The position numbers and the translations under genes were made by a program. The notes under the pieces are model-generated. The model had not been told where the DNA came from. It made no database searches and saw nothing but the letters and a program-made list of their open reading frames with translations. A DNA stretch of 34,188 nucleotides from Fibrobacter intestinalis (GTDB lineage: Bacteria > Fibrobacterota > Fibrobacteria > Fibrobacterales > Fibrobacteraceae): NCBI RefSeq assembly GCF_900167415.1, contig NZ_FUWU01000036.1, positions 1 to 34,188 of the forward strand. The letters are read 5' to 3'. This document shows positions 1 through 34,188 of this stretch, one piece after another. Numbering within the stretch: position 1 is the stretch's first letter; the number at the start of each line of letters is the position of its first letter.

Positions 1-76
1 CCTTGCAATATTTTCACAGGGTAGAAATCAGTTTTTCCCAATAGTTATGCGGGCTGGGCGGGATTTTAAGGGACGA

Positions 77-943
77 CTACATAATAGGTTTGGGCAAGTG
101 ATCGAAAGCTTCAGTTACAATAGGAGAAAGTTCTCTTTGGATATCGGGTGCATAGCGTTTTTTTAAATTATTAGGATACTCGAGTCCAAATACGTCGCAT
201 ATGGCCTTTTCGGCCGTCATTCCGAACGTTTCCGTCGTTTGGGTGAGCGTTCGCATAAATTGCATAACGCCGCGCATTGCGAAGCGAAATTTGAATGTCC
301 GGTTCTTATGGATTTGTATTTCTGCAATGGAAATGTTGTCATATTTTAATGTGGTACTTTCTTTCCATACGGCAAGGTTTCTTGTGAACGAGAAGTTGTT
401 TCTATCATATTCCCAATCCACATAGTTCTTTTGATTTAGAATGTGGAATTCTCCCGCGTCGAAATCGGATATCCATACCGTGTAGTCGGATTGCAGCAGG
501 TAATCGACAAAGATGGGAATCATTTGGTGGATATGGTTGATGACGATTTCCTTGATTTCTTGCTTGTCAGAAATGCTTTTGTTTGCAAAGTCCGAAAAAA
601 AATCGTTAAATGTGTTGATTCCTCCTTGACCAATGACTCTAGGACAAATTTTGTCATTACTCTTATTTGTCCGAATGGAAAGAGATGCTCCTGAAGACAA
701 TAAGAAATTGTGCGGTGAGTACCGTTCATTGGGATTTAGAGCGTCTGATAAGGTCGTGCAAAGAACAGGAACACTTCCTAAAGTTTGGAAAATACGATTA
801 ATTAAGGGGAAAACTTTTTCCCTGTATTCTGGATTGTAATTTGCCTTAAATTGGCTTTGTGCGTAATAAGAAGGTTCTAGATTATATTTTTCGCAAATGC
901 ATTTTTGGATTGTCATTCCTAGATCTGCGTTATTCTGTGGCAT
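77..943 (-). CDS. Unassigned protein, possible restriction endonuclease
   Basis: I do not recognise this 288-residue protein with certainty. The start at 943 is chosen because an AAAGGA ribosome binding site lies 7 bases upstream; an in-frame ATG at 976 lacks one. The protein carries the same motif near both ends: LGMTIQKCIC at residues 8-17 and FGMTAEKAIC in the C-terminal 50 residues, each followed by a leucine-glutamate pair. A central segment has ISDFDAGEFHI and later IAEIQIHKNRTFKFRF, an acidic/Gln/Lys arrangement that could be a PD-(D/E)xK-type nuclease core. The upstream neighbour on the same strand is a truncated DNA methyltransferase, so a restriction enzyme is a reasonable inference. 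There is no signal peptide or membrane segment. It could equally be an unrelated accessory protein. Confidence 0.6.
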   Translation of the reverse strand: MPQNNADLGMTIQKCICEKYNLEPSYYAQSQFKANYNPEYREKVFPLINRIFQTLGSVPVLCTTLSDALNPNERYSPHNFLLSSGASLSIRTNKSNDKICPRVIGQGGINTFNDFFSDFANKSISDKQEIKEIVINHIHQMIPIFVDYLLQSDYTVWISDFDAGEFHILNQKNYVDWEYDRNNFSFTRNLAVWKESTTLKYDNISIAEIQIHKNRTFKFRFAMRGVMQFMRTLTQTTETFGMTAEKAICDVFGLEYPNNLKKRYAPDIQRELSPIVTEAFDHLPKPIM

Positions 944-1040
944 AAAGATTCCTTTTTTTTGCGTAGAAACATACAAAAAAAGAATCGTATGGCGAGTACT
1001 TTTGAAAAATTATCGCCTAGAAAGGAATTCATTTTTTTTT

Positions 1041-1053
1041 GGGGGGGGGGGGG
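1041..1053. repeat. 13-base poly-G tract beside 9 T
   Basis: Thirteen consecutive G follow nine consecutive T (1032-1040). The tract lies between the truncated methyltransferase, whose stop is at 1069-1071, and the downstream gene starting at 943, both on the minus strand. It is outside both reading frames as they stand. Tracts of this kind are either slippage-prone phase-variation sites or sequencing/assembly artefacts. Confidence 0.9.
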
Positions 1054-1068
1054 ACAAAATTATTCGTT

Positions 1069-1578
1069 TCAAATAATCTTCAAAATTTTCTGTGCACGCT
1101 CGGGCTCGTCTATGCCCAACTTTTCCTGCAAATCCTTTTCGCTAAAATCGAAGCTGTCGTTATAGACAAAATCATCGGAGCCGGTGTTGTAGGGCGGGTC
1201 GATGTAAATACATTTCACCTGTCCTTCGTAGGAGCGGCGCAAGTGCTTGAGGACTTCCAAGTTGTCGCCTGAAAGGTAAAGGTTTTCGCTGTCCTTGTTT
1301 TCGTTCTTCCTGTTGTTTTCTTCGTCGGGGACAATCACCGTCTCGGTGTCGAGCGCGTAAAGGAGCCGGGCGTAATCTTTGCCTAGAAAATTGAACGTTT
1401 CGCGTTCTTCGACCACCAGGTGTTTGTCGCCCACGGCAAGTTCCGCCCAATAACGGATGGCATCGGCATCTACCGTTCCCTCTTTTCCGAAGGCGTTCGG
1501 AATCAGCGCTTTCAACTTTTTGAGAAGGTCGTTGTTCGGGTTCACCTTCTCGTTCTTCTGCATAATGTCGCGTATCAT
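1069..1578 (-). pseudogene. Truncated type III-like DNA methyltransferase (Mod N-terminus)
   Basis: The 169 residues match the N-terminal part of type III restriction-modification Mod subunits (beta-class adenine-N6 methyltransferases). They show the lead-in NLYLSGDNLEVLKHL followed by the catalytic motif IV DPPYNTGSDDFVYND. The frame stops 25-30 residues after DPPY, where homologues continue for roughly 400 residues with the target-recognition region and the FxGxG SAM-binding motif; both are absent. The start at 1578 is preferred because AAGGA lies 9 bases upstream. A start at 1563 or an extension to 1620 is possible. A 13-G run lies 15 bases beyond the stop. No downstream Mod sequence or Res subunit is visible, so this is a remnant, or one half of a locus broken by deletion or misassembly. 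Confidence 0.8.
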
Positions 1579-1663
1579 CGGGCGGTTCCTTATCGTTGCG
1601 AGTTCCGCCCTGCGCGGCATTCAGCCCACGAAAAAAAGGCGTGGAGTTGAATGCATCTTATCT

Positions 1664-1784
1664 ATAGTTGAGGCTCTGGTAAAGCCTATTGCACGGATAA
1701 GAACAAACAACCCACGCCCCAATTGGGACGTGAGTAGCCTGCCCTATTCTCGTGCAATGTTTCAATTTACCAGATTTCAACTAT
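1664..1784. repeat. 121-bp imperfect palindrome
   Basis: The two arms are related as inverted copies. ATAGTTGAGGCTCTGGTAAA at the left pairs with TTTACCAGATTTCAACTAT at the right, and ATTGCACGGATAAG pairs with CTATTCTCGTGCAAT. The centre is a near-perfect palindrome, CACGCCCCAATTGGGACGTG, around 1722. Transcribed on either strand it would fold into one long hairpin with internal bulges. It lies between the methyltransferase remnant and the 41-bp repeat array. It could be a MITE, an anti-repeat/tracrRNA-like RNA, or another mobile-element end. Confidence 0.75.
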
Positions 1785-1939
1785 GAGACTAGAGCAAATA
1801 CTCAATAAAACGGGCGCTCCGCACCAAACGATACGGGGCTATGTCGTGGGGAAAATTAGAAAAATGCGGAGCTGATTGCCGGGAATTGGAAAGTATGCCG
1901 ACAAAACTCGCAAGATTATTGTGTTGTAACCTTCCTAGG

Positions 1940-2127
1940 ACGTCGAACGAGATTTTCCCGTTTATTGCCCAGAGTCAGGGACGTCGAACGAGATTTTCCC
2001 GCTTATTGCCCAGAGTCAGGGACGTCGAACGAGATTTTCCCGCTTATTGCCCAGAGTCAGGGACGTCGAACGAGATTTTCCCGCTTATTGCCCAGAGTCA
2101 GGGACGTCGAACGAGATTTTCCCGTTT
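1940..2127. repeat. 41-bp tandem repeat, 4.5 copies
   Basis: The unit beginning ACGTCGAACGAGATTTTCCC starts at 1940, 1981, 2022, 2063 and 2104, an exact 41-base period. The last copy is partial and diverges after about 24 bases. Copies are identical except for a C/T change after TTTTCCCG. The whole unit is conserved, with no variable spacer, so this is a minisatellite (VNTR) and not a CRISPR array. Confidence 0.95.
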
Positions 2128-2186
2128 CGCGCCCAAGTGCGGGGGGACAAACGTAGTTTCCACGAATGCCGAAACATGGAGGTAAA

Positions 2187-2306
2187 ATGAAAAAAGTGAA
2201 CAGCGTCCTTTGTCTCGCCGAAATCAACTGGCTTGGAAATTCGATGGCGGCGCATTACAAAAACGCCGATCCGACCCCTAATCACTCAAAGTCCTTAAAA
2301 ACCTGA
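2187..2306 (+). CDS. Short ORF with strong ribosome binding site (39 aa)
   Basis: The ATG at 2187 follows GGAGGTAAA, the strongest Shine-Dalgarno sequence in this part of the window, and opens a 39-codon frame beginning MKKVNSVLCLAEINWLG and ending at TGA 2304-2306. It has no hydrophobic export segment. It may be a genuine small protein, a leader peptide, or the surviving 5' end of a gene lost when this accessory region was rearranged. Nothing downstream on the plus strand continues it; ychF is convergent. Confidence 0.4.
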   Translation: MKKVNSVLCLAEINWLGNSMAAHYKNADPTPNHSKSLKT

Positions 2307-2484
2307 TTCTCTCGCGGATATGTCTCCAAAGGCCTGTATTGCCTGACGGCTTCTTTTTTCTAGAAAGCGTTCAAGTACAGGGTTTTCGCTAAGGAGAACA
2401 ACGTCCTTTTTGATAAAAACATCGGCTCTTCTCGGATGGTTGAGGGGTCGTTTTAACTTCCCACTAGCAACGTAGCCGCAATCC

Positions 2485-3585
2485 TTACACGTTGAACAGA
2501 TAGAACATGATGTCGCCGTCTTTGACGACATAGTCCTTGCCTTCCGTCCGGACGCCGCCGGCTTCCTTGGCGGCATTCCAGGAACCGTGCTTCCGGAAAT
2601 CTTCAAAGGCGAGGGTCTCGGCGCGGATGAATCCCTTTTCAAAATCGGAGTGGATGACGCCGGCGCATTGCGGAGCTTTGGCTCCCTTTTCAAAAGTCCA
2701 TGCGCGGCATTCCTTTTCGCCGGCGGTAAAGAATGTCTGGAGCCCGAGAATCCGGTAGCCTTCGCGCACGACGGAATCGAGTCCGGATTCTTTCATGCCG
2801 AGTTCTTTGAGGAATTCTTCTTTGTCCGCGGCTTCCATTTTGGAAAGCTCCTCTTCGATTTTTCCGCTGATGACAACGACGGAAGTGCCCTGCTTCGCGG
2901 CAAATTCTTTTAGGCTTTTGACGTATTGGTTTTCGGTGCCGATTTCATCTTCGCGGATATTAGCGCAGTAGAAGAGTGGCTTGGCGGTAAGGAGGGCAAG
3001 GTCCTGCACTATCGCGTCGAGGGCGTCTCCGTTTTTGCCGACAAATTCCCGTGCGCTTTTGCCTTCTTCGAGTCCTTTTTTCAGAATGCTACAGGCTTCG
3101 GCGTTTTCCTTGGCCTTGGCATTTCCCGTGCGAGCGGTTTTATTTTCGTTCGCCAGACGCTTTTCCACCGATTCCAGGTCTTTTAAAATCAGTTCGGTTT
3201 CAATGATGTCGATGTCCCGGACTGGATCAACGGAACCGAGAACGTGGGTGATGTCCTCGTCGTCAAAGCAACGGACGACTTCCATAATGGCGTTGCATTC
3301 CCGAATGTGCGTCAGGAACTGGTTGCCAAGGCCTTCGCCTTTGCTGGCTCCTTTGACAAGTCCTGCGATATCGACAAATTCCGTGACGGCAGGGACGATG
3401 GATTTGGGGTGGTAAACGCTGACGAGTTCATTGAGGCGCCCGTCAGGAACGCTGACCATGCCGACGTTGGGTTCAATGGTGCAAAATGGGTAGTTGGCGG
3501 CTTCGGCGCCTGCATTTGTAATCGCATTGAAAATCGTACTTTTGCCGACGTTGGGAAGACCGACGATGCCGCATTTGAGACTCAT
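2485..3585 (-). CDS. ychF: Redox-regulated ATPase YchF (Obg-family)
   Basis: The 366-residue product is a full-length YchF/OLA1, a cytosolic TRAFAC-class P-loop ATPase that binds ribosomes and is linked to stress responses. The P-loop GLPNVGKST is at residues 9-17, TIEPNVG at about 36-42, and the Walker B/G3 element FVDIAGLVKGASKGEGLGN at about 67-85. The C-terminal TGS-like domain ends in a typical AxEAGGVRTEGKDYVVKDGD-like tail. The start at 3585 is supported by AAGGAG nine bases upstream; the open frame runs on to 3747 but without a ribosome binding site. It is divergent from the lipoprotein gene at 3778 and convergent with the short ORF at 2187. Function in the family is well established; nothing here is unusual. 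Confidence 0.97.
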   Translation of the reverse strand: MSLKCGIVGLPNVGKSTIFNAITNAGAEAANYPFCTIEPNVGMVSVPDGRLNELVSVYHPKSIVPAVTEFVDIAGLVKGASKGEGLGNQFLTHIRECNAIMEVVRCFDDEDITHVLGSVDPVRDIDIIETELILKDLESVEKRLANENKTARTGNAKAKENAEACSILKKGLEEGKSAREFVGKNGDALDAIVQDLALLTAKPLFYCANIREDEIGTENQYVKSLKEFAAKQGTSVVVISGKIEEELSKMEAADKEEFLKELGMKESGLDSVVREGYRILGLQTFFTAGEKECRAWTFEKGAKAPQCAGVIHSDFEKGFIRAETLAFEDFRKHGSWNAAKEAGGVRTEGKDYVVKDGDIMFYLFNV

Positions 3586-3777
3586 ATTGAACTCCTTTTG
3601 AAACGCGTCCAAATCTAACAATTTTTTAGTCAAGCGGCGTTCGTTCAAAAAATGAGATGCTTCGAATTCCCGAAATAGGCAGTCGTGGCGATTCGGCTGC
3701 GCTGTCCGCAAAAAAATCCTCGTGCAAAAATGCCGGGCCGGTTTCATTCCTAAAGCATTTTTTAGTAAGTTGTGTTT

Positions 3778-4623
3778 ATGCGTTGGATTTCATGGTTTCG
3801 ATTTTCTGTGGCGTTGGGCGTTTGGGTTTTAGGGGCGTGCGCCGGGAATGGGCAATCGTCGGGAGCAAAGGATTCTCCGGGGGATTTCGGGTGCGAGGAT
3901 TGCGGCGAGCAAGGGGAAATGGAATTGGAAATTTTTGACGAGCGGAAGTTTGTGGAGATTCATCCGAAGATAAATACGGCTTTTCAAACTGCGGCGACGC
4001 TCGGCAGTTTTCCGACATCGAAAGTCTTTGCGAATTGCCCCGAAGGAAGTAAAATCTGCCATAGCTTTAGCGACGACGCGGTGGATTTTGATTTGGCGCA
4101 TTTTGAAGATTCCCTTTTGGCGCGTCGCTTTCCGAAAGCCAATCGCGAACAGATGCTGGAAGGTTTAAGAATTCCCGAAGGAGATTCCCTGTGGATTCGG
4201 GAGGCGTTGCAGAAAATTCTTTCGACGGCTTTGGGCGATGGCAAATCGCTTTTGGATACGGCCTTTTGGAAATCCCGAACGGACGATTCCGAAATTTATT
4301 CGCGTTTTGAACGGGAAATCCCGCGGGAAATTCGGCGGGAACTGGCCGCGGTGTCGAAGCGTTACAATGTGCGCTATTTGACCATTCCCGTTTTTGTCCG
4401 GGTTGAAATTTTACCGAAACTGGGGAAAAGCGGCGGCTTTCGCTGGATGTCCCTGTGGACTCTTTGGGATGCGCGCTTGGGAAATCTGCTGTTTTTAAGT
4501 TATGAAGAATTTGGTGCCAAAACCAAGAGCCGGATTGCTCCGGAGCGTCATTGGGCGAAGCCTTTTGCCGAACGGCTGGAAAAAGATATTTACCTGGAAC
4601 CGCAGAAGATTGAAAATCACTAG
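3778..4623 (+). CDS. Putative lipoprotein of unknown function
   Basis: The 281-residue protein begins with MRWISWFRF, a short hydrophobic core and the lipobox LGAC, with the lipidated Cys at residue 21, followed by a small polar linker rich in Gly, Ser and Asp. The mature part is soluble, mixed alpha/beta, and charged, with LRIPEGDSLWIREAL around residues 120-134 and a conserved-looking IPREIRRELAAVSKRYNVRYLTIPVFVRVEI segment near 180-210. I recognise no family. The arrangement RYNVRYLTIPVFVRV...WTLWDARLGNLLFLSYEEF resembles a strand-rich region of outer-membrane-associated lipoproteins, but that is only an impression. A GTG at 3772 is an alternative start. The gene is divergent from ychF and convergent with the GH8 gene, overlapping its end by 4 bases. 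Confidence 0.8.
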   Translation: MRWISWFRFSVALGVWVLGACAGNGQSSGAKDSPGDFGCEDCGEQGEMELEIFDERKFVEIHPKINTAFQTAATLGSFPTSKVFANCPEGSKICHSFSDDAVDFDLAHFEDSLLARRFPKANREQMLEGLRIPEGDSLWIREALQKILSTALGDGKSLLDTAFWKSRTDDSEIYSRFEREIPREIRRELAAVSKRYNVRYLTIPVFVRVEILPKLGKSGGFRWMSLWTLWDARLGNLLFLSYEEFGAKTKSRIAPERHWAKPFAERLEKDIYLEPQKIENH

Positions 4624-5759
4624 CGGCCAGAGAGGGCGAGAAAGCCGAGCAGGTACAGCATGCCGTCGTAATAGCGCCAAGTGCCGGTGGGGATGGGAAC
4701 GTTCCAGAGGGCGTTCAGAAAATCGCGGGCGAGTTCTCGGTCTTGCTGCAGGGAGAAGTCGAGGGCGGCTGCGGCTGCGGCATTCATCGCGATGAGGCCG
4801 GTTGTGATGGGACGGGAATTCTCGCAGGGAATGCCGTTTAAGCGGTAGTCGGCGCGTGGATTTTTTTGCGACTTGAAAAAACGGAGCATCTTTCGGATCG
4901 TTTCTTGGGCAAAATTTTTGGCGAGCAGATGTTCATTTTCGCAAATGCCGGGAATTTCCCAGTTGGCGTCTAAAGCCAGGTTGTAGGCGACGCGCCAGGC
5001 GTCCCCGCTAAAACAATCGCTGTGAGGCGAGAACGCTGTGGATTTGGGTGAACCGTCAAATTCAGCGTAGTCCGGAAAAAGTCCCGTGTCCGGATGGGCT
5101 GCGCATTTCAAAAAGGCGACGCTTTGCTTGTAAACGGATTCCCAGAAAGTATCCTTGGTTTCTGCAGCAAAGAGGCGGTAAAAGGCGAGGGTGTGGTAAC
5201 TCGGGTCGGTAAAATCGTTGCCCTCCACGGGAGAAAATCGGACGAGAAAATTTTCCGGGTCGAACATGGCGCGAACTTTTCCGGCGGGCTTTTTATGCGC
5301 CATCGCATGGAGAAGTTTCAATGCTTCGTCTCGGTATGCGTTGTTTCCGAATCGGCGAGCCGCCAACAGAAGTGCCGCTGCAAAATATTCTTCGCCATCC
5401 GGGGCGGCTCCTGCATCCATTTTGAAAAATTGCCCCTGACGTTTTTTGTCGAATCCGACTTGCCATGCAAAATAGGGAGCGTCATCGGTTTCTGCATTTT
5501 GCAGATACGTTTTTGAAAATTCCCAAAGGGCTTGGAAAAGTTCCAGAAGGCCGAGTTTGGCGGCGATATACATCCCGTAACTCATTCCCTCGCTTCGGAT
5601 GTCCGAATGCCCGATGTCGATAATGCATTTGTACTGCTGAAAGTCGAAGCAGATTTTTTCGCTGGAGTCGTTTCCTTCAAAAAGACTATGGAATGCGCTC
5701 TGGATTTTTTGCTGCACTTCGGCGGCGGATTTGCCGATGAGTTGAAACGGATTGTTCAT
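4620..5759 (-). CDS. GH8 reducing-end xylose-releasing exo-oligoxylanase-like
   Basis: The 379-residue protein is a glycoside hydrolase family 8 (alpha/alpha)6-barrel enzyme most like Rex (EC 3.2.1.156), which removes xylose from the reducing end of xylo-oligosaccharides by inversion. The family motif SDIRSEGMSYGM places the general acid Glu at residue 57. APDGEEYF gives Asp121. SGDAWRVAYN gives Asp253, matching the catalytic base region of Rex. There is no signal peptide, so it should work in the cytoplasm on imported oligosaccharides. It is the last gene of a leftward operon, and its ATG overlaps the stop of the HAD gene (ATGA). Exact substrate is inferred from family; other GH8 members are cellulases, licheninases or chitosanases. 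Confidence 0.88.
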   Translation of the reverse strand: MNNPFQLIGKSAAEVQQKIQSAFHSLFEGNDSSEKICFDFQQYKCIIDIGHSDIRSEGMSYGMYIAAKLGLLELFQALWEFSKTYLQNAETDDAPYFAWQVGFDKKRQGQFFKMDAGAAPDGEEYFAAALLLAARRFGNNAYRDEALKLLHAMAHKKPAGKVRAMFDPENFLVRFSPVEGNDFTDPSYHTLAFYRLFAAETKDTFWESVYKQSVAFLKCAAHPDTGLFPDYAEFDGSPKSTAFSPHSDCFSGDAWRVAYNLALDANWEIPGICENEHLLAKNFAQETIRKMLRFFKSQKNPRADYRLNGIPCENSRPITTGLIAMNAAAAAALDFSLQQDRELARDFLNALWNVPIPTGTWRYYDGMLYLLGFLALSGR

Positions 5760-6442
5760 TTGGAAATGTCGCGTTTGCTTGCCCGAAAAAATTCATCGAA
5801 AATGGAAAGCAGGGAAGAGCCGTTTTGGAATAGCTTCGTCTGCATTCCGATGGCGGTTGCTCCACGGATGTCACGGTTCGGATCGTCGCCGACGAACAGG
5901 GTGTTGGCGGGGTTGGTTCCAAGGCGTTCCAGTGCGATCTGGAAAATTTCGGGCTCGGGCTTTTTGTGGTGGACTTCGCTGGAAATCACGACGGCGTCGA
6001 GCATTTTGAGAAGTCCGTGCTTGCGCAAAACTTTACGGACGTGGGGCCCGTGCTCAAAATTGGAAACGATGCCGATGCGGACTTGCTGCCGTTGCAGTGC
6101 CTGTAAAAGGGGAATCGCTTGCGGGTGAAGCGGAACCATTCGCTGCCAGCGGTTCATGGAAGTGGCTGCGGTGTGCTTAATCCAGTTTACATCCGGAGAA
6201 ATTCCAAAGTGTTCGGCGAGAATTTTCAGGCGCGATTCATAAAGGGTGAAACCCTCTTTTTCGGGGATGTCTTCGGCAAAAAAATGCTTGCACTGCTTGG
6301 AAACTTGGGAAACGGAAACCGATATTCCCAGATTTTTCAGTGCGCGTGTCAGATCTTCGTGCCAAAAGCCGAAAGCCCGGGACATATTGCCGTAGGTGAA
6401 AAGCGTCCCATAAAGGTCAAAAAGAACACCGGAAATTTCCAT
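5756..6442 (-). CDS. HAD-superfamily hydrolase
   Basis: The 228-residue protein carries the HAD motifs in order: motif I FDLYGTLF with nucleophile Asp9, motif II IVSNFEHG, motif III Lys in HHKKPEPEIF, and motif IV VGDDPNRDI. A helical cap lies between motifs I and II (residues about 15-100). The residue two after the nucleophile is Tyr11 where phosphatases have Asp. This DxYGT form is typical of the 2-haloacid dehalogenase/HDHD3-like subgroup, so phosphatase activity should not be assumed. The gene overlaps the GH8 start by ATGA and begins 9 bases after the Dabb gene stop, so it is translationally linked to both. The substrate is unknown. Confidence 0.9.
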   Translation of the reverse strand: MEISGVLFDLYGTLFTYGNMSRAFGFWHEDLTRALKNLGISVSVSQVSKQCKHFFAEDIPEKEGFTLYESRLKILAEHFGISPDVNWIKHTAATSMNRWQRMVPLHPQAIPLLQALQRQQVRIGIVSNFEHGPHVRKVLRKHGLLKMLDAVVISSEVHHKKPEPEIFQIALERLGTNPANTLFVGDDPNRDIRGATAIGMQTKLFQNGSSLLSIFDEFFRASKRDISK

Positions 6443-6451
6443 TGGAACAAA

Positions 6452-6754
6452 TCAGATTTCGTAGTCGATGACGCAGCGCTCGCTGGAAACTTTGCCGATG
6501 AATTGCTTGATGGCGACGTGGGCGGGAAAGTCCTGGTAAAAATCCAGGTCCGCTTTGGTGGGGAAAGCCGTCACGAGACCGACATCCCAGGCTGCGGGGC
6601 TGCGGTTGAAGTCGATTCCGGATTCGATCGAAAGAAGCCCCGGGACTTTGCCTTCCAGCGTTTTGAATCGGGCGACGATTTCTTGGGCATTTTGTTCGGC
6701 GGTTTTGCCTTCGGCTTCGGGTTTCAATTTCCAAAGAACAATGTGTTTGATCAT
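6452..6754 (-). CDS. Dabb (stress-responsive alpha/beta-barrel) domain protein
   Basis: The 100-residue protein is a single Dabb domain, a dimeric ferredoxin-like fold. It opens with the family signature MIKHIVLWKLKPEA, has the conserved GLLSIESGIDFNRSPAAWDVGLV core, and continues with ADLDFYQDFPAHVAIKQF carrying the conserved His. Most family members lack a defined reaction; some are cyclases or stress proteins. Its start overlaps the stop of the glycosyltransferase gene by 4 bases (ATGA), so it is co-translated in the operon running from 9836 to 4620. Confidence 0.92.
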   Translation of the reverse strand: MIKHIVLWKLKPEAEGKTAEQNAQEIVARFKTLEGKVPGLLSIESGIDFNRSPAAWDVGLVTAFPTKADLDFYQDFPAHVAIKQFIGKVSSERCVIDYEI

Positions 6755-7944
6755 AATCTGTCCTTGATGATTTTTTGATACAGGGCGAATTGCCTTTCAA
6801 AGCAGCTTTGCCAGCTGAATTTTTTGGCGTAGTCCGTCGCCTTGCTTTTCAAATTGGCGATTCCCATCTGGGAAATTTTTAGGATGGCGTTTGCCAAAGC
6901 CTGCGGCGTTCGCTCTTCGAGAATGACGCCTGCTCCGGAATTTTTCAAATGTTCCGCAGCGGCTCCGGTGGATGCGGCCACGAGCGCATTGCCGCAAGCC
7001 ATGCTTTCCAAAATGGAAAGTCCAAAAGTTTCCCATCCGGAAAGGGCGAGTCCCAAATCCACGCTGGCATAGTGGCGCGCCATTTCGGCGGCGTCTTGGA
7101 TGAATCCTTCGTAACGAATATGCTTGTAAGTTTCGGCTGCTTTTTGAACTCTCGGCAAATCCGGTCCTGTGCCGGCAAAAAGTACGGCGGGTTCATGTCC
7201 CAGTTTTTCGCATAAAATCGGATAGGCGTCCAAAAACAGGCGCAGTCCTTTTTCGTCGCAAAAACGGTGCGGAAAAAAAATCGTCAGACGTTCAGGGTTG
7301 CCGTCCTTGATTTCATTCACCAGTTTTTCGTCTGCGGCTTCGGGGCGGAAAGTCTGCAAATCCACGCCGAGGGGAATCCATTCGAGCCGGTTTTCGGCAA
7401 AGCCGTGGCGTTGCATGCGTTCCATGACTTCGTGGCAGCTCGCTTCCAAAACGGCGTAATCTTTGAAACTGGAGCGGGCGTAAGCAAAGGCGGCGTTTTC
7501 GCCGAATTGGGCAAGGCGTTTGAATCCCCATTTTTCAAAAAAGCGCCGGACGTAGGTCACGGGAAAATCCGCATGCCAAAATGCCGTGAGAACAGGTCGC
7601 TTCGCCATGTTCTTGCAGGCTTTGGAAACCGCCTTGGGAAGAATATACGGCGATCCGACTTCCACGATGTCGGGCTGGTATTTTTTGAGGGCGACTTGGA
7701 TGTCGGCGTTTTTCCACAGAAATCGGTACTCCCAGTTTCCGGGAAAACGAAATGCCTTCGTGTGTTCAATAATCAGCGAATCGGAAACTTTTTCGGTGAA
7801 AGTCCTTCCATCGTTTTGCACAAAGACGAGCAGCGCATCGGTCTTTTCCTTGTAAAACTTCATACGCTCCAGATGATAGCGGCGGACGCCGCCGCCAGAG
7901 GGACTCCAGAAATTATTGTAATCGACGATGACCAGGCGGCTCAT
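6751..7944 (-). CDS. GT4-like glycosyltransferase
   Basis: The 397-residue protein has the GT-B two-domain layout of family 4 retaining glycosyltransferases. The N-terminal acceptor domain includes the glycine-rich SPSGGGVRRYHLERM near residues 14-28. The C-terminal donor-binding domain contains PHRFCDEKGL (Arg227, Lys232), AGTGPDLP at about 257-264 and the E-x7-E motif ETFGLSILE with Glu305 and Glu313. It probably transfers a sugar from a nucleotide sugar to a membrane or surface acceptor. It lacks transmembrane segments. Its ATG shares a base with the stop of the upstream primase-like gene (TAATG) and its stop overlaps the Dabb start, so it is tightly coupled to both. Donor and acceptor cannot be told from the sequence. 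Confidence 0.93.
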   Translation of the reverse strand: MSRLVIVDYNNFWSPSGGGVRRYHLERMKFYKEKTDALLVFVQNDGRTFTEKVSDSLIIEHTKAFRFPGNWEYRFLWKNADIQVALKKYQPDIVEVGSPYILPKAVSKACKNMAKRPVLTAFWHADFPVTYVRRFFEKWGFKRLAQFGENAAFAYARSSFKDYAVLEASCHEVMERMQRHGFAENRLEWIPLGVDLQTFRPEAADEKLVNEIKDGNPERLTIFFPHRFCDEKGLRLFLDAYPILCEKLGHEPAVLFAGTGPDLPRVQKAAETYKHIRYEGFIQDAAEMARHYASVDLGLALSGWETFGLSILESMACGNALVAASTGAAAEHLKNSGAGVILEERTPQALANAILKISQMGIANLKSKATDYAKKFSWQSCFERQFALYQKIIKDRL

Positions 7945-9836
7945 TATTTCTCTTTCATGCGGTAGGATTTGTCCGAGAAGAGCAGGTTCGCTTCATATAG
8001 CAGGGAACCGGAATTTTTGAGATTTACGGTAAGCCAAAGGGCGCCGTCTTCTTTGCGCTCTAGCCAGAATGTCGCATCGGCATCGCGAAGGAAGGGTCGC
8101 GGACCTAAAATGTGATCGCCGTCTTTGATGACGGAGCCGCTGACAAAAACGGGAATGTCAAGAGTCTTGTAAAAGTCGAGGATGGCCGAAGAACGCCGTT
8201 CGTTCAAATCGGGAATGTCGCTCCGGTCCGAAATGCGCAGGTGGTCTATCCCATCTACAATCAAAATGAGATTCGGGTGCTCGGCGATTTCAGCTTGCAG
8301 TTCTTTCAAGAAGGATTCGTATTGGAATGTCTCCCTGTCTTCCCAGATTTCCAGACGGTCGGTTTTTACATAGTTGATAAGTTCTTGCGTGGCAACGTGA
8401 ATTTGCTTGTTGATTTCGTCGTCTTTGCTGAGTTTATGCACGTCTGCTTCCGAAACGCCGGCGAGCATAGCGATAAAGCGATTCAATGCTGCACGGCGAG
8501 GGCTGTCGAGAGCCACGTAAATCACTTTTGCGTCGGGATTTCCTTCGATGAGGTCCAATGTGAACGAAGAGAGCGCATGGCTTTTGAATCCGTAGGGGTC
8601 GGATGTCAGAAAATAGTAGCCGGGCTGGATGCCGTCGAGCGCATGGGTCAAAGCGGGGAAGTTTTGCAGTCGATGGCCGACGTCCGAATCCGCATTGCGG
8701 CTGATTGCCGAATTGAAATTTTCTTTGATGTCTTGCAACAGGACAGATTTCCGGTGCGTTTGCATGGTGTCTTCCGCTGTTTCGCGGATTCTGTCCATAA
8801 AGGCTTCGGCTCCATCGGAACGGATAAGCGATTCGGCGGTTTCCCCTGCCGGAAGGACGATGGATTTGAATCGGATGCCTTCGGATTCGGCGAGTCCCAG
8901 GCATTTGCGGATGTGCTGTTCCTGGCTTCTTCGGTTGGCTTCTTTGCGGAGAACCAGCGATATGCTTTCGGCTCCGCAGGATTTCAGCTTGTAGAGATGG
9001 CTGCGGTTGAACGGCTGGTACATCGTTGAAACCATACCGGGAATTCCGGCCAGGTCGGCGGTCAAAACATCAAAAAGTCCTTCGACGATGATTGGCGATT
9101 CCATATCTTGCTGGATGTTGAACGGAATGTCCAACGGCCCGGACGCATAGGAAATGTAAACGTCTTCGTTGCAATTTGGCGAGCAGTTGTCCAAAAGCCG
9201 CCCATAAACGGAATGGATGACGCCTTTGGAATTGCGGGCGGGAATCGTGAGGCGCGGTTCGTGGGAGATGTCCAAGTTGTCTAGGTAAAAACTGATTTCA
9301 TGGCGCTTGAGTCCGCAGAGGAGTCCGTAGCTGAAGAACGGTTCCGGATCGCCGCTGTAATAACCGATGCCATAAAGTTTGGACTGATCCAAAGTCCAGT
9401 TTCTTTCTTTTAAAAATTCGGCGGTGGTTTCGCTCTTGGTCGCGGCCCAATAGCAGTAACGTACAAAGCTTTCCAGGACGCGGACTTTGGCTCCTCCGAT
9501 TTCTTGAATATGCGCGGCTTCGTCCTCTTCTTGGATTTTTAATTCATTTTCGGAGGCTCCCCAAAAGTCGAGCGCTTCTTTGCGGGCGGCATTTTCGTCA
9601 AGTCCGTTGAAGCGGCTACGCATCAGAAATTCAACCAGATCGCCATCGGCCCCGCAATGGACGCAGTGATAACGCCAGTAGCCCAGGGAATCGTAGAAAA
9701 AGAGGGTCGATTCCTCGGGAGCGTGAAAAGGGCATTGGGATGCCAGATTGCGCCCCCAACGGGTCAGGGGAACTCCCAGGCGTCGCGGGTGGGTTTTTAC
9801 ACGGGAAAGTCCGATGTTGTCTTCTTCGATGAGCAT
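7944..9836 (-). CDS. Primase-helicase-like protein with degenerate TOPRIM
   Basis: The 630-residue protein has the layout of DnaG/T7 gp4/Twinkle-type primase-helicases. A zinc ribbon (Cys35, His38, Cys58, Cys61) comes first, then a TOPRIM-like region (IIVEG, Glu252), then a RecA/DnaB-like domain with Walker B-like LILIVDGIDHL (Asp528) and LRDADATFWLERK near the end, matching the DnaB DADxxxxLxR motif. Two active sites look altered. The TOPRIM DGDxAGRRA motif aligns with LRKEANRRS (residues 296-304), losing both metal-binding Asp. The Walker A reads SDPYGFKS, with Phe replacing the Gly before Lys418. The start at 9836 is chosen for GAGGTG upstream; the frame is open to 10076. It heads an operon with GT4, Dabb, HAD and GH8 genes and is divergent from ruvC. 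No phage genes are nearby. Confidence 0.85.
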   Translation of the reverse strand: MLIEEDNIGLSRVKTHPRRLGVPLTRWGRNLASQCPFHAPEESTLFFYDSLGYWRYHCVHCGADGDLVEFLMRSRFNGLDENAARKEALDFWGASENELKIQEEDEAAHIQEIGGAKVRVLESFVRYCYWAATKSETTAEFLKERNWTLDQSKLYGIGYYSGDPEPFFSYGLLCGLKRHEISFYLDNLDISHEPRLTIPARNSKGVIHSVYGRLLDNCSPNCNEDVYISYASGPLDIPFNIQQDMESPIIVEGLFDVLTADLAGIPGMVSTMYQPFNRSHLYKLKSCGAESISLVLRKEANRRSQEQHIRKCLGLAESEGIRFKSIVLPAGETAESLIRSDGAEAFMDRIRETAEDTMQTHRKSVLLQDIKENFNSAISRNADSDVGHRLQNFPALTHALDGIQPGYYFLTSDPYGFKSHALSSFTLDLIEGNPDAKVIYVALDSPRRAALNRFIAMLAGVSEADVHKLSKDDEINKQIHVATQELINYVKTDRLEIWEDRETFQYESFLKELQAEIAEHPNLILIVDGIDHLRISDRSDIPDLNERRSSAILDFYKTLDIPVFVSGSVIKDGDHILGPRPFLRDADATFWLERKEDGALWLTVNLKNSGSLLYEANLLFSDKSYRMKEK

Positions 9837-9967
9837 AAGCACCTCGATTCCCAACATAGAAATTTTACAGGTAGCTTGTTGGAAAGAAGGGAAAGAGAAC
9901 TTAAAAATCGGCCTGTTCGCAGAAGCTCGCCGGCTTTTTCCCTTTTCAAAAGTTACATTTTTCCCGT

Positions 9968-10534
9968 ATGGTTTTTCTCGGTGTGGATCCCGGTTCCTAC
10001 ACTTCCGGGTATGCGTTTCTCGATAAGGGCGCGGACGATTCGATTCGTGTGCTGGAATACGGAGCGATTTCCGCAAAATCCCGGGATTCTTTTGCTGACA
10101 GGCTGGTGAAAATCGTCGGCGATTTGGAAAAACGGGTGAAGGAGTACAACCCGTCGGTCTTGATCATGGAAAGCGCCTTTTTTGCGAAGAACGTTCACAG
10201 CGCGATGATTCTCGGCCATGTCCGAGGGGCGATTCTGGTCATGTGTCGTCGTCTGGGCATGGAATTTTTTGAATACAGCCCGCGATCCGTCAAGTTGGCG
10301 GTGACGGGAGACGGTGCGTCGTCCAAAGAAAAAGTGGCGGCTATGGTGACGTCTCGATTGGGCATTTGCCAAGGGAAAATCAAGCTGGATGCGACCGATG
10401 CGCTTGCCGTCGCCAGCGCCCATCTCTTTTTGCAAAAGGGAACGGTGCTGCATTCTCCCCGCAAATCGACGTCGCAAAAAAGCAAGCAGCTGCGGGAATT
10501 GATTGTGAAAATGGGAGGCAAGTTACCCGAATGA
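9968..10534 (+). CDS. ruvC: Holliday junction resolvase RuvC
   Basis: RuvC is the endonuclease that cuts four-way junctions after RuvAB branch migration. The 188-residue protein has the RNase H-like fold signature and all four metal ligands in place: Asp7 in GVDPGS, Glu68 in MESAFF, and Asp141 and Asp144 in DATDALAVA. Length is slightly above the usual 160-180 because of a basic C-terminal tail rich in Lys and Ser. No clear Shine-Dalgarno precedes the ATG. The stop overlaps the start of the M15 peptidase gene (ATGA). ruvA and ruvB are not in the window. Confidence 0.97.
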   Translation: MVFLGVDPGSYTSGYAFLDKGADDSIRVLEYGAISAKSRDSFADRLVKIVGDLEKRVKEYNPSVLIMESAFFAKNVHSAMILGHVRGAILVMCRRLGMEFFEYSPRSVKLAVTGDGASSKEKVAAMVTSRLGICQGKIKLDATDALAVASAHLFLQKGTVLHSPRKSTSQKSKQLRELIVKMGGKLPE

Positions 10535-11217
10535 CGGAACTTTCAGCGTTTGGTTTGGATGATGACGGTTTGGTGTTTGTTCCGGAAACGGAGTATCGTG
10601 TGCGGCAAAGCGTTCTGAAGCCTTTGCAGGCTTTGTCGGCGTCGGCTCTTGCGTCGGGTTTTTCCCTGCGTATCGAGAGCGCTTACCGTTCTTTTGATCG
10701 CCAGCTCTCCATTTGGAATCGCAAGGCGACAGGGAAGCTGAAATTGCTTGATAAGAACGGCATTCCTTTTCGGGAACTGCCGCGTGATGAAGAAACGTTG
10801 ATGCGTTCGATTCTTTTTTGGTCGGCGCTTCCCGGCACATCCCGGCACCATTTTGGAACGGAAATCGATGTCGTCGATGGCGCAAGCGTTCCGCCGGGAT
10901 ACCAGGTGGAATTGACCGAAGAAGAATGCGATTCTCTGTTCGCCAAATTTCACGCATGGCTTTCTCGGGAAATCGAAGGCGGCTCTTCGTTTGGTTTTGA
11001 AAGGGTCTTTGTTCCCGGTCGCGGAAAAATCCAGCCCGAGCGTTGGCATTTGTCCCATCGGCCTTCGGCTCGCGAGCTGGAACGGCTTTTTCGCCCGCAG
11101 GAATTGCGCAGGATCTATGAAAAATCGGATATCGAATTGAAAAGCGCTATTTTGGATAATTTTGACGAGCTGATGCGGGATTACGTCTTTCCTTATTTTG
11201 AAACGTCGCCTATTTGA
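10531..11217 (+). CDS. M15-family D,D-carboxypeptidase (VanY-like)
   Basis: The 228-residue protein belongs to the M15 zinc peptidases that cleave D-Ala-D-Ala or related peptidoglycan stems. It has the substrate-region motif SAYRSFDRQ near residue 50, the zinc motif SRHHFGTEIDV (His106 and Asp113, HxxxxxxD) and the ExxWH-type motif PERWHLSH (Glu170, His173). No signal peptide or membrane segment is visible in the N-terminus, which is unusual for a wall enzyme and may mean cytoplasmic action on recycled peptides or non-classical export. It overlaps ruvC by 4 bases and is followed closely by an MpaA-like amidase, so the pair may act in murein turnover. The frame is open upstream to 10366 but that part is the ruvC gene in another frame. 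Confidence 0.9.
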   Translation: MTELSAFGLDDDGLVFVPETEYRVRQSVLKPLQALSASALASGFSLRIESAYRSFDRQLSIWNRKATGKLKLLDKNGIPFRELPRDEETLMRSILFWSALPGTSRHHFGTEIDVVDGASVPPGYQVELTEEECDSLFAKFHAWLSREIEGGSSFGFERVFVPGRGKIQPERWHLSHRPSARELERLFRPQELRRIYEKSDIELKSAILDNFDELMRDYVFPYFETSPI

Positions 11218-11225
11218 GTGTTGAT

Positions 11226-11933
11226 ATGTTTGCTTCTGGTTTTCGCAGCCCGGTCGAACAGGGGATTTTCCCGTTTCCATTGGAGGAATACGGACGTTCT
11301 TTTGAAGGAACTCCGCTGCGTTTTTTGCCCGCCGCCAAGGAAGCTCGCTTGCTCATTTTTGCGGCCATCCATGGCGAAGAGACTGAAACGACATTTTTGC
11401 TTTCCCGGGCTTTGCGGATGCTCCGAAACTCGCCACCCTATGTGGCTTGCGTTCTTTCGGCAAATCCCGACGGGGCGTTGCGGGGGACGCGGGCGAATGC
11501 GCGCGGGGTGGATCTCAACCGGAATTTCCCGACGCGCAACTGGCAAAAAGGCGTGGCTCTTTCGCGGCTTCTTTTGGAATCTCCCCGAATCACCGAACTG
11601 TCTTGCGGGGAATTTGCGGGGAGCGAACCGGAAACGCAGGCGCTGATTCGGCTAATCCGCTCTCTTTCCGTGAAAAAAGCGGTCGCTCTCCATTCCCCTT
11701 TCGGAATAATCGATTCAGAAACGCAAACGGAACTTTCTCAGAAAATGGAAACGGTTTTTCGCTTGCCTTGGCAAAAGGGCGTAGGCTATCCGACGCCGGG
11801 AAGTTTTGGCACGTTCGCTTCGGAAAAAGGAATAGAATGCGTCACCGTGGAACTTCCCCGGGAAGCGCCAGAAGAGCTCGTTTCCCTTTTTGCGGAACCG
11901 CTGGCAGAATTTTTGCAGTCCTATACAGGATGA
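11226..11933 (+). CDS. M14-family murein peptide amidase (MpaA-like)
   Basis: The 235-residue protein is an M14 zinc carboxypeptidase-like enzyme most similar to MpaA, which hydrolyses the gamma-D-Glu-diaminopimelate bond of murein peptides during recycling in the cytoplasm. The zinc motif HxxE is AIHGEETET (His49, Glu52). The substrate-binding segment NPDGALRGTRANARGVDLNRNFP spans residues 80-102. The third ligand is His in ALHSPFG near 154, and the catalytic Glu is in VELPRE. A TTG at 11214 overlapping the previous stop is an alternative start; neither has a strong ribosome binding site. No signal peptide is seen, in keeping with MpaA. It follows the M15 peptidase by 8 bases. Confidence 0.88.
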   Translation: MFASGFRSPVEQGIFPFPLEEYGRSFEGTPLRFLPAAKEARLLIFAAIHGEETETTFLLSRALRMLRNSPPYVACVLSANPDGALRGTRANARGVDLNRNFPTRNWQKGVALSRLLLESPRITELSCGEFAGSEPETQALIRLIRSLSVKKAVALHSPFGIIDSETQTELSQKMETVFRLPWQKGVGYPTPGSFGTFASEKGIECVTVELPREAPEELVSLFAEPLAEFLQSYTG

Positions 11934-11945
11934 TTTTTTGTCTTT

Positions 11946-12015
11946 CCTTCGACTAGTTCGACAAGCGGTCACGACCCTTCGACAGGCCGAAGCACGGTTG
12001 CTGAGCTTGTCGAAG
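11946..12015. repeat. Dispersed inverted repeat of GCTTGTCGAAG type
   Basis: CTTCGACAGGC (11978-11988) and GCTTGTCGAAG (12005-12015) are inverted copies with one mismatch, and a third partial copy, TTCGACAAGC, lies at 11957-11966. This sequence type is a widespread intergenic repeat in many bacterial genomes. It sits between two convergent genes and could act as a bidirectional transcription end. Confidence 0.7.
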
Positions 12016-12044
12016 TATTCACCTAAGCGATTTTTAGAAGAGGC

Positions 12045-12857
12045 CTAAAGAGATTCTTTGTTGGCTTCGGCTTCGGAAAGGATGGAGGCGCGTTTGGCAA
12101 AACCGATGGCAAAACCGATAACGATATAGCTTCCGCAAAGGAGCAGGAGATAGGAAAGAATCAGGTTTTGAAGTCCCGTGTCCGAGGTGATGAAGAAAAA
12201 GCCGCAAAGGTAGGTGATAACGACCAGAATAATCTGGACTGCGGCAAGGAACTTGTTTTTCAACGGATGGAGCTTTGGCAGAAAACAGGGGCTGACCATC
12301 ATCAGGCCGGTAACGAGCATGACGACCACCGGAACAATCAAAAGCTTTGTGTTGCTCGGAGAGAACAGATTGTGGAGTGTCAGATAGCTCAAAAGGATGA
12401 CATTGATGGCTCCCGCAAAAGTGCTGGGCAGGCCTGAAAAATAATTCTTGTAGGAATCGCAATCCATCGCGTTGTATTTGGCAAGCCGCATCGCCGCGCA
12501 AAGAACGTAAATGGCGAAAACCATAATGACTAGCACCAGATTCTTGTCCAGCCATTCCGGAGCGTTTGCCTTGTAACTGAAAAATAGGCAGAATGCGGGG
12601 GCAAGGCCAAAGCCGACCAGATCCCCTAGGCTGTCGAACTGGGCGCCGAACTCGGAACTGGCATTGACCAGTCGGGCAGCAAAACCATCAAGCTTGTCGC
12701 ATAGAACGGACAAAAGGACAAAATAGGCAGCCATACGGAACGGATCCAGGGCGGAATAGCCGGCGAACATTCCTGCGGACCAGCAAATAGAAAAAACTCC
12801 CAGCAAAAAGTTCATGCTGGTGAATGCGTTCGGCAGGATAAATTTCGCTCTTTTCAT
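12045..12857 (-). CDS. pssA: CDP-diacylglycerol-serine O-phosphatidyltransferase (PssA-like)
   Basis: The 270-residue integral membrane protein is a CDP-alcohol phosphatidyltransferase. The signature D-G-x2-A-R-x8-G-x3-D-x3-D is complete: LDGFAARL (Asp57, Gly58, Arg62), Gly71, Asp75 and Asp79. The N-terminus ILPNAFTSMNFLLG is typical of type II phosphatidylserine synthases, which make phosphatidylserine from CDP-diacylglycerol and serine. About seven to eight hydrophobic segments follow, ending in a short charged tail. Phosphatidylglycerophosphate synthase is less likely given the N-terminal motif. It lies downstream of the SBP gene on the same strand, separated by a terminator, and converges with the MpaA gene. 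Confidence 0.88.
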   Translation of the reverse strand: MKRAKFILPNAFTSMNFLLGVFSICWSAGMFAGYSALDPFRMAAYFVLLSVLCDKLDGFAARLVNASSEFGAQFDSLGDLVGFGLAPAFCLFFSYKANAPEWLDKNLVLVIMVFAIYVLCAAMRLAKYNAMDCDSYKNYFSGLPSTFAGAINVILLSYLTLHNLFSPSNTKLLIVPVVVMLVTGLMMVSPCFLPKLHPLKNKFLAAVQIILVVITYLCGFFFITSDTGLQNLILSYLLLLCGSYIVIGFAIGFAKRASILSEAEANKESL

Positions 12858-12886
12858 TGTAAAGTCTCCAAAACGTGGCTACAATC

Positions 12887-12927
12887 TAATAAAAAAAGCC
12901 CGTAAACGAACGCGCTTTTTTTTATTT
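12887..12927 (-). terminator. Rho-independent terminator after the SBP gene
   Basis: On the minus strand a run of A plus GC pairs with GC plus a run of T (AAAAAAAAGC...GCTTTTTTT) around a short GC-containing loop. It lies 14 bases after the solute-binding protein stop and 30 bases before the pssA start. The A/T flanks make it workable in both directions. Confidence 0.75.
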
Positions 12928-12940
12928 CTCTTGTTTGTGA

Positions 12941-14722
12941 TTATTGAACCGGCTTGATTTCCCAAAGTGCTTTTACGCTGGCTCCAATGATAAGAGCTTG
13001 GGGTGGGGCGTAGGGATTTTCTTCGGTCGGAAAGTTGGTCCAGTGCTTTGTCGAAAACTGGTAGAACTGCGATGGGCGGTACATCAGTGGCAAAACCGGG
13101 ATTTTTTCCATAAAAATGCGGTTGAGATGGCGATAGGCTTCTTTCAGCGCCGTGGAATCGGTCAAAGACGGAATCAATTCCAAGAGGCTGTCCGCAGTGG
13201 GATCTGTGAATCGCCCGGGATTTGAAAACGCTTCTTCGCCGACAGGTTTGAAGTCCTTGCTGCTCATCACCTGATTGAAACGCCCCCACGGCGTTGCCGC
13301 CGAAAGATCCGCCGTTTGGGTTTTCATCACCAGGTCGAATTTGCCATAGCGCAAATCCTTTTCCCATTCGCTATAGTCCACAAAACGCTGGTTGGTGGAA
13401 ATTCCCAATTCCTTAAACGATTCGGCGACCACCTTGATGGCGTCTTCCCAGTCTGTCCATCCTTGCGGGCATTCCAGGCTGAGCGGACGAATCGGCATTC
13501 CTTCCTTGTTTAGAATTTTGCCGTCGTTATCCCAGGAGTAGCCGGCATCGGAGAGGATTTTCCGGGCTTTGACCAAGTCGTAAGAATAGCCGTATGTCTT
13601 GGCGTCTTCTTCATTAAAATAACGGGCTTCCTGATTGAATGGCAAAATGAATCCGGGGCGCATCGCATCGGTATAATTGGATACGGCGACGGATTTGATT
13701 TTTTCAAAATTGATGGCGTGGGCTAGGGCGCGGCGGAAAGCGATATCGTTAAACGGAGTCGTTGTCGTCGCGATGAAAAGAGTTGGGATGGATCCCGGAT
13801 AGTGATAGGGCTCTTTGAGGCTCCAGGCTCGGATGTCGTCCCGTTTCTTTTCCCAGATGCGGGGCATAAAAATAGACGAAATGTCCAAATTGCCTTTAGT
13901 CATGGCATTGTTGAACAGATTGTTGCTTGTGTAAAGCGAGTGGATGATATAGAGCGGCGCGGGGGCTTTGCCGTTGTGCTTGGCGTTTCCCCAATAATTT
14001 TCAACTCGTTTCAGAACGATTTTGTCGGGATAGTAGGAATCCAGGTTGTAAGGGCCCGAAACAACAGGCGAGGAATCGTTTTTAAAGGTAAGAACGTTGG
14101 CGTAATTGTAGCGTCCGTTGGTTTTGGAGGCTTCGACGATGGGTTTAAAAACGCTCTTGGGCAAAATGGAAGTTTCCGAAATCAGGCTCAAAAGAACTAG
14201 AGGGTTCTTTTCTTTTTTATTCATGACGAATTCGAGCTGATTTTTCCCCGTCGTTTTAATCCGGTCGATATAGCGCCAGCCGCCGTGACGCGGTGTCGGG
14301 AAGATGGAATCCATGTAGAAAGTGTACAGGACGTCTTCTTGGCTGACTTTTTCCCCGTTGCTCCAGCGCGCCCGCTCGTCCAATTCCACTTGAATGGAGG
14401 AGTCCGTCTGGACAAAGCTCTTGGCTAGCATGGGTTCTGTTTTGCCGTTCAGATTATTATAAGCGAAAAGGGATTCGTACATCAGGCGGATGTTGCCGTC
14501 TATGGGGAAATTGGGATCCCCATCCAAAGGATTGAATGTCGTGGGGGGCGCCCAGTCGAAACCGCCGATATAAAGGGTTTGGGCGCGCGGGTACAAGGAT
14601 TCTTCCGCGACTTTAGGAGAGCTTTCTGAATCTTCTTGGCATGCGTTCAAAAAGAAGCAAGACAGAATCCCTGCGGAAAGGAGATTCACAATACGACAAT
14701 TTGGCATTTTTGTATGCAACAC
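12941..14722 (-). CDS. Family-5 solute-binding lipoprotein (peptide/oligosaccharide ABC importer)
   Basis: The 593-residue protein is a DppA/OppA-type periplasmic binding protein (SBP_bac_5). It starts with a hydrophobic leader ending in the lipobox LNAC (Cys28), so it should be anchored to a membrane. Family features include FDWAPPTTFNPLDGDP near residue 55, the RWSNGEKVSQEDVLYTF segment around 137-153, which matches the conserved WSDGxxxTAxDV core, and FRRALAHAINFEKI near 330. It binds peptides, nickel-type ligands or sugars; the ligand is not clear. The GTG at 14722 has AAAGGTGG just upstream; a TTG at 14719 and ATG at 14707 are alternatives. No permease or ATPase gene adjoins it, so it is an orphan. 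An inverted repeat lies 13 bases before the start. Confidence 0.9.
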   Translation of the reverse strand: MLHTKMPNCRIVNLLSAGILSCFFLNACQEDSESSPKVAEESLYPRAQTLYIGGFDWAPPTTFNPLDGDPNFPIDGNIRLMYESLFAYNNLNGKTEPMLAKSFVQTDSSIQVELDERARWSNGEKVSQEDVLYTFYMDSIFPTPRHGGWRYIDRIKTTGKNQLEFVMNKKEKNPLVLLSLISETSILPKSVFKPIVEASKTNGRYNYANVLTFKNDSSPVVSGPYNLDSYYPDKIVLKRVENYWGNAKHNGKAPAPLYIIHSLYTSNNLFNNAMTKGNLDISSIFMPRIWEKKRDDIRAWSLKEPYHYPGSIPTLFIATTTTPFNDIAFRRALAHAINFEKIKSVAVSNYTDAMRPGFILPFNQEARYFNEEDAKTYGYSYDLVKARKILSDAGYSWDNDGKILNKEGMPIRPLSLECPQGWTDWEDAIKVVAESFKELGISTNQRFVDYSEWEKDLRYGKFDLVMKTQTADLSAATPWGRFNQVMSSKDFKPVGEEAFSNPGRFTDPTADSLLELIPSLTDSTALKEAYRHLNRIFMEKIPVLPLMYRPSQFYQFSTKHWTNFPTEENPYAPPQALIIGASVKALWEIKPVQ

Positions 14723-14735
14723 AAACCCACCTTTT

Positions 14736-14753
14736 GATTGTACGAATACAATC
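14736..14753. promoter_or_regulatory. Perfect inverted repeat, possible operator
   Basis: GATTGTA and TACAATC are perfect 7-base arms separated by CGAA. The site lies 13 bases upstream of the solute-binding lipoprotein start, where a repressor or an mRNA hairpin could block the ribosome binding site or promoter. The regulator is unknown. Confidence 0.45.
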
Positions 14754-14877
14754 TATTCTAAATTTACAGAATCCGAACAAGTTTGTCGCAAATTTTTAAG
14801 TAAAAAAAAGATTATTATGATAAAAATTTTTAAAGAACATTTTTCCGTTGCAAATCGGCATCGGTGTTAAACGCCCG

Positions 14878-17385
14878 TTATTTCAGTGGAAATGCGTAAA
14901 GCAGCCTTTTAGGCGAAGGACAGAAAAGGGTATTGTCCAAGATAAAGGGGGTTCCAGCTCCGCCGGGAGTGCTGAAAGATTTTTCCAGAATCCCTTTGGC
15001 AAGCGATATTTTGGCGATATGCGTTTTTTGATCAATATAAAGGCTGTTCCCGTTTATCACCGGCGATGAATAGACGGAGCCTTGCCCGGCATAAGTCCAT
15101 AGCGGCGTCTTGGACGTGAGCCCATAGAGGTGGATTTTTTGGCTGGCCGTCATGGTTAAAAGATAGGGCGTGTTGCCGACGATTGCCCAATGGAGGGAGA
15201 GGATGGGTGAGTCGGTTTGAATCGTGTGCGTCGGCTTTTTTTGATGAGGGGCGAACACGTAGATTTCGTTTTGTTCGGAAGCGATGGCCGCCAGGGTGTC
15301 TGAAAGTTCCATTGAGGAAACGTTGGCTCCGATTTCCAGCATTTCATCGATGTTTTGACCTGTTGCCGCATTTACAAATCCGAAACTTCCCTCTAGGCTG
15401 GAGACGGCGATGGAAGATGTCGAAATGTCGAAATGGAAGGGAAGGTTGAAAAGTTTTCTCGCCCAGGCGATGCTGTAATTGGGGGCGAGAAGTTTGACAA
15501 AGTAGCCGTTCCAGGTGGAGACGAAAATGGAATTGTCCCAAAATTGAATCTGGAAAGGTTTTCCGGGCAGGTCGCTGTAGCGCATTTTGCCGTTGTGCTG
15601 CAAGTCCAGAATCTGGATGCGGAATCCGCTGGCCAATGCCAAGCTGGAAGAATTGTTGGCGAAAACGGGACTGGTTTCCAGAAAGCCGAGATCTTTTTTC
15701 CAGCGGATGGTTCCCGTTGCGGGGTCGATAGCGAAAAGCTGCTGCGCTGCGGGATCCACCGTGTAAAGATTATGGCCTGCGCTAAAGAGGTTCGGGTAAG
15801 GAGTGCGCGGGGAGAGCGGCAGAAAATGGACGTAATGGGCGCCGATGATCTTGGCAAAATGATCCAGAATTTTGGGGGAATCTTTGGCATTGCCGAATGA
15901 ATAGCGGACGGTGTTCGCCCAAGCGTTTGCCCGGGTATTTTCGTCTGCCCCGATTTGTTCCAGATAAACGGCCTGCAAATAATTGACGGTCGGATTTCCC
16001 GGTTCCAGTGCTGTTGCCGAATCGATGTGCGCTTTGGCGTTTGTCCAATCCCCATTGTGCATTTCCGAAAAAGCGAGCGATGCGAATTGCTGGGAAAGAA
16101 TCGGTTTTTTCCCATAGTGCAGAGCGGTAATCGTGATGATTTCCTGATTGTCGAAGGGCAAATAGATTCGACCTTGATTTTTGAATGGCTTCGCAGAAAG
16201 GGGCTTGCCAAAGTGGTATTCCCACAGCGGTTGCAGCTCTTCATTGACGACGGTTAGTGCGCCTTCTTGGGAAAAAATTCCCAAAGCCCCCTGGGCGGTT
16301 TCAAAAAGAATTTCGCCATCTATTTGGGTCGAGTTCGTTTCGTTGCCGGTGTGCGGATCGAGCAGTTTGAGGTTTCCCCCGGTTTCCAAAACCGCTATGC
16401 GATTTCCGAAAAAGGTCATGCTTTCTATCGGGTTGCACTTGCTTTCCCATTGGAAACTGAGAGCGTTCTGCGGGCGGTAAAGGCGAATGGAATTTGCGGA
16501 AGCCACATAGGTGCCGTCCTCGGTGAGCAGGGTATGCTGAATCGGATCCATCAGGGAGAGCGTCTGCATTTCGGAGCCCGTTTCGGCGTCGATCAAATGC
16601 AGCGCGTTGTCTTGGCAGTTGAGGACAAGCTCGTTTTGGGCTTCATATATGCCGACGGGAGTGCAGCCGCGGTAACGGTTTTCGATAGAGAATCGGATTC
16701 CTTCGTTGAAGAGGTAGGCGAAATTTTTTTCGGTCGTGACCATGGCACTCTGGTTGGATACGGGCAAAACATCCAGAATTTTTGAGTCGAAAGTGAAAAT
16801 GTGAATGGCCTGTTTGGTGTTTTTCGGTTGGAACTGGAGCGTGTTTTCGGCAAGGGAGGAAAACCAGATTCCTTGAGACGAAATGGCGAAAATTTTGGAT
16901 TCGCTGGGAATGGAGGTGGGGACTGCGACGAGTTTTTCTTCGTGCAGGGTGTAGAGCTGGTTGTTGGCGAGAAGAATGGAGGGCGAGGAATTTTCAAAAG
17001 TCTTTCGGATGGAAACGGGGAAGCGGGTGCGGCTCAGGACGATGCGCTCCGGCGAGGAATCCAGTGTGGCGATGCGGCTCGCTAGAAAATAGGCGTGCTC
17101 CGAAGACTGGGGATTTATCAACGCTTGTCTGTAATAGAACGCGGCGTTTTGCGGATTTTCGGTCACTTCCTGGATTTTGCCCAAAAGAAAAAAAGCGTTG
17201 CTGCGGTCTTCTTCATCGCCTTCCAGGGATATGCGGGAAAGCTGATCCTGCGCATCCATAAAGTTGCCTTTGATTTCAAACTGATAGACAGCTTCCCGAA
17301 GTTCCTTATACATGCGGGATGCGAAAACGGAGACGATAGAGAAAAGTATCGCGAGGACTATTTTTTTCAAAAGATGGGTGCGCAT
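14878..17385 (-). CDS. Exported TPR/PQQ-like beta-propeller protein
   Basis: The 835-residue protein starts with a basic n-region and hydrophobic segment (about residues 8-22, ending VFA-SRM), so it is exported or membrane-anchored. Residues about 25-95 form TPR-like helices (FFLLGKIQEVTENPQNAAFYYRQAL). A WD40/PQQ-like propeller with short blades follows (HLIDAETGSEM, KLLDPHTGNET), then a second TPR-like stretch around 435-485, then PQQ-type repeats (LFAIDPATGTIRWKKDLG; PLWTYAGQGSVYSSPVINGN). The repeats resemble BamB and outer-membrane assembly scaffolds, but the double TPR-propeller layout is not one I can name. Its gene begins 11 bases after the response regulator stop, which points to a shared transcript with the two-component system. 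A scaffold or signal partner role is inference. Confidence 0.85.
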   Translation of the reverse strand: MRTHLLKKIVLAILFSIVSVFASRMYKELREAVYQFEIKGNFMDAQDQLSRISLEGDEEDRSNAFFLLGKIQEVTENPQNAAFYYRQALINPQSSEHAYFLASRIATLDSSPERIVLSRTRFPVSIRKTFENSSPSILLANNQLYTLHEEKLVAVPTSIPSESKIFAISSQGIWFSSLAENTLQFQPKNTKQAIHIFTFDSKILDVLPVSNQSAMVTTEKNFAYLFNEGIRFSIENRYRGCTPVGIYEAQNELVLNCQDNALHLIDAETGSEMQTLSLMDPIQHTLLTEDGTYVASANSIRLYRPQNALSFQWESKCNPIESMTFFGNRIAVLETGGNLKLLDPHTGNETNSTQIDGEILFETAQGALGIFSQEGALTVVNEELQPLWEYHFGKPLSAKPFKNQGRIYLPFDNQEIITITALHYGKKPILSQQFASLAFSEMHNGDWTNAKAHIDSATALEPGNPTVNYLQAVYLEQIGADENTRANAWANTVRYSFGNAKDSPKILDHFAKIIGAHYVHFLPLSPRTPYPNLFSAGHNLYTVDPAAQQLFAIDPATGTIRWKKDLGFLETSPVFANNSSSLALASGFRIQILDLQHNGKMRYSDLPGKPFQIQFWDNSIFVSTWNGYFVKLLAPNYSIAWARKLFNLPFHFDISTSSIAVSSLEGSFGFVNAATGQNIDEMLEIGANVSSMELSDTLAAIASEQNEIYVFAPHQKKPTHTIQTDSPILSLHWAIVGNTPYLLTMTASQKIHLYGLTSKTPLWTYAGQGSVYSSPVINGNSLYIDQKTHIAKISLAKGILEKSFSTPGGAGTPFILDNTLFCPSPKRLLYAFPLK

Positions 17386-17396
17386 TTTTTGGCCGA

Positions 17397-18116
17397 TCAG
17401 ACGTCTAATTTGTAACCGGCGCCGCGGATGGATAGGATGATTTTGGGGTTTGTCGGATCGGTTTCGATTTTTTTGCGAAGATTCACAATATGGTTGTCGA
17501 TCGTTCGGGTGGAAGGCATATTTTCGGGAGTGTATCCCCAGATATCTTGAAGCAGGTCTTCGCGCCAGACGACTTCACCGCGTTTGCTCCAAAAATATTG
17601 AAGAATTTGAAATTCGCGGGCGGACATTTCGAACGGCATATCGTTTTTGGTCGCTTCGAATCTTTTGAAGTTGATTCGAATGCCGTTAAATTCAATGATG
17701 TCTTGAGTGGATGGCTCCGCCTGTGGAACGACGGTGCCGCCGGTACGGGGTCCTCGGCGGAGAAAAGCTTTGGCTCGTGCGAGCAACTCTAAAATGGAGA
17801 AAGGTTTTGTCACATAGTCGTCCGCGCCCATTTCCAGTCCCGTCACTTTAGAAGATTCTTCGGTTTTGGCGGTCAGCATAATGATGAATGTGTCCGGATG
17901 CTTTTTTCGGATGTAGCGGCAGACTTCAAAACCGCTTTTCTTGGGAATCATCAAGTCGAGAATGACCAGGTGCGGCAAAAAGGAATCCGCTTTTTGAATC
18001 GCTTCGTCGCCGTCGCCTGCCGTTTCGACGATATAGTTTTCCAATTCAAAATTGTCTTTCAATCCGATTCGGATGATTTCTTCATCTTCGACGATGAGTA
18101 TTCTGGTGTTTTCCAT
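17397..18116 (-). CDS. OmpR/PhoB-family response regulator
   Basis: The 239-residue protein has a receiver domain (residues 1-120) with acidic pocket EDEE (10-13), phosphoacceptor Asp54 in VILDLMIPK, the Thr in MLTAKTE and Lys in DDYVTKPF. A winged-helix DNA-binding domain follows (about 135-239) ending GYKLDV. It is a transcription factor phosphorylated most probably by the histidine kinase encoded 3 bases upstream on the same strand. Target genes are unknown, but the gene order suggests it may control this same envelope operon. A Gly/Arg/Pro-containing linker joins the domains. Confidence 0.96.
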   Translation of the reverse strand: MENTRILIVEDEEIIRIGLKDNFELENYIVETAGDGDEAIQKADSFLPHLVILDLMIPKKSGFEVCRYIRKKHPDTFIIMLTAKTEESSKVTGLEMGADDYVTKPFSILELLARAKAFLRRGPRTGGTVVPQAEPSTQDIIEFNGIRINFKRFEATKNDMPFEMSAREFQILQYFWSKRGEVVWREDLLQDIWGYTPENMPSTRTIDNHIVNLRKKIETDPTNPKIILSIRGAGYKLDV

Positions 18117-18119
18117 ATT

Positions 18120-20165
18120 TTAATCCGCCTTTTTGAGCTTTACCGTAAAAGTGGACCCCTTGCCGGGATGACTTTGTACGGAAACGCTCGCTTTGTGTGC
18201 TTCTGCCACGCGTTTCACAATCGCAAGTCCCAGGCCGGAGCCTTTGGTGCTGCGGGTCATTTCGTCGCCGACGCGGTAGAAGTCGTTAAAAATGTTTTTT
18301 TGCTCGGAAGAAGCGATGCCGATTCCGGTATCCATTACAGAAAATAGGATTTTTTCATTTTCCATGCGGGTCTGGATATGCACTTTTCCCGGAGGGTTGG
18401 TATATTTTATCGCATTTTCGATAAGGCTTTGCGCCATGCTGTAGAGCGATGCGAAGTCTCCCATGACAAATGCGCCGGGAGCGAGTTCTTTGGTCAGGGT
18501 GATTCCCCGATTGTCCGCAATGTCCAAAATGGATTCGTAAACTTTTTCAACGCACGCCGACAGATCCAGTTTTTCCCAATGGAAGACTTGCTTTCCCGAT
18601 TCCATGCGGGTGTAGTTGAGGATGGCGGCGATCAGATTTTCGAGCCGAGTTGATTCCTTGCCGATAAAACGGCTGTATTCCTGGCATTTTTCGATTTTTT
18701 GAACGCGCCCGTTGGAAATCATTTCGGCGAACATTTTAATGGAGGTCAAGGGCGTTTTCAGTTCGTGGGAAACCGATGAAAGGAAATTGGTTTTCATGGA
18801 AATCAGTTTGCGTTCCTGGGAAATGGATTTGAGGATGAAGAAGGAACCGAGCAGAACCGTCAAGAGCGAGAAGGCGACAAGTCCCGAAAGAAGGAAAATT
18901 TTGTGCTGCGCTTCGCTGTAAATTTCTTGCGAGTTGCGATTGTAGAGGGTGAGAGTCCAGCCGAGTCCTTCGCCAAGGAGAATTTGTTTGGAAATGACGG
19001 TGAGGGAATCGAGAGGCTGGCCGAAAATCGTGGAATCCCTGCTGTCGGTAATCGCGTAGGAAATGTTTTTCCATTCGCGGGAAACTTCGGAAAGCTTTTC
19101 GCAGATGCGTTTGCGGTAGGCGTCGCGGTCCAGCATTCCGATGACGACCTGATCGCCGGACAGCCACGGATATGCCATGCGGAAAAAAAGCTGGTCGGCA
19201 TCCTGTTTGTAGAATATTCCGTCTTTGGCGGGGAACTGTTCTTCGGAAAATTTTTGCAGAAATTCTTTGTGCAGAGTAAAAATTTCGGCGTGTTCCAGCT
19301 GGCGATTCAGATTCTCTCGCAGATTCCAAAAGGCGTCCCGTTTTTTTTGGGAAAGATCTTCAAAGGAAAGAATCCGGCTTAACGCATTGTCGAAAAAATA
19401 TTTCGCCTTGCTGATGTTCTGTAGGGACCGGCCTTCTAAAAATTGCGAAAAGAGTTGCAGGCAGTAGTTTTCCGCCTGTTGGTGTTTTTTCTGCTCTACA
19501 AAAATTTCAAATTTGAGCAGGTGCAGGGATTCGTGGAGGTCCGTCAGCAGATAGCCGTTGGCATGGGGATATTGTTCTAAGATGTCGATAATTTGAAGGG
19601 ATGCGTCAAAGTCCTTTTGTTTGTAGTGCAAACGTAAAAGTCCCAAAAGATTCAAAATGTTGTCTTGCCGGGAAATCAGGGGCGCGCGCATCAGGACCGC
19701 GGATCGGGCGTAGGCAATCTTGTCGGGACCGCGTCCAGAAATTTCTCCCCGGATCAGTTCTTTTTCGATGTTTCCGGGAATGGTCGTGGGAATGGCTTCC
19801 GTCGTTTTGGTGTGGAAAGAAATGCTCGGAAAGACCAGCCTATTTTCGTTGAATAGAAAAATCGCTTTGACTCCCTGAACCTTTTTAAAGGAGGCCGCAT
19901 TGCCAAATTCCAAAAGCTTTTGTGGCTGCTCGTATAAAAATTGAGAGGCGTTTTTGGTTTCTTTCAGAACTTCTTTCTGCTCATTCTGGACAATTTGGAC
20001 CGTCTGCTTTAAAAATGTGTTTTGTGCATTTTCAAAGTTCTTTTCCGTCAAGAGCAGTTCGCTTTGGACGTTGCGAAAACTGAGAAAGGCCAAAATCGCT
20101 GTCGGAATGATAATCCCGCAGAAAAAAAGCACGATGAAAATGCGATTGTTCTTCGGAAGATTCAC
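18120..20165 (-). CDS. Sensor histidine kinase with large extracytoplasmic TPR-like/Cache-like region
   Basis: The 681-residue protein has two membrane segments (about 9-30 and 424-446) that bracket roughly 390 residues outside the cytoplasm. That region has a helical middle (about 160-300) that looks TPR-like and a distal part (about 315-410, GDQVVIGMLDRDAYRKRI, YAITDSRDSTIFG, GWTLTLYNR) resembling a Cache-type sensor fold. The kinase core follows directly, with no HAMP visible: HisKA His467 in SHELKTP, N-box Asn584 in NAIKYT, G1 DTGIGIA near 612 and G2 GSGLGLA near 642. The start is GTG with CAAGG upstream. The gene is 12 bases downstream of the miniprotein and 3 bases before the response regulator. 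The stimulus is unknown; envelope or wall state is likely from context. Confidence 0.95.
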   Translation of the reverse strand: MNLPKNNRIFIVLFFCGIIIPTAILAFLSFRNVQSELLLTEKNFENAQNTFLKQTVQIVQNEQKEVLKETKNASQFLYEQPQKLLEFGNAASFKKVQGVKAIFLFNENRLVFPSISFHTKTTEAIPTTIPGNIEKELIRGEISGRGPDKIAYARSAVLMRAPLISRQDNILNLLGLLRLHYKQKDFDASLQIIDILEQYPHANGYLLTDLHESLHLLKFEIFVEQKKHQQAENYCLQLFSQFLEGRSLQNISKAKYFFDNALSRILSFEDLSQKKRDAFWNLRENLNRQLEHAEIFTLHKEFLQKFSEEQFPAKDGIFYKQDADQLFFRMAYPWLSGDQVVIGMLDRDAYRKRICEKLSEVSREWKNISYAITDSRDSTIFGQPLDSLTVISKQILLGEGLGWTLTLYNRNSQEIYSEAQHKIFLLSGLVAFSLLTVLLGSFFILKSISQERKLISMKTNFLSSVSHELKTPLTSIKMFAEMISNGRVQKIEKCQEYSRFIGKESTRLENLIAAILNYTRMESGKQVFHWEKLDLSACVEKVYESILDIADNRGITLTKELAPGAFVMGDFASLYSMAQSLIENAIKYTNPPGKVHIQTRMENEKILFSVMDTGIGIASSEQKNIFNDFYRVGDEMTRSTKGSGLGLAIVKRVAEAHKASVSVQSHPGKGSTFTVKLKKAD

Positions 20166-20177
20166 CGTTTGCCTTGG

Positions 20178-20342
20178 TCAGTAAAAAATTTGAACCAGCT
20201 GCGAAAGTTTGTTTTGTCCGAGGGTTTGCGCCAGGGCGTCGGCTGTGGACGGGCTTATTGTAAAAAGGACCGTCATGAATAATTGTCCCGCGATAAGGAG
20301 GGCAAAAATCCATAGGGCGACAATGACGATCCTGAATTTCAT
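20178..20342 (-). CDS. 54-residue membrane miniprotein between LysM and kinase genes
   Basis: This small gene starts at 20342 with ATG overlapping the LysM gene stop (ATGA) and ends at 20178, 12 bases before the kinase start. The product begins MKFRIVIVALWIFALLIAGQ and has one hydrophobic segment covering about residues 4-30, followed by a polar tail with SPSTADALAQTLGQNKLSQ. It is a single-pass membrane or exported small protein. The tight coupling to LysM upstream and the kinase downstream argues that it is translated and acts with them. The family is unrecognised. Possible roles are a kinase modulator or an anchor for the LysM protein. Confidence 0.8.
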   Translation of the reverse strand: MKFRIVIVALWIFALLIAGQLFMTVLFTISPSTADALAQTLGQNKLSQLVQIFY

Positions 20343-21508
20343 TTTGCCAGCTGAACCTTATGGGTTATCGAAACGAGATTGCCAAATTCAATCCGGCGGT
20401 CGCTATAATAGGACTCGCGGATGAGGATAATCGCTTTTTCGTTGCTCAGGCTGGTCACGAGTCCACGGGCAAGCAGACGCGGAGGAATGAGCGAATCGGA
20501 ACGGTCTTTTTCCCAGATGGCGACGCCGTCTCCGAGGGCATAGCCGTTGTCGGAACCCTGGTCGATGAGGACGTATTCATAGGGGCCGATGACCAGATTC
20601 TTTCCCAAGGTATAGCGGATCAAAGCCATATCCTTGACCGCCACGGATTGGATGCGCGAGTAGCCGTTGACATTGATCGGTGCAAAGGGCTTTTGCAAGC
20701 GGGCTTTGGCGTATTCCATTTTGATTTCGCGCATGGTCTGGATGATAATCGCCCGGGAAAGAGTATCGCCGACATCGGTAATCCGAGCGAGTCCGGCAAA
20801 GCGGAGAATCGCCCCATCTTCTTTGGCGCGGATTTTGGTCTTGGGCAAATCCACACGACGGGTGTCCCAGATTTCGACCATGTCGCCCACTTTGGCCTTT
20901 TGCGGCGTATTCATGCCGATTCCGACGACCACTTCCTTTTCGACCGTGTGAACGAGAGGTTCCCGCTTTTCTCCGCTGCGGATGGTGAACCAGTCCGGGT
21001 CGGCTTTCAGGCTGTCCGGATGGGTGACGACGGGAGCTAAAATCTGGTAGTAGCCGTTAAAGAGTTTCGGTTGCGCCCGCTGCGAATAAAAATAGGACGT
21101 TCCCTTTCGGGCGAGGCGTTTTTGTTTTTGATGGCTGGAATCGTTTGCCAGCTTGCCCAGTTTTTTGGCAAAGTTGTTGTTTTCGTCGCCAAGGCAACCG
21201 TTGGGAATGGAAACGCCTTTGGGAAGCGTGGAGTCGGGAGCGGCCGTGGCGCACGGTGCAGACGGCTTTTTCGGTTCCGGCTTGACGGAAGTATCGGGCG
21301 CACTTCCCAGATAGATGGAGTCGCCGGGATAAATCCAGTGCGGGTCTTGAATGTGCTTGTTGTTTTCCCAAAGATCCGGCCATGCGAACGGATCGTTCAG
21401 GTATTCGTCGGAAATATCCCAAAGGGTATCGCCTTCTTTAACGAAATAGGCGCTTGCGGCGAGAGCGGCAAGGGCGAGGGTAACGGAAATGTATTTTATC
21501 AGCCTCAT
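20339..21508 (-). CDS. LysM-domain exported protein
   Basis: The 389-residue protein has a signal peptide (residues 1-20, ALAASA-YF) followed directly by an N-terminal LysM domain (about 21-68, YFVKEGDTLWDISDEYLNDP...IYPGDSIYL) that binds peptidoglycan glycans. A Pro/Lys-rich linker follows. The remaining 280 residues form a beta-rich region with two similar halves, including GEKREPLVHTVEKEVVVGIG, VGDMVEIWDTR and YVLIDQGSDNGYALGDGVAIWEK near 310-335. The latter resembles small beta-barrel (SH3-like) repeats of LysM/outer-membrane scaffold proteins in Fibrobacterota and Bacteroidetes. The ATG at 21508 is preferred over a TTG at 21517. It starts the coupled set with the miniprotein and the two-component system. 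Confidence 0.9.
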   Translation of the reverse strand: MRLIKYISVTLALAALAASAYFVKEGDTLWDISDEYLNDPFAWPDLWENNKHIQDPHWIYPGDSIYLGSAPDTSVKPEPKKPSAPCATAAPDSTLPKGVSIPNGCLGDENNNFAKKLGKLANDSSHQKQKRLARKGTSYFYSQRAQPKLFNGYYQILAPVVTHPDSLKADPDWFTIRSGEKREPLVHTVEKEVVVGIGMNTPQKAKVGDMVEIWDTRRVDLPKTKIRAKEDGAILRFAGLARITDVGDTLSRAIIIQTMREIKMEYAKARLQKPFAPINVNGYSRIQSVAVKDMALIRYTLGKNLVIGPYEYVLIDQGSDNGYALGDGVAIWEKDRSDSLIPPRLLARGLVTSLSNEKAIILIRESYYSDRRIEFGNLVSITHKVQLAK

Positions 21509-21545
21509 ACTTATCAATTTAAACTATTTCAAGTGGTGAAAAAAA

Positions 21546-22802
21546 TCATTTGCGCCGCTTTTGTGTGAAACGGATTGTTTCCGCAGCGTTTGACATGTCG
21601 GTGGCCGGCTTTTCGATGCGCTTGATCACTTTGCCGGGATGCGGCGTTTTGCGACCGAGAAGTCCCGCCCGATCGGGAACGAACAGGAAAAGGGTCTGGA
21701 ATGTATTGCTGCCGGGTTCCAAATCCAGCGGAATGATTTTGCGGAGCATGTAGCCTTCATTGCGAAATTTTTTGATTTCGGTAGTGGCAACGGACAAATT
21801 GGAAGAATTCAATAAAATGCGTTCCGGGCGACAGGCTGCCATTTTGGAAACGAGGGATCCTAGGCTTTTTCCGTTGGGAGGATCCAGGTAGATGGTCCAT
21901 TTGCCTTCCTTTCCTTTGCCCGCGAAGAATTTTTCAAAGAAATCTTTTTCGACGGTGGAACGGATCATGCGAACGTGGGGCACTTGGCGGGGAATGTTCC
22001 GTTGATCGACCGCATAGGATGCCGAAAAATAGGGAGAGAGCGCTTCGGCGATATAGGCGGGGCCCGCATGGCATTCTAAAAATTTGTCTTCTTTTGAGGG
22101 GTGGATGGCTTCGCGAATCCGCTTGGGCAGCGCCAGCCATGGTTCTTTGGCTCGGGGAGTCCAATCGGCGATGTGGAACATTTGTCCTGTTCCGGCAATG
22201 GGCAAAAATTCGTTTCCGAAACCTTTGTGCAATTCGATTTGCGAATCCGGCGATGGGTGTGCGGGATCAAACGCTTGAACGGGGCGAATCTGGATCTGGT
22301 GGCAGCAGAGGATGTCGCTCGAATGCTCGTGCTTCAGGTAATTCATGAAGGTTTTGAATTCGCGGGTCGCTTCCGCCGAATGCAGGATGGTCTGGACGGC
22401 AAGTCCGTAACGCCCGTCCCCTGTCGCACGAAACCAGATTTGCAGAACGGATTTGCGGAATTTGGAGAGGTGCGGCTTGCGAATCTGCGCATCGATGTCG
22501 AGGACGATTTTCGGGGGCTTGGCTCCTTTGTAAGGGCCTTCGATGGAAAGGACGCGGTTTGTCTTGGAGAGCATTTGGGAGTGTATTCTCCAGTCGCTGG
22601 TCTCCGCTTTAGACGGCTGGGTAAACCAGCTTTGAATCTTTCCGGGAATGCGGTTTTCTTTAACCCAGTTTTCCAGATAGGCTTTTTTCCCCTCCAGATC
22701 CGGGGGAATGGGACCCACGATTTTGGGGGCGGCGTCCTTGGGACCGGGCTTTGGGGAAGTGCGGTTCCATGTTCCGCGGTTTTCCATTTTTTTTCTTTGC
22801 AT
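21546..22802 (-). CDS. RNA m5U methyltransferase-like protein lacking catalytic Cys
   Basis: The 418-residue protein has a SAM-dependent methyltransferase domain of the TrmA/RlmD (RumA) kind. Motif I is LECHAGPAYIAEAL (242-255), an acidic SAM contact lies in AVDQ, and motif IV is YLDPPNGKS (305-313). The next motif, where the family has SCNP with its Cys nucleophile, reads NSSN (332-335), so Ser334 replaces Cys. The C-terminal Glu of the family (HxE) is replaced by NTFQ, and no TRAM domain or 4Fe-4S Cys set is seen. The N-terminal 100 residues are basic and unlike known family members. The gene sits between the AEP-like gene (12 bases) and the LysM gene (37 bases) on one strand. It is either an inactive paralogue or an enzyme with another mechanism. 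Confidence 0.75.
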   Translation of the reverse strand: MQRKKMENRGTWNRTSPKPGPKDAAPKIVGPIPPDLEGKKAYLENWVKENRIPGKIQSWFTQPSKAETSDWRIHSQMLSKTNRVLSIEGPYKGAKPPKIVLDIDAQIRKPHLSKFRKSVLQIWFRATGDGRYGLAVQTILHSAEATREFKTFMNYLKHEHSSDILCCHQIQIRPVQAFDPAHPSPDSQIELHKGFGNEFLPIAGTGQMFHIADWTPRAKEPWLALPKRIREAIHPSKEDKFLECHAGPAYIAEALSPYFSASYAVDQRNIPRQVPHVRMIRSTVEKDFFEKFFAGKGKEGKWTIYLDPPNGKSLGSLVSKMAACRPERILLNSSNLSVATTEIKKFRNEGYMLRKIIPLDLEPGSNTFQTLFLFVPDRAGLLGRKTPHPGKVIKRIEKPATDMSNAAETIRFTQKRRK

Positions 22803-22814
22803 AAATGAAGTCGG

Positions 22815-24554
22815 TTAAATGATGAAACGAGGGTAGTGCCAGCTGCAATCCTGGGCGGGAGACGGGGGGAAGTTCCGGAAATTCCCGCGGATGCAGAACA
22901 TATTCGGGTGGGAGTCGATGGGCGACAGGGAAATGAGGGAATCCGCATGGGCTTCGAGTTGCGGGAATTCTTTCGTATTGACTGCGGCAATTACTGCGGA
23001 GCCTGTCAGGGCGATCAGAGTTTCCGCTAAAAGGAGCAAAGCCTGTTCGGGTGGGATATTGTTACGCACGGCTTTGGGGTTGTGCAAAATGGCCGACAGG
23101 GAATCGATGATGATGACGCCGTAGTCGTGCAGTTCGAGTTTTTTCGCCCCTTTGACTCTTTTGGCGATGCACTGTGCCATTTCCAGCGGGGAAAGCGCTT
23201 GTCCGCGCAGATTCAGGAAGCCGATTTCGGGAATGGATGCGGAAAGTCCGCGGGAAGCGGCGACGGCAAAAAGCCGCCCGAGTACGGTGGAACGCGAATG
23301 GTTGAAGTTTACCAGCAGAACGTCCGTTTTGTGTGTGGAATGGCCGAGCCAGTCGTCGCCGTAGGAGAGCGAAAGGGCTAGATCCAGCAAGGCGAAAGAT
23401 TTCCCGGATTTGGGAGGCGCTAAAAGCAGCATGAATTCGCCGGCCTGCAAAGCATTATCGACGAAGAGCTTTTCTTTTTTGGGAGCGTCGTCGTTGTCGC
23501 TAGCCAGTTCGATAAGGGGTTTGCCATCGAGACAGAATTCGACCCAGGTCTGCCACGCTTCGAAAGTCTGCGCACCTTGATTCAGTCCGATAAGATATTG
23601 CTGTTTTCCGTTTCGGAGAACTCCGGGCAATCGGACCATTTGCGCTGGGTTGGGAATTCGGTTTTCGACATCAAAGCCCTGCTCTTCCAAAGTCTTGAAC
23701 AGGTATTCGACCCGCTCGTCGTATTCGGCCCGGTTCTTGGCATGGATTTTTATCCACGCCTGCACGGAATTGGCTCCCGTATTGACCAGAGCGGCACAGG
23801 GCAAATTGAGTGCCTTGTAGTAGGCGAGCTGTTTGGCTAGGCTTATCTGGGGGTTATCGACCACGGCGTAGCGATAGCGGAAAGACTCGTCTTCTTCCGA
23901 AGAGCTTTTGACTGCATTGATGGAAACGAGAGCCCCGTCCGGTCCGTCAAGGGCTTTCATGGTTTTCTTGATGCCGTTCGATTGCTCCAAAATGCTTGCG
24001 ACCGTGTTCGTTTCTGCTTTGGGCGTGTTGGACATCTTGTATTCGACGGATTCGTCCGGTTTGAACAGGGCGTCCAGCAGCTTGAGAAAATCCATTCGCC
24101 AATCCGGCGTCGGCCACGGGATATTCAGCGCTTCGGGATCAATTCTGTGATTTTGCAACAGTTCCAGCGCTTTGGCATCAAGTCCCATAGCGAGAACCTG
24201 TTCCAGGGAAATGGAACCTGCAATGATGGGTTGAGCGACTCCTGTTGCGGCAATGGCGGGCATCGCCTGCGTAGAGGGCTGTGCAGCTGAAGCCGCCTGT
24301 TGAGGGGCTTGTGGCGCCGGCTCCCGTTCGCGGGAACGCTTTTCCGCAGCGTAAGCCCGTCGGATAATCGCGTCCGATTCTTCTTCCGAAAGTCCTTCTT
24401 CTTTGGCATGGTCTCCCAGCTGGAAGGTGGCTTCCATGTAAGTCATTCCGACTTGTTCCGCTGCTTCCGCCGCTCGGAAAAGTTCTCCTTTCAGATCTTC
24501 GGAACTAAAATTATTCGATAAGAATTGGTTGATTATCTGCCGAGGTGATTCCAT
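22815..24554 (-). CDS. Degenerate AEP primase-like/RecA ATPase (RepA-like)
   Basis: The 579-residue protein has a helical N-terminus with an Ala/Pro/Gln linker (about 75-110), an archaeo-eukaryotic-primase-like region (about 200-320) and a RecA-type ATPase domain like RepA/AAA_25 hexameric helicases. The ATPase is intact: Walker A APPKSGKS (Lys385) and Walker B VIIIDSLSAI (Asp484). In the primase region the surrounding pattern is kept (LAKQLAYYKALNLPCAALVNTG; NPAQMVRLPGVLR), but the ExD site reads DNP (233-235) and the SxH site reads SVQ, with Gln265 in place of His. Priming activity is therefore doubtful. It is the first gene of a leftward series with a methyltransferase-like gene and envelope genes. 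No other plasmid or phage genes are nearby. No clear ribosome binding site precedes the ATG. Confidence 0.8.
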   Translation of the reverse strand: MESPRQIINQFLSNNFSSEDLKGELFRAAEAAEQVGMTYMEATFQLGDHAKEEGLSEEESDAIIRRAYAAEKRSREREPAPQAPQQAASAAQPSTQAMPAIAATGVAQPIIAGSISLEQVLAMGLDAKALELLQNHRIDPEALNIPWPTPDWRMDFLKLLDALFKPDESVEYKMSNTPKAETNTVASILEQSNGIKKTMKALDGPDGALVSINAVKSSSEEDESFRYRYAVVDNPQISLAKQLAYYKALNLPCAALVNTGANSVQAWIKIHAKNRAEYDERVEYLFKTLEEQGFDVENRIPNPAQMVRLPGVLRNGKQQYLIGLNQGAQTFEAWQTWVEFCLDGKPLIELASDNDDAPKKEKLFVDNALQAGEFMLLLAPPKSGKSFALLDLALSLSYGDDWLGHSTHKTDVLLVNFNHSRSTVLGRLFAVAASRGLSASIPEIGFLNLRGQALSPLEMAQCIAKRVKGAKKLELHDYGVIIIDSLSAILHNPKAVRNNIPPEQALLLLAETLIALTGSAVIAAVNTKEFPQLEAHADSLISLSPIDSHPNMFCIRGNFRNFPPSPAQDCSWHYPRFII

Positions 24555-24636
24555 ATAGGGTAAATATATGTTTTTTGAATGGAAATATTGACAATAAAGG
24601 GAAGACGACCTTTAAAAATTGCTTGGGTGAAGCGCA

Positions 24637-24671
24637 CTAACAACTGATAACTAAGGACTAGTAACTCTGAT
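24637..24671. repeat. Degenerate heptamer array (CTNNNAA-like)
   Basis: Five units with a 7-base period: CTAACAA, CTGATAA, CTAAGGA, CTAGTAA, CTCTGAT. The CT start is invariant and the third to seventh positions vary. Confidence 0.75.
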
Positions 24672-24794
24672 GCGACCGATTTTTTGAAAATGAATTTTTA
24701 GAGGTGGCCGGAAAAGGAATCGCGAAAAGGGGTGTTTATGAATGTAGATTCGCTGGGATTTGAAAATCGACGTAATCATTTGTATGTAAAATTT

Positions 24795-24866
24795 GGAAAT
24801 TATATACAATTCTTTATCAAATACTTGTGTTAAATTTTTTTTAAAACGAGAATTTTCTTTTCGTGA
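24795..24866 (+). repeat. 70-bp interspersed element, copy A
   Basis: This copy starts GGAAATTATATAC and ends in AAAACGAGAATTTTCTTTTCG, where CGAGAA and TTTTCG can pair as a hairpin with one G-U. It matches copy B at 33782-33852 over its full length in the same orientation. Confidence 0.8.
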
Positions 24867-24911
24867 GGATAAACTTTTTTCCAGACGGAACATTTTCTTT
24901 CACAAGGGTAA

Positions 24912-24978
24912 CTCAGTTTTCAGTTTCAACTCCCAACTCCCAACTACCCCCTAGCCACTAATCATTGATCACTAATAC
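24912..24978. repeat. Degenerate heptamer array, second copy
   Basis: Units with a 7-base period run from CTCAGTT through two exact CTCCCAA copies (24930-24943), CTACCCC, CTAGCCA, CTAATCA, TTGATCA and CTAATAC. It is the same type as the array at 24637, more C-rich. Confidence 0.75.
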
Positions 24979-25057
24979 GGGCAAATCGAATGGAATTTTA
25001 TATACAAGCCCAAAATTTTTCCTTTTTTTTCGCCAAAGTGCGACAATTTTTCTAAAT

Positions 25058-26803
25058 ATGGCGCCTATGAATCCTGAAGGCGCAATTATTGTTCAAAGTA
25101 ATCTGGAAATCCTTGTCGAAGTCCACAATCCGCACTACATCGAAGCTCGAGATGCCATCGCTCCGTTTACGGAACTCGTGAAAAGTCCGGAGCATCTGCA
25201 CACTTATCGAATTTCGCACCTTTCTTTGTGGAACGCCGCTTCAACGGGTCTTCGTGCCGAGGATGTCGTCCAGCGTTTGGACGAACAGAGCAAGTATCCT
25301 CTTCCAGAATCCGTCGTGACGGAAATTCAAGAATACATGGGGCGTTACGGATTGCTCCGGCTTTCAAAAGACGAACGGGGGCTTTATCTGGAATCGTCGG
25401 AAGTCGCCTTGTTCAAGGAAGTTTGCAAATTGCCCAATGTCGGCTCTTGTCTTCTTGAATTTGAAGGAAACAATAAGGTTTACGTCGATCCCAATAAGCG
25501 CGGCATTTTGAAAATGACGCTGACCCTGAACGGTTTCCCGGTGGAGGATATCGCCGGCTATGTGTGTGGCGATCCGCTGGCCATAGACCTTCGGGAGAAA
25601 ACCCTCGAAGGAAAACCGCTCGTACTTCGGAACTACCAAAAGGAAGCTTCGGAAATTTTTTACGCTTCGGGATCTGAAAAGGGCGGTTCGGGCGTCATCG
25701 TTTTGCCTTGCGGTTCGGGAAAAACATTGATAGGCATGGCGACGATGGCCTTGATGAAGACCCGCACGCTGATTCTTACGCCGAATATCTCTTCGGCGCG
25801 CCAGTGGATTCGTGAAATTCTGGACAAGACCACTTTAACGCCGGATCAGGTGCGGGAATATTCCGGAGATGTGAAGGAAATCGGTCCAGTTACGGTTGCC
25901 ACCTACCAGATTTTGACGCAGCGGAAACGGGTGAAAAAAACGGAAGAATCCGAAGAGGAAAAGGAAGAAGCCGACAAGCCGCTGGTGAATTTCCCCTTGT
26001 TCAGCGAGCACAAGTGGGGACTGATGATTTACGACGAAGTGCATCTGCTTCCGGCTCCGGTATTCCGTTTCAGTGCCGAAATGCAGGCCACTCGGCGCTT
26101 GGGATTGACGGCGACCCTCGTGCGTGAAGACGGCAAGGAAACCGAAGTCTTTTCCCTTATCGGACCGAAAAAATTTGATTTGCCCTGGAAAGTTCTGGAG
26201 TCTCAGGGATGGATTGCCACGGCGGATTGTTGCGAAATCCGTGTTGTCATGACCCCTGAACTCAAAATGCAATATGCGCTGGCGCAGACTCGGGATAAAA
26301 TCAACATTGCAAGCATGAATTCCCGAAAGGATGATGTGGTGGAAAAACTCATCGAACAATATGACGAGCCGGAAGACCGCATTCTGATTATCGGGCAGTA
26401 TATTGAACAGCTGACGCAGCTTTCCGAAAAGCTGGGGATTCCTTTGATTACGGGCAAAACGCCGAATAAGGAACGCGATAAACTTTACGGACAATTCCGG
26501 GACGGTTCCCTTCGCAACCTGATGGTTTCTAAAGTGGGAAATTTTGCGATAGACCTTCCCGATGCGAGCATTTTGATTCAGATTTCGGGAACTTTCGGCA
26601 GTCGCCAGGAAGAAGCGCAGCGTCTCGGGCGCGTCCTTCGCCCCAAAGCGGATGGCCGTCCGGCGCATTTCTTTTCTTTGGTGACAAAGGATTCCAAGGA
26701 ACAGGAATTTTCCATGAATCGCCAGCTGTTTTTGACGGAACAGGGATACGCGTACAAAATCATGAATTATTCCGGCGGAGAAATTGTGGCGGCGGGAAAA
26801 TGA
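25058..26803 (+). CDS. Bacterial XPB/Rad25-family DNA helicase
   Basis: The 581-residue protein is a superfamily 2 3'-5' helicase of the XPB type, probably in DNA repair or transcription-coupled repair. The N-terminal damage-recognition-like region includes EARDAIAPFTELVKSPEH (about 29-46). Walker A is LPCGSGKT (216-223), the DEAH-box variant DEVH is at 326-329, and the XPB-specific RED motif VREDGK is at 355-360. Motif VI near residue 540 reads QEEAQRLGRVLRP. All are intact. The ATG at 25058 is chosen because bacterial XPB proteins start just before this PxGAIIVQS region; another ATG follows at 25067. The frame is open to 24965 but that part overlaps the heptamer array. A charged Glu/Lys insert lies near residues 290-307. 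Confidence 0.95.
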   Translation: MAPMNPEGAIIVQSNLEILVEVHNPHYIEARDAIAPFTELVKSPEHLHTYRISHLSLWNAASTGLRAEDVVQRLDEQSKYPLPESVVTEIQEYMGRYGLLRLSKDERGLYLESSEVALFKEVCKLPNVGSCLLEFEGNNKVYVDPNKRGILKMTLTLNGFPVEDIAGYVCGDPLAIDLREKTLEGKPLVLRNYQKEASEIFYASGSEKGGSGVIVLPCGSGKTLIGMATMALMKTRTLILTPNISSARQWIREILDKTTLTPDQVREYSGDVKEIGPVTVATYQILTQRKRVKKTEESEEEKEEADKPLVNFPLFSEHKWGLMIYDEVHLLPAPVFRFSAEMQATRRLGLTATLVREDGKETEVFSLIGPKKFDLPWKVLESQGWIATADCCEIRVVMTPELKMQYALAQTRDKINIASMNSRKDDVVEKLIEQYDEPEDRILIIGQYIEQLTQLSEKLGIPLITGKTPNKERDKLYGQFRDGSLRNLMVSKVGNFAIDLPDASILIQISGTFGSRQEEAQRLGRVLRPKADGRPAHFFSLVTKDSKEQEFSMNRQLFLTEQGYAYKIMNYSGGEIVAAGK

Positions 26804-26861
26804 CATCCCATCGTGACATTCCGACGATCCATTCCGCATTTTAAATGAGCAGGGTTCGCTC

Positions 26862-28223
26862 GTGAAAACTTCCGTTTTTTTGTTTGAAAAGCGTTTTTTT
26901 GCCGTGCTTGCAGGGCTCGCTTTGCCGATTGCTTTGCAGGATTTGATCAAATTTTCGCTGGCCTTGGCGGACAACATCATGGTCGGGAGCATTTCGGAAA
27001 CGGCTTTGGGCGCGGTAACGCTGGCGGGGCAGCCGTTCTTTGTCTTTTCGCTTCTATCCTTTGGAATTGCGAGCGGCGGAGGCGTGCTGGTTGCGCAGTA
27101 TTACGGCAAGCACGATGCAGAAAGCATCCAGAAAGTCGTGTCGATGACGATTTCCATCGGCGTTCTTTTTTCGTTTGCGTTCGGGCTTTTGACAACTCTT
27201 TTTCCGCGGACGGTCATGCGGATTTTTACGGATGTCCCTGCTCTGGTGGATATTGGCGCGGACTATTTGCGGATTCAGGGCTTTGCGTATTTCTTTTACG
27301 GTTTTAGCAATACGCTGATTATGCTGATGCGCAGCACAAGGGAAGTCAAAGTCGGATTGATTGTGAATTTGTGCGCATTCGTGCTGAACGTTCTTCTAAA
27401 CTGGATTTTTATTTTCGGACATTTCGGTTTGCCTGCCCTGGGGGTGAAAGGGGCGGCTCTTGGAACGGTGCTTGCTCGTGCCGCGGAATGCGTCGCCATG
27501 ATTTTTTACGTCCGCTTTTTTGAACGGCATTTGAACTTCCGGTTCAAGAAATTGTTTTGCTTTGACCGGATTCTTTTTAAGGATTATCTCCGCTACAGCG
27601 TTCCGGTGGTGATTAACGAAACGGGATGGTCGCTGGGGGTTGCCGCGCAGTCGGTAATTCTCGGGCATTTGAACTCGACGATTGTGACGGCGGCCAGCAT
27701 TGTCGGGACTTTGCAGCAGATGGCGTTGGTCCTTATTTTTGGCGTGGCGGGCGCGTCGGCGCCGATTCTCGGCAATTTTCTCGGCAGCGGAAAAAATCTG
27801 TCGGAAGCCAAACGCTACGCAAACACTCTCCTTTTGGCGGGATTTCTGGTGGGAAGTCTGGCAGCCTTGGCTCTGTTTCTTTTTAAGGAACCGATTTTGG
27901 CCTTATATGCCGTTCCGGAAAATACGGCGAAATTGGCGGACACTTTTATTTGCATCCAGTGTTTCATGATCGTTTTGCAATCCTACACTTCGCCCGCGAT
28001 TGTCGGTATTTTGCGGGCTGGCGGCGATACCGTGTTCACTTCGGTTTTGGATATCGGCAGCCTCTGGGTCTTCTCGATTCCGCTCGGTTATTTGGCGAGC
28101 TTTGTCCTGGACGCTTCGTATCCGATGATTTTTTTAATGCTCCGCGCCGACGAAATGGTGAAGTTGCCCATTTTGATTTGGCGAGTGCAGCGTAAAAAAT
28201 GGATTCGGAATGTCACCCGCTAA
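26862..28223 (+). CDS. MATE-family efflux transporter
   Basis: The 453-residue integral membrane protein has about 12 hydrophobic segments and the MATE hallmarks: LPIALQDLIKFSLALADNIMVG in TM1, the Gly-rich ASGGGVLVAQYYGKHD after TM2, and the repeat of this pattern in the second half (GVAGASAPILGNFLGSGK). MATE proteins export drugs or metabolites using Na+ or H+ gradients. The start is GTG with AGGG 8 bases upstream; an upstream ATG closes after 6 codons. It lies 58 bases after the XPB gene in the same direction. Confidence 0.94.
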   Translation: MKTSVFLFEKRFFAVLAGLALPIALQDLIKFSLALADNIMVGSISETALGAVTLAGQPFFVFSLLSFGIASGGGVLVAQYYGKHDAESIQKVVSMTISIGVLFSFAFGLLTTLFPRTVMRIFTDVPALVDIGADYLRIQGFAYFFYGFSNTLIMLMRSTREVKVGLIVNLCAFVLNVLLNWIFIFGHFGLPALGVKGAALGTVLARAAECVAMIFYVRFFERHLNFRFKKLFCFDRILFKDYLRYSVPVVINETGWSLGVAAQSVILGHLNSTIVTAASIVGTLQQMALVLIFGVAGASAPILGNFLGSGKNLSEAKRYANTLLLAGFLVGSLAALALFLFKEPILALYAVPENTAKLADTFICIQCFMIVLQSYTSPAIVGILRAGGDTVFTSVLDIGSLWVFSIPLGYLASFVLDASYPMIFLMLRADEMVKLPILIWRVQRKKWIRNVTR

Positions 28224-28320
28224 TGCGATAGGCGAAAATTTCTGAAACGAAAAACGGAAATGGGATGAGGATTTGCCTGTTGCAACGGGAAATTGTGGGG
28301 CAAAAAGCAAAAAGGAAAGA

Positions 28321-28355
28321 AAAAAAGCCCGAATTCAGAAGAACCCGGACTTAAG
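28321..28355 (-). terminator. Terminator of the tRNA-Thr gene
   Basis: Directly after the tRNA on the minus strand, AGTCCGGGTTC and GAATTCGGGCT form a hairpin with several G-U pairs around TTCT, followed by a run of T. Confidence 0.85.
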
Positions 28356-28428
28356 AGCCACCCAGCAGATTTGAACTGCCGACCTGCTGATTACGAATCA
28401 GCTGCTCTACCAGCTGAGCTAGAGTGGC
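28356..28428 (-). tRNA. tRNA-Thr (anticodon CGT)
   Basis: The minus strand folds into a 73-base cloverleaf: acceptor GCCACTC pairing with GGGTGGC, D-arm GCTCAGCTGGTAGAGC, anticodon loop TTCGTAA giving CGT, and T-arm with TTCAAAT. It reads codon ACG. CCA is not encoded; the discriminator base is T. Confidence 0.96.
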
Positions 28429-28503
28429 ATCGCGAAAACAAATGTAGTAATAATTTGGAAAAATTTCTATATTTAGCTCAAATTTTTTTTAAGGACCTAA
28501 AAT

Positions 28504-29205
28504 ATGTCGAATAATATGCCGAATAGCGGAACATCTTCCCCGAATTCCGACGTGAAAGAATTTTTTATCCAGCACGGAATCAAGGTGGGCGTGATTCTTT
28601 TGGCGGTAATCCTTGTCGTGGTGGTGATTATCCACATCCAAGGTTCCAAAATCCAGGCGAATGCGGCTCAAGCCGAACTTCTCGGACCGGCTTTGGCTTA
28701 TGAATATACGGGAAAAAAGGACAGCGCACTTGCGAAATACGAGTCTTTGATGCAGTCCAACCAGTTGAAAGGGGAATATCTTGCCAAGGCGGCGCTTTTG
28801 GCGGGCAATATCCGTTTTCAGAATGGCGAGTTTGATGCGGCGGCAATCCTTTACCAGAAGGCTTTGGACAATGCAGGCTCTCTTCCGCTGATTCGTGGCG
28901 GGGCGATGCACGGGCAAGCTGCTGTCGCTATTGAAAAGAAGGATTATGCGGCTGCAGCGGGTCTGCTCGAAAAGTTCGTTTCGGAATTTGGCAAGAGAAC
29001 AGGCGATTTGGAAGACCGTTACGAAAAGCTCGAACCGGCGGATCAGGTCCCGACCGTTGCCGACGCGCTCTGGAAGCTCTCCCTGGTTTACAACGAGATG
29101 GGCTTTTCGGACAAGGCGAAAATTTCCGCTGAAAAATTGCTCAAGATTTATGGCGACGACCCGCTTTACAGCGAACGCGCCAAGAAATTGCTGGCGACTC
29201 TCTGA
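28504..29205 (+). CDS. Membrane-anchored TPR protein (YfgM-like)
   Basis: The 233-residue protein has a short cytoplasmic N-terminus, one membrane segment (about 25-46, VGVILLAVILVVVVII) and a periplasmic region of three to four TPR-like repeats: LLGPALAYEYTGKKDSALAKYES, AALLAGNIRFQNGEFDAAAILYQKAL and HGQAAVAIEKKDYAAAAGLLEKFV, ending with ALWKLSLVYNEMGFSDKAK. This is the layout of YfgM, an ancillary SecYEG/PpiD chaperone-holder. AAGGA precedes the ATG. Role in secretion is inferred from the layout only. Confidence 0.88.
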   Translation: MSNNMPNSGTSSPNSDVKEFFIQHGIKVGVILLAVILVVVVIIHIQGSKIQANAAQAELLGPALAYEYTGKKDSALAKYESLMQSNQLKGEYLAKAALLAGNIRFQNGEFDAAAILYQKALDNAGSLPLIRGGAMHGQAAVAIEKKDYAAAAGLLEKFVSEFGKRTGDLEDRYEKLEPADQVPTVADALWKLSLVYNEMGFSDKAKISAEKLLKIYGDDPLYSERAKKLLATL

Positions 29206-29530
29206 TTTTTTGAACCGCTGAATTTCGGCTCGCCTGATACGGCGGGCTTTTTTTGTTGCAGGATTAAACGGAAGAATCCTTAAAACTTCCTGAAAAAATC
29301 AAGGCCTACAGCTTCTCGATTGCTGAAAAGCGAATGGAAAATTTCAGGATTTTCGGTCGTCGTTTTCTTGGGCTTGGAAGTCCAGGAAATAAAAAATGAC
29401 AAATATGTTTGAAATTTGGGGCGCGAGCGGAAAAAGAAGAGGTGATAGGGAAAATGGGCGCTTTTCGGCGTTCAGGGGGCGCATTTCCGAATTTTAAATT
29501 TTGAAAAATTCTTTTAACTCCGGAGAAATA
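29206..29530. other. Intergenic stretch before the aminotransferase
   Basis: It begins with a terminator, GCTCGCC...GGCGGGC followed by seven T (about 29230-29256), ending the TPR gene. I see nothing else that I can name in the remaining 270 bases. Confidence 0.6.
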
Positions 29531-30766
29531 ATGTCCGATTACATTCAGAATCTTTTCGCAGACCGCATTGGCGGGAAAAATTTTGGCAAGGAAACGGTCC
29601 TATACAAGTTCGAAAAAATCAAGCGGGCGAGACGTGCCGCCGAAGCCGAGCATCCCGAAACGCCGATAATCGACATGGGAGTTGGCGAACCGGACTGGAT
29701 GGCGGATCCGTCGGTGGTGGAACGCTTGGCGGTGGAAGCGCAAAAATACGAGAATCGCGGTTATGCGGACAATGGCATTTTGCCTTTTCAGGAGGCTGCC
29801 GCCGCTTATATGCAAAATGTTTTTGGCGTCTCGGGATTGAATCCGCAAACGGAAATCTGCCACAGCATCGGTTCCAAGCCGGCGTTGGCCATGCTTCCTC
29901 AGGTTTTTATCAATCCGGGGGATGTCGCTATTGTAACGGTTCCCGGCTACGGGGTTCTGGCGACGATGACCCGATTCCTCGGCGGCGAAGCCTATGCGTT
30001 GCCCCTGCTTCCGGAAAATGATTTTCTTCCGGATTTGAACGCAGTTCCGCCGGAAATCGCCAAGCGGGCGAAGCTGCTTTACATCAACTACCCGAACAAT
30101 CCGACGGGTGCGGTCGCCACTCCGGAATTTTTCCAAGAGGTCATCGATTTTGCGAAGAAGAACGAGATCATTGTCGTTTCGGATGCCGCCTATGCCGCTC
30201 TCACTTTTGACGGTTACGCGCCGCTCAGTTTTCTTTCCGTTCCGGGAGCCAAGGATGTCGGCGTTGAAATCCAGTCGCTTTCCAAAGCGTTCAACATGAC
30301 GGGCTGGCGTCTCGGATTTGTTGCTGGAAACGAAAAGGTCGTCAAGGCTTTTGCCTGCATCAAGGACAATAATGATTCCGGGCAATTCAAGGCGATTCAG
30401 TATGCGGGAGCCCAGGCGCTTTCCACGCCGTCGATTACGGAACGCACTGTCGCCAAGTATTCCCGTCGCCACGATTTGCTGGTCAAAACTTTGACCGAAG
30501 TCGGCTTTCGGGTGAAAAAGCCCAAGGGAAGTTTTTATTTGTATGCACAGGCGCCTAAAGGCATCGAGGGCGGAGAAAAGTTCAATACGGCGGAAGATTT
30601 TTCGCAGTGGCTTATTCGGGAAAAACAGATTTCCACGGTTCCTTGGGACGACGCGGGACACTTTATTCGGTTCAGCGTTACCTTTATCGCCGATTCGGAA
30701 GAGGCGGAAATCTCGCTGATGAAAGAAATCGCAAGACGCCTTGCCGGTGTGAAATTCGTCTGGTAA
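29531..30766 (+). CDS. Class I/II aminotransferase, likely LL-diaminopimelate aminotransferase
   Basis: The 411-residue PLP enzyme has the aspartate-aminotransferase fold. Asn189 in YPNNPTG, Asp218 and Tyr221 in SDAAYAAL, the Schiff-base Lys252 in SLSKAFNMTGWRLG, and a C-terminal Arg in IRFSVTF are all present. DMGVGEPDW at about 48-56 and the DNNDSGQF segment near 288 are typical of DapL-type enzymes, which make LL-diaminopimelate for lysine and peptidoglycan in one step. Other class I/II substrates cannot be excluded. GGAG lies 7 bases before the ATG at 29531. It is followed by a terminator, so it is probably monocistronic. Confidence 0.88.
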   Translation: MSDYIQNLFADRIGGKNFGKETVLYKFEKIKRARRAAEAEHPETPIIDMGVGEPDWMADPSVVERLAVEAQKYENRGYADNGILPFQEAAAAYMQNVFGVSGLNPQTEICHSIGSKPALAMLPQVFINPGDVAIVTVPGYGVLATMTRFLGGEAYALPLLPENDFLPDLNAVPPEIAKRAKLLYINYPNNPTGAVATPEFFQEVIDFAKKNEIIVVSDAAYAALTFDGYAPLSFLSVPGAKDVGVEIQSLSKAFNMTGWRLGFVAGNEKVVKAFACIKDNNDSGQFKAIQYAGAQALSTPSITERTVAKYSRRHDLLVKTLTEVGFRVKKPKGSFYLYAQAPKGIEGGEKFNTAEDFSQWLIREKQISTVPWDDAGHFIRFSVTFIADSEEAEISLMKEIARRLAGVKFVW

Positions 30767-30802
30767 AAATCAGAGCGTTTTCCGTTCGTCCGGTGGATGC
30801 AA

Positions 30803-30830
30803 AGAGAGCCGCAAAAAATGCGGCTCTTTT
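30803..30830 (+). terminator. Rho-independent terminator after the aminotransferase
   Basis: AGAGCCGCA and TGCGGCTCT form a perfect 9-pair stem closing an A-rich loop, followed by TTTT. It lies 36 bases after the aminotransferase stop. Confidence 0.9.
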
Positions 30831-30922
30831 CGTGTGATGTTTTGTCGATGGAGAGGTGCTTTAGCAAATTTGCTTGTGGATGCAAAGTTGCTATTGCGCT
30901 TGGTAGTTTGAAAATCCGATTG

Positions 30923-33421
30923 TTATTTGACGATTTTCTGTTGTAAAATCCCGTTGGAAGTGTGGGCGTAAACCAGATAGACGCCACGGGGCATTTCTCT
31001 TAGCGAAAATTCCTTTTGCCCATTTGCGGAATGCAGAACGAGCTGCCCGTTTGCGGAAAGGATATCGACTCTGCGTACGGCATTGGCTCTTATGGACAGG
31101 CGATTTGCCGAATAGGAAATGGCTGCGGACGGGGAAGTTGGCGTCTTGGAAATCGCGGTGGTTTCCTGTGAACTGGAACTTTCAGGTCCCTCAAAAGAAG
31201 AGGAGCTTTCGGTTTTTTGGGAAGAGGAGCTGCCGATTTCCGAAGAGGAGATGGGCGAATCAATTTGGACTTTGATGAGGAACAGGTTTGCCACGTCGCC
31301 TTTGGTAACGGTGTAGGATCCTGCTGCCAGCGAAAGGGAAAGAACTCCGTCAGTTGCAGTGTAATTCTTTCCGTTCACTTTTACTTTGTTCGTAAAATCC
31401 GAATTGAAGTAGAGTGAAACGGTGGCCGAAACGCCCAAGGTGAATGATATGCTAGTGCTGCTTTCCATTTTGAGGCAGCGGGTCAGTTCCATACCGTCGA
31501 TGGAGATGGACCCTTTGGAAGTGGAAAGGGAACCCATGAAGTCGAAGTATTCGCTGCTCAAGGCATCTTGAGTGAAGTTGTGCGAAATGTTCGCCGTAAT
31601 CGGGAGAAGGCTTCCGTCGGGATTTTCCGCGCTGGAAGAACTCGGTTTGACAGAAGAGCTGCTTGTCGCAGAACTGGAAGAACTCGGTTTGACGGAGGAA
31701 CTGCTCGCTGCCGAGCTTCCCGCCTGGCTGCTGGAACTGGTGATGATGACGGCTCCAGATCCCTGAATGCTTTTCAAGGTCCCCGTATAGGATTGCAATT
31801 TGCTTTTCAGGGCGGAGTTTACCGCGTAGGACTCGTCGTCGCTATCGGAAAAAGTCCATTGGAAATCACCGCCGTGCATTCTGCCCGCATACGTTTCGAC
31901 TGTGGTTTTGGCGGCAGCCGGTTCCTCTGCCGTGTAGGAATACATTTTGCTTCCCGTATCGAAATTGCTGTAATAGTGGCCGCCTTTTTTGCTTTTTATC
32001 GAGGCGGGGATCGTCGTTTTGGCGTTGCTTACTACATAGGCGTCGAAGTCTGTTTGCGTATCGATGCTCATCGTGCTGGCGTTTACGCTGCTTCCTTTGT
32101 TTGTAAAGGAACTTGCGCCGTAGGGAATGAAGGTGAATTTGCCTTCCATGTAGTTGTTGTAGGCTTTGATGAATCCGCCGTCTTCATTGCTGAAAGTCGC
32201 GTTGGCGGAGGAACTGTTGGCGGTTCCTGCATAAAGGTCGGAACCTTGCATCGAAGTGAGCATAGGGTATTTGCAGTTGCGGAAATAGTTTCCTTCCATG
32301 AATACGGATGAACCCAGCGTGCTTCCCGCCCCATACTTTGCATTGCCATCGTAATAGTTGTTGTAAACGTGGGCATTGTAGTAGCGGACTCGCGGATGCC
32401 GACTGTCGGAATGGTCATACCAGTTGTGATGATAGGTGATGTAATAATCGGTCGTTTCGTAGCTGAAAACGCCTTCGGAAAGTCCGAGAAGGTTGCTTTT
32501 TCCGTTGTCCCAGAAGTGGTTGTAGCTGAAGGTGATATAGGAAGACTTTTTGCAGTCCAGAGCGCCGTCGCCTTTGGCCTGGTCGGCATCGGAACCGGCA
32601 TCTCCGTAAAAGAAGTCGTTGTTGTGAACCCAGACGTAGGCGTTGTTCTGTTGTAGGCCGATGTTGTCACCTTCGCCGGAATTGACGTTCATGATGCCGA
32701 TGTTGCGGATTTCGACATTCATCGCATTTTTCAGGCGGATGCCCCAACCGTTGACGGTCGCATCCTCTCCGATGCCTTCGACGGTGACGTAAGCGTCTTC
32801 GGAAGAACCCAAATCGATAAGCATATCGCCGGAAATGAGGGAGTCCGAATCGGTCACGTTTCCGAGGATACGGATGACGAGCGGGCGTTTTTCGTATCCC
32901 TTTTTATAGCAATTCAAAATGCCTTGAACGCTTTTGCAGGTAGTTGTTGCCCCTTTGGAATTTGTCGTGACATCGAGAGTTGCCGTATTCTTGGTGTTTT
33001 CGGACATATAGATGACGACCGCTCCGCTTTTGAGCGTGCCGTCGGCGTTGTAGGCGCCTGGAACGTGACCGTCGTTGAAAGCGAAACCCGTCCTGTCGAA
33101 CGCTTTGACGGAAACTGTTTGAGTCGCGGATTCGGAGCTGCTTTCTCCCGAAGCGGTAACGGCGGCGATTCGAATGGTGTGGGAGCCTGCGGAAAGCCCC
33201 GGAATGTCGGCGCGGACATAGCCGTTGTAAGTGCGGATAAGCGCATCGTCTATTTTCTTGCCGTCGCAATAGACATTGTAGCTGCTTGCACTGCTGACGG
33301 GCGTCCACTTGGCGTAGGCGGATTCAAACCAGCCTCCCGCTTCTTGAACGGTGAGCGCGCTCGTGGACGAGACTCCTGCGGCGAGTCCCATGGTAAAAAG
33401 TAAAGCCGATTTTGTTTTCAT
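30923..33421 (-). CDS. Secreted multidomain pectate lyase (PL1) with C-terminal sorting domain
   Basis: The 832-residue exoenzyme cleaves pectate by beta-elimination. In order it has a signal peptide (1-22), a fibronectin-III-like domain (about 24-106), a parallel beta-helix PL1 domain (about 110-555), a Ser-rich linker (561-597), a carbohydrate-binding-like beta domain (about 605-722), a second Ser linker (724-752) and a C-terminal Por/T9SS-type module (about 768-832, RRVDILSANGQLV...GVYLVYA). In the lyase, DGALDC (285-290) should bind Ca2+, and HHNWYDHSDSRHPRVRY (331-347) carries the catalytic Arg region. GGAG lies 5 bases before the ATG at 33421; the TTG at 33430 is an alternative. It is a lone gene, so regulation is not apparent. 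Confidence 0.93.
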   Translation of the reverse strand: MKTKSALLFTMGLAAGVSSTSALTVQEAGGWFESAYAKWTPVSSASSYNVYCDGKKIDDALIRTYNGYVRADIPGLSAGSHTIRIAAVTASGESSSESATQTVSVKAFDRTGFAFNDGHVPGAYNADGTLKSGAVVIYMSENTKNTATLDVTTNSKGATTTCKSVQGILNCYKKGYEKRPLVIRILGNVTDSDSLISGDMLIDLGSSEDAYVTVEGIGEDATVNGWGIRLKNAMNVEIRNIGIMNVNSGEGDNIGLQQNNAYVWVHNNDFFYGDAGSDADQAKGDGALDCKKSSYITFSYNHFWDNGKSNLLGLSEGVFSYETTDYYITYHHNWYDHSDSRHPRVRYYNAHVYNNYYDGNAKYGAGSTLGSSVFMEGNYFRNCKYPMLTSMQGSDLYAGTANSSSANATFSNEDGGFIKAYNNYMEGKFTFIPYGASSFTNKGSSVNASTMSIDTQTDFDAYVVSNAKTTIPASIKSKKGGHYYSNFDTGSKMYSYTAEEPAAAKTTVETYAGRMHGGDFQWTFSDSDDESYAVNSALKSKLQSYTGTLKSIQGSGAVIITSSSSQAGSSAASSSSVKPSSSSSATSSSSVKPSSSSAENPDGSLLPITANISHNFTQDALSSEYFDFMGSLSTSKGSISIDGMELTRCLKMESSTSISFTLGVSATVSLYFNSDFTNKVKVNGKNYTATDGVLSLSLAAGSYTVTKGDVANLFLIKVQIDSPISSSEIGSSSSQKTESSSSFEGPESSSSQETTAISKTPTSPSAAISYSANRLSIRANAVRRVDILSANGQLVLHSANGQKEFSLREMPRGVYLVYAHTSNGILQQKIVK
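31634..31717. repeat. 42-bp in-gene repeat coding poly-Ser linker
   Basis: Two copies begin GGAAGAACTCGGTTTGAC at 31634 and 31676, an exact 42-base (14-codon) period. They encode the VKPSSSS-type blocks of the pectate lyase linker, so the linker length can vary by recombination or slippage without frame loss. Confidence 0.85.
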
Positions 33422-33781
33422 TTTCTCCAATCCTTTTTGATGATCGCGTCTAAAAATGCGTTTTCAAAAATCGTTGGCGGCAGATTGCGCGGTTTGCTTT
33501 TTAAAGTGCCCGATGCTTTTCGTATCGCTCACTTTTCATTCCTGCGCTTGCGAATCGATTTTCTTCATCCAAGTCGTTTTTAGGCGCGGACTTGTTTGAG
33601 AATGTTCTCAAAAAGTAATTTAAACAAAAAAGAGGGGTGGGTCAATGGTTTTTAAAGAAATTTATCTTGATTGTTGTTTTATAATGGATTATTTTTGATT
33701 TTACTTTGCTGGAATCTGGTTTATATGTTCTCAAAATTTTGTTGTTTTTGTAGCGTTTTTTGAAATTTTACTCTCATTTTG

Positions 33782-33852
33782 GGGAATTATATACGATCTT
33801 CCACCAAATACTCTCAATTAAATTTTTTCTTCAAAACGAGAATTTCTTCTCG
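33782..33852 (+). repeat. 70-bp interspersed element, copy B
   Basis: GGGAATTATATAC at the start and AAAACGAGAATTTCTTCTCG at the end match copy A (24795-24866). Here the terminal hairpin CGAGAA-TTTC-TTCTCG is perfect, where copy A has a G-U pair. Confidence 0.8.
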
Positions 33853-33876
33853 CAGACAGCGAGGTGACCGCCTACG

Positions 33877-33917
33877 CCCATGAGCCTTGGAAGCTCCGCT
33901 TCCTTTAGGCGAATTGT
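33877..33917 (+). repeat. 41-bp direct repeat, first copy
   Basis: CCCATGAGCCTTGGAAGCTC starts both this copy and the one at 34024. The two 41-base copies, each ending GGCGAATTGT, differ at two positions (CCGCTTCCT against CTGCTTCCC). Confidence 0.9.
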
Positions 33918-34023
33918 CCCTTCCAGGGATACTTCAACTACGGAATCGGAGATTCCAAGTTTCAGGGATGCGCCGCCGTGGCAATTCTTGCTGGCACCTC
34001 GTCATTGCGAGTCGCGATAGCGG

Positions 34024-34064
34024 CCCATGAGCCTTGGAAGCTCTGCTTCCCTTAGGCGAATTGT
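34024..34064 (+). repeat. 41-bp direct repeat, second copy
   Basis: Second copy of the unit at 33877, 147 bases further on in the same orientation, embedded in a GTCATTGCGAG-type dispersed repeat cluster. Confidence 0.9.
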
Positions 34065-34142
34065 GCAAAGCCGTGGCAATCTTGTCAGCGGAAAAAGGAT
34101 TGCTTCACCCCTGTGGGGGTTCGCAATGACGTAAAAACAACC

Positions 34143-34171
34143 GCCTGCTCAAGGAACGCAAGCGAGCAGGC
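34143..34171. repeat. Inverted repeat near the window end
   Basis: GCCTGCTC and GAGCAGGC form perfect 8-base arms around 13 bases, at the end of the dispersed-repeat cluster. It could be a terminator-like or REP-like hairpin but lacks a T run. Confidence 0.7.
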
Positions 34172-34188
34172 AGTCCCGTACACAATCC

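Follow-up and report, generated by a model that had tools for sequence, protein, structure and literature searches.

The protein described here stands about an even chance of being a lineage-specific pseudo-primase-helicase that acts as a non-catalytic regulator or scaffold, a reading drawn from sequence comparison. It is encoded in the window, the 34,188-nucleotide stretch of Fibrobacter intestinalis DNA that was analysed, by a 630-residue open reading frame on the minus strand. The frame starts with an ATG at 9836 and stops at 7944-7946, and its orthologues align from residue 1 on. The gene and its domains are arranged as follows.

7944..9836, minus strand: pseudo-primase-helicase gene, 630 aa (P0001), with full-length orthologues in 97 genomes
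9612..9773, minus strand: DnaG-type zinc ribbon, residues 22-75 (PF01807 and ligand conservation)
8736..9509, minus strand: DnaG RNA-polymerase/TOPRIM domain (RPD), residues 110-367, catalytically dead (structure match and hhalign)
8703..8756, minus strand: linker helix, residues 361-378, well conserved (model and column conservation)
7947..8684, minus strand: DnaB-type RecA domain, residues 385-630 (DnaB_C matches, structure and hhalign)

In Pfam, the zinc ribbon scored 31.9 bits against a cut-off of 24.9 and the TOPRIM match was sub-threshold, while the NCBIfam dnaG model, TIGR01391, matched residues 22-364 (E 1.3e-20) with 73.7 bits, far under its cut-off of 283.6. Among 37 aligned family members, the zinc ribbon was matched in 37, DnaB_C in 35 and, weakly, Toprim_4 in 26, and the zinc ligands C35, H38, C58 and C61 are invariant in all 83 distinct sequences. 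A search of the PDB with the family profile found DnaG and DnaB chains. The AlphaFold2 model of the protein has a pLDDT of 78 and a pTM of 0.52, a value at which the packing of the domains is unreliable. Its full-length Foldseek matches were Twinkle (7t8b, the best) and T7 gp4. Residues 110-367 of the model matched DnaG polymerase domains with Z about 20 (for S. aureus DnaG, 4edg, Z 20.1 and 2.9 Å over 246 residues), and residues 385-630 gave their highest DnaB score with the E. coli protein (Z 23.8). The zinc ribbon, RPD, linker helix and RecA domain within one chain represent a T7 gp4/Twinkle-type architecture. The C-terminal helicase-binding domain of DnaG is absent, and the DnaB-type RecA domain occupies the C-terminus instead; the N-terminal domain of DnaB is also absent, the N-terminal half being DnaG-like by hhalign. 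Profiles and model thereby agree with the sequence-only reading of this DNA, which had placed a zinc ribbon, TOPRIM-like and DnaB-like domains in that order. The protein is neither a new fold nor an artefact. Judged from its sequence, the chain is of the DnaG/DnaB, gp4/Twinkle kind by descent and architecture, but it lacks the functional hallmarks of DnaG primases and of canonical SF4 helicases.

What has become of the primase centre? In DnaG, the acidic residues of the TOPRIM site serve metal-dependent primer synthesis. Three stretches of the present protein correspond to them.

8928..8951, minus strand: LRKEANRR, residues 296-303, where DnaG has DGDxAGR (alignment and hhalign)
8832..8840, minus strand: TAE, residues 333-335, where DnaG has its second acidic motif, DPD (alignment and hhalign)
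9069..9083, minus strand: the retained acidic residues E252 and D256 of the VEGxFD motif (alignment)

The family was aligned by hhalign with Fibrobacterota DnaG over residues 22-351, with a probability of 99.5; LVFDGDEAGR of DnaG pairs gap-free with LVLRKEANRR, as had been proposed from the sequence, and DPD pairs with TAE. An alternative alignment restoring the aspartates was ruled out by this gap-free pairing across the DxD stretch. Position 296, the first Asp of the DxD motif, is Leu in 81, Ile in one and Met in one of the 83 distinct sequences; position 298, the second Asp, is Arg in 73 and Lys in 10; and position 302 is Arg in 82 of the 83. The weighted conservation is 0.93 for Leu296, 1.0 for Arg/Lys298 and 0.93 for Arg302. 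Because these three columns are conserved above the median column (weighted entropy), the replacement of DxD was fixed and then kept, and the conserved residues that took its place would fit a new function rather than decay. The DPD positions read T/S/N-x-D/E across the 83 sequences (family consensus T-V-D), with the first Asp lost. As E252 is retained in 70 of the 83 and D256 in all of them, the TOPRIM acidic site is not wholly gone. No orthologue with intact DxD and Walker A motifs was present among the 83 sequences. With DxD gone from every one of them and the first Asp of DPD lost, it is very probable that priming activity has been lost, as the sequence-only reading had supposed.

The RecA half departs from DnaB less uniformly, and it bears on whether ATPase activity has been lost too.

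8580..8603, minus strand: divergent Walker A SDPYGFKS, residues 412-419 (alignment)
8253..8255, minus strand: Walker B Asp528, invariant (83/83 sequences)

Here hhalign aligned the family with DnaB with a probability of 93.7 and paired RPGMGKS with DPYGFKS. Position 417, where Phe had been read in place of the Gly that precedes the Walker A Lys, is never Gly in the 83 sequences and is Leu, Phe, Tyr, Asp or His instead. Lys418 and Thr/Ser419 are each present in 82 of the 83, the catalytic Glu444 in 74 (Asp in eight) and a candidate Arg finger at position 608 in 73 (Asn in eight). The genus of the window has the weaker set, Asp444 and Asn608, and one genus (L036) has lost the P-loop Lys itself and carries Lys in place of Glu444. 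The full motif set of a working helicase (Walker A GxxGK[ST], Walker B, catalytic Glu and Arg finger) is thus broken at the Gly in all 83 sequences and mostly kept elsewhere. The suggestion that the ATPase was perhaps also lost is uncertain from the sequence: the Walker A Gly is gone throughout, yet the Lys, the Thr/Ser, Asp528 and mostly Glu444 and the Arg at 608 survive. The retained P-loop Lys and Walker B Asp, with mostly the catalytic Glu and the candidate Arg finger, would argue against a purely structural RecA half. These same residues, together with the conserved linker helix, the structural closeness to DnaB and the divergent neighbour ruvC in most genera, are what a Twinkle-like motor would be expected to show, in which the primase half is purely structural and the RecA half, through a non-canonical P-loop (P-F-G-L-K-T), can still use NTP as a translocase or remodeller of DNA or RNA, perhaps in repair beside ruvC. 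We consider such a motor possible and rather doubtful, given the universal loss of the Gly, the further losses in L036 and in the genus of the window, and the alteration of the DNA-contact loop of DnaB. This loop, LRESG, contacts single-stranded DNA in DnaB and is replaced in the family, as aligned by hhalign. In addition, the family is more acidic than its relatives, with a net charge of -3.7 per 100 residues versus -1.1 for DnaG and -2.3 for DnaB. The acidic composition and the altered loop would speak against simple DnaB-like threading of DNA. A recruited DNA- or RNA-binding role, as the sequence-only reading had suggested, is plausible, and the acidic composition is of no help to it.

The distribution of the gene indicates how it has been kept. 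When 167 Fibrobacterota genomes were searched with a profile, 97 of them, all Fibrobacteraceae, yielded a total of 98 full-length copies, and no full-length relative turned up outside this family; the next matches, below 51 bits, were DnaG-like genes matched in their N-terminal part only. Among the GTDB species genomes scanned, Fibrobacter-type records alone were retrieved. The gene is present in nine of the 11 Fibrobacteraceae genera sampled and absent from g6 and g9. In the DnaG tree, the g6+g9 group is nested among gene-bearing genera, and the gene-bearing g7 and g11 branch outside; the cheapest reading is apparently that the ancestor of the family had the gene and that it was lost once, in g6+g9. 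When the tree is built from the N-terminal half, the family forms one group whose stem carries several changes per site and whose internal branches are short, which suggests fast change once and constraint since; the stem is too long to place the origin of the family inside the Fibrobacterota DnaG tree.

In four within-genus pairs, dN/dS (Nei-Gojobori, the widest pair being near saturation) was 0.029, 0.043, 0.035 and 0.056 for the pseudo-primase-helicase, compared with 0.064, 0.069, 0.037 and 0.064 for DnaG. By these sequence-based rates, the gene is not decaying and is under strong purifying selection, about as strict as that on active DnaG, which upholds the earlier statement that it is kept intact; orthologues with intact DxD and Walker A, better alignments and signs of decay had all been looked for, and none was found. 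The weak matches to phage and plasmid primases might raise the suspicion that the gene is a primase-helicase left behind by a phage or plasmid and now decaying, a mere remnant. The matches listed are about 22-26% identical, mostly over the DnaG-like N-terminal part, and no phage or plasmid record covered 80% of the query; the 16 pattern matches in viral contigs included no relative. Against these low selection ratios, the intact gene in 97 genomes, the fixed chromosomal locus and the vertical pattern, we give the remnant practically no credence.

Separate DnaG and DnaB genes occur in the genomes sampled (the DnaB of the source genome lies on contig C32), and DciA is present beside them in gene-bearing genomes, so the role of a substitute for a missing replication part was ruled out. 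Descent from relatives of both replisome proteins, in genomes that hold DnaG, DnaB and DciA, would also suit a modulator of replication that adjusts primer synthesis or the loading of the helicase by entering DnaG- or DnaB-containing assemblies, either as a decoy or as a dominant partner. This modulator is quite unlikely, since the chain is devoid of the C-terminal domain of DnaG and the N-terminal domain of DnaB, where DnaG meets DnaB, g6 and g9 live without the gene, and the presence of DciA does not track it. An apparent lack of DciA in g6 was seen in genome G005 only and was contradicted by other g6 genomes. G005, which has no pseudo-primase and no DciA match, has six DnaB_C matches, several of them full-strength DnaB-like and perhaps of prophage origin. 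The source genome also encodes a third CHC2 zinc-ribbon/TOPRIM protein of 361 residues (L003:1489-2574, G000 contig C24), with an intact-looking acidic motif, LDQDDAGR; similar genes occur in other Fibrobacteraceae, and it is possibly a mobile-element primase.

Which genes travel with the pseudo-primase-helicase? The sequence-only reading had placed it at the head of an operon of sugar genes, of which the GT4 gene alone proved constant.

6751..7944, minus strand: GT4 glycosyltransferase (PF00534/PF13439; Pfam), directly downstream in 85/85 loci
6452..6754, minus strand: Dabb-domain gene (Pfam), next in about half of the loci, outside the conserved core
5756..6442, minus strand: HAD-family hydrolase (Pfam), in few genera, outside the conserved core
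4620..5759, minus strand: GH8 gene (Pfam), adjacent in the window's genus only
9968..10534, plus strand: ruvC, divergent neighbour, near in most loci

The GT4 gene follows directly on the same strand in all 85 distinct loci, at distances from a 19-nucleotide overlap to a 26-nucleotide gap, where the GT4 start sites in the other loci are inferred from that of the window. The TAATG overlap with the GT4 gene at 7942-7946 was read directly, and the ATGA overlaps at 5756-5759 and 6751-6754 were deduced from the ends of the reading frames, all as previously noted. The pairing persists in g7 and g11, the two deepest genera, where ruvC is not beside the gene. The two proteins are probably co-produced. 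The beta-propeller/PQQ-repeat protein at 14878-17385 on the minus strand has changed far more rapidly between genera (about 27-48% identity) than its syntenic neighbours (about 47-80%), and the 283-residue protein at 3772-4623 on the plus strand, with no Pfam match at E 1e-4, lies beside the locus in the window's genus only (about 56% identity).

The best NCBIfam model for the GT4 protein is N-acetylglucosaminyl phosphatidylglycerol synthase, matched over nearly the full length and below the cut-off; PimA is among its PDB relatives, and a CDP-alcohol phosphatidyltransferase gene lies near the locus in nearly all cases. This resemblance to phospholipid glycosyltransferases, the pairing that holds even where most other neighbours have changed, and the acidic protein would favour a role without nucleic acid, in which the fold is a protein scaffold for GT4 and envelope lipid glycosylation or regulates them in response to nucleotide. 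We regard this as unlikely, because g6 and other families of the class have GT4 orthologues, of about 46-54% identity, without the pseudo-primase, and because the zinc ribbon and the DnaG arginines have been kept. In g6, an RNase H1 gene with an N-terminal hybrid-binding domain lies just upstream of GT4 (L127:2656-3252, L128:7203-7829, L132, L133 and L134), and the one g9 genome seems to share this arrangement; where the pseudo-primase is present, this RNase H1 is located elsewhere in the genome.

Returning to the non-catalytic regulator or scaffold, we propose the following. Primer synthesis would be impossible with the metal site destroyed. The linker helix and the RecA domain may assemble the protein into a ring or oligomer, and single-stranded nucleic acid may be gripped by the zinc ribbon and the surviving DnaG-derived arginines R145, R201 and R213, which we take to match arginines of E. 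coli DnaG. The modified P-loop would bind nucleotide as a switch at most, and the protein is probably produced together with the GT4 enzyme. In its most extended form, which we think improbable, the proposal is that the founding lineage of the family turned a whole primosome-like chain of DnaG-type and DnaB-type parts into a regulator that is conserved but no longer an enzyme. Conserved basic residues would now line what was once its polymerase site, and this regulator would link a signal, from nucleic acid or nucleotide, to the glycolipid-type glycosyltransferase with which it is always paired.

Kinases and proteases include many well-known pseudo-enzymes. In the literature searched, whose coverage leaves out most subscription papers, we found no described inactive bacterial primase-helicase and no Fibrobacter paralogue, and no bacterial primase-helicase that has lost priming and is yet kept as strictly as a real primase. 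In a family of cellulose digesters of the rumen and gut, a core replication scaffold seems to have been put to another use. The fixed pairing with a glycosyltransferase makes the role directly testable by deletion, and in about a hundred genomes it would be a mistake to annotate the protein as "DNA primase" on the strength of its zinc ribbon.

Among known systems, animal Twinkle is the best full-length Foldseek match and likewise combines a primase-like half without priming, a linker helix and a RecA helicase. Its inactive primase-like half still aids single-stranded DNA binding (PMC7231222, PMC10557236), and the linker helix of T7 gp4 and Twinkle is needed for ring formation (PMC7231222). Twinkle, however, lost three of the four zinc-ribbon cysteines and is an active helicase (PMC7231222), whereas the Fibrobacteraceae protein has an invariant zinc ribbon, no TOPRIM metal site and an altered Walker A, and it is an extra beside bacterial DnaG and DnaB. 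T7 gp4 shares the order of zinc ribbon, RPD/TOPRIM, linker and RecA and the fold (Z 20), and residues of its primase domain help to load it on DNA (PMC9198812); both halves of gp4 are active, while those of the present protein match bacterial DnaG and DnaB chains by sequence, not gp4. With bacterial DnaG, the protein shares a homologous zinc ribbon and RPD (hhalign 99.5%), and it differs in the missing DxD, the lost first Asp of DPD, the absent C-terminal helicase-binding domain and the TIGR01391 score (73.7 vs 283.6). With the C-terminal domain of DnaB, it shares the RecA fold, the Walker B Asp and the LE strand, in contrast to the absent N-terminal domain and the replaced Walker A Gly and LRESG loop. 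Finally, archaeal DnaG, an exosome subunit that binds RNA, is a precedent in that a TOPRIM/DnaG protein there binds nucleic acid in a setting other than replication (PMC4227792); its flanking domains and partners differ and it has no RecA part, the likeness being one of precedent and not of sequence comparison.

Follow-up and report, generated by a model that had tools for sequence, protein, structure and literature searches.

Within a 34,188-nucleotide stretch of Fibrobacter intestinalis DNA, referred to here as the window, a gene on the minus strand raises the question of what a primase of mobile-element type does on a bacterial chromosome with its catalytic letters changed. In bacteria, AEPs of the PrimPol-PV1 supergroup are reported to occur almost only with mobile elements (PMC5862659), and our literature search found no work on a Fibrobacter AEP. 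The first-pass annotation had proposed a non-catalytic primase fold joined to an intact RecA-type motor.

Domain architecture and phage relatives

The gene is open for 579 codons and present as one copy in the window genome. Promoter and terminator scans performed no better than on shuffled sequence. The encoded protein is laid out as follows.

22815..24554, minus strand: whole AEP-RepA gene, with a PriCT-1-like region, a linker, an AEP (RepB'-like) domain and a RecA/RepA-like domain
24327..24554, minus strand: N-terminal helical region, residues 1-76, matching the PriCT_1-like N-terminus of the phage proteins L172 and L253
24183..24326, minus strand: low-complexity linker, residues 77-124, with pLDDT <50 over residues 77-115 and the highest dN/dS
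23520..24182, minus strand: AEP primase domain, residues 125-345, placed by the AF2 model, the RepB' structural match and hhalign to phage AEP
22818..23519, minus strand: RecA/RepA-like domain, residues 346-579, placed by RepA and KaiC structural matches and a profile match

AAA_25 was the sole Pfam family above the cut-off in the 579-residue protein (E 6e-16). The phrog_2597 'DNA primase' profile of the PHROGs library matched residues 153-488 at E 1.7e-62, and the protein belongs to this family by homology over both the AEP and ATPase regions. Because of these two matches, and because the active-site changes are fixed across the clade, the gene and motif readings are not a product of chance. 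AlphaFold2 gave a pLDDT of 81 and a pTM of 0.54 for the whole protein, and 89 and 0.87 for the AEP domain alone. The structure closest to the AEP model was RSF1010 RepB' (3h25; Z 12.3, rmsd 3.8, 169 residues aligned); S-2L PrimPol (6zp9) scored Z 11.3, Foldseek on the model returned E-values of 4.7e-5 and 1.5e-4, and hhalign to the phage AEP reached E 1.4e-50. By fold, the domain is a member of the AEP superfamily; a sequence search of the PDB found no match with the AEP profile and none with the single protein. For the RecA domain, RSF1010 RepA (1g8y; Z 19.7, rmsd 3.0, 203 residues) and KaiC CI (Z 19.5) were tied, and a profile search reached RepA 1g8y by sequence (E 2e-6). The family N-terminus aligned with that of L172 at E 9.7e-12 by hhalign, and the L172 N-terminus itself fell narrowly short of the cut-off for Pfam PriCT_1 (E 3e-4). 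In the window protein, a RepB'-like AEP primase is joined to a RepA-like RecA ATPase, and the fusion has its homologues among phage primase-helicases.

These phage relatives, about 29-35% identical mostly over residues 148-490, come from Streptococcus Javan phages, Faecalibacterium phage FP_Lugh, Bacillus phages, Paenibacillus phage Hayley and Flavonifractor phage Castelnaud. They are AEP primase-helicases whose genes adjoin those for an SSL2-type helicase, SSB, Sak4 and RusA. Full-length relatives with the same N-terminal region are encoded on the viral contigs L172 and L253 (IMG/VR 3300024346_000333 and 3300021379_001127), and against predicted viral proteins the top match was a phage AAA protein (E 2.4e-31, 631 alignment columns). 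In the tree, all family rows form one clade apart from the phages. The first-pass annotation had named orthologues in mobile elements with intact sites as evidence against its reading. Such genes exist as distant homologues of 25-34% identity (L172, L253 and Streptococcus, Faecalibacterium and Paenibacillus phages), and searching IMG/VR with the family alignment found no close orthologue; the intact-site phage homologues indicate the origin of the gene and do not refute its inactivity.

Three other loci were recorded during these searches. In L172 (10622-11512), neighbouring proteins with repeated W-Y-L-N-G-x-x-H-R-E-D-G-P motifs are encoded near the active-type primase-helicase. On a 5 kb contig (G107:C64, L107), a Fibrobacteraceae genome with 8% contamination encodes a phrog_2597 primase of full length and active type, which is either a prophage or a contaminant. 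Two deep-branching family genomes (G015:C49, L028; G011:C24, L029) encode separate proteins of 361-374 residues related to the RecA half only, with the AEP gene also present.

Active-site residues of the two halves

Sites were counted in one alignment of 69 distinct Fibrobacterales orthologues and 83 distinct phage copies; many rows are close relatives and all family rows fall in one clade, so the counts do not represent independent events. The positions concerned are listed below.

23850..23858, minus strand: D233-N234-P235 in place of motif I (ExD), without its second metal acid
23760..23768, minus strand: former motif II (SxH), now S263-V264-Q265, from the counts of Gln against His
23664..23666, minus strand: E297, Asp in phages, assigned by sequence pattern as the probable motif III acid
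23397..23420, minus strand: Walker A, APPKSGKS, residues 379-386, with G384, K385 and S386 invariant
23301..23303, minus strand: motif 1a catalytic Glu position, N418 in the window protein, from orthologue counts
23100..23117, minus strand: Walker B, VIIIDS, residues 480-485, with D484 in 69/69
22947..22979, minus strand: residues 526-536, where the phage helicase has the motif 3 His, a DNA-binding loop and the GSGVFARD arginine, all missing here, from the alignment

The letters on which the first-pass annotation relied are all in the translation: DNP at residues 233-235 (VVDNP, 231-235), SVQ at 263-265 (NSVQ, 262-265), the flanking primase signatures LPCAALVNTG and MVRLPGVLR, and both Walker motifs at the residues listed above. 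Position 235 is Asp in 83/83 phage copies and an acid in 0/69 orthologues, where it is Pro in 66 and P, N, K or R in all 69. The motif I of catalytic AEPs, hhhDhD/E with both acids, is absent from 69/69. Motif II has Gln in every orthologue (69/69) versus His in every phage copy (83/83). Two of the metal ligands are still acidic, Asp233 as the first and Glu297 as the probable third (D or E in 66/73 family rows); the second alone has gone, and it has gone from all orthologues. Arg305 in the motif III region, present in 83/83 phage copies, is lost in the family as well. Residue 223 is E or D in 73/73 aligned family rows and N in phages; judged from the alignment, this acid could in principle stand in for the lost metal ligand. 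Taken with the RepB'-like fold, the loss of the second motif I acid in 69/69 gives the proposal of a non-catalytic primase fold good support. The residue argument behind it held in part. The lost acid is strong evidence, but the exchange of His for Gln is weak evidence by itself because Gln is natural in motif II of PolpTN2-like and RepB'-like AEPs, including families with a characterised active member (PMC5862659).

The ATPase half fared differently from what had been annotated. The catalytic set of RepA-family helicases is Lys/Glu/Asp/His/Arg (PMC8965321). The P-loop residues K385 and S386 are present in 69/69 orthologues, like D484, and 64/69, including the window protein, keep R560 on strand 5b, an Arg that probably corresponds to the canonical arginine finger of a RepA-like phage helicase (PMC8965321). 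Position 418 is E in 62, D in 6 and N in 1 of the 69, the sole N being the window protein. The motif 3 His (position 526) is found in 0/69 orthologues, and between columns 526 and 536 lie 9 residues in 69/69 orthologues versus 23 in 80/83 phage copies. The deletion, shared by 69/69, takes out about 14 residues of the DNA-loop and second-arginine (GSGVFARD) segment. The window protein keeps Lys385, Asp484 and Arg560 of the RepA-family set and lacks the DNA-binding loop after motif 3. 'ATPase intact', as first annotated, is therefore incorrect in that form, and a 'RecA-type motor' is not supported: residues that bind nucleotide survive, whereas the sensor His and the DNA-coupling loop are gone from every orthologue. 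The contrast of a dead primase with an intact ATPase should give way to a picture in which both halves have lost key catalytic elements and kept nucleotide-binding ones. Since the strand-5b Arg is retained, as is the motif 1a Glu of most relatives, relatives with Glu418 and Arg560 may still hydrolyze ATP slowly.

Selection, chromosomal context and linked genes

Pseudogene decay is ruled out by dN/dS values of 0.02-0.04. The medians were 0.037 for the gene, 0.029 for the AEP domain, 0.020 for the RecA domain and 0.121 for the linker (Nei-Gojobori, 86 pairs with 0.1<dS<1, the pairs not being independent). The former AEP nucleotide pocket (NTGANSVQAW, RLPGVLR, GKQQYLI) is among the longest near-invariant stretches of the family. 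Within the order, the gene occurs across the Fibrobacteraceae and in family f2; searches of the other class-level genomes did not find it, and no searched genome of genus g6 has it. When 84,980 species genomes were scanned, 71 loci came up, each with Fibrobacter or Fibrobacteraceae/Fibrobacterales/Fibrobacteres in its title.

The chromosomal setting agrees with the first-pass annotation, which saw a gene that heads an envelope cluster and has no plasmid or phage neighbours. No such genes are adjacent in the window, where the gene and its RlmD-like neighbour are followed by LysM, HK, RR, PQQ/TPR, SBP_bac_5 and CDP-OH_P_transf genes. Across the family, the gene is single-copy and heads the same cluster in fixed order: the RlmD-like gene lies directly downstream in 68/68 family loci extending that way, followed, where sequence allows, by LysM, HK, RR, PQQ/TPR and usually SBP_bac_5. 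This fixed chromosomal synteny is not that of a plasmid, phage or integrated element. In f2 the AEP-RepA gene is located elsewhere, adjoining an Omp85 protein gene in G037. The XPB helicase gene flanking the AEP gene recalls the SSL2 helicase neighbours of the phage homologues, but its adjacency is a coincidence of the genus: XPB is in 8/8 genomes searched, including ones that lack the AEP gene, and in G006 the two genes are on different contigs. Replacement of a helicase loader was also rejected, as DciA is present in 17/18 genomes tested and leaves no missing loader to be replaced.

Two further genes in the window encode proteins of enzyme type with altered sites.

21546..22802, minus strand: RlmD/TrmA-type m5U methyltransferase fold without the catalytic Cys, from sequence comparison
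7944..10076, minus strand: DnaG (Zn ribbon plus Toprim) with a DnaB/RadA-like C-terminus and the Toprim DxD replaced, from sequence

The RlmD-like protein matches TIGR00479 at E 0.01 and shares about 19-30% identity with homologues in relatives. The Cys of the class-level homologues L142, L154, L155 and L157 is replaced in the aligned Fibrobacteraceae orthologues; this Cys is the nucleophile of RlmD/TrmA. The DnaG-DnaB-like protein matches TIGR01391 at E 1.9e-20. Its Toprim DxD is replaced (FDGD to LRKE) in 8/8 aligned orthologues, and a canonical DnaG is encoded elsewhere in the same genome. An IMG/VR scan found no such protein, and the phage matches listed were 22-27% identical. The longest call for this reading frame (7944-10076) overlaps a divergent RuvC ORF (9968-10534); the true start probably lies downstream of the called one, since most orthologue alignments begin around residue 23-33 of the 7944-9935 translation.

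The DnaG-DnaB-like gene is 13 kb from the AEP-RepA gene in the window and usually 13-22 kb away on one contig in genomes compared by eye. It is present in 97/111 Fibrobacteraceae genomes and missing, together with the AEP gene, from the g6 genomes, G013 and G022. Our tally gave 94 genomes with both genes, 14 with neither and 3 discordant, all incomplete; in one of these (G014), an AEP fragment lies at a contig edge. The co-distribution suggests functional coupling and could stem from one or a few loss events.

Possible function and comparison with known systems

We lean, with modest confidence, towards a domesticated phage primase-helicase of the RepB'-RepA type that would now act as a non-catalytic scaffold or switch binding nucleotide or nucleic acid. 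An ancestor of the Fibrobacterales would have taken over the phage-derived gene as a chromosomal one, and both the primase and the helicase activities would have been stripped from it while the P-loop and Walker B were retained. The AEP pocket may still bind nucleotide or single-stranded nucleic acid without metal chemistry. The RecA domain might hold ATP or ADP as a structural or regulatory ligand, possibly as an oligomer and without DNA translocation, in a KaiC-like manner. The protein could then serve DNA or RNA housekeeping as a nucleotide-gated scaffold or switch, with the pseudo-methyltransferase neighbour and the linked pseudo-DnaG protein as possible partners. We infer these steps from the elements lost, the elements kept and the strength of selection; for ligand binding by the two pockets, conservation is the basis. 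That genus g6 lives without the gene counts against this explanation.

The first-pass proposal, an active RecA-type motor carrying a dead primase domain as a DNA-binding adapter, appears unlikely to us. The invariant Walker motifs, the strand-5b Arg in 64/69, the motif 1a Glu in 62/69 and a RecA domain that evolves the slowest speak for a motor, against which stand the absent motif 3 His and deleted DNA-loop segment in 69/69 and the Asn at the catalytic Glu of the window protein; the protein may nonetheless be a DNA-binding adapter. An enzyme still active as primase or polymerase through a rearranged metal site is very improbable. It could draw on the acids at 233 and 297, the new conserved acid at 223 and the tolerance of active RepB'/PolpTN2 families for Gln in motif II, but 69/69 orthologues lack the second motif I acid, PolpTN2 loses its activity when both motif I acids are changed (PMC5862659), and Arg305 has gone too.

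Descent from a phage replication protein, with dead sites on a kept fold, would also suit a dominant-negative anti-phage decoy: when phages of the same family come in, it would poison their hexamers or replication sites. We give this domesticated decoy a rather small chance: the gene is single-copy family-wide and in fixed synteny with housekeeping genes, unlike patchy defence genes, the phage homologues are only 25-34% identical, and PADLOC gave a single weak match, to mad8 (E 5e-5, covering part of the ATPase). A cytosolic sensor or regulator for the envelope and two-component functions of the cluster (LysM-HK-RR-PQQ) would account for the order AEP, RlmD-like, LysM, HK, RR, PQQ, SBP5 kept in nearly all long family loci. 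Yet an order-level relative (G038 C60) clusters the RlmD-like, LysM and HK genes with the AEP gene elsewhere, g6 keeps LysM and HK without it, and 173 bp separate HK from LysM in the window, making this role improbable.

On the domesticated scaffold or switch reading, an AEP of mobile-element type has become a family-wide chromosomal gene by losing catalysis, with its former substrate pocket now among the most conserved parts of the protein. This offers a clean natural experiment in how a replication enzyme becomes a binding protein, and active-type phage relatives are there to compare it with. That the RlmD-like neighbour and the linked DnaG-type protein were inactivated in parallel hints at a Fibrobacteraceae module not described before. 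It is a speculative suggestion that AEP-RepA, the DnaG-DnaB-like protein and the RlmD-like protein are a linked, co-inherited set of three dead enzymes that together make up a nucleotide-gated regulator, acting on replication or RNA metabolism and without a described counterpart in bacteria; if so, the trio would include two independent primase-helicase types.

Among known systems, the phrog_2597 phage proteins share with the window protein the order of AEP domain and RepA-like RecA ATPase and 30-34% identity over residues 148-490. They differ in keeping ExD, SxH, the motif 3 His and the DNA loop, in a long C-terminal extension and in their location in replication modules beside an SSL2/SNF2 helicase and RusA. 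L172 and L253 share the length class and PriCT_1-like N-terminus of the window protein, L172 matching residues 3-579, but the catalytic residues of both their domains are all intact, and their genes lie on viral contigs next to a P-loop ATPase gene and, in L172, also a helicase gene. RSF1010 RepB' and RepA are the top structural matches of the respective domains; these are separate, active plasmid proteins, whereas the window protein is a fusion with its active sites lost. KaiC and KaiC-like RecA ATPases resemble the RecA domain in having no DNA-translocation loop, a likeness at the level of the fold only.
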